Shown: positions 1 through 64,000 of the stretch, one piece after another | Layout: each line of letters begins with the position of its first letter | Numbering within the stretch: position 1 is the first letter of the stretch | Source of the DNA: Marinoscillum pacificum | GTDB taxonomy: Bacteria; Bacteroidota; Bacteroidia; Cytophagales; Cyclobacteriaceae | Direction: 5' to 3' | Length of the DNA: 64,000 nt | Assembly: GCF_024714495.1 (NCBI RefSeq) | Contig: NZ_JAMZMJ010000004.1 | Span: forward strand, 124,001-188,000 | Program-made: the position numbers and the translations under genes | The notes under the pieces: model-generated | The model's input: the letters and a program-made list of their open reading frames with translations, nothing else | Told to the model about the DNA's origin: nothing | Database searches by the model: none

Positions 1-476
1 CCATTAAGGACATTCGACCAATATCCATGGGGAAAAAATTCTTTAATCAGTATACTACGATTATTGAAATGGATTTTTTGGATCATCTAAATGATGAACC
101 ATTTCCATTTCTAGTGCAGGAGTATATTTCAAAAGATTATGAGGTAAGAAGTTTTTTTATAGATGATGAATTCTATAGTATGGCCATTTTCTCACAGGAT
201 AATGACCAAACCACCGTCGATTTCCGACGATATGATTATAAATATCCCAACAGGAATGTTCCATTTAAACTTCCAGTAGATATAGATCAAAAACTAAAAA
301 AACTACTGAGACGACTAAAACTCAATACGGGATCAATAGACTTATTAGTTAGTGGAGACAAGTACTATTTTCTAGAAGTAAATCCTGTAGGTCAATTCGG
401 TATGGTCTCCAGTCCGTGCAATTATCATTTACACAAAAAGATTGCCCAATTTCTAATTAAGCAAGACAATGCCTGA
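1..476 (+). CDS. gwsG: ATP-grasp peptide maturase of grasp-with-spasm type, 3' part
   Basis: This is the C-terminal part of an ATP-grasp ligase; the frame is open from base 3, so the gene begins left of the window and the internal ATG at 27 is not its start. About 158 residues remain. The sequence shows the late ATP-grasp signature: an Asp in GSIDLLV, then FLEVNPVGQFG, where E and N are the expected Mg-ATP ligands. The NPVGQFG ending is typical of RiPP-modifying ATP-grasps of the microviridin/grasp-with-spasm group, which form ester or amide cross-links on a precursor peptide. The stop overlaps the next gene by 8 bases, and a SPASM maturase follows, which supports the grasp-with-spasm assignment. 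The substrate peptide is not visible. The gene name rests on motif and context. Confidence 0.85.
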   Translation, partial: IKDIRPISMGKKFFNQYTTIIEMDFLDHLNDEPFPFLVQEYISKDYEVRSFFIDDEFYSMAIFSQDNDQTTVDFRRYDYKYPNRNVPFKLPVDIDQKLKKLLRRLKLNTGSIDLLVSGDKYYFLEVNPVGQFGMVSSPCNYHLHKKIAQFLIKQDNA

Positions 477-672
477 AAAATGTAATTCTCTAGTCAAATT
501 CATACCAAAGGAGGATTTAAAACTATTTCCTGTACATCTGGAAACCATGGATGAAACCGAACAAGTTCTACGATTTATAGAGACCTATACAAATTCTGCA
601 GTGGAAGGCATGGATTTCCTCCCACAGCATTATTACAAACCTGTAAGTAAAATAATCATTCTTAATGACTAA
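469..672 (+). CDS. small protein of unknown function inside the RiPP operon
   Basis: A 67-residue frame overlaps the ATP-grasp gene by 8 bases and the SPASM gene by 8 bases, so it is probably translated by coupling. I do not recognise a family. It is mixed in charge, has one Cys near the N-terminus and has no signal peptide or membrane segment. It lacks the Lys-rich leader with a Gly-Gly-like cleavage site that Bacteroidota RiPP precursors usually have, and it has no Thr/Ser/Glu-rich core, so I do not favour it as the substrate peptide. An accessory or recognition protein for one of the flanking enzymes is a reasonable guess. The overlap on both sides is the main evidence that it is a real gene. 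Confidence 0.6.
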   Translation: MPEKCNSLVKFIPKEDLKLFPVHLETMDETEQVLRFIETYTNSAVEGMDFLPQHYYKPVSKIIILND

Positions 673-1666
673 GGATTACTTTATTCTCCACGGTAACTGC
701 ATACCTGTAAAAGGGGCTACAAGAAGTATAATTTGTGACCTTCAACTAGGTAAGTACAAATATATACCTAATGAGCTATATGATATATTGAATCTATCTC
801 GTGAGCATTCAATAACTGACTTAGAGGAAAAATTTGATCTTTCAGAAGATGGGAGTCTTTTCCATTACTTTGAGGCTTTAGTTAAGTCAGGCTATGGAAT
901 ATTCACAAATACCCCTGAATTATTTCCAGTGCTAGATCTTGAGTTCGCGACCTATTCAGAAGTAACCAATGCGATCATTGACTATAACTCTACAAGCACA
1001 TATAACCTAATTAGCGTAATAAAGCAACTTGAAGGACTTGTTTGCGAAGCTGTACAAATCAGGAATTTTGATGGGTTGAATATTGATATTTTAGAAAAAA
1101 TATCCACCACGTTTAGTGAATCAAGTATTCCTATTTTTGAAATAATCTTGAAACATGATATAATAGTAGAAGGTAGGTTAGAATCTATCCTAGAAAATAA
1201 TTCAAGGTTTAGATATGTTATCGTCCATTCTTCTCCTGTTGATAAAAGCATAGAAATAAAGAATTCAAAGGTTCATTTCACCAAAAAATCAATTGACTCT
1301 AGCAGTCATTGTGGGCAAATATCTTCATTCTTTTTTACTGTGAATATTGAGTCATTTACAGAAGCATTAGCTTATAACAGTTGTCTTAATAAAAAAATTT
1401 CTATAGATACCAATGGTGAAATCAAAAATTGTCCATCATTCGAAAAATCATTCGGCATAATAAACAACACTAAACTTGTAGATGTACTTAGAAATCTGGA
1501 ATTCAAAAAAGTTTGGAAAATCAATAAGGACCAAATTAGCACCTGTAAAGATTGTGAATTCAGATACATCTGTACAGACTGTAGAGCATACACCAAAAAT
1601 GGAGGCCTTTTCGATAAGCCACAAAAATGTTCATATAACCCCTACATTGGAGAATGGGAAAATTAA
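665..1666 (+). CDS. gwsS: SPASM-domain peptide maturase, grasp-with-spasm system
   Basis: The 333-residue protein has a Cys-rich C-terminal third (SCLNKK, KNCPSF, then CKDCEFRYICTDCRAY and a final KC) that matches a SPASM domain binding auxiliary Fe-S clusters. An N-terminal CX3CX2C radical SAM motif is not present; the only early Cys are isolated ones near residues 11 and 24. That combination is the hallmark of the SPASM partner of grasp-with-spasm ATP-grasp enzymes, so it most likely binds or presents the precursor to the ATP-grasp and may not do radical chemistry itself. It overlaps the small ORF upstream by 8 bases and the DUF6624 gene downstream by 13 bases, indicating one transcript. 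The local DNA looks more AT-rich than the housekeeping genes further right, which may reflect transfer. Confidence 0.8.
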   Translation: MTKDYFILHGNCIPVKGATRSIICDLQLGKYKYIPNELYDILNLSREHSITDLEEKFDLSEDGSLFHYFEALVKSGYGIFTNTPELFPVLDLEFATYSEVTNAIIDYNSTSTYNLISVIKQLEGLVCEAVQIRNFDGLNIDILEKISTTFSESSIPIFEIILKHDIIVEGRLESILENNSRFRYVIVHSSPVDKSIEIKNSKVHFTKKSIDSSSHCGQISSFFFTVNIESFTEALAYNSCLNKKISIDTNGEIKNCPSFEKSFGIINNTKLVDVLRNLEFKKVWKINKDQISTCKDCEFRYICTDCRAYTKNGGLFDKPQKCSYNPYIGEWEN

Positions 1667-2565
1667 TAGTTATTTATTCCACTTTTTGTCTTTCAACTTT
1701 CTTCCTAAATGGTCAAATACCGGATTATGTACAGTCTCTAAAACAAGCCAAGATTTTGTATTCTAGTCAAGAGTATAGGCTAGCAAAAGAAAAATATTTG
1801 AAACTGGTAAAATATGAAGAATCATGGAGAACAGATATTTATTATCTTGCGAAGTGCTATGCTCAAATCAAGCAAGAAGATTCTTGTAAATATTACTTAA
1901 CCAAAGCAGCCAGATTAGGACTGAGATACAGCTCTATTAAAAGCTTGAATAATGACTCGGTTTTCTCTCAATATTTTGATAATCCTGATTGGAGTGAGGT
2001 CTATTCACTTTTGTTACAAAACACAAGGCGTTATGACGAGATTCAATTTCCGGTACTTCGAAAATGCCTTGACACCTTATTAATAAGAGATCAAAAATAT
2101 CGCTCTGAAAAGACTGATTCAGATGATTGGAACAAACAGAAAGCTTTTGATAAGGAAAACAGACAAATTCTTAATGAAATAATCAGCGAAATTGGATGGC
2201 CCAGTATTTCTAAGGTAGGTGCCGAAGGCAGCAAATCTGCTTGGCTGATTGCACAGCATTCAGATGATGATTTAGAATTTCAGCTAAAAGCATTGAAATA
2301 CCTGGAAGATGCTGTCAAAAGCTATGATGCTGACAAAAACAATTATGCTTATCTATTCGACAGAGTGCAGATAAATCAAGGTTTAAAACAAAAATTTGGG
2401 ACTCAATATATTATTGAATATGATAGTTTAGGATTCATACAAAATCTATCATTCAAGCCCATATTAGACACTGTTAATGTCGATTTATATAGAGAATACT
2501 ATGGTCTACCTACCCTTGCAGAGTATAAAACAATGGCTCTTAAACATCAAAAAGACAAGGGATGA
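1654..2565 (+). CDS. exported TPR / DUF6624 protein in the RiPP operon
   Basis: The 303-residue protein begins with a short hydrophobic segment (about residues 3-20) that looks like a signal peptide. A helical TPR-like stretch follows (about 25-95), with the pattern of residues AKEKYLKL and DIYYLAKCYA. The C-terminal half (about 140-280) carries the DUF6624 signature: an Asn-rich start, IGWP, a VG motif, WLIAQHSDD, YAYLFDRV and QKFGTQY. The function of DUF6624 is unknown; the conserved His, Asp and Arg suggest a binding or enzymatic pocket. The gene overlaps the SPASM gene by 13 bases and the radical SAM gene by 4 bases (ATGA), so it belongs to the RiPP transcript, which is unusual company for this family. 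It may act on the peptide after export or give self-protection; both are guesses. Confidence 0.75.
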   Translation: MGKLIVIYSTFCLSTFFLNGQIPDYVQSLKQAKILYSSQEYRLAKEKYLKLVKYEESWRTDIYYLAKCYAQIKQEDSCKYYLTKAARLGLRYSSIKSLNNDSVFSQYFDNPDWSEVYSLLLQNTRRYDEIQFPVLRKCLDTLLIRDQKYRSEKTDSDDWNKQKAFDKENRQILNEIISEIGWPSISKVGAEGSKSAWLIAQHSDDDLEFQLKALKYLEDAVKSYDADKNNYAYLFDRVQINQGLKQKFGTQYIIEYDSLGFIQNLSFKPILDTVNVDLYREYYGLPTLAEYKTMALKHQKDKG

Positions 2566-4400
2566 AGATAGCCATAGTCAACATGCCATTTTACAGCATC
2601 ATTCGACCATCTATCCAATTAGGTATTCTTAAATCTGTCTTGACAGAAGCAGGGTATCATGCTCAGGATTTTTACTTCAATTTGGAGTTTTCAAAACGGT
2701 TTGATGACATGGTTTATGAAGCACTCTGTAGACATAGAGGGATTTTAATTGGCGAATGGCTATTTGCTAAAGCCGCCTTTCAACTAAATTGTCCACCTCA
2801 GCATGATGATTTAATTAAAAATTACAAAGAGCTATTTATTAAGGAATTTAAAAATTTGGGATGGAATGACATTGAGAAAGAACTCAAGCATATTAGAGAC
2901 AACATCATTCCTGATTTTCTTAATTACTTGATAAATTCTATTGATTGGGGTTCCTTTGATGTCGTTGGTTTTTCGAGCACATTTGAACAAAACGTTTCCT
3001 CCATTGCACTAGCCAAAAGAATCAAAGAAAAATTTCCAAAAATTAATATCATTTTAGGCGGATCAAATATGGATGATCATATGGGAATCGAGCTGCTTCG
3101 TAAGACCAAAGAAATTGATTACATCATTATGGGAAGAGGAGAGGATTCTCTTATTAAATTTTTAGAAGGTCTTAAAAAAGGTGATTTAAGAGGTATAAAA
3201 GGCTTGTATTCCAAGCGGAGCATTGATGATCTTCCTAAACTTATCCCGGCAGACCCGAAGCCATTAGATTCAATTCCTATTCCAGACTACTCCGCGTTTT
3301 TTGAGACTGCAAAAACTATTGGATTAATAAAGTACAACTATCAAAAAAATCTCATTAAAATCCCATTTGAGAGCTCTACAGGTTGTTGGTGGGGAGAAAA
3401 GCAACATTGTGTTTTTTGTGGCCTGAATGCTGACTCCATGTCCTTCAAAAGTAAGAGCCCTGAAAAAGTCAAAGAAGAATTAATACATCAGACTAAAAAG
3501 TATCAAAGCTTCAATTTCGAAGCTGTTGATAACATCATGGATTTCACCTATTTGAAGAAACTAATCCCAGAGTTGATTTCAATTAATAGTGATTACTCCA
3601 TTTTCTATGAGATAAAATCAAATATAAATCGGGAACAAATAAAACTTCTGTCACTTTCAGGAGTAAAAAAAGTTCAGCCTGGCATAGAATCTCTATCAAG
3701 CTCAGTACTAAAACTGATGAAAAAAGGAGTTTCCGGGATTCAAAATGTAGTATTTCTAAAATGGACCAAATATTATGGAATCGAAACATATTGGAACATA
3801 TTATGGGGGTTCCCTGGAGAAAAAACAGAATACATTGAAGAGCAAAACCAAGTAATTTCCAACATATACCACCTTCAACCACCCATAGGCTATGGTAGAA
3901 TTTGGATGGAGAGATTTAGTCCTATCTATGCAAATGAAAGTGCATATCCAAAAAAGCACATGACACCTCATTTCTCATATCAATACATTTATCCTGAAAA
4001 TTACAACTTAGACAAAATAGCCTATTTCTTCAGTTATGAACTTGTTGATACTCTTGATGATGACAACTATGAGATTCTTACTAAAAACATAGATAAATGG
4101 CAAAGTTCATTTGATCAGGATATCAACAGTTTGACATTTAGTTATTCGCCAGGAATGGTTCGAGTAGAAGATTTTAGAATAAATAAAGAAAATGGAATCT
4201 ACATATTTGAAGATCCAATCGATGAGTTGTTTCTTCTATGTAATGACACACCAAAAACGATTTCGTATTTGAACAAATATTTCAAAGGAGATAAATCTGA
4301 ACTCCCAAATTTACTTGATGAATTAATCCAAATGGGGCTCTTCATTAAAGAAAATGATCAATATCTTAATGTCTGCCTGCCAAAATCTGAGAACAGGTAG
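2562..4400 (+). CDS. B12-binding radical SAM RiPP maturase (rSAM 'ocin' type 1)
   Basis: The 612-residue protein has an N-terminal Rossmann-like cobalamin-binding region (about 1-230; VVGFSSTFEQN and ILGGSNMDD resemble the B12 domain of class B radical SAM enzymes). The radical SAM core follows. Its cluster Cys are C275, C283 and C286 (CX7CX2C), in the context STGCWWG and CVFCGLNAD, which is the signature of RiPP maturation radical SAM protein 1. IFYEIKSNI, VQPGIESLSSSVLKLMKKG and WGFPGE are later core motifs. A winged-helix-like tail ends the protein. Such enzymes methylate, epimerise or otherwise modify a ribosomal peptide. It is the last gene of an overlapping five-gene run and converges with the HlyD gene. 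The exact reaction cannot be read from sequence. Confidence 0.88.
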   Translation: MKIAIVNMPFYSIIRPSIQLGILKSVLTEAGYHAQDFYFNLEFSKRFDDMVYEALCRHRGILIGEWLFAKAAFQLNCPPQHDDLIKNYKELFIKEFKNLGWNDIEKELKHIRDNIIPDFLNYLINSIDWGSFDVVGFSSTFEQNVSSIALAKRIKEKFPKINIILGGSNMDDHMGIELLRKTKEIDYIIMGRGEDSLIKFLEGLKKGDLRGIKGLYSKRSIDDLPKLIPADPKPLDSIPIPDYSAFFETAKTIGLIKYNYQKNLIKIPFESSTGCWWGEKQHCVFCGLNADSMSFKSKSPEKVKEELIHQTKKYQSFNFEAVDNIMDFTYLKKLIPELISINSDYSIFYEIKSNINREQIKLLSLSGVKKVQPGIESLSSSVLKLMKKGVSGIQNVVFLKWTKYYGIETYWNILWGFPGEKTEYIEEQNQVISNIYHLQPPIGYGRIWMERFSPIYANESAYPKKHMTPHFSYQYIYPENYNLDKIAYFFSYELVDTLDDDNYEILTKNIDKWQSSFDQDINSLTFSYSPGMVRVEDFRINKENGIYIFEDPIDELFLLCNDTPKTISYLNKYFKGDKSELPNLLDELIQMGLFIKENDQYLNVCLPKSENR

Positions 4401-4428
4401 TGTTTCCGTGAATTAAGAAAGTGAAATA

Positions 4429-5709
4429 TTACTGTTGCAATTTTCTAAGCCAATTAAATAGTCTTTGAATGACTCTTAAATCATCTGTTATAATTTCTAT
4501 CTCCCCCGTTAAATTTCGCTTAGATGGCAATTTTTTCTGATAAGTTGTTTGCAATCCATTCGGTAAATCAACTGAAATTAGATAAATGGTTTCTCCATCA
4601 TTAATGACCCCGGGTATCGTAGAAACTTCATTGATTAATCCAACTAGCATCCCATACTCTTCACTTGGATAATTGTCCAATTTGATATTTACTTCTTGAC
4701 CTCTAAACACTTTTCCTGAAGAATAAACAGGAATAATTACACGGGCATACAATTCTTCATTTTTAGGTAAAACACTAAAAACAGGCTTTCCATCATTTAG
4801 AAATTGATTTTCCTGGAGAAAATCCAAAAATGCAAGTTCGCCATCAAATGGAGCAATGAACAAGTACTCTTCCTTCCAATTTTTTATTGCTCCTTGAAGC
4901 TCATCGACATTACTTTCAAATTGCTGAAAAAGAGATGCTTCTGCTGTTATCTTTTCAATCCTCAATAAATCAATCCTTTTCTGCAATTCTATTTGCTCGT
5001 ATTCATTATCTATGATTGAAGACTCTTGTGCTTTAAAAAATCGCTGTTGCTGAAGATATGATGTCTTACTTTCCTTAAAATCACGTAAGGATATAACCTT
5101 ATCTGAAAATAAAATAGAATCAGCAGCGAATTTGTCGTTGATCAAACTCAACTCCATTTTGAAAATTTCCTGTTGACTTGTCAAATTTTCATTTAGTTCT
5201 CTCAACGATTTAATCTGCCGGGTTATCTGATCGATTTCCTTTTGGTAACGATCATTCTTTCGAAAATCCTCAAGTAAAACACTGGACATAACCACCTTAT
5301 TGAATTGCGCTTGAACTGGGCCCATTTCTAAAGCATTTTCGAATATAAATCCAAATTGCTTTTTTTGCCTCAGAGTATTTTCGACAAATAATACATCTTC
5401 TAATTTGCCACTGTTTTTAAGATAACCTAGTACCTGCCCTGAATCGACTTTACTACCATTTAATGTCAATAGTTTTAAAATACCAGAATTTCTGCTAATC
5501 AAATTAACAGGAGCTTCTTTGGTTGTTATTAGAACTTCTCCTTTTACAACATCGGGATATTTAATAAACCAAGACGTAATAATTAGAAATCCTAACACCA
5601 CGAATATTATACTGATACCCCATCTTATAATCCAACTTGGAACCGTACCTATGATTTCTTGGACTTCCTCCGAACGCTCAGAAAAATGCTGTGTCTCGTT
5701 TACCGGCAT
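4429..5709 (-). CDS. HlyD-family membrane fusion protein, peptide export
   Basis: The 426-residue protein has one N-terminal transmembrane helix at about residues 27-47, a biotinyl-lipoyl-like segment (VDSGQVLGYLKN), a long coiled coil (about 140-280, rich in Q, E, L and K) and a C-terminal barrel region (FIAPFDGELAFLD, then EELYARVIIP). This is the layout of adaptors that link an inner-membrane peptidase-ABC exporter to an outer-membrane channel. It faces the RiPP operon tail to tail, separated by 28 bases. No ABC ATPase or TolC-like gene is in the window, so its partner probably lies to the left with the precursor genes. The stop to start distance from glgB (198 bases) implies its own promoter. 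I infer bacteriocin or RiPP export from context. Confidence 0.85.
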   Translation of the reverse strand: MPVNETQHFSERSEEVQEIIGTVPSWIIRWGISIIFVVLGFLIITSWFIKYPDVVKGEVLITTKEAPVNLISRNSGILKLLTLNGSKVDSGQVLGYLKNSGKLEDVLFVENTLRQKKQFGFIFENALEMGPVQAQFNKVVMSSVLLEDFRKNDRYQKEIDQITRQIKSLRELNENLTSQQEIFKMELSLINDKFAADSILFSDKVISLRDFKESKTSYLQQQRFFKAQESSIIDNEYEQIELQKRIDLLRIEKITAEASLFQQFESNVDELQGAIKNWKEEYLFIAPFDGELAFLDFLQENQFLNDGKPVFSVLPKNEELYARVIIPVYSSGKVFRGQEVNIKLDNYPSEEYGMLVGLINEVSTIPGVINDGETIYLISVDLPNGLQTTYQKKLPSKRNLTGEIEIITDDLRVIQRLFNWLRKLQQ

Positions 5710-5907
5710 TCTCTTATGATTTTAAAAATTTAGTTTTAGTAAATTCTTTTATTCAAATAGCCAAAAAATTCAATTTAAATTGATTTAAGAAAAAATAATA
5801 GATTTTTCACATATACCTTCTTGGGGAAGCGCAATCGATATACGGTTTAACCTGTTGCTTTAATAAATTGGCAGCATCAAGAACCCTAAACACTCTAATC
5901 GACTTGT

Positions 5908-7923
5908 CTACTTCTTCTTCAACACAATCACCACTCTGCTAGGTAAGTATAGGCTTAAGAAGTGTTCACCGAACAAGGTCACCGTTGGGTAGCTCATCTC
6001 ATCATCGATACGATCAAATCCACCATACTCAGCACTGTCTGAATTCAACACTACTTTGTATTTTCCTGCCGCCGGTACTTTGAAACGATAATCAGGTATT
6101 GAATTCGTTGGTGAGAAATTAAATGCAAAAATCAGATTGTTTCGTTCAAAAATGATACACTTATTGTCATCATCCATGTTGAGCTGCTGCGCTGGTAAAA
6201 CTGCAACCAATTCATTTTCCTTGGCCATTTTTACCATGTCTGCACCGAAGTTGTACAGGAACTGATAGCGCAAATCAGGATGCTCCTGAAGATTCCACTG
6301 GCGTCTGGCATATTTGTAGCTCCAGCCATTTCCTTCTCTTGGGAAATCTACCCATTCAGGATGACCAAATTCATTGCCAATGAAGTTTAGCCAGCCTTCT
6401 CCTCCCAGGCTTAGGGTGAAGAGACGGATCATTTTATGCAAAGCAATCCCACGATCAATGATCATGCTATCATAATCTTTGTGCATGTGGGTATACATTT
6501 CCTTGTCCATCAGCCAGAAGGCAATACTCTTATCACCTACCAACGCCTGATCATGAGACTCAGCATAAGCAATGGTGCGCTCACCATGTCTGCGATTGGT
6601 CAACGTACCCCACATTTCGTGGATGTTCCACTCTTCATCAGACTTATGCTTGAGAATTTTGATCCAATAGTCAGGAATACCCATGGCCAAACGGAAGTCA
6701 AAGCCCATTCCTCCCTCTTTCACTGGACGACATAGACCTGGCATACCACTCATATCCTCCGCGATAACGATCGTACTTGGATTGATCTCTTTGATCAATG
6801 TATTGGCTAACTGGAAATAAGTTAAAACATCCCAGTCCGTATCTCTAAAGTATTTATCGTAATGATCGAAACTGATATCTCCGTGATGGAAATACAACAT
6901 GGACGTCACACCATCATATCGGAATCCATCCATATGAAACTCTTCCAACCAATATTTCACATTACTCAATAAGAAGCGTAAAACTTCTTCTTTGCCATAA
7001 TTGAAAAGCTTGGAATCCCACTGTGTATGAAAACCCCTGCCTCCGGGGTGGAAATACTGATCATCTGATCCATCAAATTCATTGAGTCCTTCGGCCAGAT
7101 TCTTGACCGCATGAGAATGCACAATGTCCATAATCACGGCAATTCCGAGACCATGTGCTTTGTCCACCAGGTATTTCAAGTCGTATGGAGTCCCGAAGCG
7201 ACTACTTGGCGCGAAGAAATTGCTCACGTGATATCCGAAAGATCCGTAGTAAGGATGCTCCTGAATGGCCATCACCTGAATGGCATTATAGCCTTGCTCG
7301 GCTATTTTGGGCAACAACACATCTGCAAACTCCCTGTAAGTACCTACACCTTCTTTTTCCTGGGCCATGCCCACATGACACTCGTAGATGTAAGGATTTT
7401 TAAATGCGTCTGCAGAGCTATACTTCTTATCTGTCCACTTATAAGGTTTTTCAGGATGCCAAACTCTTGCAGTGAAATCATATGTAGTTTCGTCTTGAGT
7501 GACGTATTTGGAGTAAGCTGGAATACGATCATGAGTACCATTGGCGCCAGTTACCTGCACTTTTACAGCTGACTCATGAACAAGCTTTCCTTTATATTCT
7601 TTGTCAGCAAGAAAGACTTCCCAGATGCCTTTGTCACCTTTGGTCATAGGACTGGCTTCACGATTCCAATCATTGAAATCACCAATTAGGTGCAATGCCT
7701 GAGCAGCAGGAGCCCACTCCCTGTACCACCAACCTTTTTTCTTCTTATCGTAGTTTAGGCCAAGATATTCATAGCCTTTTGCAAATTCATCGAGTGAACC
7801 ATAGCTCTTTTCAAATTCCTTTTTACGGTCTTTGAAGCGTTTAATTCGATCATTGATTTCACCAATATAAGGTTCCAACCAAGGATCATTCTTAACAAGA
7901 ATAGGAATGCTACTTGTCGCCAT
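5908..7923 (-). CDS. glgB: 1,4-alpha-glucan branching enzyme, eukaryote-like GH13
   Basis: This 671-residue enzyme cuts alpha-1,4 glucan chains and rejoins them as alpha-1,6 branches during glycogen synthesis. A CBM48 domain (about 60-150, WYREWAPAAQ and GDFNDWNR) precedes the GH13 barrel. The catalytic residues are D337 in FRYDGVT (nucleophile), E389 in VIAEDMSG (acid/base) and D458 in ESHDQA. The His region MDIVHSH (about 266-272) and a C-terminal beta domain are present. The sequence is closer to the eukaryotic/GH13_8 branch than to E. coli GlgB, as is common in Bacteroidota. No other glycogen gene is adjacent, so it appears to be a single-gene unit, divergent from the sigma factor gene. 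Confidence 0.96.
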   Translation of the reverse strand: MATSSIPILVKNDPWLEPYIGEINDRIKRFKDRKKEFEKSYGSLDEFAKGYEYLGLNYDKKKKGWWYREWAPAAQALHLIGDFNDWNREASPMTKGDKGIWEVFLADKEYKGKLVHESAVKVQVTGANGTHDRIPAYSKYVTQDETTYDFTARVWHPEKPYKWTDKKYSSADAFKNPYIYECHVGMAQEKEGVGTYREFADVLLPKIAEQGYNAIQVMAIQEHPYYGSFGYHVSNFFAPSSRFGTPYDLKYLVDKAHGLGIAVIMDIVHSHAVKNLAEGLNEFDGSDDQYFHPGGRGFHTQWDSKLFNYGKEEVLRFLLSNVKYWLEEFHMDGFRYDGVTSMLYFHHGDISFDHYDKYFRDTDWDVLTYFQLANTLIKEINPSTIVIAEDMSGMPGLCRPVKEGGMGFDFRLAMGIPDYWIKILKHKSDEEWNIHEMWGTLTNRRHGERTIAYAESHDQALVGDKSIAFWLMDKEMYTHMHKDYDSMIIDRGIALHKMIRLFTLSLGGEGWLNFIGNEFGHPEWVDFPREGNGWSYKYARRQWNLQEHPDLRYQFLYNFGADMVKMAKENELVAVLPAQQLNMDDDNKCIIFERNNLIFAFNFSPTNSIPDYRFKVPAAGKYKVVLNSDSAEYGGFDRIDDEMSYPTVTLFGEHFLSLYLPSRVVIVLKKK

Positions 7924-8059
7924 ACTTCTTCATTCTTCGATGTAGATGTAAGTTAATCACCAAGCCATCAGCGACCAAATATTTTAAATGGAGTCGCTAT
8001 TTTATTGCAATATTTTCAATTTGACTTCATTTTTTCATTCTCATTTTAATTTTTTGAGA

Positions 8060-8761
8060 ATGAAATCGATATTAATGCAAAGTATAAAATGGCACCGACC
8101 AAAAGAATTTTATAAATTTCATGTAACCTCTTTCAAGAGCCTCAGTTTCCCCGATGAAGACGATGCACAAAACGATTACCAATTGAACCAACTAGATGAT
8201 CATTCACTCATGCTAAAGGTAAAGGCCGGGGATGTGGAGAAACTCGGATTGCTTTACAAACGCTACAGCAGAAGACTGTTTGGATTCTTTTATAGAATGA
8301 CTAGCAGTGCGTCTGTTAGTGAGGATCTGGTTCAAAATGTATTCATGCGAATGTTGAAGTACAAGCATAGTTATTCGGATTCTGGAAACTTTGAAGCATG
8401 GGCTTTTCACATGGGTCGCAATGTGCACAAAGACTTCTTGAGAAAGAACAATCGCTACAGCTGGCAGGAAGACATGTCCACCTGGGAAGAACAGCTCAGA
8501 GATGATCACAACAAAGAAGTCTACTTGCAGCAAACCGATGAATTGAACAATCTCTCTCGTGCGATTCAGGCATTGCCAGAAGACAAGCGAGAATTGATCG
8601 AACTGACAAGATTCCAAAAACTGAAATACGAGCAAGTGGCACAACTGCTTGGAATATCTGAAAGCGCCATAAAGGTTCGCGTGCACCGAACCATGAAAGA
8701 GCTAAAAGACAATTACCTGAAACTAGATGGCAACATTTCCAATAAAACTGGTTTATCATGA
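8060..8761 (+). CDS. ECF-type RNA polymerase sigma factor
   Basis: This is a sigma-70 family factor with region 2 (KAGDVEKLGLLYKRY, DLVQNVFMRML, AWAFHMGRNVHKDF) and region 4 (ALPEDKRELIELT, YEQVAQLLGISESAIKVRVHR), so it is of the group 4 ECF type. The frame is open back to an ATG at 7988, but the residues encoded there are low-complexity and hydrophobic. I prefer the ATG at 8060 (233 residues); 8075 is also possible. The stop overlaps the anti-sigma start (ATGA at 8758), so the two are coupled. The downstream targets may include the adjacent DUF4097 genes, as ECF operons often contain their output genes. The signal that releases it is unknown. Confidence 0.93.
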   Translation: MKSILMQSIKWHRPKEFYKFHVTSFKSLSFPDEDDAQNDYQLNQLDDHSLMLKVKAGDVEKLGLLYKRYSRRLFGFFYRMTSSASVSEDLVQNVFMRMLKYKHSYSDSGNFEAWAFHMGRNVHKDFLRKNNRYSWQEDMSTWEEQLRDDHNKEVYLQQTDELNNLSRAIQALPEDKRELIELTRFQKLKYEQVAQLLGISESAIKVRVHRTMKELKDNYLKLDGNISNKTGLS

Positions 8762-9543
8762 AACTAACTGATGACATAGCAACACAATGGTGGATGGACA
8801 GCTTGGAAGGTCCACTGGCTGAAGCTCAACAGCAACAGCTGGAGGAGTATCTAAAAGCGAATCCTGTTTTTGCTGAAGAATTGGAACAGCAGTCTTCTCT
8901 CTGGAATAGTATGGGTGACCTTAAAACACCTGAACCTTCCTCAGAAATGGATTTGCGATTCGAAGCAATGCTAGGACAAGCAGTGGCAGAATCCAGGAAA
9001 CCAACCATTGCGGACCAGTTGAAGACATGGTTTATAGCCAATTGGCATGTAAATCTTGGTTCTCTAGCGATGGGAATGGTAATAGGTATCTTCTTCATCC
9101 CAAAGCAGCAAAATGATGTTGCTAACCTGACTGCAGAAGTGCAGAACATGAAAGAAATGCTGATGCTGACCATGATTGAAAAGCCTCAGGCACAGGATCG
9201 GATCAAAGCGGTAAACCTGACGAAGGAATTACCAAAAGCCGACTCCAAAGTGACTGATGCCTTGATCTCCACACTCAATCAGGATGAAAGCATTAATGTT
9301 CGTTTGGCCGCATTGGAAGCACTGATTCCTTATGGCAAGCAAAGTGAAGTAAGACAAGCTCTTATTCAGTCAATCAAGGTGCAGAATTCTCCACTTGTGC
9401 AGGTGGCTTTGGCTGACGCGATGATCATGCTTCAAGAAAAAGCTGCTGTAGAATCATTTAAAGATATGCTGCAATCGGAAGATGTAGTCGAAAGCATCAA
9501 GCCAAAACTACAATCGACCATTGAAACACTGCGGTCTATTTAA
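8758..9543 (+). CDS. anti-sigma factor with C-terminal HEAT repeats
   Basis: The 261-residue protein follows the sigma gene with a 4-base overlap. Residues 1-55 form a short acidic helical domain (WWMDSLEGPL, LEEYLKANP, WNSMG) like the sigma-binding domain of Bacteroidota anti-sigma factors, without zinc-finger Cys or His. A single membrane helix lies at about 98-115. A coiled segment follows, and residues about 150-260 carry two to three HEAT-like repeats (INVRLAALEALIPYG, VQVALADAMIML). The protein would be anchored in the inner membrane with the HEAT part probably in the periplasm, where it may sense an envelope protein. Coupling to the sigma gene is clear; the sensing role of the repeats is inferred. 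Confidence 0.85.
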   Translation: MKLTDDIATQWWMDSLEGPLAEAQQQQLEEYLKANPVFAEELEQQSSLWNSMGDLKTPEPSSEMDLRFEAMLGQAVAESRKPTIADQLKTWFIANWHVNLGSLAMGMVIGIFFIPKQQNDVANLTAEVQNMKEMLMLTMIEKPQAQDRIKAVNLTKELPKADSKVTDALISTLNQDESINVRLAALEALIPYGKQSEVRQALIQSIKVQNSPLVQVALADAMIMLQEKAAVESFKDMLQSEDVVESIKPKLQSTIETLRSI

Positions 9544-9566
9544 TAAGACTCAAACTAAAAGAACTA

Positions 9567-10412
9567 ATGAAATCAATGATACTGATACTGCTGACCACTA
9601 TTATCTGGCCACAGGATCACAAAAAAGAAATAAAAATAACTGACGAGATCAGTACTGGAGGAACTCCTAAAACGATCGTAATCGATAATATTTTCGGTGA
9701 AATTACCATCAAACGATCTAGTAGTTCATCGATCAAGTACGATGTAACCAAGACCATTTCTGCAAGAAATGAAAGTGACCTTCAAAAAGGTATTTCTGAG
9801 ATGAACTTAAAAGTGATCAATCGTAATGACTCCATCATTCTATACCTGGCTGCACCGTTCATTTGTGACAAATGGAGTGGTTGCTATCGACAAGGAAGAT
9901 GGATCCAGCGTGACAAAGATGATTACGATTTTGTGTTTGATTTTGAGCTAGAGATTCCTGCAAATTCAAATCTAGATGTACAGACCGTGGATCAGGGAAA
10001 TGTGAAAATCACGGGAATAGAAGGCTTAATAAGTGCCAACAATGTCAATGGAGATGTAACTATCAAAGGTGCACGAGCTATAGATGAAGCTTGTACTGTA
10101 AATGGAGATGTGGATGTCTTTTTCAAGTCGAACCCTAACTCAGATGGCACTTACAAAACAATCAATGGGACTATCAACCTGTATTTGATGGATCGAATGA
10201 ATGCCAGAGTTACGGCTAAAACCATGCATGGCAATCTGTATTCAGCATTTGACTATGAGTCCATAGCTCCCAAACTAAAAAAGACCACTTCCAAAAGTGA
10301 TGAGGCGACCATTTATGAACTGGACCAATCATTCGCTATAGAAATTGGTCAAAATGGCCCTCTACTCTCAATCGAGACACTAAACGGAGATATTTATTTA
10401 AAAAGACAATAA
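9567..10412 (+). CDS. DUF4097 beta-strand repeat protein, exported
   Basis: The 281-residue protein has a short N-terminal hydrophobic stretch (MILILLTTIIW) and then repeating beta strands with the Asn-Gly-Asp pattern of DUF4097 (NVNGDVTIKG, TVNGDVDVFF, TINGTINLYL, TLNGDIYLKRQ). Such proteins fold as a right-handed beta-helix and are called putative adhesins, although a regulatory or envelope stress role is more usual next to ECF sigma factors. The gene follows the anti-sigma gene by 23 bases and precedes a second DUF4097 gene by 30 bases, so the four genes form one operon. Two Cys (FICDKWSGC) may form a disulfide. The molecular function is unknown. Confidence 0.82.
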   Translation: MKSMILILLTTIIWPQDHKKEIKITDEISTGGTPKTIVIDNIFGEITIKRSSSSSIKYDVTKTISARNESDLQKGISEMNLKVINRNDSIILYLAAPFICDKWSGCYRQGRWIQRDKDDYDFVFDFELEIPANSNLDVQTVDQGNVKITGIEGLISANNVNGDVTIKGARAIDEACTVNGDVDVFFKSNPNSDGTYKTINGTINLYLMDRMNARVTAKTMHGNLYSAFDYESIAPKLKKTTSKSDEATIYELDQSFAIEIGQNGPLLSIETLNGDIYLKRQ

Positions 10413-10442
10413 CCGGGCACCGCTCGACAAAATAGAATTAAC

Positions 10443-11258
10443 ATGAAAAAGTTAGCAATCTTATTATTCGGAATATTCATTGCCGCAACAGCGGTAGCAC
10501 AAGACGAAGGGTTCTCGGAGCAATTTACTATACCACTAACCAAGCCTGGAGAAAGAGCCTACATTAAACTGGACCAGGTGCAGGGGGATATCAAAGTAAC
10601 AGCCTATGATGGCAAAGAAGTCATCATCATTGCCAAGTCAAGTGGTAAAAACCTGAATAATCATCGACAAAAAGATGACAATATACCTGCAGGAATGAAA
10701 AAAGTATCCTCTACAGGCATTGAGTTGAGAGCGAAAGAAAACAACAACAAGATCGATATCGATTCGGAATCCTGGAAAGCCCGAATTGACATTGAGATGA
10801 AAGTACCCGCAAACTGTGATCTGGATTTGCACACCGTGCACGGAATTATTGAGGTAACAGGTGTAAATGGTGCCATGGACCTGTCCGGAGTAAACGGAGG
10901 AATCAACTTGTCCAATGTGAGCGGATCCATAGTTTCTAACACCGTCAACGGAGAGGTGAAGGTGACACTGCAGAAAATTACATCGGGCGAGCCTATGTCC
11001 TTCGTAACCCTTAATGGTAACGTGGATGTGACACTACCTGCGTCAACTAAAGCAACTACCAAAATGAAATCTGATCAGGGAGATATATACACGGACTTTG
11101 ATATGGACATGGAGCGCTCCAAAACCAATGTAAAACGTGACGATGGTAAATATGAAGTATCCATCAACCAATGGGTTTATGGCAAAATCAATGGTGGTGG
11201 CCCAGAATACACCATGAAAAATATGAATGGAAATATCATTGTTAGGAAAGGGAAGTAA
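10443..11258 (+). CDS. DUF4097 beta-strand repeat protein, exported
   Basis: The 271-residue protein has a clear signal peptide (residues 1-19, LLFGIFIAATAVAQ, cut after Ala-Gln-like site). Repeated strands follow with motifs VHGIIEVTGVNG, LSGVNGGINLSNVSG, TVNGEVKV, TLNGNVDV and MNGNIIVRKGK at the end. It is a paralogue of the preceding gene and probably arose by tandem duplication. It is the last gene of the sigma / anti-sigma operon; a palindromic repeat starts 16 bases after its stop. The protein is likely periplasmic or on the outer membrane. Its role within the sigma response is not known. Confidence 0.85.
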   Translation: MKKLAILLFGIFIAATAVAQDEGFSEQFTIPLTKPGERAYIKLDQVQGDIKVTAYDGKEVIIIAKSSGKNLNNHRQKDDNIPAGMKKVSSTGIELRAKENNNKIDIDSESWKARIDIEMKVPANCDLDLHTVHGIIEVTGVNGAMDLSGVNGGINLSNVSGSIVSNTVNGEVKVTLQKITSGEPMSFVTLNGNVDVTLPASTKATTKMKSDQGDIYTDFDMDMERSKTNVKRDDGKYEVSINQWVYGKINGGGPEYTMKNMNGNIIVRKGK

Positions 11259-11273
11259 CTGACAATTACCAAA

Positions 11274-11392
11274 GAGGCTGTATCAATAATCCTATTGGCA
11301 AGCATCTCTAGACCTTGCTGTAAAGTCTTGAAAGAGCAAAGTTGAAGATAGATTTCTCCAAAGTCGAAATGACACCTTATTGATACAGTCTC
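11274..11392. repeat. dispersed palindromic repeat, copy 1
   Basis: This intergenic element has nearly perfect terminal inverted repeats: 11274-11289 pairs with 11377-11392 (15 of 16 bases). Bases 11350-11374 are identical, in reverse complement, to 52991-53015 in a second element (25 of 25). The transcript would fold into a long hairpin. It lies after the DUF4097 operon and ends in a T-rich run (11393-11400), so it could also terminate transcription on the plus strand. It carries no coding frame of note. Elements with an ATTTCGACTTTGGAGAAAT-like core are common between genes in Bacteroidota genomes; that is from general knowledge, not a search. Confidence 0.75.
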
Positions 11393-11472
11393 TATTTTTT
11401 TTGATGTAATCTGCAACCTTCGGGAGTTCGCGAAGTACTTTCTGTGATCAATCTTACCAAACTAAACTCATC

Positions 11473-13836
11473 ATGCTCAAGAACTTCATCAAGGTAGCCC
11501 TCCGCACCATTCGCAGAAACAAAGTTTACAGCACCATCAATATTCTAGGACTTGCCATTGGTCTGGCATGCGCCATATTGATCCTTCTTTGGGTGCAAGA
11601 TGAAGTGAATTACAACACCCATCACCAGCATATCAATCAGATCTATCAGGTGATGGAAAATCAAAACTATGAAGACCGAATTGGCACAACCTATTCTACA
11701 CCTGGCCCGCTTGGCCCTTACTTGAAACAGACCTATCCAGAAGTAGAATATTCATCGCGTCTCACCTGGGAATCAGAAAACCTCTTTACCGTAGATGATC
11801 GCTCGTTTTATGAAAATGGACGTTACGTAGATGCTGATTACTTCAATATTTTCACATTTGAGTTTTTACACGGAAACCCTGAACAGCCATTTACTACTAA
11901 AACCTCATTGGTTCTTACAGAGAAGTTGGCCAAGAAATATTTTCAGGATGAAAACCCAGTTGGAAAAACCATCAAACTCAATAATGAAGACCTGTTTACT
12001 GTCTCAGGAGTGGTGAAAAAATGGCCTGACAACACAACTTACGGCGATTTTGATTACCTCATCAACTTCGAGTTTTTCTGGGAAGAAAATGGTCAGTGGC
12101 TGCACCAATGGGGTAATAACAATGTGAGATTGTTTGTCCAATTAGCTCCGGGAGTCGCATGGGAAGAGTTCAGCGACAAAATCACCAATCTTCTGGAAGA
12201 AAAGAATGATCACAATGCCGTTCAATTATTCCTACACCCTTTATCAAAACTTCACTTGTACTCTAGCTGGGACAATGGCGTTCAGGATGGCGGCAGAATT
12301 AGATACGTTAGAATTTTCACCATCATAGCATTCTTCATCTTGCTCATAGCTAGTATCAATTTCATGAATCTGGCAACCGCTCAAGCTGTAAAACGTGCCA
12401 AAGAAGTAGGACTGAGAAAAGTGGTTGGAGCTTATAAAGCCAATCTGGTGACACAGTTTCTGAGTGAGTCTGTAGTGTTTGCTATTTTCTCAGGAATCAT
12501 AGCGATGGTATTGGTCTTCCTATTGCTCAAGCCATTCAACGCATTGACAGAAAAGGCTATTTCGTTCAACCTGGAACCGATAACCATTTTCATTCTAATT
12601 GGCCTGGTTTTGATTACTGGAATCGCCTCTGGAAGTTATCCTGCTTTCTATATTGCCAAATTCCAACCTGCGAGTGTTCTGAAAGGTCAAATGAAAAGCG
12701 GGCGTGGGGCTTCTCGGTTTAGAAAAGCATTGGTAACTACTCAATTCATCCTTTCTATCATCATGATCTTCTGCACCATTGTAGTATATCAGCAGCTGGT
12801 CTTTGTCCAAAATCAAGAAACTGGTTTCAGCAAAGAGGGACTGATCTATGTACAAATGCACCAAAACATGGGAGAGAAATATGAGCTGATCAAAGATCAG
12901 CTATCAAAAAATCCGGACATCAAAATGGTCACAGCCATGAGTCAACCTCCATTAGGGTTTGGTAACTCCACCTGGGGATTTGATTGGCCAGGAAAAGATC
13001 CTCAATCGAAAATACTTTTCAGCAATCTCAGCATTGACAACACCTGGACGGAGACCTTTGAAATCCCGCTAGCTGCTGGAAGAAGCTATGACAAGAAATA
13101 CACCAGCGACACACTTCACTTCATGGTCAATGAAGCTGGAGCCAAGGCCATGGGTTTCACTCCTGAAGAAGTCGTAGATCAATCAGTGACACTCTGGGGT
13201 GACCGGCATGGAAAAGTCATTGGAGTATTCAAAGACTTCAACTTTGCCTCCTCGAGAAGCAAGATCCATGCACTGCTGATGGTTCATGATCCCGAGTGGT
13301 TCAATTACCTGGTGGTACGCGCTCAACCTGGTAAAAACCGAGAAGCAATCAATGTATTGCAATCGGTATATCAGGAATTTGCTCCGGCTTACCCGTTCGA
13401 ATATCAGTTTGTAGATGATACCTGGAAAGAATTTTACGAGAACGAGGCGAGGACAGCCAAGCTATTCAACACTTTCGCTATGGTAGCGATCTTCATTTCT
13501 TGTCTTGGTTTGTTCGGATTAGCTGCATTTGCCATTCAACAACGCACCAAGGAAATAGGAGTTCGAAAAGTACTTGGAGCCTCTATTTTCTCGATCATTC
13601 AGATCACAACAAGAGAATTTACTTTACTGGTTCTCATTGCCGCCGTTATTGGCTCACCTGTTGCCTGGTATTTGATGGACCTTTGGCTAGATGACTTTGC
13701 CTTCCGAGTAGATTTAACTTTCATCATACCTTTAGTTTCTACGCTGCTAGCCATCATGGTGGCGATAGCAACTGTGACCTATCATGCGATAAAGGCAAGT
13801 AGAACAAATCCTGTAAAAGCTCTGAAATATGAGTGA
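11473..13836 (+). CDS. FtsX/MacB-type ABC transporter permease
   Basis: This 787-residue protein has the duplicated FtsX layout found in Bacteroidota permeases. There is an N-terminal membrane helix (about 20-42, INILGLAIGLACAILILLW), a periplasmic MacB core domain, three helices around 283-400, a short NPAxVL-like box (FQPASVLKG), another helix near 425, a second periplasmic domain and three C-terminal helices after about residue 665. EVGLRKVVGA and EIGVRKVLGA are the paired FtsX signatures before the helices. The ATPase partner is not adjacent. Such permeases work in mechanotransmission or lipoprotein or drug export. The start is the ATG at 11473, 80 bases after the palindromic repeat, so it is not clearly part of the sigma operon. 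Confidence 0.92.
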   Translation: MLKNFIKVALRTIRRNKVYSTINILGLAIGLACAILILLWVQDEVNYNTHHQHINQIYQVMENQNYEDRIGTTYSTPGPLGPYLKQTYPEVEYSSRLTWESENLFTVDDRSFYENGRYVDADYFNIFTFEFLHGNPEQPFTTKTSLVLTEKLAKKYFQDENPVGKTIKLNNEDLFTVSGVVKKWPDNTTYGDFDYLINFEFFWEENGQWLHQWGNNNVRLFVQLAPGVAWEEFSDKITNLLEEKNDHNAVQLFLHPLSKLHLYSSWDNGVQDGGRIRYVRIFTIIAFFILLIASINFMNLATAQAVKRAKEVGLRKVVGAYKANLVTQFLSESVVFAIFSGIIAMVLVFLLLKPFNALTEKAISFNLEPITIFILIGLVLITGIASGSYPAFYIAKFQPASVLKGQMKSGRGASRFRKALVTTQFILSIIMIFCTIVVYQQLVFVQNQETGFSKEGLIYVQMHQNMGEKYELIKDQLSKNPDIKMVTAMSQPPLGFGNSTWGFDWPGKDPQSKILFSNLSIDNTWTETFEIPLAAGRSYDKKYTSDTLHFMVNEAGAKAMGFTPEEVVDQSVTLWGDRHGKVIGVFKDFNFASSRSKIHALLMVHDPEWFNYLVVRAQPGKNREAINVLQSVYQEFAPAYPFEYQFVDDTWKEFYENEARTAKLFNTFAMVAIFISCLGLFGLAAFAIQQRTKEIGVRKVLGASIFSIIQITTREFTLLVLIAAVIGSPVAWYLMDLWLDDFAFRVDLTFIIPLVSTLLAIMVAIATVTYHAIKASRTNPVKALKYE

Positions 13837-13887
13837 CATTTTGCTGAATCATGAGTTAACTCACTATATGTCAACTATTTCATACTT

Positions 13888-13983
13888 ATGTCACTTCCAA
13901 GTGGATTATTCAAAAAGCACATTGGAGGCACTATGCGCTTCTACGATGATGAAAAAGAAGCCCTGAAGTATTTAACTCAATAA
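13888..13983 (+). pseudogene. possible gene remnant, 31 codons
   Basis: A 31-codon frame sits between the ends of two convergent genes and overlaps the MBL hydrolase end by 7 bases. Its C-terminal half (IGGTMRFYDDEKEALKYLTQ) resembles the last residues of small STAS-like proteins, which often end in a D-x-E-x-A-x-x-W/Y-L helix. The frame is open only back to a stop at 13852. This looks like the stump of a longer gene whose 5' part was deleted, but a chance frame or a genuine micro-protein cannot be excluded. Confidence 0.3.
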
Positions 13984-14684
13984 GACTTCAGGTATTTATC
14001 AACGTACTTTAGAACCTGCTGCCGACTGACAGGCTTACCATGTCCCAGGTAAAATACGTCCAAATCATAGGCGAGTATCTTGTCAAAACTCTGCTTCAAT
14101 AGAGACAAGTCATCATGAAATGCCGGATGCTTCACTCTGGAATGAAGCATGATTCCTCCAAGCCCAACGCCTGAAGACATCATGTCCATTATGATTGCTT
14201 CTTTGTTGGGTAAAACCACGGAAATAGAACCAGCTGTATGACCAGGAGTATGAATAATTTTCGCTCCGGTTACCCATTCATTTAGATCATACTCCTCCTG
14301 ATCCATGATGATATCTGGAGTGAAAGATCTCGTTTTAATGCCTTTAACTAATCGTTTAAAAAGATGCGCCCAAAGCACGGTTGGTTTCATAGTAGCTACG
14401 TTTGCCTCTCCTTTCTCGTAAAATGGTGTATCTAGTTGATGTGCTAAAACAGGCACTTTGAGCTCCCTGTTAATCTCCCCTACACTTCCAAAATGATCCA
14501 TATGACCATGCGTCACCACAATCAATCGAATATCAGATGGACTAAACCCATGGTTGTTGATTTCTTCAAAAATCTTCCTGGAACTACCAGGAACACCTGT
14601 ATCAACTAAAACAAGACCATTCTTACCTTGAATTATAAAACAATTCATCATGTGTTTGGGCCAAATACTAATTGGAATTATCAT
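13977..14684 (-). CDS. MBL-fold metallo-hydrolase
   Basis: The 235-residue protein is a metallo-beta-lactamase-fold hydrolase. The binuclear metal site is intact: H59, H61, D63 and H64 in THGHMDHFG, His in HTPGHTAGS, Asp in IIMDMMSSG and a late His in YLGHGKPVS. There is no signal peptide, so it is cytoplasmic. The substrate is not evident; glyoxalase II-like, quorum-quenching lactonase-like and general esterase members share this pattern. It lies downstream of the Crp/Fnr gene on the same strand, separated by 58 bases. A palindrome (14683-14690 with 14704-14711) spans its start codon. No link to the adjacent permease operon can be shown. Confidence 0.9.
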   Translation of the reverse strand: MIIPISIWPKHMMNCFIIQGKNGLVLVDTGVPGSSRKIFEEINNHGFSPSDIRLIVVTHGHMDHFGSVGEINRELKVPVLAHQLDTPFYEKGEANVATMKPTVLWAHLFKRLVKGIKTRSFTPDIIMDQEEYDLNEWVTGAKIIHTPGHTAGSISVVLPNKEAIIMDMMSSGVGLGGIMLHSRVKHPAFHDDLSLLKQSFDKILAYDLDVFYLGHGKPVSRQQVLKYVDKYLKSY

Positions 14685-14742
14685 AGCTTCTCCTTTTTAT
14701 TGCGAAGCTATCAGAGCTTTTTACCTCAAAAAATCACCTATG

Positions 14743-15336
14743 TTACTTTCGTTGTGCTCTTATTCTGCTAAGAGACTGAGGTTGAATACCAAGGTAAGAC
14801 GCCAGGAATTTAACGGGTACATTCATGGCAATATTGGGTCTATTCTTTAGTAGTTTTTCATAACGTTCGCTAGCACTTAATCGCTGCAAATCCAACAACC
14901 TTTCCCCTGATCTTAAAATGGCTTCTTCCGTAAAACCAGAGCAGAATCTTGGCCAGGAATTGACTTCTCGGTATACCCGATCATAGTCTGTTTTATTAAC
15001 CATCAACAAAGTAGAATCTGTCATGGCTTGTACTGATTCAGTTGATTTGACCCCTCGTTGAAACCCTTCATAAGATGAAATCATTTGACCTTTTTCTCCA
15101 AGCGAGGTGGTAAACTCTTCTCCATTTTCATTGAGAAAAAAAGTTCTTACATATCCTGAATTGATAAAATAAAGATGATGAACCAGATTCCCTTGATGTA
15201 TCAAAATTTCTCCTTTTTTTGCTTGAACTACCTGAAAACAAGATCTGATCAGGTCCAAATCGTCTTTGGCAACTGAATTGAATGCCTCTAACTGATCGAG
15301 GAGAAGCTGATATGGTGAGGCAGTAACAGGAATCAT
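14743..15336 (-). CDS. Crp/Fnr-family transcriptional regulator
   Basis: The protein has a cyclic-nucleotide-binding-like beta roll (about 25-125; KKGEILIHQGNLVHHLYFINSG, in fragments) and a C-terminal winged helix with NVPVKFLASYLGIQPQSLSRIR as the recognition region. I use the ATG at 15336 (197 residues). The frame is open to 15519, but that extension would run into the divergent permease gene and contains nothing like the family. There are no N-terminal Cys for an Fe-S cluster, so it is not FNR proper. Because it is divergent from the permease - dehydrogenase operon with 133 bases between, it is a good candidate for its regulator. The effector is unknown. Confidence 0.88.
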   Translation of the reverse strand: MIPVTASPYQLLLDQLEAFNSVAKDDLDLIRSCFQVVQAKKGEILIHQGNLVHHLYFINSGYVRTFFLNENGEEFTTSLGEKGQMISSYEGFQRGVKSTESVQAMTDSTLLMVNKTDYDRVYREVNSWPRFCSGFTEEAILRSGERLLDLQRLSASERYEKLLKNRPNIAMNVPVKFLASYLGIQPQSLSRIRAQRK

Positions 15337-15469
15337 AACACAACAAGATACATTCTCCTTTGAAAAAATTCCAAATAATTTAGAACGACATTGAGTATTC
15401 ACTAATATTTTCACCCGTTTACTGAAAAAAAGAGCTATCGACTTAGTATTTTTAGAATCAAAACTCACT

Positions 15470-16789
15470 ATGCCTATGCCTTCATCAAATCCCACTCTTA
15501 AAAAAACTCTCGGACCCATTATGCTCTGGGGACTGGGGGTAGGCTATGTCATCTCTGGCATGTACTTCGGGTGGAATTTGGGACTTGCTGAAGGTGGCAC
15601 ATCAGGTCTAGCCATTGCTACTTTCTTTATCATCATCATGTATTTGACCTTTACCTTTAGCTATACCGAATTGGCCTGTGCGATTCCAAAGGCTGGAGGT
15701 GCTTTTGACTATGCGGACAGAGCATTGGGCAAGAACCTGGGCTTTGTTGCCGGGATGGCACAAAATGTCGAATTCATCTTTGCTCCACCTGCTATTGCAG
15801 CAGCCATTGGTGCATATTTTCATATTTTTCTTCCTCAGGTAGACACCATTTACATCGCGATAGTGGCTTATTTGCTTTTTACTGGGCTCAACATAGTTGG
15901 AGTAAAAGCTGCAGCCATCTTTGAATTGGTCATCACGATATTGGCAGTTCTGGAATTGTTGATTTTTGCGGGGGTTTGTCTGCCAAATGTGGAATGGAAA
16001 AATCTGGAATTAAATGCACTCCCCAATGGATATCAGGGAGCTTTTGCGGCGATCCCATTTGCCATATGGTTCTTCCTGGCCATAGAAGGGGTAGCTAATG
16101 TAGCAGAAGAGGCCAGAAACCCACAACGCAGCATTCTAATTGGTTTTGGCTCTGCGATTATGACACTCGTTGTGCTTTGCTTGCTAACGTTCGTTTCTGC
16201 TGTTGGCGTAGATGGATGGGAATCAGTAGTCTATCCTCCAGGAAGCACAGATGCTTCAGATAGTCCGTTACCATTGGCTCTTGCCAAAATTGTAGGCGAT
16301 GGACATATCTTATACCATCTCCTAATTACTGTTGGGCTATTTGGATTAGTTGCCTCCTTTCACGGAATCATCCTTGCCGCGGGCCGCTCTACATTTGAGT
16401 TTGGAAGAGTTGGATACATTCCGAAAAAACTGGGAAAAGTACATCCTAAAACCAGCACTCCAGCTAATGCATTGATCGTGAATATGCTGATTGGTATTGT
16501 CGCTTTGATCACTGGAAAAACCGGTGAAATTATCACCATAGCCTGTTTCGGTGCATTGACTTTATACATTATTTCGATGATCGCATTCTTCCAATTACGC
16601 AAACATGAACCGGATTTGGAAAGACCGTTCAAAGTTCCTTTGTACCCAATATTTCCAGCAGTGGCATTAGTGATTGCGACCATCGCTTTGGCAGCAATGA
16701 CCGTATACAATTTACAGCTTGCAGGTATCTATTTTCTAATCATGGCAGGAGCCTACATCTGGTTTCAGTTTACCAATAAAAACTCCTAA
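15470..16789 (+). CDS. eat: ethanolamine permease-like APC transporter
   Basis: This is a 439-residue amino acid-polyamine-organocation transporter with about 12 membrane helices. The N-terminus (LGPIMLWGLGVGYVISG, then YFGWNLGLAEGG) and the AIPFAIWFFLAIEGVANVAEE stretch near residue 210 match the ethanolamine permease family. It would import ethanolamine or a similar amino alcohol by proton symport across the inner membrane. It leads an operon with an iron alcohol dehydrogenase, a PuuD-like amidotransferase and an aldehyde dehydrogenase. No ethanolamine ammonia-lyase (eutBC) or microcompartment gene is near. Another amine as substrate is possible. Confidence 0.85.
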   Translation: MPMPSSNPTLKKTLGPIMLWGLGVGYVISGMYFGWNLGLAEGGTSGLAIATFFIIIMYLTFTFSYTELACAIPKAGGAFDYADRALGKNLGFVAGMAQNVEFIFAPPAIAAAIGAYFHIFLPQVDTIYIAIVAYLLFTGLNIVGVKAAAIFELVITILAVLELLIFAGVCLPNVEWKNLELNALPNGYQGAFAAIPFAIWFFLAIEGVANVAEEARNPQRSILIGFGSAIMTLVVLCLLTFVSAVGVDGWESVVYPPGSTDASDSPLPLALAKIVGDGHILYHLLITVGLFGLVASFHGIILAAGRSTFEFGRVGYIPKKLGKVHPKTSTPANALIVNMLIGIVALITGKTGEIITIACFGALTLYIISMIAFFQLRKHEPDLERPFKVPLYPIFPAVALVIATIALAAMTVYNLQLAGIYFLIMAGAYIWFQFTNKNS

Positions 16790-16818
16790 CTTAACCGAGC
16801 ACAATTGCACCACGTAAG

Positions 16819-17961
16819 ATGCAACAACGACTGAATTTCAACTTTCCTTGCCCAATCAGATTTGGTGCAGGAGTCATCGACGAACTAGCGGATCATTTAC
16901 TAGCCCAAGGGTTAAAACACCCACTTATTGTAACGGATCCCGTTATTGCTGACCTGGATTTTTTTAAAGACATAGTGGAATCACTGAAGAATAAAAACCT
17001 CGCAGTGGATGTCTATTCTGAAATGCATAAGAATCCTGTGAAGTCTGATGTATTGAAAGGTGGAGACTTCTATCACAATTCAGTTTGTGATTGCATCGTC
17101 GGAATTGGTGGAGGAGTAGCGTTGGATGTAGCGAGAGCAATCGTGTTACGCATCAATCACCACAGAGACTTATTTGATTACGATGACCTCATAGGAGGTG
17201 ATAAATATGTAACGGAAGATGTTCCGTACTTTGTGACTGTCCCGACCACTTCAGGTACTGGAAGTGAAGTTGGGAGAAGTGCTATCATTTCGGAAGATGA
17301 GAGCAAGAAAAAGCGCATTCTATTCGCTCCAAAACTGATGGCAAGACAGGTTTTTGCTGATCCGGAACTGACGATGGGTCTTCCATCTCATGTAACAGCA
17401 GCAACGGGTATGGATGCTTTAACGCATAACATGGAAGCCTACCTTGCTAAGAATTATCATCCAATGTGTGATGGCATCGCCCTGGAGGGAATGGCGCTAA
17501 TTGCCAAATCAATCGAAAAAGCGACTCATCACCCAGATATTCAATCTCGATCAGACATGCTTTTGGGATCGATGATGGGAGCTATAGCATTTCAAAAAGG
17601 ACTTGGAGTTGTTCACAGTTTAGCACATCCCATGTCTAGTTTATTGGACACTCATCATGGCCTGGCCAATGCGGTCAACCTACCTTATGGAATGGCTTTC
17701 AATTACAATGGCTTTGAAGCTCGTTTTGATAAAATGGCGGAATTTCTAGGAGTCATCGATGGCGATGGAGAACATGTAGTTGATTACTTGTTTGAACTGA
17801 ATCAACGACTAGAACTCCCAACACAATTGCGAGATGTGGGAGTGAAAGAAGAGCATCTGGAACCATTGGCACAATTAGCCATTCAAGACTTTGCACATCC
17901 AAATAATCCAAAACCAGTATCACTGGACGACTTTAGATCACTCTATCAAAAAGCATATTAA
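16819..17961 (+). CDS. iron-containing alcohol dehydrogenase
   Basis: This 380-residue protein belongs to the group III (Fe-ADH) dehydrogenases. It shows the NAD-binding GIGGGVALDVAR segment (about residue 95), TVPTTSGTGSEV, and metal ligands in GMDALTHNMEAY (D and H), VVHSLAHPMS (H) and DTHHGLANA (H). It oxidises a primary alcohol to an aldehyde, or the reverse, with NAD(P). It lies 29 bases after the permease and 2 bases before the amidotransferase gene. In the pathway proposed here it would oxidise the hydroxyl of a gamma-glutamylated amino alcohol. Its true substrate is not shown by the sequence. Confidence 0.92.
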   Translation: MQQRLNFNFPCPIRFGAGVIDELADHLLAQGLKHPLIVTDPVIADLDFFKDIVESLKNKNLAVDVYSEMHKNPVKSDVLKGGDFYHNSVCDCIVGIGGGVALDVARAIVLRINHHRDLFDYDDLIGGDKYVTEDVPYFVTVPTTSGTGSEVGRSAIISEDESKKKRILFAPKLMARQVFADPELTMGLPSHVTAATGMDALTHNMEAYLAKNYHPMCDGIALEGMALIAKSIEKATHHPDIQSRSDMLLGSMMGAIAFQKGLGVVHSLAHPMSSLLDTHHGLANAVNLPYGMAFNYNGFEARFDKMAEFLGVIDGDGEHVVDYLFELNQRLELPTQLRDVGVKEEHLEPLAQLAIQDFAHPNNPKPVSLDDFRSLYQKAY

Positions 17962-17963
17962 AC

Positions 17964-18722
17964 ATGCTTAAAATCGGCATATCTGCTTGCTTTATGTACC
18001 CGGACCCTGCGAGAGCAGTATTCGGACCCAAAACGCTGAATTATCTGGAAAGCGACATGGCTCGCTTTGTTTCCAAAGAGGGTGTGTTACCTATTTTAAT
18101 TCCTGACCTGGATGATGAACGATTGCTTCCAATCATTGCAGAAATGGATGGATTCGTCTTTCAAGGAGGAACAGATGTGGCCCCTGAGGCTTACGGCGAA
18201 GAGCCAATTGGTCGCTGGAAAGGTGACCCTATACGTGATGTGTATGAACTGAAGCTTTTTGAATTGGCTGTAAAAAGTGGCAAACCAATATTGGCCATCT
18301 GTCGAGGCATGCAACTGATGAATGTCTATTTTGGCGGGTCATTGTATCAAGATACTGATACGCAACTAGAAGATGTACTTACTCATCGGGATGCAGACAC
18401 ATATGATTATTTATATCATGAGGTGGCCTTTACCAAAGGGAAAATATTAGATAAAATCTATCAGAATGCTGCTGTAAAGCAAGTAAATAGTGTCCATCAT
18501 CAGTCAGTGAAAAAACTTGGTAAAAATGTAGAAATACTCGCTGAAAGTCCGACTGATGGAATCATCGAAGCAATCGGATACACCAAAGCTCCAGAAGGAT
18601 GGATCATGGGTGTCCAGTGGCATCCAGAATTTTCAGAAACTTTAAAAGAAAGCGTCATTAACGCTGATTTATTATACAATTTCTTCCTGACTCAGGTAAA
18701 ATCCTTAAAACCAGATTTGTAA
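17964..18722 (+). CDS. gamma-glutamyl-gamma-aminobutyrate hydrolase family protein (class I GATase)
   Basis: This 252-residue hydrolase belongs to the PuuD family. The catalytic triad is present: C113 in AICRGMQLMN, H220 and E222 in VQWHPEF. FQGGTDVAPEAY near residue 57 is the usual oxyanion-side motif. PuuD-type enzymes hydrolyse the gamma-glutamyl amide bond after the amine part has been oxidised. The gene starts 2 bases after the dehydrogenase gene and ends with a 1-base overlap (TAATG) with the aldehyde dehydrogenase gene. A gamma-glutamyl ligase of the glutamine synthetase family, which would be needed before it, is not in the window. It has no signal peptide. Confidence 0.9.
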   Translation: MLKIGISACFMYPDPARAVFGPKTLNYLESDMARFVSKEGVLPILIPDLDDERLLPIIAEMDGFVFQGGTDVAPEAYGEEPIGRWKGDPIRDVYELKLFELAVKSGKPILAICRGMQLMNVYFGGSLYQDTDTQLEDVLTHRDADTYDYLYHEVAFTKGKILDKIYQNAAVKQVNSVHHQSVKKLGKNVEILAESPTDGIIEAIGYTKAPEGWIMGVQWHPEFSETLKESVINADLLYNFFLTQVKSLKPDL

Positions 18723-20083
18723 TGCAAATAATCAATCCAGCTACCGAAGAAATCATTACAGAACTTCCAGAAGATTCTCAGGAAAGCATTCAGGAGAAGC
18801 TCGCTTCTTTGAGAAAAGGACAAAAAGAGTGGGCCAAAAAACCAGTTGAAGAACGACTGGAAGTCATCATCCAGTTTGGAGAGTTGGTTAAAGCCAATAA
18901 GGAAGAATTAGCCTTCGTATTGACGAGTGAAACAGGAAAGCCTATTGCTCAGTCAAGAAATGAAGTAAACGGTTCTCTCAATAGAATAGAACACCTTAAA
19001 ACCAATGCGCTTAAGTGGCTCGCTACGGAGACCGTTGCAACAGGTGATGTTACTGAAAGCATTGCCTATGAACCACTTGGAGTCATTGCGAATATTTCCG
19101 CATGGAATTTCCCGTACAATGTCGGATACAATGTGTTTCTCTATGCGATAGTAGCAGGAAATGCAGTGCTATACAAACCTTCAGAATTTGCAACGCTTAC
19201 TGGAATGAACTTTAAGGAACTGCTTCATCAAGCAGGAGTTCCTGAAAATGTATTCGACGTTGCGATTGGCACAGGTCAGGTTGGACAATATTTATTGGAT
19301 GCTGATTTAGATGGATACTTCTTCACGGGCTCATACAAAACAGGAGTTCATATTGCCAAGTCTGTAGCTCATAAACTGGTGCCTGTTCAGCTAGAACTTG
19401 GCGGGAAAGATCCACTCTATGTGATGGATGACATTGCTGACATCAAGCAAGCTGCTATCAATGCTGCAGAAGGTGCTTTTTATAACAATGGCCAAAGCTG
19501 CTGTGCGGTGGAGCGCATTTATGTGCAGGATAAAATCTATGATGAGTTTGTGAAGCACTTTGTAGAAGAAGTAAAATCTTATCCAATGGGAGATCCTACC
19601 GAGGACGCTACATTCACTGGTCCTTTGACCAGAGCACAACAAGTAGAAGTTATTTTGGAGCAATTAAATGATTCTATTCAAAAAGGTGCAAAAATCTTAC
19701 TCGGTGGCGACCAACCTGAAGGACCAGGATATTATCTAAACCCCACAGTAGTAGTTGATACCAACCATGAGATGGAGCTCATGAAGGAAGAGTCTTTTGG
19801 CCCAGTGATCGGCATTCAAAAAGTCAATACGGATGCTGAAGCTTTGGAATTGATGCAAGACACGCCTTATGGCTTAACTGCTGCTATTTATTCTACGGAT
19901 GAAGCTCGTGCAAAAGCTCTCTTAGATGAAATGAACGTTGGGACGGTTTACTGGAACTGTTGTGATCGCGTAAGTCCAAATACTCCTTGGTCTGGTAGAA
20001 AAAATTCTGGATTGGGATCTACTCTTTCCTCTCAAGGAATCAGAGCGTTTACTCAGCCGAAGAGTTATCAGATGAGAGGCTGA
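18722..20083 (+). CDS. NAD(P)-dependent aldehyde dehydrogenase
   Basis: This 453-residue enzyme has the ALDH fold with ISAWNFPYNVGYN, the nucleotide-binding FTGSYKTGV, general base E225 in LELGGKDP and catalytic C260 in NNGQSCCAVER. It would oxidise an aldehyde to a carboxylate. It is the last gene of the permease - Fe-ADH - PuuD-like - ALDH operon, coupled to the preceding gene by TAATG. The alcohol dehydrogenase and this enzyme together would turn a hydroxyl into a carboxylate while the amine is shielded by glutamate; succinate-semialdehyde or betaine-aldehyde type activity is an alternative. It converges directly with the sensor kinase gene, leaving no gap. Confidence 0.93.
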   Translation: MQIINPATEEIITELPEDSQESIQEKLASLRKGQKEWAKKPVEERLEVIIQFGELVKANKEELAFVLTSETGKPIAQSRNEVNGSLNRIEHLKTNALKWLATETVATGDVTESIAYEPLGVIANISAWNFPYNVGYNVFLYAIVAGNAVLYKPSEFATLTGMNFKELLHQAGVPENVFDVAIGTGQVGQYLLDADLDGYFFTGSYKTGVHIAKSVAHKLVPVQLELGGKDPLYVMDDIADIKQAAINAAEGAFYNNGQSCCAVERIYVQDKIYDEFVKHFVEEVKSYPMGDPTEDATFTGPLTRAQQVEVILEQLNDSIQKGAKILLGGDQPEGPGYYLNPTVVVDTNHEMELMKEESFGPVIGIQKVNTDAEALELMQDTPYGLTAAIYSTDEARAKALLDEMNVGTVYWNCCDRVSPNTPWSGRKNSGLGSTLSSQGIRAFTQPKSYQMRG

Positions 20084-22366
20084 TTACAGAAACGATCTCA
20101 ACTTCTCTTCCAAGTCTGCTGGACTAAAAGGCTTTGGCAGCATACCGTTAAAGCCTTTCTCTTTCAAGTCGTCCATATTAACAGAGGCCGCAGTAAGGGC
20201 AACTATCGGCCCTTCAAATCCCATCAGACGGAGCTGCTTGGTTGCCTCAAATCCGTCCATTACTGGCATTTGCAAATCCATCAAAACCAGATCAAACGTT
20301 AAGTTGGACATGTGTACCAATGCCTCTTTTCCGCTTTCAGCTACGATTACGGCAATGTCCCATTTTTCTAATTGACGTTTGGCGATCAATATATTCATTG
20401 GGTTATCCTCCACCAGAAGCACTCGAATATTCTCAAACTTCGGCTTTTCTACAACCACTTCTTCGTGCTGCTTTTTCTCAGCTATTTGACAAGGTATTGT
20501 AAACCAAAATTTCGAGCCAACGCCATGCATACTTTCTATCTCAATGGTGCCTTTCATGAGTTCTACCAATTTTCTACTAATCGCTAATCCAAGGCCTGCT
20601 CCGCCAAACTTTCTGGAGATAGAGCTATTCGCTTGCTCGAATGCATCAAAAATTTTCTTCCTTTCAACTTCTGATATTCCGGTTCCAGTATCTATGACAC
20701 TAAACTTTAGGTTGACATGCTCATCATCTGCACCTTCTTTGGACACTTGAAAAATCACACTTCCTGTGACTGTAAACTTGATCGCATTTCCCAGGAGATT
20801 AACCAACACCTGGCTGAGGCGCGTCTTATCAATCAGCACATTTTTTGGCAAGGTTTCATCATATTCCAGCCGGAACTCTAATTTCTTGGCACGTGCAAGG
20901 GGCTCCAGAACATCCATTTGACTCTGACAGAGCTTCTTGAGGTTAGAAACACCATAGTCCAACTCAAGCTTTCCGGACTCTATTCGGTTATAATCGAGAA
21001 CATTGTTAATCAATGCCAATAACGAATCTGAAGACGTTTTTAGCCTCTTCAAATCTTCCATTTGTTCTTGCTTAGGGTCACTATCCAATAAATGATAAGT
21101 CGTTCCTATAACTGCATTGAGCGGAGTGCGAATCTCATGACTCATTACCGAAAGAAAATCTGATTTAGCCTTAGCCAATTCCTCAGCATCCTGCTTGCCT
21201 CTCCTCCAGTTTTCCGTAAAGTTCCTGGATAAAATCAATGCCTGAAACATGAAGAAGGTCAATTCCCCCGCCATGGTCACCAATCGATTTTCATCAATTG
21301 CATTTAAGTAATTGAGAGTTTTGAAAGAGAAGATAATGAACACTCCCAGCACACCGTAAAGCGAATACATGGATCCAGGCCTTCTTTTCAGCGCAGCTTT
21401 GATGATGATAACGATCATCAATACAATTCCTATTAATAGCAGGTATAAATAATACGTGTTGAGCTGAGTGAAAATATGAACAGGCAGCAGAGTGGATGCC
21501 ACCCAACCTAGTGATAAGAAAGTAAAGGTCCGCGTAAGTTTGGTAGGCGCCTCCTCTGGAAATAAGCTTTCCAGATATAGTGAGAAAAAGGCTCCGCACA
21601 AATAAAACGTCGCATATTCCAACATGATTCCCAGATGATAGGGCATGTCTATGAGGTCATGTAACACATAATTATGCCAACCTAGAATTCGGTAAGAATA
21701 AGAAAGCGTAAACAAGGCAAAGAATAGAATCGAATAATCCTGCTTTCCATGAAAATAGAGTCCCAGGAAAAACAGCGTTGCAAGTATTAGAAAGCCAGTT
21801 AAAAAGAAATCGTAGGAATCATCAAGAAACTTTTGATGCATCACATCTTGCTCAAGACCTATGGCAATTGGCTTATTTCCTATACCTCGCTTTTGATGTG
21901 TAAAATTAGATATCGGAATAACAATACTTAGTGTATCACTAGCCAAGTCATGAATAGGAATATACAAGACTCTTCTACCTGGCTCAGAGGTTTCCGCATT
22001 TTTCCCCAATTTCCCTACATGTCTCTTTTTGACACCATTTAGGATAATTTCATAGCCACTGAAATAATCTGGCACCTTGATCATAAGCTCTTCTGCATGA
22101 TCGACTAGCACCGTCAACTGGTAGGTTCCAAAACCAAAATCCGGGTATCCCATTTGATCAGCCCTCGCTTTGGAGATATCCACCAACTCGCCGCCAGTAC
22201 ATAGCGAATCAATGCATGATTCATAGTACTTCCATGGACCGGCTAATTCCACAAATTTATTGGTCTCCCAGTCTTGTTGACGAAGGTCGACTATAGCCAA
22301 ATCAGAAGCATTGGAAACCAATGAAAGGTAGAGCGGTATGATGTATATCAGCAGCCTGTTAATCAT
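20084..22366 (-). CDS. 7TMR-DISM hybrid sensor histidine kinase / response regulator
   Basis: I use the ATG at 22366 (760 residues), because the signal peptide begins there (MINRLLIYIIPLYLSL); a longer frame runs to 22408. An extracellular jelly-roll-like sensor (about 25-175) is followed by seven membrane helices (about 185-385), a HisKA domain with H410 in MSHEIRTPLN, an HATPase domain (NLLGNAIKF, DTGTGIS, GAGLGLAIS) and a C-terminal receiver with D697 in MDLQMPVMDG and K in LPKPFS. There is no output domain, so it probably signals through a phosphorelay partner. The ligand is unknown; the DISM domain often binds carbohydrate. It is a single gene, convergent with the ALDH gene. Confidence 0.93.
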   Translation of the reverse strand: MINRLLIYIIPLYLSLVSNASDLAIVDLRQQDWETNKFVELAGPWKYYESCIDSLCTGGELVDISKARADQMGYPDFGFGTYQLTVLVDHAEELMIKVPDYFSGYEIILNGVKKRHVGKLGKNAETSEPGRRVLYIPIHDLASDTLSIVIPISNFTHQKRGIGNKPIAIGLEQDVMHQKFLDDSYDFFLTGFLILATLFFLGLYFHGKQDYSILFFALFTLSYSYRILGWHNYVLHDLIDMPYHLGIMLEYATFYLCGAFFSLYLESLFPEEAPTKLTRTFTFLSLGWVASTLLPVHIFTQLNTYYLYLLLIGIVLMIVIIIKAALKRRPGSMYSLYGVLGVFIIFSFKTLNYLNAIDENRLVTMAGELTFFMFQALILSRNFTENWRRGKQDAEELAKAKSDFLSVMSHEIRTPLNAVIGTTYHLLDSDPKQEQMEDLKRLKTSSDSLLALINNVLDYNRIESGKLELDYGVSNLKKLCQSQMDVLEPLARAKKLEFRLEYDETLPKNVLIDKTRLSQVLVNLLGNAIKFTVTGSVIFQVSKEGADDEHVNLKFSVIDTGTGISEVERKKIFDAFEQANSSISRKFGGAGLGLAISRKLVELMKGTIEIESMHGVGSKFWFTIPCQIAEKKQHEEVVVEKPKFENIRVLLVEDNPMNILIAKRQLEKWDIAVIVAESGKEALVHMSNLTFDLVLMDLQMPVMDGFEATKQLRLMGFEGPIVALTAASVNMDDLKEKGFNGMLPKPFSPADLEEKLRSFL

Positions 22367-22491
22367 GATTATGTGGCTAAAGATAAGTGGAATAGGTTCT
22401 AAATGCATTGTAAATAGACGAGCAGGTATATTTATCGACTAAAGCAGGCAAATGGCAAATGACCAGAAAAGCCTATCTTGCGGGGCTAGAA

Positions 22492-23403
22492 ATGGAATCA
22501 ATAGACAACATCACCCTGAACTTCTCTGACCAGAATATATTCTTGTTGAATATAAGTTTGGGAATCATCATGTTTGGTGTATCACTAAAGCTTACACCTG
22601 ACGATTTCAAAATGGTACTGGCCAATCCTTTGGGAACCTTTGTTGGAGTACTTTCTCAGTTTGTAGTTCTACCTATTCTAACCTTTATAATCATTTGGAT
22701 TTTGGAACCTCGCCCAAGTTTTGCATTGGGAATGATGATGGTAGCTGCCTGTCCTGGAGGTAATATCAGCAACTTCTTCTCAGCGCTGGCAAAAGGAAAC
22801 ATTGCTTTATCAGTTAGTTTAACGGCCATTTCGAGTGTCCTTGCCATCTTTATGACGCCTATAAATCTGGCATTTTGGGCAGGCATGTATGAACCAACTT
22901 CCCAATTACTTACCGACATTAGTTTGGATTATTGGGGCGTGTTTGAAACGATCGTCATCATTCTAGGGATTCCACTTATTCTCGGGATGACCTTCCGTCA
23001 CAAGTTTCCAAAACTTTCCGAAAAACTACATCCATACATGCATTATGGATCCATTTTGACCTTTGCGGCTATCGTAATTCTTGCGTTTACTGCCAACATT
23101 GATATTTTCCTCAACTACATCTATCTGGTTGTCTTTTTAGTCTTTGTTCACAATGCCGTAGCACTGCTATCTGGTTATCAATTAGGCAAATTATTCAAAC
23201 TAAATGAACCCGACAGAAGATCATTGGCTATAGAAACTGGAATTCAAAATTCTGGACTCGGATTAGTCCTTATATTTGCGTTTTTTGACGGACTTGGAGG
23301 CATGGCTATTGTAGCCGCCTGGTGGGGAATCTGGCACATAGTAGCGGGTATGTCTGTCTCTTATTTTTGGAATTACAGAGTATCAACAGTAACGGCAAAA
23401 TGA
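22492..23403 (+). CDS. bile acid:sodium symporter family (BASS) transporter
   Basis: This membrane protein has about nine to ten helices with the BASS motifs MMVAACPGGNISNFFSALA near residue 85 and ETGIQNSGLGLVL near 255, which form the crossed sodium-binding helices. I prefer the ATG at 22492 (303 residues), which gives the usual short N-terminus; the frame is open from 22459. Family members import bile acids, pyruvate, pantothenate or other organic anions with sodium; in a marine-type bacterium a small organic acid is more likely. The stop overlaps the acyltransferase start (ATGA at 23400). Confidence 0.92.
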   Translation: MESIDNITLNFSDQNIFLLNISLGIIMFGVSLKLTPDDFKMVLANPLGTFVGVLSQFVVLPILTFIIIWILEPRPSFALGMMMVAACPGGNISNFFSALAKGNIALSVSLTAISSVLAIFMTPINLAFWAGMYEPTSQLLTDISLDYWGVFETIVIILGIPLILGMTFRHKFPKLSEKLHPYMHYGSILTFAAIVILAFTANIDIFLNYIYLVVFLVFVHNAVALLSGYQLGKLFKLNEPDRRSLAIETGIQNSGLGLVLIFAFFDGLGGMAIVAAWWGIWHIVAGMSVSYFWNYRVSTVTAK

Positions 23404-24446
23404 ACGCACACTGGTTTTATTATTTAGTTAAATCAACTGGTTGGTTAGGGTCTCAATTATTTTTCGGAGGAATCAAAATTCTCGGAAAAGACAAATTTCC
23501 TACGGATGGTGCTGTCTTGCTAGCTCCCAATCATCAGGGAGCCTTTATGGACGCCATTGTAGCTGGTACGTTTGCAAAAAAACCGGTTTCATTTCTAACC
23601 AGAGCGGACGTATTTAACAAGTGGACGAACCCGATTCTCAAGTCCCTCAACATGATGCCGATTTATCGTATCAGAGATGGAATACAAAGTCTTTCACAAA
23701 ATGATGCGGTATTCGATACCTGCTTCAAAATGCTATCTGAGGAAAGGGTTATCCTGATATTCCCAGAAGGCAACCATGGTAAAGAACACTATTTAAGGCC
23801 AATATCTAAAGGAACTGCCAGACTTGCACTAGATGCTCGCGATCAAATAGATCCCAACACCAAAATATATATCGTTCCTGTAGGAATCAATTACTTTTCT
23901 CATAGTCAGCCATTGGCTAAAGTTTTCTTGAAATACGGAGATCCAATAGAGCTTAGTCAGTACATGGAGATCTACCGTGAGCACAAACAAAAAGGGTATA
24001 ATACCTTAAAAGCTGATTTGACTCAAGCGATGAAAGATGTGCTCATTCTACCTGAAAACGATGAAAACTATGAGAAAAAGAAGGAGTGGATTTTCCAATC
24101 TAAACACGAGTCATTAAGCTTTGATAAACTCAAAGAAATGGGTCGTGGCGATCATTATGAGGAAGTAAAACCTAGAAAGAAAAACTTCTTTGTGAAGATG
24201 TTGATTGCGTTTTTCTCCATCTTCAATTTCCCAGCACTGCTTGGCTTGAAAAAACTATTGGGAATAGTGAAAGACCCTGTATTCAAAGTCTCTTTGAAAT
24301 ACTTAGGTGGAGGTATTTTCCATATCCTGTGGTGGATCATTGTATACACCATCGGAGCAACCACAATCGGTTGGGAAGCTGGATTATTGTTCGTGACCAC
24401 ATGCATTATGACCATGTATGCACGTCAATCACTCATCAAATTCTAA
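23400..24446 (+). CDS. 1-acyl-sn-glycerol-3-phosphate acyltransferase-like protein
   Basis: This PlsC-type acyltransferase of 348 residues has the acyltransferase motif NHQGAFMD (H44 to D50, one residue longer than the classic HX4D and normal for a Bacteroidota subgroup) and FPEGNHG as the phosphate-binding motif. Two C-terminal hydrophobic segments (about 275-295 and 305-340) suggest membrane anchoring. It would transfer an acyl chain to a lyso-glycerolipid or related lipid. The start at 23400 overlaps the transporter stop by 4 bases; an upstream in-frame ATG at 23322 lies inside the transporter gene and is less likely. It ends 3 bases before the convergent MORN gene. Confidence 0.88.
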   Translation: MNAHWFYYLVKSTGWLGSQLFFGGIKILGKDKFPTDGAVLLAPNHQGAFMDAIVAGTFAKKPVSFLTRADVFNKWTNPILKSLNMMPIYRIRDGIQSLSQNDAVFDTCFKMLSEERVILIFPEGNHGKEHYLRPISKGTARLALDARDQIDPNTKIYIVPVGINYFSHSQPLAKVFLKYGDPIELSQYMEIYREHKQKGYNTLKADLTQAMKDVLILPENDENYEKKKEWIFQSKHESLSFDKLKEMGRGDHYEEVKPRKKNFFVKMLIAFFSIFNFPALLGLKKLLGIVKDPVFKVSLKYLGGGIFHILWWIIVYTIGATTIGWEAGLLFVTTCIMTMYARQSLIKF

Positions 24447-24449
24447 GCT

Positions 24450-25310
24450 TTAATTCCCGGCTCTGAAGTTTTTGCGATCATAGATTAATCGACCGTCTTT
24501 ATCCCATTCTTTACTGATGAAAGGGGGAGTTTTATCAAAAGGCTCAAGTGGGTAATGAACTTCTCGTTTTACCCTGCGATTGTCATAGTATTCTCGCCAG
24601 ATACCCACCCGATTATCATGTTGATAATGACCTACTACCGCTAGACTACCATTTTCATGGTAAGCGAAATACTCTCCTTCACGCTCACCGAAGTGTACAG
24701 GAATCATTTCTTTTAATTTTTCACGATCAAAGTCATAGTAAGCTAACCTTGATTCCTTTGGCCATCCTTTATAATATATCTCCTTGTCCATCAAGATGTC
24801 AGAAGTATTGTAGCGAACCCATCGGCCATGCTTCATCCCTTTATAGTAATGGCCTTCTTCCAAAATTTGGTCTCCGCGCTTTTTGATGTAATGCCCATGC
24901 ATAACACCGGCATAGCCTTTTTTAGCCTTTAGTGAATTCTGGATTTTCTTTTTCTTGAAGTCATACCAATAGAAGTCCCTGGCATAAGGATCCGGACCAA
25001 CATAGTCTTTGTCCTTTAGATAATGAAAAAGCTCAACTACTGTTCTTTCTCCAAAACCAGTTTTAGCGTAGCCTCTCTTGGTTTTGATACCAAAATAGAT
25101 CTTCGGATTGACCTTCTTCTCTTTCTTCTTACCTTCTTTATCATCGTCTTTGTCCGTACGCTCCAGGTCTACTTCAGAGTCTATAGACAATGGCGTTTCA
25201 TACTTGGTCTGAAATAACTCATCCACAGATGAAATTTCCTGCGCATTTACCTGCAAGGAAACCACTCCCAAAACGATGATTAAGAATACTTTTGGATCGA
25301 ATACTTTCAT
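24450..25310 (-). CDS. exported MORN-variant (YwqK-like) repeat protein
   Basis: The 286-residue protein has a signal peptide (about 1-23, ending VNAQE). A Lys/Asp/Glu-rich linker (about 45-70) follows, then repeated motifs of the YwqK/MORN type: GHYIKKRGDQILEEGHYYKG, MKHGRWVRYN, GEREGEYFAYHENG, DNRVGIWREYYDN. Databases label similar proteins as a 'YwqK family antitoxin', but no toxin gene is adjacent, and a secreted protein cannot be a cytoplasmic antitoxin. It is probably an envelope protein with a peptide- or lipid-binding beta-sheet repeat. It is transcribed alone; the M14 peptidase gene upstream ends 38 bases before it. Confidence 0.8.
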   Translation of the reverse strand: MKVFDPKVFLIIVLGVVSLQVNAQEISSVDELFQTKYETPLSIDSEVDLERTDKDDDKEGKKKEKKVNPKIYFGIKTKRGYAKTGFGERTVVELFHYLKDKDYVGPDPYARDFYWYDFKKKKIQNSLKAKKGYAGVMHGHYIKKRGDQILEEGHYYKGMKHGRWVRYNTSDILMDKEIYYKGWPKESRLAYYDFDREKLKEMIPVHFGEREGEYFAYHENGSLAVVGHYQHDNRVGIWREYYDNRRVKREVHYPLEPFDKTPPFISKEWDKDGRLIYDRKNFRAGN

Positions 25311-25347
25311 TGTAACTCCTTAACGCAACGAAGCTAAGAAAATTTCA

Positions 25348-27897
25348 TTACTCAGCAGCTGCTGAACTTATAGTTTGCCCGAAGAACAAAGCGTTCATGA
25401 ACAATTTATTGGTTCCAAACCAGAACGCTCTAAAATTAGGGTTATCTGAGAAGTTAATTACTCTGCCTCTCCCCAATTGAGAAACGGTAACAGCCATAGT
25501 AGACTTGACCTGATCAAGCTTTTCCTCTGAGATATATCCACTCAAAAGTGGAGATGCGGTATAGACTATCGGATTGGCATAAGAATTTTTGGACTTATCC
25601 ATCATCAGTGAATGATCTCTAAACAACGGTATTTTAGAATTTACCAATCCGTATGTTAGTGGATGTCCCAGATCGAGTGATGCTTCAAAAATAGCCCCAC
25701 CAATGACTTGAGCTCCACGTGTATTTTCCAGATCAACATAACGCTTAAAACTAGTACCTTCAGATTCTGGCTTTACATAGGTTGCATTAGAAATACCATT
25801 ATCAGCCAGCCATTTACCTCCGGACTTCCATGCTACGATGACTCCTCCTTTTGATACCCACTTTTTAAGATTGTCAATTCCATTTGTATTGATCCCCCGG
25901 TAAGATCCACTTGGGAAAATGATTCGGTTGTATCTGGAGATATCTCTATTGACCTGCTCTAGCGGCAATAACGTGATGCGCATTTCATATCTTGTGTCCA
26001 GCAGATGCCAGGTCTCTCCTGCCTCATAGCTACTTACTCCATCTCCCACCAAAATAGCTACCTCAGGTTTTTCAATCACTTCCAGATTTCTACTCCCCAG
26101 GTCTGAACCTGAATTGGATAAGCCTGTGCTCATCGCATAAACATCGATTCCATCCATTTCGGCAATCTTTTTAATGGTGGACTCTATTGCCTCCACCTTT
26201 TCTCGCTGAATCCCAACCGGAATTACAATAGAACCTCTGGCGTAAGTTTTATCCGAAGTGACATGTTCCGTATGAATGATCTCAGTAACGATACCCTCAT
26301 TAACCAATCGCATTATTGCTCGCTGAGTAAAGTACCCATAGGGCTCAAAAATGTAGGCATAGTCAGAGATGCCTTTGACCTCACCCTTTGGCGCAATGAC
26401 TTGATCTATTGCTACACCAAGATTACTGGATGAAAAATCCTTAGCACCTAATTCGGCATAATCTAAATTATAGGCTAACGGCAATGTCCAGGTAGAAATG
26501 TCATAGAATAGGCTGTCTTGAAACTCCGTTCTGGTCTCAAACATTGATTTGATCAATCGGTATTGAGGTTGACTCAGAGGAATGACATAACTACCGTCAG
26601 CATACGATCGACCTTCTTTTTTAATGCTTCCTTTAACCGGATAAATAGAGATATCATGCTGATTGATTAGCTCCATTAGCTTAAATGCTCTCATCGGATC
26701 TTCTTTCGATCCAAATACGATGGCTTTTACGGGATCGTTCTGAGCCATTGTCTTCGATTCCTGATAGAAGTCATATTGCATTTTCAACAATCGCTCTCTC
26801 ATTTCATGCACTGCCTTCAAAGTAGACAAAGACGTCACAAAATGATTGCGAATGGCCTGTGGAAATGAAATCTTACCAAACTGGTTTTCTTGTAGATGAC
26901 CTCTGGAGCTGCCCTGCTCGAATAGAATACCTACTCCACCATTCAGATCAGGATAAGTAGAACCCTTACCGACATAATAGTCATCAAATCCTTCCTCAGA
27001 GAAATACAGTGATCCAATACTATCCAACATGTTGGCATGATATGCTGCAATGTCTTCCGTCATGGCCACATTCGCCATAGGAGTTAATGGATTCTTACGA
27101 GCTAAGATGCCTGGCTGAAAGAAGAATGTACTATTAGTCCCCATTTCATGGTGATCAGTTAGCACATTTGGTTTCCAATAATGAAACTGCTCTATTCTTC
27201 CCCGGGATTCTGGGTGTTGAACTGGCATCCAATCTCTGTTCAGGTCAAACCAATAATGGTTCGTTCTTCCTCCTGGCCATACTTCATCAAATTCTCTAGA
27301 TGCTGGATCTGACACCAGATTGGCAGACTTGTGCATGTTCACCCAGGTACTAAATCGCTGCAATCCGTCCGGATTATATGATGGGTCAAAAACGATTACC
27401 GTATTCTTCAGTAGGTCCTCAATTTCAGTGCTTTCAGCCGCAGCCAAATAATAAGCAGCAATCAAAGCAGCATTGGATCCACTGGCCTCATTGCCATGAA
27501 TACTATAACCCATCCAATGTACGAGTTTTGCCTGATCAGGAGTAACTCCAGAATTAGGATCAGTCAATGCCACATGTGTCTTTCTAATTTCTTCCAAGTT
27601 TTCACGGTTGGAAGGATGCGTGATAATCAGCTGCATCAACTGTCTTCCTTCATGAGTTTTGGCAAACTCGTTGATCTCAATTCTATCAGTAGCCTTTGCC
27701 AAGGTTCTCATGTAATAGATGAGCTGATCATGACTCACGTGCCACTCACCTACTTCGTAACCCAATACATCTTTAGGAGTAGGAATCTCTTCATTGTAAC
27801 TAACCGTGGTTGGTAAATAGTAAGAAAGATCCACTTGCCCTGAACCTTTCAAAGTCACGCCAATAAGCGCTAGAATGAGAACAACTTTGTATTTCAT
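25348..27897 (-). CDS. secreted M14-family zinc carboxypeptidase
   Basis: The 849-residue protein has a signal peptide (about 1-20) and an M14 domain (about 50-400). Zinc ligands are seen in SIHGNEASG (H and E) and LTDHHEMGTN (H); NPDGLQRF and LFEQGSSRG carry the substrate-binding and catalytic Glu positions. The C-terminal half (about 400-849) is unassigned beta-rich sequence with a segment (VAILVGDGVSSYEAGETW, about 625) like the glutamine amidotransferase-type domain of large Bacteroidota carboxypeptidases. It probably degrades peptides in the periplasm or outside. It is 11 bases from the epimerase gene upstream, and the two may be cotranscribed. Confidence 0.92.
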   Translation of the reverse strand: MKYKVVLILALIGVTLKGSGQVDLSYYLPTTVSYNEEIPTPKDVLGYEVGEWHVSHDQLIYYMRTLAKATDRIEINEFAKTHEGRQLMQLIITHPSNRENLEEIRKTHVALTDPNSGVTPDQAKLVHWMGYSIHGNEASGSNAALIAAYYLAAAESTEIEDLLKNTVIVFDPSYNPDGLQRFSTWVNMHKSANLVSDPASREFDEVWPGGRTNHYWFDLNRDWMPVQHPESRGRIEQFHYWKPNVLTDHHEMGTNSTFFFQPGILARKNPLTPMANVAMTEDIAAYHANMLDSIGSLYFSEEGFDDYYVGKGSTYPDLNGGVGILFEQGSSRGHLQENQFGKISFPQAIRNHFVTSLSTLKAVHEMRERLLKMQYDFYQESKTMAQNDPVKAIVFGSKEDPMRAFKLMELINQHDISIYPVKGSIKKEGRSYADGSYVIPLSQPQYRLIKSMFETRTEFQDSLFYDISTWTLPLAYNLDYAELGAKDFSSSNLGVAIDQVIAPKGEVKGISDYAYIFEPYGYFTQRAIMRLVNEGIVTEIIHTEHVTSDKTYARGSIVIPVGIQREKVEAIESTIKKIAEMDGIDVYAMSTGLSNSGSDLGSRNLEVIEKPEVAILVGDGVSSYEAGETWHLLDTRYEMRITLLPLEQVNRDISRYNRIIFPSGSYRGINTNGIDNLKKWVSKGGVIVAWKSGGKWLADNGISNATYVKPESEGTSFKRYVDLENTRGAQVIGGAIFEASLDLGHPLTYGLVNSKIPLFRDHSLMMDKSKNSYANPIVYTASPLLSGYISEEKLDQVKSTMAVTVSQLGRGRVINFSDNPNFRAFWFGTNKLFMNALFFGQTISSAAAE

Positions 27898-27908
27898 CTA
27901 ATGACTGT

Positions 27909-28766
27909 TTAGAATAATTCAACGGTATAATTACAAGAAAATGTCTCTTTTGGTTTCAAAAGGATAATTCCTTCCTTGTCGATAAGCTTCTGATTATGTG
28001 AAGCATTGTCTGCGAGACCGAACCAGGGCTCAATACAAACAAATGGAGATTCCTGACTCTTGGACCAAATTCCTAAAAAGGGAAATCCTGCCATATGAAA
28101 AGTCAACCATTTTTTATGTGGACTGTACAGATGCACTCGCTCAGACTTAAATCGTTTCAACACCAAAGCATCCTTATTGAACAGATGATCTTTGATCAGC
28201 AGCTTGTTGTCACTCATATTGACCTTTTCTCTCGCTCCAGAGAATAATCCATCTTCTAATAAATGGGTCTCAAGAGACTCTGCATATTCAAACTGCAACC
28301 AATAATCAGATCGCTTTTCATCGGCAGTCATGGGACAATTAAATGCAGGATGTGCGCCTATAGAGAATAACAATGGTCCCTTACCTGAATCGATTACTGA
28401 ATAAGTCGTTTTAATGGATGAATTGATCAATTCATAGCTGATTCGCAATTCAAACTTGAAAGGGTATACCTTCAAGGTTTCCGCATCAGATTTTAAAATG
28501 AAAGTGATGGAATCTGAATTGTGTTCTTCTATTTCAAACTCTTTATCGCGAGCAAACCCATGCTGACTCATTGGATATTCTACACCATCCACAGTGAACT
28601 GATCCTTTTTCAGCTTACCAACCACAGGAAACAAAACCGGAGCATGTCTTCCCCAATGTTTTGGATTGGCTTGCCACAAATATTCTTGATTATCTTTTAC
28701 TAGGCTGATTAATTCTGCACCTTTCGTTTTGAAGGAAGCAGACACGTGCTGATTAGCAATCTTCAT
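27909..28766 (-). CDS. aldose 1-epimerase family protein
   Basis: This 285-residue protein has the galactose mutarotase-like beta-sandwich: KGAELISLVKDNQEYLW at the start, ISQHGFAR-like MSQHGFARDKEF with the His, SIGAHPAFNCP with the second His, and a late Glu in VCIEPWFGLAD as the catalytic base. It belongs to the LacX-like subgroup and interconverts anomers of an unknown sugar. The start is the ATG at 28766. A longer frame to 28814 would encode a terminator-like hairpin as protein, so I reject it. The carboxypeptidase gene follows after 11 bases. Confidence 0.9.
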   Translation of the reverse strand: MKIANQHVSASFKTKGAELISLVKDNQEYLWQANPKHWGRHAPVLFPVVGKLKKDQFTVDGVEYPMSQHGFARDKEFEIEEHNSDSITFILKSDAETLKVYPFKFELRISYELINSSIKTTYSVIDSGKGPLLFSIGAHPAFNCPMTADEKRSDYWLQFEYAESLETHLLEDGLFSGAREKVNMSDNKLLIKDHLFNKDALVLKRFKSERVHLYSPHKKWLTFHMAGFPFLGIWSKSQESPFVCIEPWFGLADNASHNQKLIDKEGIILLKPKETFSCNYTVELF

Positions 28767-28782
28767 ATCCTCTAAAATAAAA

Positions 28783-28805
28783 AAAGGGCTCTTAAAGAAC
28801 CCTTT
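28783..28805 (-). terminator. hairpin with T-run just before the epimerase start
   Basis: Bases 28783-28793 pair with 28795-28805 with one mismatch. On the minus strand the stem is followed by seven to eight T residues (28776-28785 as A on plus). It has the form of an intrinsic terminator but lies only 17 bases before the epimerase start codon, so it may be an attenuator. A second terminator lies about 70 bases upstream. Confidence 0.6.
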
Positions 28806-28872
28806 CCCTTTCAATATTTATATAGTCGGTAGGTTAATTGAAACAAATCAATATATAAATAGCACAAAAAAA

Positions 28873-28896
28873 GACATCCGCCAATTAGCGGATGTC
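28873..28896 (-). terminator. intrinsic terminator of the metalloprotease gene
   Basis: A perfect 9-base-pair stem (28873-28881 with 28888-28896, loop of 6) is followed on the minus strand by seven T (28866-28872). It lies 26 bases after the stop of the HEIGH metalloprotease gene. Confidence 0.9.
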
Positions 28897-28921
28897 CCAA
28901 ATTGTTTATTTGAAGAATCTC

Positions 28922-29758
28922 TTAGTATAAGTAATCTAAAGCAGTTTCATCTGCATTGTTGAATGGTCTGTCACCACCATCAGTACATGCTAGCATCCAT
29001 GATTTTGCAGAGGCAGTAGCTCCGGTTGGAGTTCCAGGAATGTGGTTTGCACCTACACCACCATCACCTTCATTAGCCGTTCCACCACCACATGAAATGC
29101 TTCTGTCGAAGAAATCTGTGTGACGGAATCCGATGCAGTGGCCCATTTCGTGTGCAATAATTGTAGCGATACCTTCAGTACTTAATCCGTAAGATGACTC
29201 AAGAATACCACTCATTTTTATTTGGTTGTATGGATCACCTGAAGAAGTTGGGAAACCAGCAGATCCAAGTACACCTCTTCTTTCGTCCCTTTTACTAAGG
29301 CGAGTCATAGAGATATCAGCACCACCTGATGACGTAACTCTTTGGAAAGAAATTTCCAGATTCTGCGCGTTGTATCTAGCAATCGCTAAATCGAGCCCTG
29401 CAATCATTCCAGAGCTGTAACCATTTCTACCCCCAACTGGAGCATAAACGGTGATTACTCTGCTTCCAGAAGTTGAAACCAAGTTATCAGTGCTATACTG
29501 CTCTTCTACAGGTAGTCTCAAACCTTCTTTCAGGTTGTCAATGTCAGCATCAGTCATGTAGATATCTCCTTCTACAAGGTATCCGTTTTCGAATACGATT
29601 GGTGCTTGATTCGTCACATCAAATCCTGCATTTACCAATTTTGCCATTACAGCATCCGATACTTCGTCTTGTTTTACTACATCACTTTCATTAGAACATG
29701 AAGTGAATAGGGCGCACGTAGCCAGCGCAAGTGAAGCTAAATAGCTAACTTTTCTCAT
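28922..29758 (-). CDS. lipoprotein zinc metalloprotease (M57 / HEIGH type)
   Basis: The start at 29758 gives a lipoprotein signal (MRKVSYLASLALATCALFTSC, Cys21 as lipid anchor); a longer frame to 29806 adds residues that do not fit. The catalytic zinc motif is HEMGHCIGFRH, a complete HEXXHXXGXXH metzincin-type site in the second half, with a nearby GGGTANEGDGG loop. The family (dual-action HEIGH metallopeptidase) is common in secreted Bacteroidota proteases. The protein has 278 residues and no extra domain. It is monocistronic with a clear terminator after it, and it shares a 311-base upstream region with the divergent subtilase gene. Confidence 0.9.
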   Translation of the reverse strand: MRKVSYLASLALATCALFTSCSNESDVVKQDEVSDAVMAKLVNAGFDVTNQAPIVFENGYLVEGDIYMTDADIDNLKEGLRLPVEEQYSTDNLVSTSGSRVITVYAPVGGRNGYSSGMIAGLDLAIARYNAQNLEISFQRVTSSGGADISMTRLSKRDERRGVLGSAGFPTSSGDPYNQIKMSGILESSYGLSTEGIATIIAHEMGHCIGFRHTDFFDRSISCGGGTANEGDGGVGANHIPGTPTGATASAKSWMLACTDGGDRPFNNADETALDYLY

Positions 29759-30069
29759 TTTACAGTCGTTTTGAATTAGGTATAACATTCTCTTGAAATA
29801 CATCAAGAGTCTAACGAATGTATTTGAAATAATTTATTATCCCAATAGAATATTCGGATTCGATAGGAATTCAAGAAATTAGTAATTTTCGGCAAATTTA
29901 ATTTCCCAAAACATCCCATTCACTTTCAATTTTTACCCGATCAATCACAAGATATTCCCAGTCAATTCCCGCATTACTCTGGAACTCAACACATTATTTT
30001 CCCACCAACACATTACATGGAATAAATTCATCTTAAAAGCTGTAGTGTAAGTCTGAGTATATTCGCCCC
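29759..30069. other. 311-base divergent intergenic region
   Basis: This AT-rich stretch separates the divergent metalloprotease and subtilase genes and must hold both promoters. A minus-strand TAAATTTG (complement of 29893-29900) fits the Bacteroidota -7 consensus TAnnTTTG, but I see no convincing -33 TTG. A 10-base direct repeat occurs at 29987-29996 and 30006-30015, 19 bases apart, upstream of the subtilase, and could be a regulator site. No coding frame or RNA gene is evident. Confidence 0.4.
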
Positions 30070-32622
30070 ATGCGATTGATCATCGGAACATTTTTCTTTA
30101 TGTTTCTTGCACAGGCTTCTCTGTGTCAATCCATTTATTCTCCAAATTTTGAGAAGGCTCAAAACAGCCGAATTGATCCAAGTGACATGGGTGAGTTCAT
30201 AATATCACTCAAGGACGCAAACGTTATAAAAGAGTATAATCTAGAAGTACTACACTTTCATCAGCCCTCAAATTCCTATCATGTAAAAGCAAGTTGGCAG
30301 ACGATTGAACTGTTAATTGCTAATGAAAAAATACTTTTTATTGATCTAAATCGAACCCCTAAAGAGGAATCTGCATTAGATGAACCGAATTTCGAATTCA
30401 ACCGAATTAGAAAAGCGCAAGCCACCTTTCCAGACCTAAAAGGTTATGACCAACTCATTTCAATAAAAGAAAGACAGTTCAATCCAGAAGATCTTGATTT
30501 GGTCAACAAACATGTGGAACTTGGGCTCGCAGCGGAAGACCAATCACAGCATGCCACCGATATGGCTACCATCATTTCGGGTATTGGTAACAGCTCACCA
30601 CTCAATCAAGGTGCTGCTCCTGGAGCCAAACTAACCTCATCTGACTTTAACAATTTACTGCCTGATAGTCAGTCTATCTTCACAGCTAATAACATACATC
30701 TGCAAAATCACTCCTATGGTATTGGAGTAGAGAATTACTACGGAGTAGAAGCTGTAGCATATGATCAATCAGTTTATGATCATCCCACTAACATTCATGT
30801 TTTCTCTGCTGGGAACTCTGGAACTGCTTCCCCAGAAACTGGAACATATGCTGGATTACCTTTTGCCAACCTAACTGGCACTTTCAAACAAGCAAAAAAT
30901 ATCCTTACAGTCAGTGCAGTAGACACTGCATTATCGATCAACGCATTAAACTCCAGAGGTCCAGCATATGATGGAAGAATAAAACCAGAACTGACCGCCT
31001 ATGGAGGTCGAGGCACCTCTGATGCTGCAGCCATAGTAAGTGGAATTATCAGTCTAATGCAAGATCAATATGAGGCCGAACATGGAGTTTACCCACCCAC
31101 TTCTTTGATAAAAAGTATTCTTATTTCCACTGCTGATGATATTGGACCTGAAGGAATCGACTATTATACAGGATATGGAAGCGCAAATGCGGTTAAGGCA
31201 GTTGATGCGATTAAACAAGGTTATTTTACAGAAGTAAGTGTTTCTCAAGGTGAAGAAGTTACTTTCGATCTGGTAATACCAGCAAATGCTAGCGAGATCA
31301 AAATCGCTGTAAGTTGGACGGACTTACCTGCCGCTCAGAATGCCAATACAGCTTTAGTTAATGATCTAGACCTGTCAGTCAGTTTTGAGGGCAGCGAATA
31401 CTTCCCCTGGATCTTAAAAACATCTGCCAATGAAGCAGATCTCAACGCCCTGCCAACTCGTGGAGAAGATCATCTCAATAATGTCGAACTAATCACCATT
31501 AGCAATCCTGCAGCAGGCACCTATTCACTAAAACTAAAAGGGACAAAGATTACTTCTACAGAACAGATTGCACATGTCGCATGGAATGTATCATCAAACG
31601 ATGAATTTGAATGGGATTATCCAACATCAAAAAGCCTGGTTACTACAAACACCAACATGAAAGCATACTGGAACAGCGGATTTGGGTCGGCCCATGGTTC
31701 CCTGGGATACTTGTATGAAGGAGACATCAGGTCAATTGCCAGAGGTATCGATCTAACAAGTGGATTTTATCAATGGAAAACCCCGGAGCTTTCAGGTAAA
31801 TACCAACTCAAAATGACTATAGGTGATCAAGAATATCTTTCACCTGAGTTCATTATTTCTGAAACGCCAGAAGTGGAAGTAGCCTTTAACTGTGCAACCA
31901 ATTTTGGAATGCAATGGAATGCAATTGAAGGTGCGTCTGGATATCAGATTTATGAAATGCAATCGGATAGTCTTAGGGCGATTGGAACTACTACAGAATC
32001 CTCATTTATCGTTGATAAGAATACTTCGGAATATTATTCAGTTGCTCCAATTTTCGAAAATCTTAGTGGCGTAAGAAATCTAGCATTCAATTACGGTTTT
32101 CAGGGAGCCTTCTGTTATTTCAATTTATTTTCTGCTCAAAAAGCAGATTTAGCTGTTGCATTGGAGCTCAGTCTAAGCAGCACACTTAATGTATCAACGA
32201 TTACCTTTTTGAAAGAGTCTAATGGGGTTTTGGACACGCTTAATTCCATAGTAGCCTCAAGCAAAACGATCTATAACTTAAGAGATTCTGATCTTGATCC
32301 GGGTACAACCAGCTATTATGCCTATTTAACTTTTGAAGATGGTTCTGGCCTTCTCTCAGATGCTGTAAATGTCCTGGTGGACGAGCCTGGTAAAGTGACC
32401 TTTTTCCCAAATCCAATAGACGATATATACATCTATGCACTGACCAATGGTGAAAAAATGTCTGTTGAAATATATGACCGAGCCGGAAAGCTTGTACTTG
32501 ATGAGATACTTTTGGATCAGGTCAACAGCATCAATTTAGAAGAATTAGATCAAGGCGTCTATTTCTATAGAGTATTCAAGGATGGCGAAGTTTACGACGA
32601 GGGACGCTTGATTAAACTCTGA
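30070..32622 (+). CDS. S8 subtilisin-like serine protease with T9SS sorting domain
   Basis: The 850-residue protein has a signal peptide (about 1-19), an S8 domain (about 125-380), beta-sandwich regions and a C-terminal type A sorting domain (from about 775; FFPNPIDDIYI, then LEELDQGVYFYRV), so it should be secreted by the type IX system. Active-site candidates are H161 in QHATDMATII, Asn in NHSYG and SAGNSG, and S317 in GTSDAAAIVSG. The usual D-T/S-G motif is not there; the corresponding segment reads ISIKERQFNPEDLDL, as in a divergent Bacteroidota subfamily, so the catalytic Asp is uncertain. It is probably an extracellular protease and stands alone in the plus direction. Confidence 0.9.
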   Translation: MRLIIGTFFFMFLAQASLCQSIYSPNFEKAQNSRIDPSDMGEFIISLKDANVIKEYNLEVLHFHQPSNSYHVKASWQTIELLIANEKILFIDLNRTPKEESALDEPNFEFNRIRKAQATFPDLKGYDQLISIKERQFNPEDLDLVNKHVELGLAAEDQSQHATDMATIISGIGNSSPLNQGAAPGAKLTSSDFNNLLPDSQSIFTANNIHLQNHSYGIGVENYYGVEAVAYDQSVYDHPTNIHVFSAGNSGTASPETGTYAGLPFANLTGTFKQAKNILTVSAVDTALSINALNSRGPAYDGRIKPELTAYGGRGTSDAAAIVSGIISLMQDQYEAEHGVYPPTSLIKSILISTADDIGPEGIDYYTGYGSANAVKAVDAIKQGYFTEVSVSQGEEVTFDLVIPANASEIKIAVSWTDLPAAQNANTALVNDLDLSVSFEGSEYFPWILKTSANEADLNALPTRGEDHLNNVELITISNPAAGTYSLKLKGTKITSTEQIAHVAWNVSSNDEFEWDYPTSKSLVTTNTNMKAYWNSGFGSAHGSLGYLYEGDIRSIARGIDLTSGFYQWKTPELSGKYQLKMTIGDQEYLSPEFIISETPEVEVAFNCATNFGMQWNAIEGASGYQIYEMQSDSLRAIGTTTESSFIVDKNTSEYYSVAPIFENLSGVRNLAFNYGFQGAFCYFNLFSAQKADLAVALELSLSSTLNVSTITFLKESNGVLDTLNSIVASSKTIYNLRDSDLDPGTTSYYAYLTFEDGSGLLSDAVNVLVDEPGKVTFFPNPIDDIYIYALTNGEKMSVEIYDRAGKLVLDEILLDQVNSINLEELDQGVYFYRVFKDGEVYDEGRLIKL

Positions 32623-32670
32623 TAAGTCCACAATACTTTTTATTTTAGTCTTTGACCTATTGCCTAATCC

Positions 32671-34044
32671 ATGTCAAAGAACTCTCCACAAATTGAAAAG
32701 CCTGCCTGGCTTGATGAGTTACAACAGAAAAGTTGGGAACCAGAAATCCTACTTTCAGGTATCGTACTGTATGGAATGTTTCAAGCTCCAGATCTTCTAG
32801 ATCGCTTTTATCAGTTTGCTACTTTAAATCTTTATGACAATTCGAGTGACATAGAAAACCTGGTCACCATCCTAAAAATAGCCTTTTACTGGCTCACTTT
32901 TGGACTCATTTTGCATTTGATCAGCAGAGGTATCTGGGTAGGAATGGTCGGCCTGAGTTTCACTTTTCCAAAAGGCATCAACAAAGAGAAGCTCAAACTT
33001 TCTCCTACGTTTGAAAAGGTTATTGACAAGACTCCTCCAATAGAAAAGATCATCATCAACCTGGAGAAGATCTGTAGCTCACTATTTTCCATTTCCTTTA
33101 TGCTTTTCATGATGATGATTGGGGCGTATTTCTACTTCCTCATCATGTTAGTGGTACCCATACTTACGTTTGTATGGTTATTTGACATAGATGACTTTAC
33201 CTACACGCAAGGAATTAGTGTGGGAGTCTATGCATTGACCATTCTCGGTATTGGCTTTGTAAGTCTGATTGATTTTATAACGCTTGGATTTTTAAAGCGA
33301 TTCAAATGGCTGAGTAAAATCTACTACCCTGTGTATTGGTTGATGAGCACTCTTACTTTTTCACGGGTATATCGTCCAATTTATTACACCATCGTCACCA
33401 ACTTCGGCAAATGGAAAATTGCATTGTTTCTAGCAGCATTTATCATGATCAGCTTCTTTGGGTTGGACAAGGTAGGTCAAAGATCAATTCCAGGCGAAGA
33501 GTTTACACGAATTGAACTGTGGAGCAACTCTCAAAACGTCTCCAATTTTAGTGGATATTACGATGATCAAAACGATGATTTCCACTCTGTTCAGGCGCAA
33601 ATACAATCTGACATCATTTCCGAAAATACCGTTCGATTGTTTGTGGTAATGAAACTTGGGTTAGAAGATTCCATCAGAAAGAATTGCCAATACGACACTT
33701 TAAGAAAGCAATTAGATACTGCTTCGTTCTATGTGAAAAACATGTGCGTTAAGCAGTTTTATCAGGTGCTGTTGGATGATGAAAATCTGGGTGAACAAGA
33801 GTGGTTGTTTCATTACAAGCAAAAGACCAAACAGCGTGGCATCATGACTTATTTGGATATTTCTGACCTGGAGAAAGGACTACATCAAATTACTGTAAAA
33901 GGACCAGAAAGCATGTATAGAGGAAGTTTTGCCAAAATTCCGTTTTATCGAGAACTCAGCAATGACGGGTATTACGTTCCACCTACTCCGAAGGAAGAGG
34001 AAAAAGACAGCTATCTCAAATTGAAAGGGGTGTTACCCAAATAG
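32671..34044 (+). CDS. membrane protein of unknown function
   Basis: I do not recognise this 457-residue protein. It has hydrophobic segments at about residues 65-95, 135-172 (possibly two helices), 181-207 and 248-265, then a 190-residue soluble C-terminal domain with a His/Asp-rich start (YDDQNDDFHSVQAQI) and one pair of Cys (about residues 336 and 357) that could form a disulfide. The soluble part may therefore be periplasmic. It lies 48 bases after the subtilase stop and converges with the DUF4112 gene. Nothing in the context assigns a role. Confidence 0.7.
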   Translation: MSKNSPQIEKPAWLDELQQKSWEPEILLSGIVLYGMFQAPDLLDRFYQFATLNLYDNSSDIENLVTILKIAFYWLTFGLILHLISRGIWVGMVGLSFTFPKGINKEKLKLSPTFEKVIDKTPPIEKIIINLEKICSSLFSISFMLFMMMIGAYFYFLIMLVVPILTFVWLFDIDDFTYTQGISVGVYALTILGIGFVSLIDFITLGFLKRFKWLSKIYYPVYWLMSTLTFSRVYRPIYYTIVTNFGKWKIALFLAAFIMISFFGLDKVGQRSIPGEEFTRIELWSNSQNVSNFSGYYDDQNDDFHSVQAQIQSDIISENTVRLFVVMKLGLEDSIRKNCQYDTLRKQLDTASFYVKNMCVKQFYQVLLDDENLGEQEWLFHYKQKTKQRGIMTYLDISDLEKGLHQITVKGPESMYRGSFAKIPFYRELSNDGYYVPPTPKEEEKDSYLKLKGVLPK

Positions 34045-34047
34045 AAC

Positions 34048-34521
34048 TTACTGAAAGGTAAACTCAAAAAGGGCAATCATAAATTTGACAGCAAAAAAGA
34101 GCAATGCTGCTGCTATCAAAAAGACAACTATTAGAACTATAGCGATAAGCCCTTTGCCAGACCCTGTGTGCTTACCTTCTTCATAGTGCTCACGAAGTAG
34201 CTTGACATTTCGATCATTGGCCTTGAACCAAAAGTCAAAAAGTGATCCTAAAATTGGAATAGAACCAAATATGGCGTCTAATGAAGCATTGATGAGCATT
34301 CGGGCAATGAGCATTCCGCTCGCACCATGCTGGTACATCGTGTATATTAGTGCCAGTGAGATTCCATAACTACCAAGATCTCCTATGCCAGGAATTAACC
34401 CGATAATTGGATCGATACCGAAACGAATAGAGGTCCCAGGGATCACAAATTTGCTATCCATGACACGTGACACTCTGTCTACCCATTTCAACCTTGAGGA
34501 ACTTACTTTCTGTTGGCTCAT
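34048..34521 (-). CDS. DUF4112 membrane protein
   Basis: The 157-residue protein contains the DUF4112 signature: SKFVIPGTSIRFGIDPIIG, LIPGIGDLGSYGIS, then MLINASLDAIFGSIPILGSLFD, followed by a basic stretch FKANDRNVKLLREH. One more hydrophobic helix is at the C-terminus (about 125-152). The family is found in bacteria and plants and has no known function. It converges with the preceding membrane protein gene with a 3-base gap and is transcribed alone. Confidence 0.88.
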   Translation of the reverse strand: MSQQKVSSSRLKWVDRVSRVMDSKFVIPGTSIRFGIDPIIGLIPGIGDLGSYGISLALIYTMYQHGASGMLIARMLINASLDAIFGSIPILGSLFDFWFKANDRNVKLLREHYEEGKHTGSGKGLIAIVLIVVFLIAAALLFFAVKFMIALFEFTFQ

Positions 34522-34561
34522 TTCAAATAAACCTCATACAGCGGAATTTGTTGGACATAAA

Positions 34562-34591
34562 AAAACCACAGCATTTATACACTGTGGTTTT
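34562..34591 (-). terminator. intrinsic terminator of the SDR gene
   Basis: A perfect 10-base-pair stem (34562-34571 with 34582-34591) is followed on the minus strand by a run of T (A on plus at 34559-34565). It lies 25 bases after the SDR stop. The stem is A/T-ended on both sides, so it could also stop plus-strand transcripts. Confidence 0.85.
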
Positions 34592-34616
34592 CTCTAGCAT
34601 ATTTTATTGGTGTGAA

Positions 34617-35366
34617 TTACACCATGCTAAGACCTCCATCTACTGCTAGTTCTACTCCATTAACGAATGAAGAATCGTCAGAAGCAAGGAACAATACTGA
34701 TTTAGCTAGTTCCTCAGAAGATCCAAAGCGACCTAAAGGCACCTGACCTGCAAATCCTTCACCCATTGCTTTCATTACATCCTCTGGCATTCCCATTTTA
34801 TCATAAATAGGCGTTGCAATTGGGCCAGGAGCAACGCTCACGGCTCTGATTTTACGTGATTTCAATTCACTGGCAAGTACTCTTGACAATGATCTGAAAG
34901 CAGCTTTAGTTGATGAGTAAACAGAAGCGCCATCAAAACCTTTGTTACCTACGATGGAAGTGTTACCAATAATTACCCCACCATCATTGATGTGTGGAAG
35001 TGCCTCTTTGATTAAGAAGAAAGGACCTTTCACATTGGTATTGAAGTGTGCATCAAAGTGCTCTTCTGTAATTTCCGTAATAGGCATAAAGTGTGCGATA
35101 CCTGCATTTAAGAAGATGATATCGATTTTACCATAGGTTTCAACCGTCTGCTCTACTACTTCTTTCGTTTTAGAAATATCTGCTGCATCAGCAAGGATAG
35201 TCTTCACATTTCCTCCAATTTCTTCAGCAGCTTGAGTAAGTGCCTCTTGTCTTCGGCCAGTAATCACCACTTTAGCACCTTCTTCCACAAATAGTTTCGC
35301 TGTTGCTAAACCGATACCACTATTTCCTCCTGTGATTAAGGCTACTTTACCGTCTAATTTTCCCAT
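34617..35366 (-). CDS. SDR-family oxidoreductase
   Basis: This 249-residue short-chain dehydrogenase has the NAD(P)-binding TGGNSGIG (about 12-19), NAGIAHF (about 89), Ser in GNTSIVG and the catalytic YSSTK. ITGRRQEAL after the second strand, with Arg, suggests NADPH preference. PGPIATP and the C-terminal VNGVELAVDGG are typical classical-SDR features. The substrate is unknown; quinone or aldehyde detoxification is common when such a gene is next to a TetR repressor. The TetR gene lies upstream on the same strand, and the 87-base gap holds two inverted repeats that look like its operators. Confidence 0.93.
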   Translation of the reverse strand: MGKLDGKVALITGGNSGIGLATAKLFVEEGAKVVITGRRQEALTQAAEEIGGNVKTILADAADISKTKEVVEQTVETYGKIDIIFLNAGIAHFMPITEITEEHFDAHFNTNVKGPFFLIKEALPHINDGGVIIGNTSIVGNKGFDGASVYSSTKAAFRSLSRVLASELKSRKIRAVSVAPGPIATPIYDKMGMPEDVMKAMGEGFAGQVPLGRFGSSEELAKSVLFLASDDSSFVNGVELAVDGGLSMV

Positions 35367-35388
35367 TTTGATTGTTATTATTAGTTTT

Positions 35389-35437
35389 ATTTGAAACGAT
35401 CAGTTCAAATAACGGGAATACTGAAACGAACGTTTCA
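35389..35437. promoter_or_regulatory. two inverted repeats, likely TetR operators
   Basis: Site A (35422-35437) is a perfect 16-base palindrome, TGAAACGAACGTTTCA. Site B (35389-35410) is an inverted repeat ATTTGAA-N8-TTCAAAT and shares the GAAACG half-site with site A. They lie between the TetR stop and the SDR start, in the SDR promoter, as expected for a TetR regulator that represses the SDR and is induced by its substrate. Confidence 0.65.
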
Positions 35438-35453
35438 AATAGATTGAAAAAAA

Positions 35454-36020
35454 TTAGAGAACTCTCATAATTTCTTCAACCACACCATCTAAATGTGGAT
35501 CAATTACAGAGGTAATTCGCAAGCCATGTAAAGAGGAAAAAAGAAACAATGCGATTGATTTGGAGTCTCGCGAAGAATCAATCTGACCTTGCTTTTGGGC
35601 TTCCTTGACCAAACCTTCAAATAAATCAACTACGTAATCTTTGTTGGCAATTAAAAACTCCTTCACTCGAACATCTTGTGATGCCAGTTCAGAAGTACAA
35701 TTGCTAATCATACAGCCATTCTGATTTCCAGCTCGGATATCACTACTGATTCCTTTAAACAGGGCCTTCAAAGCTTCTTTAGGGGAAGACGAGCCAATCA
35801 TGTAGCGATGGATCATCTCTTGTTGCTTCACTTCATAGAGTTTAAGTGCTTCTTCGTAGAGTGAGAACTTGTCTCCAAATGAATTGTAAAAGCTTGATCG
35901 ATTGAGTCCAGTCACATCTACCAGATCTTGCATAGAAGTAGCTGTATACCCTTTTTTCCAAAAGAGCATCATGACATTCTCTACTACTTTTTCACGATCA
36001 AATGTGACTGATTTTGGCAT
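35454..36020 (-). CDS. TetR/AcrR-family transcriptional regulator
   Basis: The 188-residue protein has a TetR helix-turn-helix (about 8-55: VVENVMMLFWKKGYTATSM, then LVDVTGLNRSSFYNSFGDK) and an all-helical ligand-binding domain with the conserved GCMISN motif (about 102-107) of the AcrR/YxaF-like subgroup, whose Cys may sense electrophiles. It probably represses the downstream SDR gene through palindromes at 35389-35437. It is separated from htpG by a terminator, so it has its own promoter in 36021-36060. Confidence 0.9.
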   Translation of the reverse strand: MPKSVTFDREKVVENVMMLFWKKGYTATSMQDLVDVTGLNRSSFYNSFGDKFSLYEEALKLYEVKQQEMIHRYMIGSSSPKEALKALFKGISSDIRAGNQNGCMISNCTSELASQDVRVKEFLIANKDYVVDLFEGLVKEAQKQGQIDSSRDSKSIALFLFSSLHGLRITSVIDPHLDGVVEEIMRVL

Positions 36021-36061
36021 ACTGAGTCAACGTCTAAGCCGCAAAGATAGTTTTAGAAAGA

Positions 36062-36097
36062 AAAAACCACACAGACAGAATCGTCCATGTGGTTTTT
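36062..36097 (-). terminator. intrinsic terminator after htpG
   Basis: A perfect 10-base-pair stem (36062-36071 with 36088-36097) is followed on the minus strand by T residues. It is 65 bases downstream of the htpG stop. A second small hairpin (36138-36143 with 36149-36154) lies between it and the htpG stop. Confidence 0.8.
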
Positions 36098-36162
36098 ATG
36101 GTGCCCCTGACCATAGCCAGTGGATATATAATCAAGTCCTGACCTCTAGTCAGGGAAAAGAC

Positions 36163-38055
36163 TTATTTAGAAGCCAACTCTACGCTTCTATTGATGAAGT
36201 CTGTCAAACGCTTACCACTAAGCATACCTTGAGACAACATTGCCCAGTCATATGCCTGCTTGGCCAACTCTACTTGCTCTTCCTCGCTACCTGCTTCTAA
36301 AATCTTTTTAGTATAAACATGGTTAGCGTTCACCGCAATAGATAAGGTCATTGGGAAGTCACCAAACATCATTGGTCCACCACCACCTGCAGCTTGCATA
36401 TCCTTCATTCTTCTAATGAACTCAGGCATAGTGATAGTAACTGGCATGTCGTCGGTTGCCATTGGCTCTACAGTGATGGTGTTTTTATCATCATTAATAG
36501 CCTTTTTGTAAGCCTCTTCCACTTTGGTCTTGTCATCATCTGACAATACAGACTCTTTCTTCTCGTCTTTGTCAATCAGCTTATCAACGACATCTGAGTC
36601 CACTCGCTTCAGCGTAACTCCCTCGTATTTCTGCTCAATGTGATTGATAAAGTGGCTATCCACCGGACCATCCAAAATCAACACATCATAACTTCTCTTT
36701 TTAGCAGTCTCGATGTATCCATGCTGCTGATCTTCGTTAGAAGTGTATAAGAACACTACGTTCTTATCTTTATTCGTTTGAGTAGCTTCTACTTGTTTTT
36801 TGTACTCATCAATGTTGAAAAACTTACCATCAATGTTTTTCACCAAAGTGAAGTCTTTCGCTTTCTCCTCAAACTTCTCTTCAGAGATCATTCCATATTT
36901 CACGAACACACCAATATCTTCCCACTTCTGCTCGTAAGCATCACGGTCTTTCTTGAATAGCTCACCCAACTTGTCAGCTACTTTCTTGGTAATATATCCG
37001 TTGATTTTCTTCACGTTACCATCAGCCTGTAAGTAACTTCTCGAAACGTTCAGAGGAATATCTGGAGAGTCAATTACACCATGAAGCAACTGTAAGAAAT
37101 CTGGAACTATGTCCTTCACCTCATCAGTGATGAACACCTGGCGAGAATACAACTGAATTTTGTTTCTCTGGATTTCCATATCCTTCTTCAACTTAGGGAA
37201 GTACAGGATACCTGTAAGGTTAAATGGGTAATCCACATTTAGGTGAATCCAGAACAATGGATCTTCCGCCATTGGATAAAGCTCCTTGTAGAATGCTTTG
37301 TAATCCTCATCTGTCAGATCACTTGGAGACTTAGTCCAAAGTGGCGCAGTATTGTTAACGATGTTGTCAACTTTTACTGTTTTCCATTTCTTTTTACCGT
37401 CTTTATCTTCTCCATCTTCCTCTTGCTGCTCTTTCTCACCAAATCGAATTGGAATAGCCAGGAACTTAGAGTATTTATCTAGTATTTGTTGGATTCTGAA
37501 TTCTTCAAGGAATTCTTCAGAGTCATCAGCAATATGAAGAATGATGTCTGTTCCTCTTTCCTTCTTATCACCATCTTTGATTTCAAACTCTGTGTTACCA
37601 TCACATACCCAAACTGCAGGCTCTGCACCTTCCTGATGTGATAGCGTATGGATTTCTACCAATTTCGCCACCATAAAGGCAGAGTAGAATCCTAAACCAA
37701 AGTGACCAATGATCTGCTGATCTTCACCTTTGTCTTTATATTTTTCAATGAATTCGGTTGCTCCTGAAAAGGCAATCTGGTTGATGTATTTTTTGATCTC
37801 ATCAGCCGTCATACCAATACCTCGGTCAGAAATAGTGATCGTCTTTTTCTCTTTGTCAACCTTTACGTCAACAATCAAGTCACCCATTTCACCTTTGTAC
37901 TCACCTAACTGCGCAAGTCTTTTCAACTTCTGTGAAGCATCCACCGCATTGGATACCAACTCTCTCAGGAATATCTCATGATCGGAGTATAAAAACTTCT
38001 TGATAATCGGGAAGATATTCTCCGTGTGGATTGAAATAGTACCTTTCTCTGCCAT
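36163..38055 (-). CDS. htpG: Hsp90-family chaperone HtpG
   Basis: This 630-residue ATP-dependent chaperone has the GHKL ATPase domain with FLRELVSNAVDAS (catalytic Glu and Asn), ISDRGIGM, and GHFGLGFYSAFMVA (N-terminal lid region). The middle domain (PLFWIHLNVDYP; LNVSRSYLQAD with the conserved Arg) and the C-terminal dimerisation domain (about 520-630) follow. The length is normal for bacterial HtpG. A charged linker (about residues 210-235, DGEDKDGKKK) resembles that of eukaryotic Hsp90 and occurs in many Bacteroidota. It is transcribed alone; I see no CIRCE element upstream. Confidence 0.97.
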   Translation of the reverse strand: MAEKGTISIHTENIFPIIKKFLYSDHEIFLRELVSNAVDASQKLKRLAQLGEYKGEMGDLIVDVKVDKEKKTITISDRGIGMTADEIKKYINQIAFSGATEFIEKYKDKGEDQQIIGHFGLGFYSAFMVAKLVEIHTLSHQEGAEPAVWVCDGNTEFEIKDGDKKERGTDIILHIADDSEEFLEEFRIQQILDKYSKFLAIPIRFGEKEQQEEDGEDKDGKKKWKTVKVDNIVNNTAPLWTKSPSDLTDEDYKAFYKELYPMAEDPLFWIHLNVDYPFNLTGILYFPKLKKDMEIQRNKIQLYSRQVFITDEVKDIVPDFLQLLHGVIDSPDIPLNVSRSYLQADGNVKKINGYITKKVADKLGELFKKDRDAYEQKWEDIGVFVKYGMISEEKFEEKAKDFTLVKNIDGKFFNIDEYKKQVEATQTNKDKNVVFLYTSNEDQQHGYIETAKKRSYDVLILDGPVDSHFINHIEQKYEGVTLKRVDSDVVDKLIDKDEKKESVLSDDDKTKVEEAYKKAINDDKNTITVEPMATDDMPVTITMPEFIRRMKDMQAAGGGGPMMFGDFPMTLSIAVNANHVYTKKILEAGSEEEQVELAKQAYDWAMLSQGMLSGKRLTDFINRSVELASK

Positions 38056-38224
38056 TGCTTTATATTCAGTTTTTTAATTTCAACGAATGGCATGAGACCA
38101 AATACTATTCCAGAGGTGAAAAACTGCCAAAGTGTCACGGTCTTAGAGCGAATTGTTCTATTACGCTCTGACAAATGACCATTTTGGCATTGTGGAGAAT
38201 GAAAACTCCGTTACTAGTAAATGA

Positions 38225-38257
38225 AAAAGCCAATCTCATCAAATGAAATTGGCTTTT
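38225..38257 (-). terminator. intrinsic terminator of the DUF4293 gene
   Basis: A perfect 10-base-pair stem (38225-38234 with 38248-38257) has T residues after it on the minus strand and lies 40 bases after the DUF4293 stop. The rest of the 38056-38296 gap shows no other structure or gene. Confidence 0.75.
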
Positions 38258-38296
38258 GATCTATTAGGCTCGGTCATAGAACCTAAAACTTAATTC

Positions 38297-38785
38297 CTAT
38301 CTAATTCTATCTGCACTTCTCACCAACTTCTCATCTCTTCTGATAAATCGATTTCCTAATGAATTACAAAGAAGAGCAACGGCTATAATGAAAAACCCAA
38401 CTTGATAATTTCCTGCTCCGTCAATACCTAAAACCGCAGCACCTTTAGTGCTATAGAAATAAGTCATGATCAAGCATCCACCCATCAATAAAGAATTCAA
38501 CGTATTCAATTGCATCTGACGCAATCTATTTTTGAAGGAGAAGATCGAAATCAGTGCCACTGAAGCCGCAGCTAGTGCCAATACAGCAATCCAATGAGTG
38601 TCTTTTGACGATATAAGCGTTTCAGCACCTCCTGATGAAACTGACACATAGGATAATTTAAATGCGTCCAACTTTACCGCCTCCATAGCATCTGCATTGA
38701 ACATATTCCACATTGGTAAGAACAAGATACTCACCATCACAATTGCCGATATCAATAAAAAGACAGATTGAATTCTCTGTAACAT
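38297..38785 (-). CDS. DUF4293 membrane protein
   Basis: The 162-residue protein starts at the ATG at 38785 with MLQRIQSVFLLISAI, which is the characteristic start of the Bacteroidota family DUF4293. A longer frame to 39022 runs through the divergent truA gene and is not coding. Four membrane helices are visible (about 7-28, 65-85, 95-115 and 130-150), with a small soluble loop after the first. The function is unknown. The gene is divergent from truA. Confidence 0.88.
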   Translation of the reverse strand: MLQRIQSVFLLISAIVMVSILFLPMWNMFNADAMEAVKLDAFKLSYVSVSSGGAETLISSKDTHWIAVLALAAASVALISIFSFKNRLRQMQLNTLNSLLMGGCLIMTYFYSTKGAAVLGIDGAGNYQVGFFIIAVALLCNSLGNRFIRRDEKLVRSADRIR

Positions 38786-38857
38786 AGTTTTAAAATTTAG
38801 GACGCAAAATTGGTCATCCTCGGCCACATTGACAAGCAAGTGGTTACTTTTGCGCCC

Positions 38858-39604
38858 GTGAGATATTTTCTGGACATAGCATATCGAGGAACCGCCTTTC
38901 ATGGATGGCAAATTCAGCCCAATGCCAGCACTGTACAGGAAGAGATCAATAAAGCGCTCTCCACCTTGCTTCAAGACACTGTCGAATGTCTCGGAAGTGG
39001 TCGAACAGATACTGGAGTTCATGCTTCACAACAGATAGCTCATTTCGATACGGACAAAGATCTGGACTCTGACAAGTTTCAGTATCGACTCAATGCCCTT
39101 CTTCCTCAGGAAATAAGCATTAATGCAATTGACCTGGTGAAAGATGATGCTCACGCAAGATTTGATGCAGTCAGTAGATCTTATAAATACCATATTCATA
39201 AGTCTAAGAGTCCATTTAAAACTGGATTGTCTTACTTCTTCAACAGACCTGTAGATTCTACGCTCATTAATGAAGCCTGTGAATTAATCAACGGCTGGCA
39301 GAACTTTCAGGCTTTTAGTAAAGTTCATACGGATGTGAAGACTTTTGACTGCACCATTCATCACATTCACTGGGAAGAATCGAACGACAGTCATATTTTT
39401 TCCGTAAGTGCCAATAGGTTTTTGAGAGGCATGGTTCGAGCGATGGTGGGAACATTGCTGGAAGTAGGCCAAAACAAAATGAGTATTGCCGACCTAAAAT
39501 CAGTGCTGGAAAGTGGAGTACGCTCCAATGCTGGCCGGTCTGCACCGCCAGAAGGACTTTTCCTGACAGCAGTAGAGTATCCGAAAGACATATACATCAA
39601 TTAA
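38858..39604 (+). CDS. truA: tRNA pseudouridine synthase A
   Basis: This enzyme converts uridines 38-40 of the tRNA anticodon stem to pseudouridine. It begins RYFLDIAYRGTAFHGWQ and has the catalytic Asp (D51) in GSGRTDTGVHA. FDAVSRSYKYHI, NRPVDSTLI and RFLRGMVRAMVGTLLEVG are further family motifs. I choose the GTG at 38858 as start because family members begin there; the alternative ATG at 38810 adds 16 residues that do not resemble the family. The downstream ABC transporter starts 4 bases after the stop, so they are cotranscribed. Confidence 0.95.
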   Translation: MRYFLDIAYRGTAFHGWQIQPNASTVQEEINKALSTLLQDTVECLGSGRTDTGVHASQQIAHFDTDKDLDSDKFQYRLNALLPQEISINAIDLVKDDAHARFDAVSRSYKYHIHKSKSPFKTGLSYFFNRPVDSTLINEACELINGWQNFQAFSKVHTDVKTFDCTIHHIHWEESNDSHIFSVSANRFLRGMVRAMVGTLLEVGQNKMSIADLKSVLESGVRSNAGRSAPPEGLFLTAVEYPKDIYIN

Positions 39605-39607
39605 GAC

Positions 39608-41377
39608 TTGGAAAAAGAAAAAACGATTAGTGGGAATATACTGGACGTACAAATCCTGAAAAGGCTCTTTGTATTCGCCAAGCCGTACATCAAGCAATTT
39701 TACCTGGTTACTTTTCTAACCATTGCGCTCGCGGTATTGACACCACTTAGACCGAAGCTAATTCAGACAGCCATTGACGATCATGTGGCTTACAATGATT
39801 ATTCTGGCCTAGTCAACATCATTATCGTGTTGGTTATTCTGTTGGTGCTTCAAGCCGTGGTGCAATACTATCACACGTTTATGTCCAACTGGCTTGGTCA
39901 GTACATTATCAAGGACATTCGGATTAAGCTTTTCAAACACATTCAGGCACTTCGCTTGAAGTTTTTTGATAACACACCAATTGGTCGGTTGGTAACCAGA
40001 AACGTATCTGATATTGAGACACTTTCTGAAGTATTTAGTACCGGAGTGGCGGGTATCATTGCCGACATTTTACAACTGATGGTGATCCTTGGTTTCATGT
40101 TTTATGAAAGCTGGGAATTGGCTTTAGTAAGTTTATCCTTACTTCCAATACTGTTATTCGCCACGTATATCTTCAAGGAGAAGGTAAAAGTTTCTTTTAA
40201 TGAAGTAAGAACGGCAGTTTCCAACCTTAACTCTTTCGTGCAAGAGCACATCACCGGGATGAATATCGTCCAGATATTTAATGCGGAGAAGCGTGAACAT
40301 GAGAAATTCAAAGAAATCAACAGAGAACACCGTCAAGCAAACATCAAAGCGGTATTCTATTATGCCACCTATTTCCCCGTAGCAGAAATTATTCAAGCGG
40401 CGGGCATCGGCCTAGTAATCTGGTATGGGGCAGGTGAAGTGATCAAAGAAGATTTGACGCTAGGTGTACTGATTGCTTTTATCATGTACATCCAAATGTT
40501 CTTCCGTCCAATTAGAATGATAGCTGATCGTTTTAACACCTTGCAGATGGGTATTGTGGCATCCAACAGAATTCTAGACTTAATGGACAGCCAGGAGCAC
40601 ATTGCTGACAATGGCAACTATTCTCCAGATCAAATCAATGGAGATGTAAAGTTTGAAAATGTCTGGTTTGCCTACAATGATGAAGATTGGGTACTCAAAG
40701 ACATCAATTTCGAAGTAAAACAAGGTCAGTCATTAGCTCTTGTAGGAGCTACGGGTGCTGGAAAATCCTCCGTCATCAACCTATTAACCAGATGCTATGA
40801 CATCAATAAAGGCTTAATTGCTGTTGACAATAAGTCTGTTAAGGAATATGACCTTTCTAACCTGAGAACGCATGTTGCAGTGGTATTACAAGATGTATTC
40901 TTGTTTTCTGATACCATTTATAATAACATCACTCTGAAGAACCCTGACATTAGCAGAGAAAAAGTGATGGAAGCGGCAGAGCTGGTTGGAGCAAAAACGT
41001 TTATCGACAAATTGCCTGGAGGTTTCGATTACAATGTGATGGAGCGTGGATCCACTCTTTCAGTTGGTCAGCGACAGTTAATATCTTTTGTTCGTGCGAT
41101 GGTCTATGATCCAAAAATCATTGTATTGGATGAAGCCACAAGCTCCGTAGACACAGAAACAGAGGAATTAATCCAGGAGGCTATCCAAAAATTGATGAAA
41201 GGCCGTACGTCAATTGTAATTGCACATAGATTATCTACCATTCAAAATGCTGATAAAATCCTCGTTTTGGATAAAGGAGAGATCGTGGAAGAAGGCAAGC
41301 ATGACAGTTTGCTTGAATTAGACGGTTATTATGCGCAACTTCACAAAATGCAATACAAAGAAGTAGCTACCTCATGA
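39608..41377 (+). CDS. ABC exporter half-transporter, canonical ATPase site
   Basis: This 589-residue protein has a six-helix exporter membrane domain (about 20-320) and an ATPase domain with Walker A GATGAGKSS, Q-loop VLQDVFLFSD, signature LSVGQ at 484-488, Walker B with catalytic E509 in LDEATSSVD, and H-loop IAHRLST. The signature deviates from LSGGQ at the third residue. The second half-transporter at 41910-43703 has the opposite pattern, so the two probably form a heterodimer of the TM287/288 or LmrCD type. The start is a TTG, 4 bases after truA; no ATG fits better. It exports a lipid or drug-like substrate; which is not known. Confidence 0.92.
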   Translation: MEKEKTISGNILDVQILKRLFVFAKPYIKQFYLVTFLTIALAVLTPLRPKLIQTAIDDHVAYNDYSGLVNIIIVLVILLVLQAVVQYYHTFMSNWLGQYIIKDIRIKLFKHIQALRLKFFDNTPIGRLVTRNVSDIETLSEVFSTGVAGIIADILQLMVILGFMFYESWELALVSLSLLPILLFATYIFKEKVKVSFNEVRTAVSNLNSFVQEHITGMNIVQIFNAEKREHEKFKEINREHRQANIKAVFYYATYFPVAEIIQAAGIGLVIWYGAGEVIKEDLTLGVLIAFIMYIQMFFRPIRMIADRFNTLQMGIVASNRILDLMDSQEHIADNGNYSPDQINGDVKFENVWFAYNDEDWVLKDINFEVKQGQSLALVGATGAGKSSVINLLTRCYDINKGLIAVDNKSVKEYDLSNLRTHVAVVLQDVFLFSDTIYNNITLKNPDISREKVMEAAELVGAKTFIDKLPGGFDYNVMERGSTLSVGQRQLISFVRAMVYDPKIIVLDEATSSVDTETEELIQEAIQKLMKGRTSIVIAHRLSTIQNADKILVLDKGEIVEEGKHDSLLELDGYYAQLHKMQYKEVATS

Positions 41378-41916
41378 GTATCAAGTGGCAACGGATTGTC
41401 TACCTGGCAATCATAGTGGTATTTCTAGCTGGAATTATTACCTCAGTTTATTATTTGCTTGGCGGTTTTGAGCCAATCAAAGTCTACAAAATGGAGTCTG
41501 AAAACCGTGTAATGGTAGGCAAAACATTCTACAACCATTACACAAGTGGAGATCCAATAGAGTTTGGCAAAAGATGTCGTGAGCTATTGGAAAATAAGGA
41601 AATTGAAGGAGTTCTTACGATCATTCGTTACCAGAATGACACTATTCCAGATGACAAAATATTGCAATTCATAGGCATTACTTTAGACTATGACATGGCT
41701 GAAATTCCTCGTGATTTTGATGTGAAAGAAGTTAAAACCGGAACACGCTATGGCGTCTTTTTAACCATGCACGTATTGGTACAGCCTCGTCCTCCAAAGA
41801 TTGAAGCGATGATAAGAGAAGCTGCAGCAGCCAATAGCGACAAGCTTCAAGACTTATTTGTAGAGTTTCGCTATTTGGACAATTCGCTAAGCGTAGAGGG
41901 ATGGGTTAATCAATAA
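41374..41916 (+). CDS. membrane-anchored protein with possible GyrI-like domain
   Basis: The 180-residue protein has one N-terminal transmembrane helix (about 9-30) and a soluble domain of about 145 residues. The soluble part (FGKRCRELLENKEIEG, IGITLDYDMAEIPRDFDVKEV, GTRYGVFLTMH) has some likeness to the GyrI/effector-binding fold that binds small molecules, but I am not sure. Its start overlaps the ABC gene by 4 bases and its stop overlaps the convergent ABC half-transporter by 7 bases. It may therefore modulate or accompany the exporter. I could not assign a Pfam family with confidence. Confidence 0.7.
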   Translation: MSIKWQRIVYLAIIVVFLAGIITSVYYLLGGFEPIKVYKMESENRVMVGKTFYNHYTSGDPIEFGKRCRELLENKEIEGVLTIIRYQNDTIPDDKILQFIGITLDYDMAEIPRDFDVKEVKTGTRYGVFLTMHVLVQPRPPKIEAMIREAAAANSDKLQDLFVEFRYLDNSLSVEGWVNQ

Positions 41917-43703
41917 ACCTCTTCTTCGTTTTCTGCTTTTAGTTGCTTGTCATGAAGCTCTTTGTAGGCTCCGTTTTTAGCCATCAAATCATCATGTGTA
42001 CCAGCTTCAAGCACAAATCCATCATCTAGCATGATCACTTTGTCAGCAAGTTTAGCAGACGACACTCTGTGAGAAATAATCACTGAAGTACGGCCTTTCA
42101 TGATTCGCGCCATGGCATTCAAGATAGCATTCTCTGTCTTGGTATCCACAGCAGACAATGCATCATCCAAAATCAAAATCTTAGGCTCACGAGCAATTGC
42201 CCTGGCAATAGAAACGCGCTGCTTTTGACCACCAGAAAGCGTAATCCCTCTTTCACCTACTCGAGTTTCGAACCCATTCGGGAATCGATCAATATTTTCA
42301 AGCAAATCCGCATCATCAGCAGCTTTTTTAATCTCTTCAAAAGTCATATTGTCTCGTCCGAATGCAATATTCCCCATTACTGTATCAGAGAATAAAAAGA
42401 CATCCTGAGGTACATAACCAATCTGACTTCTTACCGTATCGAGATTGTATTTTTTAATGTTGTGATCATCGATCTGCAGTACACCATCGGTAACATCATA
42501 CATTCTACAAATGAGATTCGCGATGGTACTTTTTCCTGAACCTGTCGTTCCGATAATCGCAATTGACTCTCCTGGTTTCACATCAAAAGACACGTTTTTC
42601 AATGCCTTAATGCCTGAATCAGGATAAGTGAATGACACATCTTTAAAGGAAATATGTCCGTGAATTTCTGCTGTGAGATTTTCTTCAGAAACGATTTCAC
42701 TTTTGGTATTCAAAAATTCATTGATTCGTTTTTGAGAAGCTGCAGCACGCTGGATAATACTCGTAATCCAACCCAATGACGTCACTGGCCAGGTCAGCAT
42801 GTTCACATAAATAATGAACTCCGCTATTACTCCAGGAGTAATCGATCCTTCAAATACCTCCACAGAACCGATGTAAACAGTCAGAATTACACTCAACCCA
42901 ATCAATCCCATGATCAACGGAAAGAATAATGCCTGTACAAATGCCAGACCTAAAGACTTGTGCTTGTAATCCTCACTCGCCTGGTCAAAGTCTTTTTCCA
43001 TGTCCTCTTCACGAACGAATGCTTTGATCACTCGAATTCCAGAAAATGCTTCTTGAACAAACGTGGATAGCCCAGAAAGACTTTGTTGAATTTCCTCCGA
43101 CCGTTTGTTGATGATGTTATTGACAAAATAAATACTCACAGAAAGCAACGGAAGCGGAATCAATGAATACAATGTCAATCGAGGATTGATCGAAAACATG
43201 AAAGGAATCACCATGGCGAAAAGCGTGAATAAGCTAATACCGTACATCAATGCCGGACCAACATACATTCTTACTTTGCTCACATCTTCGGAGATACGAG
43301 CCATCAAGTCACCCGTATTATTTTTTCTGTAAAAACTCAGAGGCAAAGTTTGATAGTGCTCGTACACTTCATTTTTCAGATCATACTCCACTCTTCGAGA
43401 CATCACAATAATAGTCTGACGCATGAAAAACATGAAGACTCCTTTGAGCAGAGCCGACGCCAAAATCATCAAACCAAGGATTAAAATACTTCTGGCGAAT
43501 ACCGAATAAGTAGTTTCTTGAAGTTCAAATCCGTCAAAAGCCTGAAAAATATCGAAGCTGCGTTGTAGTAAATCGAAAGAATATCTTACAACTACAGCAG
43601 GGACTATACCAAAGAAATTAGAGATGATTATGAAAATCGTCCCTGAAATCAAATGCCATTTATATTTTCGGAAGTATTTATTGAGATGTGCTAAGTCTTT
43701 CAC
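41910..43703 (-). CDS. ABC exporter half-transporter, degenerate Walker B
   Basis: The 597-residue protein has six membrane helices (about 15-320) and an ATPase domain with Walker A GTTGSGKST, Q-loop VPQDVFLFSD, canonical LSGGQ at 489-493, and H-loop ISHRVSS. Walker B reads ILDDALSAVD, so the catalytic Glu is replaced by D514. A Glu-to-Asp change with an intact LSGGQ is the pattern of the degenerate-site subunit of heterodimeric exporters. Its natural partner is the 39608-41377 gene, encoded on the other strand. It overlaps the end of the GyrI-like gene tail to tail. It probably has its own promoter in the gap before leucine dehydrogenase. Confidence 0.92.
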   Translation of the reverse strand: MKDLAHLNKYFRKYKWHLISGTIFIIISNFFGIVPAVVVRYSFDLLQRSFDIFQAFDGFELQETTYSVFARSILILGLMILASALLKGVFMFFMRQTIIVMSRRVEYDLKNEVYEHYQTLPLSFYRKNNTGDLMARISEDVSKVRMYVGPALMYGISLFTLFAMVIPFMFSINPRLTLYSLIPLPLLSVSIYFVNNIINKRSEEIQQSLSGLSTFVQEAFSGIRVIKAFVREEDMEKDFDQASEDYKHKSLGLAFVQALFFPLIMGLIGLSVILTVYIGSVEVFEGSITPGVIAEFIIYVNMLTWPVTSLGWITSIIQRAAASQKRINEFLNTKSEIVSEENLTAEIHGHISFKDVSFTYPDSGIKALKNVSFDVKPGESIAIIGTTGSGKSTIANLICRMYDVTDGVLQIDDHNIKKYNLDTVRSQIGYVPQDVFLFSDTVMGNIAFGRDNMTFEEIKKAADDADLLENIDRFPNGFETRVGERGITLSGGQKQRVSIARAIAREPKILILDDALSAVDTKTENAILNAMARIMKGRTSVIISHRVSSAKLADKVIMLDDGFVLEAGTHDDLMAKNGAYKELHDKQLKAENEEEVY

Positions 43704-43825
43704 AAGGTTTAAAACGCAGAGATTGCCAAATGGTTATTTGATAGAAAACAACTAATTTTGAGGCCCTTTTGATCGGAGGCTCTTGTTCTGTATCAAAGGC
43801 GGCAAAAGTAGTAATTACAACGACA

Positions 43826-44917
43826 ATGATAGATACCCAACCCAAAGTAAAAAACAGCGAGATCTTCAGCGCTATGGCTGAGCTTGATCATGAGCAAGTT
43901 GTATTTTGTCACGACGAGGCTCTTGGACTTAAAGCAATCATCGCTGTTCATAATACGGTTCTGGGCCCAGCGATGGGAGGAACGCGTATGTGGAATTATC
44001 AGTCTGAGGAAGAAGCAGTACGTGACGTATTGCGTCTATCCAGAGGTATGACTTTCAAAAATGCCATTGCTGGACTTAACATTGGTGGAGGTAAAGCAGT
44101 GATCATTGGTGATGTGAAAAAAATCAAGACTGAGGCTTTGATGCGTCGTTTTGGTAAATTTGTACACAGTTTGAACGGTAAATACTGGACTGCTGAAGAC
44201 GTAAACATGACCACTCGCGACATGGAGTATGTGCGAATGGAAACCCCTTATGTTACTGGTCTTCCTGGCAAATCTGGTGATCCTAGCCCAGTAACTGCAT
44301 ATGGCGTATATGTAGGAATGAAAGCTAGTGCCAAGAAAGCTTACGGTTCTGACGACCTAAAAGGAAAGAAAGTAGTAGTGCAAGGTGCTGGACACGTTGG
44401 TACTTACTTGATCGAATATTTAGTGAAAGAAGGTGCTGAAGTATTTGTTTCTGACATCTTTGAGGATAAGATAGCAGCAGTAACAAGCAAATTCCCGTCT
44501 GTAAAAGTGGCTGACTCTAGCTCACTATACAGCATGGATATGGACATTTATGCTCCATGTGCTTTGGGTGCTACTTTGAATGATGAAACCATTCCTCAAC
44601 TGAAATGTGCAATTGTGGCTGGTGCTGCAAACAATCAGTTGGACAATGAAATAACTCATGGTCAGGCATTGAGAGAAAGAGGTATTATTTATGCCCCTGA
44701 CTTCCTGATCAACTCTGGTGGTATCACCAACGTGTATTACGAGCAGCAAGGAAATTACGACAGAGATCGCGTTTACGAACAAACTGAGCGCATCTTTGGA
44801 GTATGTACTGAGGTAATCGAATATGCAGAGCAAAATGACACAACTACTCACAAAGCTGCATTGCAACTAGCGATGAACAGAATTACAGACGTGGGTAAAG
44901 TGAAATTAGCTTACTAA
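43826..44917 (+). CDS. leucine/valine/phenylalanine dehydrogenase
   Basis: This 363-residue NAD-dependent enzyme deaminates branched-chain amino acids oxidatively. It shows GPAMGGTRMW, GLNIGGGKAVIIGD (with the substrate-binding and catalytic Lys), TAEDVNMTTRDMEYV with the catalytic Asp, and the Rossmann motif VVQGAGHVGTYL. The start is the ATG at 43826; the frame opens at 43769 but the extra 19 residues are not family-like. The length fits Bacteroidota leucine dehydrogenases. In this phylum the enzyme can supply branched-chain keto acids for iso-fatty acids. It stands alone, divergent from the ABC gene. Confidence 0.93.
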   Translation: MIDTQPKVKNSEIFSAMAELDHEQVVFCHDEALGLKAIIAVHNTVLGPAMGGTRMWNYQSEEEAVRDVLRLSRGMTFKNAIAGLNIGGGKAVIIGDVKKIKTEALMRRFGKFVHSLNGKYWTAEDVNMTTRDMEYVRMETPYVTGLPGKSGDPSPVTAYGVYVGMKASAKKAYGSDDLKGKKVVVQGAGHVGTYLIEYLVKEGAEVFVSDIFEDKIAAVTSKFPSVKVADSSSLYSMDMDIYAPCALGATLNDETIPQLKCAIVAGAANNQLDNEITHGQALRERGIIYAPDFLINSGGITNVYYEQQGNYDRDRVYEQTERIFGVCTEVIEYAEQNDTTTHKAALQLAMNRITDVGKVKLAY

Positions 44918-45033
44918 TGCCATAAGGCACAAGTTATAGTACACATTGACTTAGGAAGCTCGCTAGTCGGGTTTGTTCCTGGTCAGTGAGACTTTTCAAT
45001 TTAGACGGAATAGAAAGTTAAAATAAATATTGT

Positions 45034-46212
45034 ATGCTCAATCGTAGGATTCTTCGTGTTAAAGCCATGCAGGCACTTTATAGTTATTTCACGGCGCGAG
45101 AATCGTTGAAGGAAGTGGTGCGCGAGAAGATGGAAAGTCAGTTCTACCCAGATCCGGCTAAAGACGACTTCTCCGAATCGGACAAGTTTACTGAAAGACG
45201 CAAATTGGCGTCTAAACTGTTTGATGAGAACTTGCCAGCAAGGAAAGTTCAGAACACCGAAGATGTAGAGGAAGATGTGGTAGATGCAGTGAATGCTGCG
45301 ATCGAGGAGTACTACAAAGAACTGCAGAAAGAGAGAAGAACTATCAAGAAAGATATGCTGGATGATGTTGATGACATCAACAAATTGTATCTGAAATTGA
45401 TGATTCTTCCAATTGAAATTGCTCACATTGAGAAGTTAGAGCAAGAGAAAAAGCTAAAAGCTTACATCAACAAAGACAGTCCATGGAAGTGGAATTTCAT
45501 TACCAATCCAGTAGTTGATGATTTGACCAAATTTGAAGACTTGACCAAAGCGGTGATCGATGAGAACATTGCATGGGATACAGATCAGGTAGATCAATTG
45601 AAAACCTGGTTCAAAGACATCTTCAGAAAAGATGAGGTCATCAACAACTATGAGACCAATGAAGCTCCAACCATTGATGAGCACAAAGATGTCATCTTAC
45701 ACATGTTCAAGAAAATCATCTTCAAGAACGAGTCTGTAAGTGAATATCTATCAGAAATGGATTTAAGATGGTCAGAGAATAAGCCTATTCTTAAGAGTCT
45801 TGTTGCAAAAACTTTTCAGGATTATGAGCAGGAGCTCGATCCTCCATTTGAGCTGAAGTCTGTAAGCAAGAATGCAGACGAAGACATGGAGTTTTTCAAT
45901 GTTATGTTTGATGAAACTTTAGCGAAGAGTTCAGAGTTAGATGCGTTAATTGAGAAAAAGATCAAAAACTGGGATATTTCTCGAGTAGCTATGACAGATA
46001 GAATTATCTTAAAAATGGCTATTACGGAAATGATGCAGTTTCACAGTATCCCTACTAAGGTCACTATCAATGAGTTCATTGAAATCTCTAAACAATACAG
46101 TACTCCTAAGAGTAAACAATTTGTTAACGGGATTTTGGATGTACTCGCAAACGAACTAACTTCGGATGGTGTTATAAGAAAAAGTGGTCGAGGCCTAATA
46201 GATAATAAATAA
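45034..46212 (+). CDS. nusB: transcription antitermination factor NusB, long Bacteroidota form
   Basis: The 392-residue protein is more than twice the length of E. coli NusB. The first residues (MLNRRILRVKAMQALYSYF) are the NusB N-terminal helix, and the C-terminal 110 residues (IEKKIKNWDISRVAMTDRIILKMAITEMMQF, then TINEFIEISKQYSTPKSKQFVNGILD) are the classical RNA-binding domain. Between them lies a charged helical insertion of about 200 residues typical of Bacteroidota. NusB acts in rRNA antitermination and is usually the head of this gene block. The YtxH gene follows after 11 bases. Confidence 0.93.
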   Translation: MLNRRILRVKAMQALYSYFTARESLKEVVREKMESQFYPDPAKDDFSESDKFTERRKLASKLFDENLPARKVQNTEDVEEDVVDAVNAAIEEYYKELQKERRTIKKDMLDDVDDINKLYLKLMILPIEIAHIEKLEQEKKLKAYINKDSPWKWNFITNPVVDDLTKFEDLTKAVIDENIAWDTDQVDQLKTWFKDIFRKDEVINNYETNEAPTIDEHKDVILHMFKKIIFKNESVSEYLSEMDLRWSENKPILKSLVAKTFQDYEQELDPPFELKSVSKNADEDMEFFNVMFDETLAKSSELDALIEKKIKNWDISRVAMTDRIILKMAITEMMQFHSIPTKVTINEFIEISKQYSTPKSKQFVNGILDVLANELTSDGVIRKSGRGLIDNK

Positions 46213-46223
46213 AGATAGAGCGT

Positions 46224-46520
46224 ATGAGCAGTCGAGGAAATTCATTTTTTGCCTTCCTTTTTGGAGCCCTAACAGGTGGGGTACTTGGAGTTTTATTTGC
46301 TCCAGATAAAGGAACCAACACTCGTGATAAATTGACTTACCAGCTTGATAAGTACAAAAAGAAGCTGGAAGACATCATTGAGGACTTGGTAGAAGGTGCT
46401 GAAATGGTAGACAATCAGGCTAAATCTGATGGCGAAAAAATCGTGAAAGACGCGAAAACTAAAGCTGAAAAGCTATTGGATGATGTCAACGGATTGATCG
46501 ATCAGATCAAAACCAAATAA
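46224..46520 (+). CDS. YtxH-like small membrane protein
   Basis: The 98-residue protein has one N-terminal helix (FFAFLFGALTGGVLGVLFAP, about residues 8-27) with the Gly-rich YtxH motif ending in APDKG, and a long amphipathic coiled coil rich in Lys and Asp. YtxH proteins are stress-linked and have no known mechanism. It follows nusB by 11 bases and is cotranscribed with it. A gap of 103 bases separates it from the DUF1573 gene. Confidence 0.85.
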   Translation: MSSRGNSFFAFLFGALTGGVLGVLFAPDKGTNTRDKLTYQLDKYKKKLEDIIEDLVEGAEMVDNQAKSDGEKIVKDAKTKAEKLLDDVNGLIDQIKTK

Positions 46521-46583
46521 ATCCTAACGGATCATTAACAAATCATTAAGACTTTATAAGTAAGGCAAAACCTTATTGTTGTA

Positions 46584-46591
46584 TAAGTTTG
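46584..46591 (+). promoter_or_regulatory. possible -7 box for the DUF1573 gene
   Basis: TAAGTTTG fits the Bacteroidota -7 consensus TAnnTTTG and lies 32 bases before the DUF1573 lipoprotein start. No clear -33 TTG is visible at the expected distance, so this is weak. Confidence 0.3.
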
Positions 46592-46623
46592 TGGTGTATT
46601 TGAAATCTTAAAAGAATTGTAAA

Positions 46624-47148
46624 ATGAAAAGAAATACTCTCAATCTATTCGTACTTGGGTTGGCTGGTGTACTTGCATTTAGCTGCTCAAACAAAGAGTT
46701 AGAATCAAGAATTGCAAAGTTAGAAGGTAAAGTTGCTGAGCTAGAAACTAGTGGCAAACCACTTACTCCAGCAGCTAAACCAGCTGCTGCAGCTGAGCCG
46801 GAAGTGAAGCCAGAAGGTCCACTTCCGTCTTTCGAGTTTGCTGAGTTGGATCACGACTTTGGTTCTATCAAAGAAGGTGATGTAGTAGAGCACACTTTCA
46901 AATTTAAAAACACTGGAGACGCTCCTTTGATTATTTCTTCTGCAACAGCATCTTGTGGATGTACTGTTCCTGATTGGCCGAAAGAACCAATTCCAGTAGG
47001 AGAAGAAGGCGAGATTCAAGTAAGATTTAACAGTGCTAAAAAACCGGGTGTTCAGAACAAAACGATCACCATCACTGCTAACACTTACCCTAAGATCAAC
47101 CGTCTTAGAATCAAAGCGAACGTTGCAAAAGCAGACAATCCATCATAA
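46624..47148 (+). CDS. DUF1573 lipoprotein
   Basis: The 174-residue protein has a lipoprotein signal (lipobox LAFSC, Cys near residue 21), a short coiled coil (NKELESRIAKLEGKVAEL), an Ala/Pro-rich linker (about 48-65) and a DUF1573 domain with DHDFGSIKEGDVVEHTFKF and SATASCGCTVPDWPKEPI, whose CGC motif is a hallmark. The fold is an Ig-like (MSP/ASPM-Hydin-like) beta-sandwich. It is probably an envelope protein of unknown role. The yajC gene follows after 16 bases. Confidence 0.92.
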   Translation: MKRNTLNLFVLGLAGVLAFSCSNKELESRIAKLEGKVAELETSGKPLTPAAKPAAAAEPEVKPEGPLPSFEFAELDHDFGSIKEGDVVEHTFKFKNTGDAPLIISSATASCGCTVPDWPKEPIPVGEEGEIQVRFNSAKKPGVQNKTITITANTYPKINRLRIKANVAKADNPS

Positions 47149-47164
47149 TTCCTAATTTCCTGAA

Positions 47165-47479
47165 ATGATCAAAACATTATTATTACAAGCTAGCACTGGC
47201 GGAGCCAACTATACACAGTTTATCATGCTAGCTGGTATGGTTGCTATCTTTTACTTCTTCTTCATCAGACCTCAGCAGAAAAAGCAAAAGGATCAAAAGA
47301 AGTTTATTGAGGCAATCAAAAAAGGTGATCAAGTAGTAACTCTTGGCGGTATTCACGGTAAAATTGTTTCTGTAGAAGACACCACCATCACATTGGATGT
47401 GGACAGAGGAAACAAGTTGGTAGTTGAGAAATCTTCTATCTCACTTGATTCGAGCAAAAGAGTATCAGGAGAAAAATAA
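47165..47479 (+). CDS. yajC: preprotein translocase subunit YajC
   Basis: This 104-residue single-pass protein is an accessory to SecDF of the Sec translocon. It has one helix (about 17-37, IMLAGMVAIFYFFFIRPQQ) and the motif RPQQKKQKDQKKF followed by KKGDQVVTLGGIHGKIV. The family length is about 90-120 residues. It sits between the DUF1573 and YbbR-like genes, 12 bases before the latter. Confidence 0.95.
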   Translation: MIKTLLLQASTGGANYTQFIMLAGMVAIFYFFFIRPQQKKQKDQKKFIEAIKKGDQVVTLGGIHGKIVSVEDTTITLDVDRGNKLVVEKSSISLDSSKRVSGEK

Positions 47480-47491
47480 AAATGATAATTA

Positions 47492-48433
47492 GTGTCTAAA
47501 GCATTTAACAACTGGAAGGTAGTCTTACTTTCGCTTCTCGGAGCGACTACCTTCTGGTTTTTCAATGCTTTAAACAAAAGCTACGATGCGCGCATCAGTT
47601 ATCCTGTAGAATTTATTTTTGATCAGGATAGTGTAGTGGTAATGAAGCCACTAGCCTCTACCGTAGCTATCGACGTTTCCAGTGGCGGCTGGAACCTTCT
47701 TCGCAAGATCACAGTCAATGTGACTCCTATCCAGATCGAACTGGAGAACCCTACTGAAATCGGATTCTATACTCGTAGTTCTTTACAGCCAATTGTAACC
47801 GAACAACTTGGTGAGCTCAAAATCAATTACGTTGCTACAGACACGGTATTCATTGACATCCAAAAGAAGAAAACCAAAAAAGTAAAACTCATTGTCGACT
47901 CATTGAGTGTGGATTTAGCTGAAAACCATCGCATGGTAAGTCCTGTTACTATCAGCCCGGACACCATCGAATTGATAGGACCAACAAGCTTTATTGATAG
48001 CCTTTCTCGTGAATTTGTTATTGGTGTGCCTACCAGAGGCATTTCTAGCAATTATGATCGAGACGTAGAAGTAAAGCTAGAAGGAGGTAAGTTAACGAGC
48101 TCTATTCCGGAGGATGTTCATATCAAATTTGATGTTGACAAATTCGAAAGACAAAGCATCGAAATTCCTATCGAAATACAGAATTTACCAGCGGACTCAT
48201 CACTAACACTAGATCATCAATCCGTTCAAGTGTTTTACACAGTACGCTCCTCTCAGAAGCAAGACTATTCGGAAGATGATTTCGCAGTGACTACAGATGT
48301 TTACTTAATGGATGACGCTGACTCAACAGTAATGGCCATTTTGGTTTATCATCCAGAAGAGGCAATCGAAATTGATGTGATTCCAGAATACATCAAGGTC
48401 ATCCCAACAACACGACCAAATGCCATCCAATAA
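47492..48433 (+). CDS. YbbR-like (CdaR-family) protein
   Basis: The 313-residue protein has an N-terminal membrane helix (about 8-25) and repeated YbbR-like beta domains in the outer part (about 30-105, 105-200 and 205-310). It resembles CdaR, the partner of the diadenylate cyclase CdaA, but no cdaA gene is next to it. The start is GTG at 47492, and no ATG is available. Its end overlaps the coaE start by 14 bases. Conserved position between yajC and coaE is typical of Cytophagales. Confidence 0.82.
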   Translation: MSKAFNNWKVVLLSLLGATTFWFFNALNKSYDARISYPVEFIFDQDSVVVMKPLASTVAIDVSSGGWNLLRKITVNVTPIQIELENPTEIGFYTRSSLQPIVTEQLGELKINYVATDTVFIDIQKKKTKKVKLIVDSLSVDLAENHRMVSPVTISPDTIELIGPTSFIDSLSREFVIGVPTRGISSNYDRDVEVKLEGGKLTSSIPEDVHIKFDVDKFERQSIEIPIEIQNLPADSSLTLDHQSVQVFYTVRSSQKQDYSEDDFAVTTDVYLMDDADSTVMAILVYHPEEAIEIDVIPEYIKVIPTTRPNAIQ

Positions 48434-49025
48434 ACCACTGCTTGTAGGCATAACTGGCGGAATTGGAGCGGGAAAGAGCATAGTATCCAAAGTCTTTGAA
48501 ATACTTGGCATACCTAAATACGAGGCTGACACACGAGCAAAATGGCTCATGAGCAATGACCAAAAACTTGTTCAGTCCATTACGTCATTGTTTGGAATGG
48601 AAGCTTATCAAGAAGGTGAACTCAACCGAAAACATATTGCAGCTAAAGCATTTGATGACAAGTCACTTTTAGGCCAACTCAACCAACTGGTTCATCCCGC
48701 TGTGGGGCATGATTTTAATTCATGGGCCCAAATTCAAAGTACTCCTTATATATTGAAGGAAGCCGCACTGCTATTTGAAACTGGATCATATAAAGATCTG
48801 GACAAAATAATCACTGTTACAGCTCCAGAATCAATACGCATTCAGCGTGTAATTAAAAGAGATCAAAGAACAGAGGAACAAGTCAAAGCGATCATCAGCA
48901 ATCAAATGAGCGAGGAGAAGAAACTTGCTCAATCTGATTTTGTGGTAACTAATGACAATGAGCATTTAGTAATTGAGCAGGTATTGAATATTCATCAAAC
49001 CTTACTTGACCAGATCAGTCGGTAA
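48420..49025 (+). CDS. coaE: dephospho-CoA kinase
   Basis: This 201-residue enzyme phosphorylates dephospho-CoA in the last step of CoA synthesis. The P-loop is GITGGIGAGKS (about residues 10-20); EADTRAKWLM carries the substrate-binding Asp, and the LID region is RVIKRDQRTEEQ. It overlaps the ybbR-like gene by 14 bases and overlaps the convergent small gene by 24 bases. It ends the nusB - coaE block. Confidence 0.94.
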   Translation: MPSNKPLLVGITGGIGAGKSIVSKVFEILGIPKYEADTRAKWLMSNDQKLVQSITSLFGMEAYQEGELNRKHIAAKAFDDKSLLGQLNQLVHPAVGHDFNSWAQIQSTPYILKEAALLFETGSYKDLDKIITVTAPESIRIQRVIKRDQRTEEQVKAIISNQMSEEKKLAQSDFVVTNDNEHLVIEQVLNIHQTLLDQISR

Positions 49026-49256
49026 TTTGATCTGATCTGCATAGAAATTCATTCTCTTAGAATTTACATCCAACAACTCTATCTGATCCACACGATCTTG
49101 CTGGTGATTGTAAAACACTTCTACATAAACTTTATCCAACATGTAGAGATTTACTTTGTGACGATAATAACGAATAGAAGTAACCAGACTTCCGTTGAAG
49201 TAAAGCCATTTGGCTCTTTCAGCTAAGGTAAGTGCTAAAAAACGATCTCTGGTCAT
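49002..49256 (-). CDS. small conserved-looking protein of unknown function
   Basis: An 84-residue cytoplasmic protein, basic at the N-terminus (MTRDRFLALTLAERAKWL) and rich in Tyr and Val in the middle (RYYRHKVNLYML, VYVEVFYNHQQDRVDQIELL). It looks like a small beta-sheet domain. I do not recognise the family. Its last 24 bases overlap the end of coaE on the other strand. It lies 20 bases after the WG-repeat gene on the same strand and is probably cotranscribed. The regular hydrophobic pattern supports that it is a real gene. Confidence 0.65.
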   Translation of the reverse strand: MTRDRFLALTLAERAKWLYFNGSLVTSIRYYRHKVNLYMLDKVYVEVFYNHQQDRVDQIELLDVNSKRMNFYADQIKLPTDLVK

Positions 49257-49276
49257 ACCCTAATTTACGAAGATTC

Positions 49277-51865
49277 TTACTGATCACAGTATATCAAATC
49301 ATATTCTTGTGATCTGTAGGGTATGGATTTTATCGTTTCTCCCTGAGCGTTGAAATAGGTAACCACATACAATTCTGCAGCTTTTAAATGTTGCTCAGCC
49401 ATAAAAACAGGATTGCTTAAACTCCCAACATTAATGATTTCATTGTATTCAATAGGAAGAATTTCACCTCGCACATTTCCATACAATCCATAGCCATCTT
49501 CACCAGAGATGATAGCCAATTGCTCATCACCTACCTTGATCCACAATTTCACACTATGAATTTCCTGCTCTATTACTTCTTCGTCCAAATTAATTAACGA
49601 CCAATCAAGGCCGTCACGAACCCACAAAGAGGTATCATTCCAATCAATCATCTCGTCATAGTTGAACCCGACAACCTTCTTATTTACGGCATTCACAAGA
49701 CCGTGCTTACCATTCTTTACGACTTCATAATTTTCTCGAATACGCTTTATACGAGCACTGTACTCTGCTGGAATCAAGGCTCCATTTCGAAGATCATAAC
49801 AGCCAATTCGACCATCTTTCAACAAGAACAACAATTGGTTTTCTTTATCTACTACGTCATATTCGGCAGCTACCACATTGGACCCATCCGTTCGGCGCAC
49901 GCCTGTCTTGCCTCGATATTTGTACTTGAACAGTGAATCAGCCATTAAGGTCAATTCATCAAAATCACCCCAGAAAATCAAATTGGCATCCCGGTCAATT
50001 ACTTTGTGCTCAAAACCATCCTTGACATCCAAATAACTGGCATCACTACCAGGCCAAATGAACACACTCAACTCATTACTTTCTACAAGCGGAACACGTT
50101 CACGATTTTGGAATAACAAATCGAGCGTGTCACCCTTTTTGATTAACGTAGCAAACTCATTCAACATTTTCACAGAATCAATATCGTTCATCGGTCTAAC
50201 ACCGCCAGGATATCTTGATAATAGGATCCAATTCTCTTTCTTCAATGCCAACCAGCCATCATTTACAGCTATATTAGAAAACTCCTGATCAATGATTTCA
50301 GCCTCTTCTTCCTTGACCATCTGATAAACGTCTGGTGTTTTGATATACCAAAAAGAGCCGCTGATGTATACTTCCTGCTCTTCCAAAGGCACAATAAAAT
50401 TCAGTTTGGTATCGATGACACCCTCTTGATCTTCATAAAATACTTGCATCAACGTATCTTGAATCAACTCATAGTCATCAAACTGAAAATCAAGATCAGC
50501 ATCACCAAGGCTCAAATGCTGAACCGTAGTAATCGCCATTTGATCATCTTTTTCAACAACGATGTATGGCCCAACCATTTCAATGGCATCGTAACGAGCA
50601 TCAAGTAACACCTTTCCGGTTGGAGTACAGATACCCCAGTCGTAATCATGTTTGAAATTGATCCAGCCATTTTTCAAAATGGAGGCATCATCAACCGTCT
50701 GATCGATGATCTTGAATCCTGAAGCATGATATAAATATTGTTCGTCTTGTCTTACAAGCCTAACTGCAGGACTGATGGTCTGGTAGTCTTCGACTTCTGA
50801 CAGTAATGAATCACCAGTTCTTGAGATAAGAATATTCTTATCTTCCAACTTCACTTCCAGCCAGCTGTCGGTAATATCACCACATAAATAATCAGCATTT
50901 ACAGATTGGTATTTTGGATCAAGGATAACCTCTCCGCTTGAATTCAAAAATCCAAACTTTGCCTCACTGAATAGCGTAAAAAGAACTTCTTGATTGAGCT
51001 GATGCAGGTCCTTTAAAGAGTCAATTTTGGGATGTAGTCGATAAACTTGTTGATCAATTTGAGCAGGATCAGCTCCTAGATAATAGGCTATATCAGCAGC
51101 CTTTTTCACTAAATGACTTTTAGGGTAATCGCGAATGAATTGAATATATTCTTTCTTCAAATTCAATACGGTCGTCCTTTCAAATATGACCTCCTCCGCC
51201 TGCTTTCTGAATGGTGTTTTGGGATGCTCTTTTAAAAACGTGATATAACTCTCCGTTTTATCATCTTTAGTATAATCCTTGAAGAGCAGAATGTGGTAGT
51301 TTTCTTTAGCCTGAGGCACAAAACTGGAATTTGGGTACTGTTCAAAATATCCTTGATAGGCCTCCCAGGTATGAATAACTAAAACCAGTTCATAAGCCAA
51401 ACTATCTCTTAAATAGGTAGCCTGACTCATCAATTCGGAATAAGAATACCTATCTCTGAAATCATCCCAGGCTGCTACGGTATTGGTGGTATCCGCTCTA
51501 AAAAATGCGCTTTTTGCGACTTCATTTCTTTGTCTGATGAGTTCATCCATGGACAAACCAATATCCTGCAAGTCTTCATGAATTTTCGCATCAGCTATAT
51601 GAAAGTCGTTTAAAGCAGCTTCTATGAATAAGCTTGACGAGTCTATGTGGTAGCGTTGAAATGCCGTATCCAGAAATAAAACGGAATAGTAATACTTCGC
51701 ACCAGGGTTGATAGTATCCTTTTGTATAGACTTCAGAATCAGCTTTTCTGTCTTCTCAAAATCACGATCAATATATGCTTTTTGAATTCTATTGAGAATC
51801 CCCGCATATACCGTAATGATCACCCCAAAAATGATCATCCAAGAAACCATTAACTTTCTACTCAT
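49277..51865 (-). CDS. membrane-anchored WG-repeat-like protein
   Basis: The start at 51865 gives 862 residues; the frame extends to 51928 but the extra residues do not improve it. A membrane helix near residues 8-25 is followed by a long helical, TPR-like part (about 30-270; regular ENYHILLF, EHPKTPFRKQAEEVI). The rest (about 290-860) is a beta-rich array with repeated segments like FGFLNSSGEVILDPKYQ, WGICTPTGKVLLDARYD, TGVRRTDGSNVVAAEYD and YGLYGNVRGEILPIEYN, which are WG repeats. These proteins are thought to bind ligands outside the cytoplasm; the role here is unknown. It is followed by a small unknown gene. Confidence 0.85.
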   Translation of the reverse strand: MSRKLMVSWMIIFGVIITVYAGILNRIQKAYIDRDFEKTEKLILKSIQKDTINPGAKYYYSVLFLDTAFQRYHIDSSSLFIEAALNDFHIADAKIHEDLQDIGLSMDELIRQRNEVAKSAFFRADTTNTVAAWDDFRDRYSYSELMSQATYLRDSLAYELVLVIHTWEAYQGYFEQYPNSSFVPQAKENYHILLFKDYTKDDKTESYITFLKEHPKTPFRKQAEEVIFERTTVLNLKKEYIQFIRDYPKSHLVKKAADIAYYLGADPAQIDQQVYRLHPKIDSLKDLHQLNQEVLFTLFSEAKFGFLNSSGEVILDPKYQSVNADYLCGDITDSWLEVKLEDKNILISRTGDSLLSEVEDYQTISPAVRLVRQDEQYLYHASGFKIIDQTVDDASILKNGWINFKHDYDWGICTPTGKVLLDARYDAIEMVGPYIVVEKDDQMAITTVQHLSLGDADLDFQFDDYELIQDTLMQVFYEDQEGVIDTKLNFIVPLEEQEVYISGSFWYIKTPDVYQMVKEEEAEIIDQEFSNIAVNDGWLALKKENWILLSRYPGGVRPMNDIDSVKMLNEFATLIKKGDTLDLLFQNRERVPLVESNELSVFIWPGSDASYLDVKDGFEHKVIDRDANLIFWGDFDELTLMADSLFKYKYRGKTGVRRTDGSNVVAAEYDVVDKENQLLFLLKDGRIGCYDLRNGALIPAEYSARIKRIRENYEVVKNGKHGLVNAVNKKVVGFNYDEMIDWNDTSLWVRDGLDWSLINLDEEVIEQEIHSVKLWIKVGDEQLAIISGEDGYGLYGNVRGEILPIEYNEIINVGSLSNPVFMAEQHLKAAELYVVTYFNAQGETIKSIPYRSQEYDLIYCDQ

Positions 51866-52013
51866 AGCTGATTTAAACACCTTTGCAAAGTAAAAACATT
51901 CTGGAACAAAGGTTGTTATGAAAATCAATATCCGTTGAACCGTGATAATTCCTGTTCATACATAATTATTCCGGTCAAAGACTCCCCATGCCTCTAGAGA
52001 CCATTCCGATATA

Positions 52014-52021
52014 TATCTTTG
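52014..52021 (+). promoter_or_regulatory. possible -7 box for the small RNA
   Basis: TATCTTTG matches the Bacteroidota -7 consensus TAnnTTTG. It lies about 50 bases before a run of three hairpins and would set the transcript start near 52027. A -33 TTG is not obvious, so the support is moderate to weak. Confidence 0.4.
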
Positions 52022-52026
52022 AATCA

Positions 52027-52155
52027 TTAATTCGCAAAGGCGAGTAAATTTTAGGCGGTGATTAGATCTAGTTTTTACTAGATCGCAAGATTCGAACCCA
52101 ACCAGTTATGGGTCGAACTTAAAAGGGGCAAACGCACGTTTGCCCCTTTCTTGTT
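52027..52155 (+). ncRNA. candidate structured small RNA or leader RNA
   Basis: Three hairpins stand in a row in the 341-base gap between divergent genes. The first is a perfect 8-base-pair stem with a UUUU loop (52065-52072 with 52077-52084). The second (52091-52100 with 52109-52117, one bulge, extended by AAG/CTT) resembles a T-arm sequence TTCGAACCC but is not a tRNA. The third (52122-52133 with 52138-52149) is a perfect 12-base-pair stem with a GCAC loop followed by CTTGTTTTTAT, a strong terminator. A minor 4-base stem lies near 52032. The ends are estimated from the promoter-like box and the terminator. I do not recognise an Rfam family; 6S, tmRNA and SRP were considered and do not fit. 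It could also be an attenuated leader of the channel gene, whose start is 51 bases further. Confidence 0.5.
52122..52149 (+). terminator. strong intrinsic terminator
   Basis: A perfect 12-base-pair stem with a 4-base loop (52134-52137) is followed by a T-rich tail. It ends the candidate RNA upstream of the channel gene. The TMEM175-like gene starts 57 bases later and must use read-through or its own promoter. Confidence 0.9.
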
Positions 52156-52206
52156 TTTATAAGCATATTCAATTGATTAGTAATTCTTGAATGACTATTT
52201 TCAAGA

Positions 52207-52971
52207 ATGAGACAAGCACTTAAAGATCAAGAAGTTGGTCTAGACCCTCACTTCAGATACCGAGGTAAAAATCAAACACGAGTAGAAGCCTTCACAGATG
52301 CCGCATTTGCGCTCGGCATTACATTGATAGTCCTGTCTTCTTCGGTTCCTGATACGTTCAAAGATTTATGGTTGTCTGTCCGCGAAATCATCCCGTTCGG
52401 AATATGCGTGATTCTTGTCATGGTTATTTGGTACCAGCACTACCTGTACTTCCTAAAATATGGTTTGCAGGATCGCATGATCATCACGCTGAACACTATT
52501 CTGATTTTTCTAATTCTGGTTTATGTCTATCCACTTAAGTTCTTGGCACGTTTCCTTTTCGAACTTGTTCTCGCATTGTCATCTAGAAATTTCGACATCC
52601 TCAGCGAAATGTTTGGGCCGGAAGGTGGTATAAACGACATGAAATACCTGATGGTCTTGTATGGACTGGGCGCGGCACTAATATTTTTCACCCTTGCTCT
52701 TATGCACCTTTATGCAGGCAAGAAAAAAGAAGAACTGAAGTTAAACGAATACGAGCTGTTTGTGACTCAAACTGGGTCAAGGCAGAACCTTCTAATGGCT
52801 CTTGTCCCAGCTCTTTCAGTAATTTTAGCTCTTATAGATTTCCAATCAACGACACTTAACCAGTCAGTGGCAGGCTTTACCTATTTTCTATACCCTCCCA
52901 TCATGATAATCAATGGGTTTAGACGAGAAAAGAAACGCAAACAGCTTATTAAAAAACTGAATCTTAAATAA
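52207..52971 (+). CDS. TMEM175-family (DUF1211) potassium-channel-like protein
   Basis: The 254-residue protein has the TMEM175 signature in its first helix, RVEAFTDAAFALGITLIVL (the R-x-x-x-F-T/S-D motif). Five further helices lie at about residues 60-78, 93-115, 148-168, 192-212 and 222-238, matching the six-helix bacterial repeat. The bacterial proteins form tetrameric potassium leak channels. The end is basic (RREKKRKQLIKK). It starts after a terminator and is followed by a palindromic repeat. The N-terminal 30 residues are soluble and precede the first helix. Confidence 0.88.
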   Translation: MRQALKDQEVGLDPHFRYRGKNQTRVEAFTDAAFALGITLIVLSSSVPDTFKDLWLSVREIIPFGICVILVMVIWYQHYLYFLKYGLQDRMIITLNTILIFLILVYVYPLKFLARFLFELVLALSSRNFDILSEMFGPEGGINDMKYLMVLYGLGAALIFFTLALMHLYAGKKKEELKLNEYELFVTQTGSRQNLLMALVPALSVILALIDFQSTTLNQSVAGFTYFLYPPIMIINGFRREKKRKQLIKKLNLK

Positions 52972-52975
52972 AACC

Positions 52976-53116
52976 GACTGTATCAAAAGTTGTCATTTCG
53001 ACTTTGGAGAAATCTCTCCCCAATTCTATAACCATCTTATTAAAAAAAGATAGATTTCTCTAGTCGAGCACCTCGTTACATCGAAATGACAATTAGAAGA
53101 GACTTTTGAAACAGTA
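52976..53116. repeat. dispersed palindromic repeat, copy 2
   Basis: Outer arms 52976-52989 and about 53103-53116 match in 12 of 14 positions, and an inner arm (52991-53001) pairs perfectly with 53081-53091. Bases 52991-53015 are identical to the reverse complement of 11350-11374 in copy 1. A third inverted pair (GAGAAATCT with AGATTTCTC) lies inside. It sits between convergent genes and begins 5 bases after the channel stop. The middle of the element differs in sequence from copy 1, which suggests that the arms are conserved and the centre is free to change. Confidence 0.75.
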
Positions 53117-53123
53117 TTCTGAT

Positions 53124-54593
53124 TTATTTGTAAAGTTTTTTGCCTACATCATAATATTTATCTCCTTCTTTCCAGAAAGGGGTTTCTTTCATGTTGCCTA
53201 TCATCCTTCCAGAAAGCACATACGCTCTATAGAAAGTATACATGTAATCCATATCCAACGATTCGAATTCATCTGAAGGCTGGTGATAATATTTAAAGAT
53301 GCTGTCATCAAAAGCATCCATTCCAGGAGTAAATGTAGGAGCCGGGATACCTTTCTTCGCAAAGCTCACATTATCCGATCGATCAAATAATCCCTGATCT
53401 TTGTAGTTTTCATCATCTCCAGCCTTGAGACCATATGCTTCAATTGCTTCGATCAATAATTCCTCTGCTGTGGTACGATCAAGCCCAATCACTGTAGCAA
53501 GATTGGTATTGTTATATCCACCACCATCACTATTGAAGCAATAAACGATTTCATTCAAAGGAACAGCACTGTGCTCCACATACCATTCACTACCAAGCAA
53601 GCCTTTCTCCTCACCTGCGAAAAAGATGAATAAAGCTGATCGCTTAGTTGGATACTTCCCAATATTCTTTGCTGCCTCCAGTACAGTAACCGTTCCAATC
53701 GCATTATCTCTAGCGCCATTGTAAATAGCATCTCCTGTGCTATCTGGTTGTCCAATACCTACGTGATCATAATGTGCAGAATAGACCACATACTCTTCCT
53801 TAAGTTTCGCATCGCTGCCTTCCACATAACCAACAATGTTAGCTACGTCAAATCGCTCTACACTGGCTCCGGAAATATTTATAGATAGTCGCTTAACCTT
53901 GGTAAATGCGGGACTATTTGACTGATTGGCATTATTCACCCAAATGGATGTAAAATCATCTTCTTCTTGTCCATAGTCTAACTCTACTCGTTTACCTGAG
54001 AGGTATCTTACAAGAAGAGACCATGGAATTTGTGGAGAATTATACAACTCTATTAATGCCAAAGCTCCTGCTGCTTTGGCCGCTTCTCTTTTTTCTGCAA
54101 CCAAGCCAAACCATGCTCTTGGACTCATGTCCGTGCCATCTCCAGCTGTTGCCACGATAATTTTACCTTTTACATCAGCAGCTTCAATCTCTTCTGGAGT
54201 AGCATACTCCAGTGATACCACTTGCTTTGACAAATCAATGTTCGACCCGTTTAAGAGCAAGAAATCTTTTTCCAATTCAAACTGACTAGAATCAAAAGAG
54301 ATCACACCTTGATTAGGCTTGATTACTTTCTTCATATTCACTGTCTGAAAGTAATCAGGATATTCATCAAATGGCTTTACGCCATACAATTCTAACTGAG
54401 TTCGTAAGTATTCTGCAGCTACTTCTAGTCCTTTAGAAGGAGTATCTCTACCTTCCAGAGCATCTGAAGATAAGAATTTTAAGTGAGCGGCAATGCTTGC
54501 CTGATTAACCGTCTGGTCGGTTAACTTTTTATCCTTTTGTGCATAGGAAATGCCTGCTGTCAAAAGCAGTAGAATCATTAGCAGTTGCTTCAT
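53124..54593 (-). CDS. secreted M28-family aminopeptidase
   Basis: The 489-residue protein has a signal peptide (about 1-18) and an M28 domain. Zinc ligands appear in VYSAHYDHVG (H and D), GARDNAIGTV (D), FFAGEEKGLLGS (E E) and later His in YHQPSDEF. A PA-like insert domain (about 90-240) includes IIVATAGDG and ALIELYN. The enzyme removes N-terminal residues from peptides in the periplasm or outside. It lies 61 bases after the AsmA-like gene on the same strand, so it is probably in one transcript with it. Confidence 0.93.
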   Translation of the reverse strand: MKQLLMILLLLTAGISYAQKDKKLTDQTVNQASIAAHLKFLSSDALEGRDTPSKGLEVAAEYLRTQLELYGVKPFDEYPDYFQTVNMKKVIKPNQGVISFDSSQFELEKDFLLLNGSNIDLSKQVVSLEYATPEEIEAADVKGKIIVATAGDGTDMSPRAWFGLVAEKREAAKAAGALALIELYNSPQIPWSLLVRYLSGKRVELDYGQEEDDFTSIWVNNANQSNSPAFTKVKRLSINISGASVERFDVANIVGYVEGSDAKLKEEYVVYSAHYDHVGIGQPDSTGDAIYNGARDNAIGTVTVLEAAKNIGKYPTKRSALFIFFAGEEKGLLGSEWYVEHSAVPLNEIVYCFNSDGGGYNNTNLATVIGLDRTTAEELLIEAIEAYGLKAGDDENYKDQGLFDRSDNVSFAKKGIPAPTFTPGMDAFDDSIFKYYHQPSDEFESLDMDYMYTFYRAYVLSGRMIGNMKETPFWKEGDKYYDVGKKLYK

Positions 54594-54654
54594 CTTGATC
54601 TATTCTATTTTGATTTTTGAAGAGTCTAAGATACTGCAACTCGCCGGATTGCAC

Positions 54655-56298
54655 CTAATCGTCTATTTTGTATTTGGGTTGGGAATGATCCCTATTCTCA
54701 TCCCCATTTTTATAAAAAGGGATAGCAACATCCATGATTCCTTCACGGACACTGTTCCAGAGGTAATTGAAGAAGTCTTTATTTTGATACCTCACAAAGT
54801 AAATCTTACCCTCCTTGTAGCCAAGGCTGTCCTTGTGATTATTGTTTCTCAGAACAATATTTCCAAACAATGTTTTGAAAAACTCCTTGTCCCGCCCGTC
54901 ATCGTAAATGGTAATTTTCAAATCCGAATAGTCACTGACTAGTTGACCATTGGCATCATAATTATCCCCTTCAAAACTGAAATCAAGAGAATGAACAGTG
55001 CCTTCTGCAGTTACTCCAACCAGTGGCGTCATCACCTGATTAACATATGTAACTGGTAGCTCAGATAAATGTCCAGAAACTGAAAATTTATTGTCAGGTG
55101 ATGCTAGATCAAGTCGGATTTGAGTTTTCAAATCACCTTTACCCATGAATTGACATTGCACATCTACAATGAGCTCCGGTTGCTTTTCTATCAATGAACT
55201 GTCATTAGTTAGATTATATAATGATGCGTAGGTGTTATCAAAATAGACGCTTCCACTGCGTGGAAACATAACTGGATACTGCTCATATTCTATATAACTA
55301 TCCTTTACCTGAGCAGTATCTAATGTCAATGTAAATGGCAATTTGCGAATCAGCTCCTGCATCATAGGCTTTACCTTTATCGGTTGTGGTGGTGGCCGCT
55401 TGTCTTTGTAAACCTTCAAAGTTGCATGCTCAATATTCGCTTTGGTTGAATGCAAACTAAAACCATCATCCAAGCTCCAAACGACGTTTTCTGCATACAC
55501 TTCTTTAACCGAAAGATCTATTTGTGCTTTTTCATACTCCAGCTTACTAACAAAAGTTTCTCGATCAAACCTGGATGCAAAAATCACATCCTGAACACGC
55601 ACTGCTGTATCCTGCACGGTAATTTTACCTCCTGAAAAGGAATACAACTCTCCTGCTTGCATTCGAAACTTTCCTGCACTTATTTCAGAGTTTTTGAAGT
55701 CTAAAGGAAAAACATGACTAACAGTAGCCGTATCAATAATAATTTCTTCCGCTTTCAGGGTGAAATCCGTTACCACAAATAACGAATCAGGGGCATTATG
55801 CTTAGCAACGCTGATTCTAGCTGCGCGAAAATTAAACTCATGAAGGTTGATGCTAGTGAACAATTCACGAACAAACAGATTGATTTCTTTTTTACCACCC
55901 ATTGAAAGTTCATCTTCTGGCAATTGAACATGAATGAATGCTGAATCGACCTCCAACATATCCACCCCAATCTCCTTGTTGAAAATGAGATCAATAAAAC
56001 TGAACCCTTCTATAGCTATGAACTTAGCTTCTGCTGCTATGGTAAGATTAGGCTGATCTTTGATACTATCCATCTGGAATAATGGCGCATCAAACTGAAC
56101 CCGACGATTCTTCACATCGATCTTTACCTTATTCACGGCTATACGATCACCCAGTAGGCCGGGAAGACGTTTGGTGGACAAATAATCCACATACCAATAT
56201 CCAGCACCCACTAACAGTGCTACGACGATGATAAGAATGATGGTGGTTGCTTTTTTAATAGTCGTAAAGTGAAAGGTAAAAAAATAACGGCCCCACAA
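54655..56298 (-). CDS. AsmA/DUF748-like membrane-anchored protein
   Basis: The 547-residue protein has one N-terminal membrane helix (about 18-35, TIILIIVVALLVGAGYW) and a long beta-rich region with the AsmA/DUF748 features: GDRIAVNKVKIDVKNRRVQFDAPLF-like start (in pieces), and repeated DxxxxxF... strands. This fold resembles lipid-transfer bridge proteins such as AsmA and TamB. The start is uncertain: the first ATG (56298) is inside the loop of the terminator of the upstream gene, and there is no other ATG before the helix. It is the only frame in this region, so the gene itself is not in doubt. M28 peptidase follows. Confidence 0.75.
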   Translation of the reverse strand: MWGRYFFTFHFTTIKKATTIILIIVVALLVGAGYWYVDYLSTKRLPGLLGDRIAVNKVKIDVKNRRVQFDAPLFQMDSIKDQPNLTIAAEAKFIAIEGFSFIDLIFNKEIGVDMLEVDSAFIHVQLPEDELSMGGKKEINLFVRELFTSINLHEFNFRAARISVAKHNAPDSLFVVTDFTLKAEEIIIDTATVSHVFPLDFKNSEISAGKFRMQAGELYSFSGGKITVQDTAVRVQDVIFASRFDRETFVSKLEYEKAQIDLSVKEVYAENVVWSLDDGFSLHSTKANIEHATLKVYKDKRPPPQPIKVKPMMQELIRKLPFTLTLDTAQVKDSYIEYEQYPVMFPRSGSVYFDNTYASLYNLTNDSSLIEKQPELIVDVQCQFMGKGDLKTQIRLDLASPDNKFSVSGHLSELPVTYVNQVMTPLVGVTAEGTVHSLDFSFEGDNYDANGQLVSDYSDLKITIYDDGRDKEFFKTLFGNIVLRNNNHKDSLGYKEGKIYFVRYQNKDFFNYLWNSVREGIMDVAIPFYKNGDENRDHSQPKYKIDD

Positions 56299-56311
56299 TG
56301 GAGCCGTTATT
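56283..56311 (-). terminator. intrinsic terminator of the isoaspartyl peptidase gene
   Basis: A perfect 9-base-pair stem (56283-56291 with 56303-56311) is followed on the minus strand by T residues (A on plus at 56278-56284). It lies 30 bases after the peptidase stop and contains the first possible ATG of the next gene in its loop. Confidence 0.85.
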
Positions 56312-56340
56312 AAAAGACTATTTCATACCTAATTGTTTAA

Positions 56341-57348
56341 CTATTCATCACCAAATAATTTCACAACGACTGATTCTCCTGCTTTTTTATATCCTCTAAA
56401 CATGCCTGAAGTGTTAAATGGCATGGCCACATTGCCAAACTGATCCAGCGCGATCATACCTCCTGTAGCACCCATATCTCCGATTTTATTCATCACTGTT
56501 TGTGACGCATCCAATACAGATAAGCCTTTGTATTCCATCAAAGCCGACACATCATGAGCAGCAGCTACTCGGATATAGTATTCTCCATGACCCGTTCCAG
56601 AAAATCCACATGTCTTATTATTCGCATAAGTACCTGCTCCAATGATTGGCGAATCTCCAACACGTCCCCATTTCTTATTGGTCATTCCTCCCGTAGATGT
56701 TGCTGCGCAGATATTTCCATTTTGATCCACCGCTACAGCACCCACTGTTCCATGTTCTTTTTCTAATCGCTTCACGCGATCCAATTGTCCAGCTCGCTTT
56801 TCGGTATAGAAATATGAAGGCTCTACTATTTCTAAACCTTGTTCTTTGGCAAATTCTTCAGCACCTCCTCGCACGAGCATAACATGCGGAGAATTTAACA
56901 TTACTTCATAGGCAGCTAAGATTGGGTTCTTAATCGTTTTCACTCCGGCTACAGCTCCTGCATTCAGATCATCTCCACGCATGATACTCGCATCAAGTTC
57001 ATTTTCTCCTGTTGAAGTGAATACAGCTCCTTTTCCTGCATTAAATAATGGAGAATTTTCCATTAAGGTAATAGCAGCCAAAACTGCCTGACTACTTTCT
57101 CCTCCTGATTCCAATATAGAGTAGGCTGTATCCAATGCAGCATTTAAGCGCTCTCTATAAGCAGCTTCCGAAATGGAATCGATGCCTTCTCGGGTAATGT
57201 TTCCTGCTCCACCATGAATGACCACAGCAATTTTGCGTTCTGACTTTTCAGCAGGCATTTCTTTCTCCTGAGCAGGTTTACAAGAAATAATTAGGGCGAC
57301 TAAGGCGAAAAAAACAAAATTATTTTTGAATCTTATTGGACTAATCAT
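56341..57348 (-). CDS. isoaspartyl peptidase / L-asparaginase (Ntn-hydrolase), lipoprotein
   Basis: This 335-residue protein belongs to the plant-type asparaginase family. The autocleavage site is before T201 in HGTVGAVAVD, preceded by the usual HG pair. IHGGAGNI (about 44-51), GAVAGVKTI and GDSPIIGAG are family motifs. An N-terminal signal with ISCK and Cys23 suggests a lipoprotein, so it would act in the periplasm. It cleaves isoaspartyl peptides and asparagine. A terminator follows it. Confidence 0.94.
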   Translation of the reverse strand: MISPIRFKNNFVFFALVALIISCKPAQEKEMPAEKSERKIAVVIHGGAGNITREGIDSISEAAYRERLNAALDTAYSILESGGESSQAVLAAITLMENSPLFNAGKGAVFTSTGENELDASIMRGDDLNAGAVAGVKTIKNPILAAYEVMLNSPHVMLVRGGAEEFAKEQGLEIVEPSYFYTEKRAGQLDRVKRLEKEHGTVGAVAVDQNGNICAATSTGGMTNKKWGRVGDSPIIGAGTYANNKTCGFSGTGHGEYYIRVAAAHDVSALMEYKGLSVLDASQTVMNKIGDMGATGGMIALDQFGNVAMPFNTSGMFRGYKKAGESVVVKLFGDE

Positions 57349-57425
57349 AGTTTTTTATGTAATCTCGTTGTGTTACTTTAGCGCTAATTTTTACCGCACT
57401 AAACTTAATTATAAAGATTTAACCT

Positions 57426-57806
57426 ATGGCTGAGAAGACAAAATATTCAGAAGATGAGTTAAAAGAGTTTGAAGAGTTGATTAACCAAAAATTGGATAAA
57501 GCCAGAGAAGAACTTTCTATTTTGAAGGGCTCCCTTACTAGAAATACAGACGAAGGTACAGACTCTAACTATAGCTCTACCAAAACCCTGGAAGATGGCG
57601 CCGATACTGCGGAAAAAGAACAATTAAGTACGCTTGCTGGTAGACAGCAAAAATTCATCAACAACCTGGAAAAGGCATTGATCAGAATTAAGAATGGTAC
57701 TTACGGCATCTGTGTGGACACTGGGAAATTGATCAGCAAGGAGCGATTGAGAGCAGTGCCTCACACCATGCACTCTATTGAAGCAAAACTGAACGCAAAT
57801 AAATAA
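57426..57806 (+). CDS. TraR/DksA-like protein, zinc finger mostly lost
   Basis: The 126-residue protein has an acidic coiled coil (about 12-85) and a C-terminal part with YGICVDTGKLISKERLRAVPHTMHSIEAK, which matches the TraR/DksA zinc-finger region (usually GxCxxxGxxIxxxRLxAxPxxxxCxxC). Only the first Cys is left, and the two later Cys are absent, which is usual for Bacteroidota members. It may still bind the RNA polymerase secondary channel. It is followed immediately by the scpB gene, whose TTG start adjoins the stop. Confidence 0.88.
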   Translation: MAEKTKYSEDELKEFEELINQKLDKAREELSILKGSLTRNTDEGTDSNYSSTKTLEDGADTAEKEQLSTLAGRQQKFINNLEKALIRIKNGTYGICVDTGKLISKERLRAVPHTMHSIEAKLNANK

Positions 57807-58370
57807 TTGGATTACCTCGCTAACCATATTGAGGCGCTCATATTCTGTTCGCCCAAACCAATAACGGGTGATGAAATTCAAGGCTGTCTCAAAGAAATGT
57901 TTGAGGCTGATGTGCCTATGAACGACATCATAGAAGGTATCGTAACACTGGAAAAAAAATACCAGGCTGACGAATACAGTTTTGGATTGGTACAGAGCGG
58001 AGGTGGATTTCAATTTTTGACCAAACCTGCCTATCAGGCCAGTATCAGTATTCTGCTCAAGCAGCAATCCAAAAGAAGACTCTCCAACTCAGCCATGGAG
58101 ACCCTTGCGATTATTGCTTACAAACAACCTGTTACTAAAACAGAGATTGAGCAAATACGAGGAGTAAACTGCGACTATGCAGTGAACAAGCTCCTGGAAA
58201 AGGAACTGATAGAAATTAAAGGTAAATCGGATTCAATAGGTCGTCCTATGCTTTATGGCACTAACCTAAAGTTTATGGACTACTTTGGAATAAACAGCCT
58301 TAAGGACCTACCTACGCCTAAGGATTTCGTACAAGAAGAGGAAAATACAATAGGGAAAGAAGAAGAATGA
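57807..58370 (+). CDS. scpB: SMC-ScpAB subunit ScpB
   Basis: This 187-residue protein is the winged-helix subunit of the condensin complex. Two winged helices are visible: residues about 3-85 (ANHIEALIFCSPKPITGDEI) and about 90-165 (SNSAMETLAIIAYKQPVTKTEIEQIRGVN, in pieces), followed by GRPMLYGTNLKFMDYFGI. The start is a TTG directly after the DksA-like stop (TAATTG), with no better ATG. It overlaps the pseudouridine synthase gene by 4 bases (ATGA). The scpA gene is not in the window. Confidence 0.94.
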   Translation: MDYLANHIEALIFCSPKPITGDEIQGCLKEMFEADVPMNDIIEGIVTLEKKYQADEYSFGLVQSGGGFQFLTKPAYQASISILLKQQSKRRLSNSAMETLAIIAYKQPVTKTEIEQIRGVNCDYAVNKLLEKELIEIKGKSDSIGRPMLYGTNLKFMDYFGINSLKDLPTPKDFVQEEENTIGKEEE

Positions 58371-59164
58371 TGAAAGGGAAGAAACCCTCTAAGCCGCAGT
58401 TTAAAAGCAACAAGAAGTTTGCTGAACCGGCACCACAAGAAGTCCGCCTAAACAAATACATCGCCAATTCAGGTGTATGCTCCAGAAGAGAAGCTGATAC
58501 GCTCATTGCAGACGGGGAGATCAAGGTAAATGGAGAAGTTATCACTGAGCTCGGTTACAAAGTTCAGAGAACAGACAAAGTACAATATAAGGGCAAGGTT
58601 CTAAAGACAGAGAAACTACAATACGTACTACTTAACAAGCCTACAGACTTTATTACCACCATGTCTGACCCTAAGGAAAGAAAAACGGTAATGAGTCTTG
58701 TTAAAACAGCATGTGAAGAGCGTATTTACCCTGTAGGACGTTTAGATAGAGCCACAACAGGATTGTTACTATTCACCAACGATGGTGATTTAGCCAAAAA
58801 GCTTACTCACCCATCTTACAACATCAAGAAGATCTATCAGGTCACACTAGACAGACCAATAGAAAATCAGGATTTCGATGCCATTCTAAATGGTGTAAAA
58901 CTAGAAGATGGCGTGGCTACTCCTGATGAAATGGCTGTCGTCTCTGATGACAAAACCGTACTAGGAATCGAAATTCACATTGGTAAAAACCGAATTGTAA
59001 GAAGAATATTCGAACACTTCGGCTATCGTGTTTCTAAACTTGATCGAGTAATGTTTGGCAATCTGACCAAGCAGAAACTTACAAGAGGAAAATTCAGGCA
59101 TTTGACTCCTTCGGAAGTAATGTCTCTAAAGAATATGACTAAGAATAGAAAAAAAGGTGCTTAA
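58367..59164 (+). CDS. rluB: 23S rRNA pseudouridine synthase of the RluB/RsuA type
   Basis: The 265-residue protein has a basic N-terminus, an S4 RNA-binding domain (about 25-85; RLNKYIANSGVCSRREADTL) and the pseudouridine synthase domain with GRLDRATTGLLL (catalytic Asp) and NRIVRRIFEHFGYRV. The extended basic N-terminal tail is usual for Bacteroidota RluB. It overlaps scpB by 4 bases. A terminator hairpin includes the stop codon, and the neighbouring gene is convergent. Confidence 0.93.
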   Translation: MMKGKKPSKPQFKSNKKFAEPAPQEVRLNKYIANSGVCSRREADTLIADGEIKVNGEVITELGYKVQRTDKVQYKGKVLKTEKLQYVLLNKPTDFITTMSDPKERKTVMSLVKTACEERIYPVGRLDRATTGLLLFTNDGDLAKKLTHPSYNIKKIYQVTLDRPIENQDFDAILNGVKLEDGVATPDEMAVVSDDKTVLGIEIHIGKNRIVRRIFEHFGYRVSKLDRVMFGNLTKQKLTRGKFRHLTPSEVMSLKNMTKNRKKGA

Positions 59165-59174
59165 GCACCTTTTT
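59151..59174. terminator. bidirectional intrinsic terminator overlapping the rluB stop
   Basis: A perfect palindrome, AAAAAGGTGCTT and its complement, is centred at 59162/59163 and flanked by A-runs and T-runs on either side. It lies between the convergent rluB and the 747-residue protein gene and includes the TAA stop of rluB. Confidence 0.85.
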
Positions 59175-61418
59175 TTATTTCATCGAGTTAGCTAATACCT
59201 CCAAATCACTGTTGATAATCAAATGAACAGCACTACCTGGAGCTGACTCCACTTTCATGGTCTGCTGGTAAGCTCCAGTTGCTCCAAAAATATTGATACA
59301 GTCATCACTTACCTTGTATGCTTTGTTAGCAAAGTATGCCTTGCCATTGTCGTAAGCTTTCATAGCAGTAAGTTCCCCATTGAGATTAATTTTCACAGCG
59401 AATGATCTGGTATTGGTATTTCCTCCTCCAGCTCTGGAGATTTTACCATCCAACATTTTAAGCTCATTATAATTTCCTAATACCATGTATCCATCATCCA
59501 GATTAACCACCGCATTTAAGTCCCCTTTATAGCTCAACCTTGTCTGCCACAGCAAGTCGCCATAGATGCTATAATTCGCCATGATCAGTTCTGACTCCAG
59601 CAAGATATCATCTCGATAATCTATGCCCTTGTAAGTAACCATAATGGTGTTAGTTCGCTCGTTATAGTTAATAGATCTTGGAAACTGATTTAGCAAAAGT
59701 TGTCTACTCAACGTTGGCTGTCCTTTTTCATCCAGGATAAACAGATGATTGTGATGCACATCATTGGTATCTGCTCCATGCAATATCACTGCCAAACCTC
59801 CTGGAACCGTTTTCATTGCTCCAACTCGTGTATGAGAATCAAATCCAATGGCACTATCAAACTGCAATAAATATTCATTCATCCAGCCGACTTTTTTGTC
59901 TTCGGTTATACCGCAGACAAATGCCTGTGTCTTGTTCTCTTTTTCATTTTTGATAATCCCACCAATGAAATAGGAGCCATCGAAGTTCTCAATTTTATGT
60001 GTGGTAATGGGATCTTTGGTCAACTGATCATTATCTACAGAAAGCTGCTCCTTCATCAAGTAGTCCTTCTTTTTATAAGTGATTTTCTCAGCCAAAGTAT
60101 CTGCTTCATACATTTCATAAAGCCGATCCCGGATGCTCTGCACATAAGAAGTCACATCCTCTCTATTGGCAGATTGTTCTTTAGTTACTAATTGATCAAC
60201 TCCAGCCTGACCCTGATAATGCATTCTCAAAAATTCCGAATATTTCTCCAGAGACTCATCAGTATTTCGTTTCTTGATATCACTCAATACAGTATCCGCA
60301 TCCTTGATTCGATTGACCATCTGTCCATAGAGATATAACTTTCGCTCCATGTCCAGAGTAGTTGCAGTATCAAGCTGCTTACTAAGCATTTCCTGATAGA
60401 TGAGGTCATGTTTCTTTTCTTTATACAAGAACAGAGGCTCCACTACCGAATTCAAATCATATTTTCTCAGGTTGAATAAAACCTCTTTAGATACCTTCAA
60501 AGGCTCAAATTTATCTCTTAGAAAATCCGGTTCCGCTTGCTCAATTCGTCTAACCAAACGAAGGTTTTCTTTAGCCAGATCCAATCTTAACTTATCAATT
60601 TCGTCATGAATACTTGCTCTGGTTTGATCAACCCATTCGGCATAATTCCATATCTGAATGTTGTCCTGCAAAAAGTTAATTTTAGACTCCAATCCATCCA
60701 ATCGATAGATTGTGACAGGGAGAACGGTCATCTCTTGATGATACCCAATATCAAACGTATCAGATGCAGACTTGTATTCTTTCCAGTTGGCCAGACACTC
60801 TTTATAATCAGTCTTCACCTGCTCAAAGCGGGCATCTACAGACTCGTCAAACAAAAGGTACAGGTCTTTAAAGGTTGGAAATTCACCTAAGATGGAAGTG
60901 AACCCTTTATGCGCTTTGTCGTAACTGCTAAAGCTCTTCGTATATTTTTCATAGATGAATGGAGCATTGGCAATAAATCGCTGTTGCTCAGCACGCGTTT
61001 TATCTATGTATTTTCTAATTGAATCATATTCTACACGCAGCTTTCCCTTTTCATCAATTTTCCCGAAGTTGAAATAAAGTTCCTCATTCTTCCGAACCTC
61101 TTTTTCAGTAATAAATCGATCAGTTAGAGCAAATGCTGTCAAGGCTTCTCTGGCATTGCCAACCTTGTAGGCATAATCTTTAATCGGGTCACTATTCTTG
61201 TAGCGCTTAGTATAGATCACCCCAAGTTGAAAATAAATGCTTGGATTCTGTGGTTCTACAGGCAAATGCCTTTTCAACTGAGCTACCGCTCCACTTGGTG
61301 GCAAAGCCAATATCCTTGGAAGCGCATCTTCATACTTTTCTAGTTTCTGCGCTGTTGCACCAAAAACGATTAATAAAAGCAGGGTATTTAGTAAATTCTT
61401 CTTCATGACACCATTCAT
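59175..61418 (-). CDS. secreted protein with helical and propeller-like halves
   Basis: The 747-residue protein has a signal peptide (about 5-24, starting at the Met at residue 5, which is the likelier start at 61406; the annotated start at 61418 overlaps the OmpA stop as TAATG). The first half (about 25-450) is helical and charged, with TPR-like beginnings (PQNPSIYFQLGVIYTKRY). The second half (about 490-745) has repeated beta strands with aromatic patterns (GSYFIGGIIKNEKENKTQAF, DGYMVLGNYNELKML) like a beta-propeller. I do not recognise a family. It follows the PD40-OmpA gene and probably works with it at the cell surface or in the periplasm. Confidence 0.8.
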   Translation of the reverse strand: MNGVMKKNLLNTLLLLIVFGATAQKLEKYEDALPRILALPPSGAVAQLKRHLPVEPQNPSIYFQLGVIYTKRYKNSDPIKDYAYKVGNAREALTAFALTDRFITEKEVRKNEELYFNFGKIDEKGKLRVEYDSIRKYIDKTRAEQQRFIANAPFIYEKYTKSFSSYDKAHKGFTSILGEFPTFKDLYLLFDESVDARFEQVKTDYKECLANWKEYKSASDTFDIGYHQEMTVLPVTIYRLDGLESKINFLQDNIQIWNYAEWVDQTRASIHDEIDKLRLDLAKENLRLVRRIEQAEPDFLRDKFEPLKVSKEVLFNLRKYDLNSVVEPLFLYKEKKHDLIYQEMLSKQLDTATTLDMERKLYLYGQMVNRIKDADTVLSDIKKRNTDESLEKYSEFLRMHYQGQAGVDQLVTKEQSANREDVTSYVQSIRDRLYEMYEADTLAEKITYKKKDYLMKEQLSVDNDQLTKDPITTHKIENFDGSYFIGGIIKNEKENKTQAFVCGITEDKKVGWMNEYLLQFDSAIGFDSHTRVGAMKTVPGGLAVILHGADTNDVHHNHLFILDEKGQPTLSRQLLLNQFPRSINYNERTNTIMVTYKGIDYRDDILLESELIMANYSIYGDLLWQTRLSYKGDLNAVVNLDDGYMVLGNYNELKMLDGKISRAGGGNTNTRSFAVKINLNGELTAMKAYDNGKAYFANKAYKVSDDCINIFGATGAYQQTMKVESAPGSAVHLIINSDLEVLANSMK

Positions 61419-63538
61419 TAAATACCTAATATTTTAAGAACCACACGTCTATTTTTAGCCTTGTTTTCTTCCGAATCATTCGGAACTATTGGCTGACTTT
61501 CTCCATAACCTTTGGCTACAAATCGATCCTGAGGAATTTTATTTTCGATCAAAAACTTGACCACACTTTCAGCACGTCGGTTGGAGAGTGCCGCATTGTA
61601 TGCTGCTGATCCCACATCATCGGTGTGGGCAGCTATTTCCACATTGAGATTAGGGTTTTGCTGCATCAACCCGATCACACGTTGTAGCTCACTGTAAGAC
61701 ACTTCATTTAGTTGATCGGAATTGGATTCAAACAAAATCTCCTTCAAAGTCAGATTAGCTCCGGGTACCAATGGCTGAAGCTTCAACTGGAGACTTGGAG
61801 TTCCTCCATTGGCTGAAACAGATACACCTCCCATTGGATCATCAGCATCTCCTGAAGTAATCTTGGTGCCATCAGGATCCATATCAATGACTGTACTGTT
61901 GAAAGCATAACCCTGATCACTTGTAGCTTCTATTTCATATCGATCTCCAATACGAAGTGCTACGGTTTCATTGCCCTCCACATCTATCACCTCATCACGG
62001 TTACGGTTTCGGATTCGAACTCTCGATCGAATTTTTCCATTGTTGACCAGGTCGGCCACATTGATCTGGACATCTCGTTTATTTGGAAGCATCTCCACAT
62101 CTCTTATGAAGTCCGGATAAACGACCAGTTGGGAGACATCTAAAGTGAAAAGCTCACTTTCAAAATTGTCTTTATCTACGATAATTTCATAGACCTTTCC
62201 AAGTGGCAAGTTCAAAGTGATGCGACCGTTCGGATCATTCTCAATGTCTTGTAGCAATTGACTTCCTCCTTGTTCTTTGACTTTGATATTAGCCTGAACT
62301 GGTTCAAACAAGTCTCCATCATAGATATTCAAATCCAGATTAGCTGATTTATACAGTTGAATATCCTGATCAATTTCTTTGTACTCATCTTCTTCTGTCA
62401 AATCGAAGAATAGCGATTTAGAGGTATATCCATCCTTCTTGATTTCTATGTTATAATTTCCACCAACAGCTAAAACCACAGTATATCGTCCATCACTAGG
62501 GTTGTTATTGATGGTCATGATCTCCCCAGATGTGAAAGCATCGGAAACAATTATTTCAGCTCCAATTCCTTCATCACTCGATCCATCTGTAATAAAGCCC
62601 TGGATGATGATGTTCTTGAACTGACGAAGCTGATATGGGATTTCTACTGAATAGATATCTTTCGCATCGTGAACATAGTACAATAAATCTCCCTGAGCAG
62701 TGATAGAAGAGAACTGATCGGGAAGAGGGGAATTGATAAACTCCAGAGCTACAGGTGGCACCCAATCTCCGATTTCCGTCAAATGGGTTTGATAGAGATC
62801 AAAACTTCCTTTGCCTCCCAGGCGATTGGACGCAAATATCAACGTCTTGTTATCAGCCATGATTCTCGGAGCTTTCTCACAATCCTGATTGATTGGATAA
62901 GGCAACAATTCAGGTTGACCCCAGTTGCCATCTGGCTGTTTTTTTGATAAATAGAGACTAAAACAAGCTTTATTCTCCCATATTTTTGCCAATTCTTTAT
63001 CCTGAATGGGATTGTAATTTTGTCTTACGAAATACAATGTTTTACCATCCGCAGAGATCGATGGGAAACCTTCATAGCCATTACTATTAATTGGTTCCCC
63101 AATATTGACTGGCTCTGTCCAGGCATTCCCATCCCGAGTAGAATAATAGATGTCTTCACCACCAAAACCTCCTCTAAAAGAAGCAAAAAAGAACAGGGTA
63201 TTCCCATCAAATGAGATACTTGGCCCTCCAATTAAATCGGTGGAGTCTCCAAAATTATTAACAGCATCTATTGGAGCTGGATCACTCCATTGTCCATCCA
63301 CCAGCCTGGAATCAAACAGTTGATATCTGCCTCTTCTATTGGACTCAATAATCATGGTCCGACCATCAGCAGAAATAGAAGGCGCATATTCTATCTGAGC
63401 ACTGTTAAGTGCATCGATAGGCTTTGCTGTAGTTTTAAAGTACTTTAATGAATCGGCATAAGTCTTCAATGTATCCGGCATCTGACTCTGAGCCACCCAA
63501 CTCACAAGTACTGCAAAAACGGTAATTATATATTTCAT
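61418..63538 (-). CDS. OmpA-family protein with PD40 repeats
   Basis: The 706-residue protein has a signal peptide (about 1-18), a PD40/WD40-like propeller (about 45-300; APSISADGRTMIIESN, PSISFDGNTLFFFASFRGG, PSISADGKTLYFVR, APRIMADNKTLIFASNRLGG), a carboxypeptidase-regulatory-like beta domain (about 310-480) and a C-terminal OmpA domain (about 590-706; LFESNSDQLNEVSY, IAAHTDDVGS, NRRAESVVKFL, YGESQPIVPNDSEENKAKNRRV) that binds peptidoglycan. This layout matches PorE-like or gliding-related proteins of the phylum, but the exact role is unknown. It starts 25 bases after the CHAT gene and ends on the next gene's start. Confidence 0.92.
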   Translation of the reverse strand: MKYIITVFAVLVSWVAQSQMPDTLKTYADSLKYFKTTAKPIDALNSAQIEYAPSISADGRTMIIESNRRGRYQLFDSRLVDGQWSDPAPIDAVNNFGDSTDLIGGPSISFDGNTLFFFASFRGGFGGEDIYYSTRDGNAWTEPVNIGEPINSNGYEGFPSISADGKTLYFVRQNYNPIQDKELAKIWENKACFSLYLSKKQPDGNWGQPELLPYPINQDCEKAPRIMADNKTLIFASNRLGGKGSFDLYQTHLTEIGDWVPPVALEFINSPLPDQFSSITAQGDLLYYVHDAKDIYSVEIPYQLRQFKNIIIQGFITDGSSDEGIGAEIIVSDAFTSGEIMTINNNPSDGRYTVVLAVGGNYNIEIKKDGYTSKSLFFDLTEEDEYKEIDQDIQLYKSANLDLNIYDGDLFEPVQANIKVKEQGGSQLLQDIENDPNGRITLNLPLGKVYEIIVDKDNFESELFTLDVSQLVVYPDFIRDVEMLPNKRDVQINVADLVNNGKIRSRVRIRNRNRDEVIDVEGNETVALRIGDRYEIEATSDQGYAFNSTVIDMDPDGTKITSGDADDPMGGVSVSANGGTPSLQLKLQPLVPGANLTLKEILFESNSDQLNEVSYSELQRVIGLMQQNPNLNVEIAAHTDDVGSAAYNAALSNRRAESVVKFLIENKIPQDRFVAKGYGESQPIVPNDSEENKAKNRRVVLKILGI

Positions 63539-63563
63539 CTCTCAGTAATTGTAACTCCCAATT

Positions 63564-64000
63564 TTACTTGCCAAGCATTACAAATGCTCCCCAATAATAT
63601 GGTTCTTTAAATTCTTTTCTCACCTCGGAAATTGCCGCATTGAAGGCATCAATTTTACTAGCCCCACCAAACCAGTTTTTATAAAATCCGGTCATTAGCA
63701 TTTGTGTTGTTTGATCGTTTACCTTCCACAAACTCATCACGAGGTTATCAGCTCCCGCCACCAAGAACGATCGCTGCAATCCATAAACCCCTTCACCATT
63801 TTTTACCTCTCCGAGTCCAGTCTCACAGGCAGACATTACGACCAACTCCGTATTATCCAGGTTAAGATTCATCACCTCATATGCAGTCAGAATTCCATCC
63901 TCTTCCCCTGGTAAGGCTTCATTTTTCATGGTATTCTGAGCGCCTGCCAATAAAAGACCTGATCTTAACAATGGATTGAACTTCGCATTTCGTGTTGTCA
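63564..64000 (-). CDS. CHAT-domain protease, C-terminal part
   Basis: This is the 3' end of a larger gene: the frame is open up to base 64000, so the 5' part lies to the right of the window. The C-terminal 145 residues form the end of a caspase-like CHAT domain: NPLLRSGLLLAG, DDGILTAYEVMNLNL, then VVMSACETGLGEVKNGEGVYGL with the catalytic Cys, and VMSLWKVND. The catalytic His would lie beyond the window end. In this phylum CHAT domains usually follow TPR repeats. It is the first visible gene of a minus-strand operon with PD40-OmpA and the 747-residue protein. Confidence 0.92.
   Translation of the reverse strand, partial: TTRNAKFNPLLRSGLLLAGAQNTMKNEALPGEEDGILTAYEVMNLNLDNTELVVMSACETGLGEVKNGEGVYGLQRSFLVAGADNLVMSLWKVNDQTTQMLMTGFYKNWFGGASKIDAFNAAISEVRKEFKEPYYWGAFVMLGK

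Follow-up and report, generated by a model that had tools for sequence, protein, structure and literature searches.

The logic of gamma-glutamylation has been published for Streptomyces (PMC6529630) and for Chromohalobacter and Phaeobacter (PMC9397018, PMC10132767); these papers are cited here and below for selected passages. The operon of Phaeobacter sp. MED193, Chromohalobacter salexigens, and Agrobacterium resembles the system considered here in its PF00120 ligase, PF00465 iron-type alcohol dehydrogenase (Fe-ADH), PF00171 aldehyde dehydrogenase (ALDH), amidohydrolase, and ethanolamine transporter (PMC10132767, PMC9397018). The GlnA4 pathway of Streptomyces coelicolor has a ligase, alcohol and aldehyde dehydrogenases, and an amidotransferase-type hydrolase, with a permease gene in some species (PMC6529630), and the Puu pathway of E. 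coli shares a ligase, a PuuD-type hydrolase, and an ALDH.

We analyzed a 64,000-nucleotide stretch of DNA from Marinoscillum pacificum (the window), which carries a four-gene operon. With a probability of roughly 0.84, this operon imports ethanolamine and degrades it by gamma-glutamylation, using a ligase encoded at a remote locus.

The operon and its relatives

The tight linkage of permease, Fe-ADH, PuuD-like, and ALDH genes noted in a preliminary description was borne out by the open reading frames, which all run in the same direction at spacings of 29, 2, and -1 bases, and by profile matches:

14743..15336, minus strand: Crp/Fnr-like gene, divergent (PF00027 only)
15470..16789, plus strand: ethanolamine permease, APC family (TIGR00908, 470.4 bits against a curated cut-off of 381.75)
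16790..16818, no strand: intergenic gap of 29 bases, the position of the ligase gene in the relatives' common operon
16819..17961, plus strand: iron-type alcohol dehydrogenase (PF00465/PF25137), proposed gamma-glutamylethanolamide dehydrogenase
17964..18722, plus strand: PuuD-like class I amidohydrolase (Peptidase C26; PF07722, 190.8 bits), proposed gamma-glutamylglycine hydrolase
18722..20083, plus strand: aldehyde dehydrogenase (PF00171), proposed gamma-glutamyl-aminoacetaldehyde dehydrogenase

The four genes have identical order and strand in 5/5 other genomes of the window genus, and no RNA family reached the gathering threshold across the window. The set corresponds to the relatives' common order minus the ligase: permease-ligase-FeADH-PuuD-ALDH was found in 36 of the 51 named relatives' loci linking the ligase to the permease or Fe-ADH (one of the 36 with a split ALDH match and a few with wide gaps). 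The ligase lies directly upstream of Fe-ADH in 7/7 other Fe-ADH genomes of the phylum sample, from which the window genus differs. A ligase near a homologous operon in relatives, which the preliminary description suggested looking for, does exist, between permease and Fe-ADH in many of them. Linked loci occur in Chitinophaga, Pedobacter, Parapedobacter, Cyclobacterium, Emticicia, and others. A set of 62 relatives' loci was chosen for the ligase plus the permease or Fe-ADH. The families ALDH and PuuD, which played no part in that choice, recur in 33/37 and 31/37 of its genus labels, respectively, so the grouping is not due to chance. PuuD and ALDH are fused in one relative (L107 8443-10542).

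The ligase was present in 8/8 Fe-ADH genomes of a 395-genome sample (8/8 genera; Fisher p 2e-8, corrected only by counting at the genus level) and in 12/12 among 59 relatives; all 19 Fe-ADH genomes found carry it. Because Fe-ADH is absent from 33/41 ligase genomes (phylum sample), the ligase has a further role too. A Paracoccus relative is followed by bhcBCD, genes of glyoxylate metabolism that are connected to glycine, in keeping with the proposed product.

The permease scores above the curated cut-off of the ethanolamine transporter model, from which transport is predicted. Outside the Fe-ADH genomes, EutB has a permease homologue as its neighbor in five genomes (G053, G156, G418, G269, and G304), which supports ethanolamine as the substrate; in G053 this homologue (49% identity) is located upstream of both EutB and EutC. 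In G032 and G011, permease homologues stand next to a ligase-SDR-ALDH-GATase set. In a tree of 11 rows, the Fe-ADH fell together with ligase-linked counterparts from Ruegeria, Marinovum, Paracoccus, and Legionella lytica and apart from EutG and FucO (98/96); the outgroup comprises two rows only, both flagged as long. The window Fe-ADH carries the motifs GMDALTH, HSLAHP, and HHG in the alignment; the metal-residue numbers that we assume for FucO align one residue off, and the motifs were relied on instead. The ALDH, with catalytic Cys260 and Glu225 aligned, grouped with ALDHs of the Ruegeria/Marinovum/Paracoccus operons and Legionella (100/100; 17 rows, with a long-branch warning), separately from PuuC, GabD, BetB, and two Arthrobacter-type ALDHs (U41 and TC1). 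Both enzymes thus cluster with plasmid operons sharing the Phaeobacter operon layout, at identities to the Ruegeria-type proteins of 36-37% (Fe-ADH) and 34% (ALDH). The PuuD-like protein keeps the Cys/His/Glu columns of E. coli PuuD, from which its activity is predicted at the family level.

The divergent Crp/Fnr-like gene had been proposed to control the operon. As listed, the gene has a 258-aa frame that runs into the permease gene, and the true start is predicted to be more likely the later ATG at 15336, the second Met of that frame. Because the gene adjoins the operon in only 3/6 genomes of the window genus and does not belong to the conserved families of the operon's surroundings, a regulatory role is unsupported, and we reject it as a general feature.

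The remote ligase and its kinase-HAD locus

The preliminary description placed no ligase in the window, correctly, and made its pathway depend on a GS-like ligase elsewhere in the genome. Such a gene is present on another contig (447 aa; G000:C11:1148839-1150182 = L003 7840-9183), so the pathway is not refuted on this point. It is one of two PF00120 genes in the genome, the other being a GlnII-type GS with an ammonium-transporter-like gene close by. The ligase does not reach the cut-offs of the GlnA, GSIII, or gamma-glutamylputrescine synthetase models, and its second-best solved-structure match is 5dm3, which we take to be a C. salexigens protein. The alignment retains six metal ligands, two ATP residues, and most glutamate ligands, and the ammonium-site Glu327 position, the Glu that the proposed ligase should lack, is Trp, a residue shared with IpuC and the Legionella homologue. 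The residue roles, and Trp/Phe at the E327 place in PauA7/GlnA4, follow the relevant passages of PMC6529630. D50 aligns as Asp, like true GS, in a variable region, and N264 is Pro.

This ligase is 34-35% identical to the Ruegeria/Marinovum/Paracoccus operon ligases, 46% to the Legionella/Burkholderia group, a member of which sits near aminotransferase and polyamine-transporter genes, and 41% to IpuC. Given its greater closeness to that group, the amine cannot be assigned from ligase sequence alone. The gene is unlinked to the operon in 6/6 genomes of the window genus. Because the ligase gene lies inside the operon in many relatives, the missing tagging enzyme is probably this remotely encoded ligase. 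The ligase grouped with operon ligases (93/97) in a tree of 47 rows (43 ligases of the remote-ligase branch, G020, and three references), which leaves out 9/41 phylum-sample ligase genomes without a locus and in which G038's two fragments are replaced by a full frame; a smaller tree placed it next to one kinase-linked ligase (80/92). By eye, no convincing common motif was seen upstream of the operon and the remote ligase (6 + 6 regions, two separate alignments).

The ligase adjoins a kinase-like gene and a HAD-IIA phosphatase gene in 6/6 genomes of the window genus. The gamma-glutamyl ligase is present in 41/42 kinase genomes, and the kinase in 33/33 ligase genomes without Fe-ADH (phylum sample). 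Family matches of the kinase are weak (PF01636 in 3/13 members, best E 0.009; homoserine kinase in 5/14, best E 0.011). The residues Lys57, Glu69, Asp216, Asn221, and Asp235, presumably of kinase type, are invariant. The name rests on these because structure prediction with AlphaFold gave a poor model (mean pLDDT 58.7, pTM 0.51) and Foldseek matches are weak (the first four are APH-kind antibiotic kinases, none reaching E 0.001, with TM at most about 0.26); no match came from searching PDB profiles at E 10. We tentatively suggest, with rather less than even confidence, that Bacteroidota gamma-glutamyl amine ligases feed two branches: the oxidative operon of the window, and, commoner in the genomes sampled, an undescribed pair of APH-like kinase and HAD-IIA phosphatase acting on the gamma-glutamylated amine or on ethanolamine itself. 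In the window genus, both branches would draw on one ligase, whose gene would have been relocated from the catabolic operon to the kinase-HAD locus.

The proposed route and its alternatives

The permease would take up ethanolamine, which the remote ligase would join to glutamate with ATP to give gamma-glutamylethanolamide; Fe-ADH would oxidize its hydroxyl to the aldehyde, ALDH would convert the aldehyde to gamma-glutamylglycine, and the PuuD-like enzyme would release glutamate and glycine. The ligase gene would have left the operon for its second locus in the window genus. This gamma-glutamyl route, as read in the preliminary description, is supported at the sequence level by the ligase in the genome, the relatives' operons, and the lack of EutB, with the activities predicted.

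Known amine pathways were considered. A PF06751 profile search, positive in the E. coli control, found no EutB in 6/6 genomes of the window genus, which agrees with the absence of eutB given in the preliminary description and argues against Eut (EutBC) utilization. EutB was likewise found in 0/19 Fe-ADH genomes examined, and because the two never occur together there, the route, whose putative chemistry would need neither B12 nor a shell, looks like a substitute for Eut. The Puu putrescine pathway was rejected, since no oxidase gene is present among the four genes of the operon (Pfam scan) or among the relatives' five widely shared families. P450 and ferredoxin genes are annotated beside IpuC on pTC2; neither is among the shared operon families or beside the remote ligase (ORF listing), and the IpuC isopropylamine pathway was rejected as well.

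The same gamma-glutamylation could act on another small amino alcohol (e.g., aminopropanol, alaninol, or serinol), with ethanolamine not the main substrate, judging from the greater closeness of the ligase to IpuC than to the Ruegeria-type operon ligases and from the diverse amine genes beside its relatives; moreover, the name of the permease model is no test. We consider this unlikely, however, in view of the permease score and its homologues beside EutB, and of the clustering of ALDH and Fe-ADH with the Ruegeria/Marinovum operons. That the ligase of the window genus pairs only with its kinase-like and HAD neighbors, another enzyme taking the operon's first step, agrees with their constant linkage, with the kinase in every ligase genome without Fe-ADH, and with a single clade of all kinase-linked ligases being compatible with the data (p-AU 0.165). 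Yet the PF00120 search found one gene besides GlnII, and the larger tree groups the ligase with operon ligases, so we give this reading little credence. It is more improbable still that the four genes work without any ligase, for example, with a free hydroxy-compound as the substrate of Fe-ADH and ALDH, and an imported gamma-glutamyl compound as that of PuuD. The unlinked ligase and the best NCBIfam matches (4-hydroxybutyrate dehydrogenase for Fe-ADH and succinic semialdehyde dehydrogenase for ALDH, both below cut-off) would fit that, but the ligase lies within the operon in many relatives and accompanies Fe-ADH in every genome found. We therefore prefer the gamma-glutamylation of ethanolamine by the remote ligase.

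If this is true, eut-independent ethanolamine use extends to a broad set of Bacteroidota, and a five-gene signature is available for finding the route in metagenomes. The work also brings to light a kinase-phosphatase pair, of which the kinase co-occurs with gamma-glutamyl ligases.

Comparison with known systems

Among the papers listed by searches of the open-licence PMC literature, none deals with a Bacteroidota pathway through gamma-glutamylethanolamide, and the stem 'bacteroid' is absent from the main texts of PMC10132767 and PMC9397018. The preliminary description took GlnA4 of Streptomyces as its model; the pathway logic is indeed shared, but, in the passages cited, the closest published set is the Fe-ADH version of Chromohalobacter and Phaeobacter (PMC9397018, PMC10132767) and not the SDR version, S. 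coelicolor having an SDR where the window has Fe-ADH. By "GlnA4-like" we mean the ligases of Arthrobacter U41 (L114) and L096-L099, so called from their SDR/ALDH/GATase layout and the U41 Phe at E327 and not by comparison with GlnA4's own sequence. The Phaeobacter/Chromohalobacter/Agrobacterium operon differs, as described in those passages, in its TRAP transporter (an APC permease in the window), its PF05013 formylglutamate amidohydrolase (PuuD type in the window), and its RpiR regulator, and the Phaeobacter-type ligase belongs to the other branch, at the 34-35% identity given above. E. coli Puu uses the oxidase PuuB and the aminotransferase PuuE, whereas the window operon has an alcohol dehydrogenase instead. 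The uncharacterized plasmid set of Legionella lytica (L095) has a GS-like ligase (46%), ALDH, Fe-ADH, and GATase in a row, in the order ligase-ALDH-FeADH-GATase; no such permease is annotated in that stretch, and its GATase is 14% identical to the window PuuD. What is new here is the different ligase branch, the PuuD-type hydrolase beside Fe-ADH, the APC permease, and the unlinked ligase of the window genus. Taken together, these systems suggest that the steps are built from interchangeable parts: Fe-ADH or SDR; PuuD, another GATase, or formylglutamate amidohydrolase; TRAP or APC transporter; and at least two ligase branches.

An operon with a distant candidate ligase

The preliminary description proposed that a ligase joins ethanolamine to glutamate, that an iron-type alcohol dehydrogenase (Fe-ADH) and an aldehyde dehydrogenase (ALDH) oxidise the product to gamma-glutamylglycine, and that a PuuD-like enzyme then frees glutamate and glycine. 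This gamma-glutamylation pathway is well supported by genomics, including a candidate ligase found here, and, judging from sequence, we consider it probably correct (roughly 0.84). The tight linkage described for the operon was borne out, with four co-directional genes and gaps of 29, 2, and -1 bases:

Window 15470-20083, + strand: APC permease (PF13520), Fe-ADH (PF00465/PF25137), PuuD-type hydrolase (PF07722), and ALDH (PF00171)

The permease scored 470.4 bits against the TIGR00908 ethanolamine permease model (cut-off 381.75), and the equivalog-model matches of the three enzymes were all below cut-off. A Crp-like frame listed as 258 aa (window 14743-15519) runs into the permease start; this gene probably starts at 15336 instead of the listed frame start.

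A glutamine synthetase-like ligase, which the preliminary description suggested looking for in the genome, is present. Two genes were found in the 6.4-Mb genome by PF00120 search. One encodes a GlnII-type synthetase of 336 aa, near what appears by eye to be an ammonium-transporter-like gene. The other, on a different contig from the operon, encodes a 447-aa protein that falls under the curated cut-offs for GlnA, GSIII, and gamma-glutamylputrescine synthetase, and its second-best solved-structure match is 5dm3, presumably a C. salexigens protein. When aligned with E. coli GlnA, this ligase keeps all six metal ligands, G265, R321, R359, H271, R339, and R344, and has Asp at the D50 position; N264 is replaced by Pro, the ammonium-site E327 by Trp, and Y179 by Phe. 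Residue roles in GlnA-type enzymes are those given in PMC6529630, according to which E327 is replaced by Trp in PauA7 and by Phe in GlnA4.

Linkage and history of the ligase

Fe-ADH was found in 12 of 59 relatives (E 1e-60), all 12 with the ligase; one of them, genome G020, has a distant type of Fe-ADH (40%) and a permease homologue (36%) slightly under the TIGR00908 cut-off (364.7 bits). The ligase occurs in 13/59 relatives at at least 48% identity, and in 18/59 with five weaker matches (33-36%). In an even phylum sample of 395 genomes (the phylum being Bacteroidota, judging from the named relatives; E 1e-120 for Fe-ADH, 1e-110 for the ligase), Fe-ADH was found in 8 and the ligase in 41, including all eight with Fe-ADH. 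As the preliminary description had suggested might be seen near homologous operons, the ligase lies immediately upstream of Fe-ADH in 7/7 of these genomes other than the window genome.

Among the best 80 of 578 named relatives, the sequence examined from each included a permease or Fe-ADH in 51, a kinase-like gene in 26, neither in 3, and both in 0. The order permease-ligase-FeADH-PuuD-ALDH was found in 36 of the 51 linked loci (one with a split ALDH match, and L138 and L189 with gaps >1 kb); the remaining 15 show less, some being cut by contig ends, some having permease and ligase only, and one having Fe-ADH on the opposite strand. A census of 62 loci under 37 genus labels, selected for the ligase with permease or Fe-ADH, gave the ligase under 36 labels, permease 35, Fe-ADH 34, ALDH 33, and PuuD 31; the next families reached at most 15 labels and by position were mostly antisense frames, with one real-looking neighbour family (7 labels). 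A single 699-aa gene in one relative (L107 8443-10542) is a PuuD-ALDH fusion, which fits consecutive steps.

All six genomes of the window genus have the common order without the ligase, and G022 and G035 show an alternative split, with permease and ligase at one site and Fe-ADH-PuuD-ALDH at another. In a 47-row tree, ligases of the window genus group with operon ligases (93/97), and in small trees of the kinase-like gene (13 rows) and its neighbouring HAD gene (12 rows) the window genus forms its own branch beside the sequences of its order and class. A smaller ligase set placed the window genome's ligase beside one kinase-linked ligase (80/92), and a clade of all kinase-linked ligases was not rejected (p-AU 0.165; 0.264 minus one long row). 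We think it likely, from these sequence comparisons, that the ligase moved out of the operon to its second locus.

The second locus and the substrate

Two genes follow the ligase in each of the six genomes of the window genus; in the window genome these are:

Contig C11 (L003 9194-10240): kinase-like gene, beside the ligase
Contig C11 (L003 10243-11097): HAD-IIA hydrolase gene, beside the ligase; family match 2hx1, described in its listing as a sugar phosphatase by prediction

The kinase-like gene was found in 42/395 phylum-sample genomes (E 1e-40), and 41 of these have either the window genome's type of ligase (41 genomes in the sample) or a GlnA4-like ligase (11 genomes, matches at at least 45% identity); G258 has the kinase without either, and 5/11 GlnA4-like genomes lack the kinase. 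All 18 kinase genera are within the 28 ligase genera, relatedness being handled by collapsing to genera alone. The kinase accompanies the ligase in 33/33 genomes without Fe-ADH versus 2/8 with it, and occurs in 11/59 relatives, each with one of the two ligases. In 4/4 inspected genomes with GlnA4-like ligases, kinase and HAD genes are still paired, but at a site separate from the ligase gene or on a different contig. The pair is unlikely to be an ethanolamine uptake pathway of the operon's kind, because 28/33 kinase and ligase genomes without Fe-ADH have no over-cut-off ethanolamine permease.

Such a permease was found in 7/7 other operon genomes, in 5/33 ligase genomes without Fe-ADH, and in 3/10 examined genomes with GlnA4-like ligases (an eleventh, G046, outside this count, has a 57% homologue). 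EutB is present in all five of the second group, adjoining the permease in G156, G269, G304, and G418 and on a different contig in G426; in G053 (L233 2775-6886), a permease homologue (49% to the window's), EutB, and EutC lie in a row on one strand. EutB was found in 0/12 relatives and 0/8 phylum-sample genomes with Fe-ADH (19 distinct genomes, including the window's). Four genomes of the window's family have a GlnA4-like ligase with SDR, ALDH, and GATase (L096 4301-10001; L097, L098, and L099), which is a Streptomyces-like route in Bacteroidota, and the permease adjoins this set in G032 (81%) and G011 (67%), loci L096 and L099. This permease family is thus paired with three enzyme sets that fit ethanolamine.

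Comparison with known pathways

Gamma-glutamylation chemistry on ethanolamine is already known. What is new, judging from the literature searched, is the lineage, the set of parts, the separation of the ligase from the operon, and its association with the kinase and HAD genes. The reaction is described for GlnA4 in S. coelicolor (PMC6529630), for C. salexigens with families PF00120, PF00465, PF00171, and PF05013 (PMC9397018), and for a Phaeobacter operon whose proteins become more abundant on phosphorylethanolamine (PMC10132767). The layout described for the Phaeobacter operon is also seen in plasmid records of Ruegeria and Marinovum. On a Paracoccus pantotrophus plasmid (L201 7094-15074), genes for formylglutamate amidohydrolase, ligase, ALDH, and Fe-ADH precede bhcBCD, which encode beta-hydroxyaspartate enzymes; this arrangement is consistent with glycine being the product. 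Ligase relatives also lie near aminotransferase, formylglutamate amidohydrolase, ALDH, and dimethylformamidase-like genes (L091 6768-19335; L202 3981-13310); these sets represent a putative amine pathway variant.

The window ALDH (34%) and Fe-ADH (36-37%) group with those of the Ruegeria, Marinovum, and Paracoccus operons, in trees with few outgroups and flagged long branches. Unlike the Ruegeria-type ligases, which group with GlnA4-like ligases (96/98; again few outgroups and flagged long branches), the window genome's ligase groups with the Legionella/Burkholderia type (99/99), and then with IpuC and PuuA (87/84). The hydrolase differs as well, being of PuuD type in the window, a formylglutamate amidohydrolase in Paracoccus, and PF05013 in C. 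salexigens.
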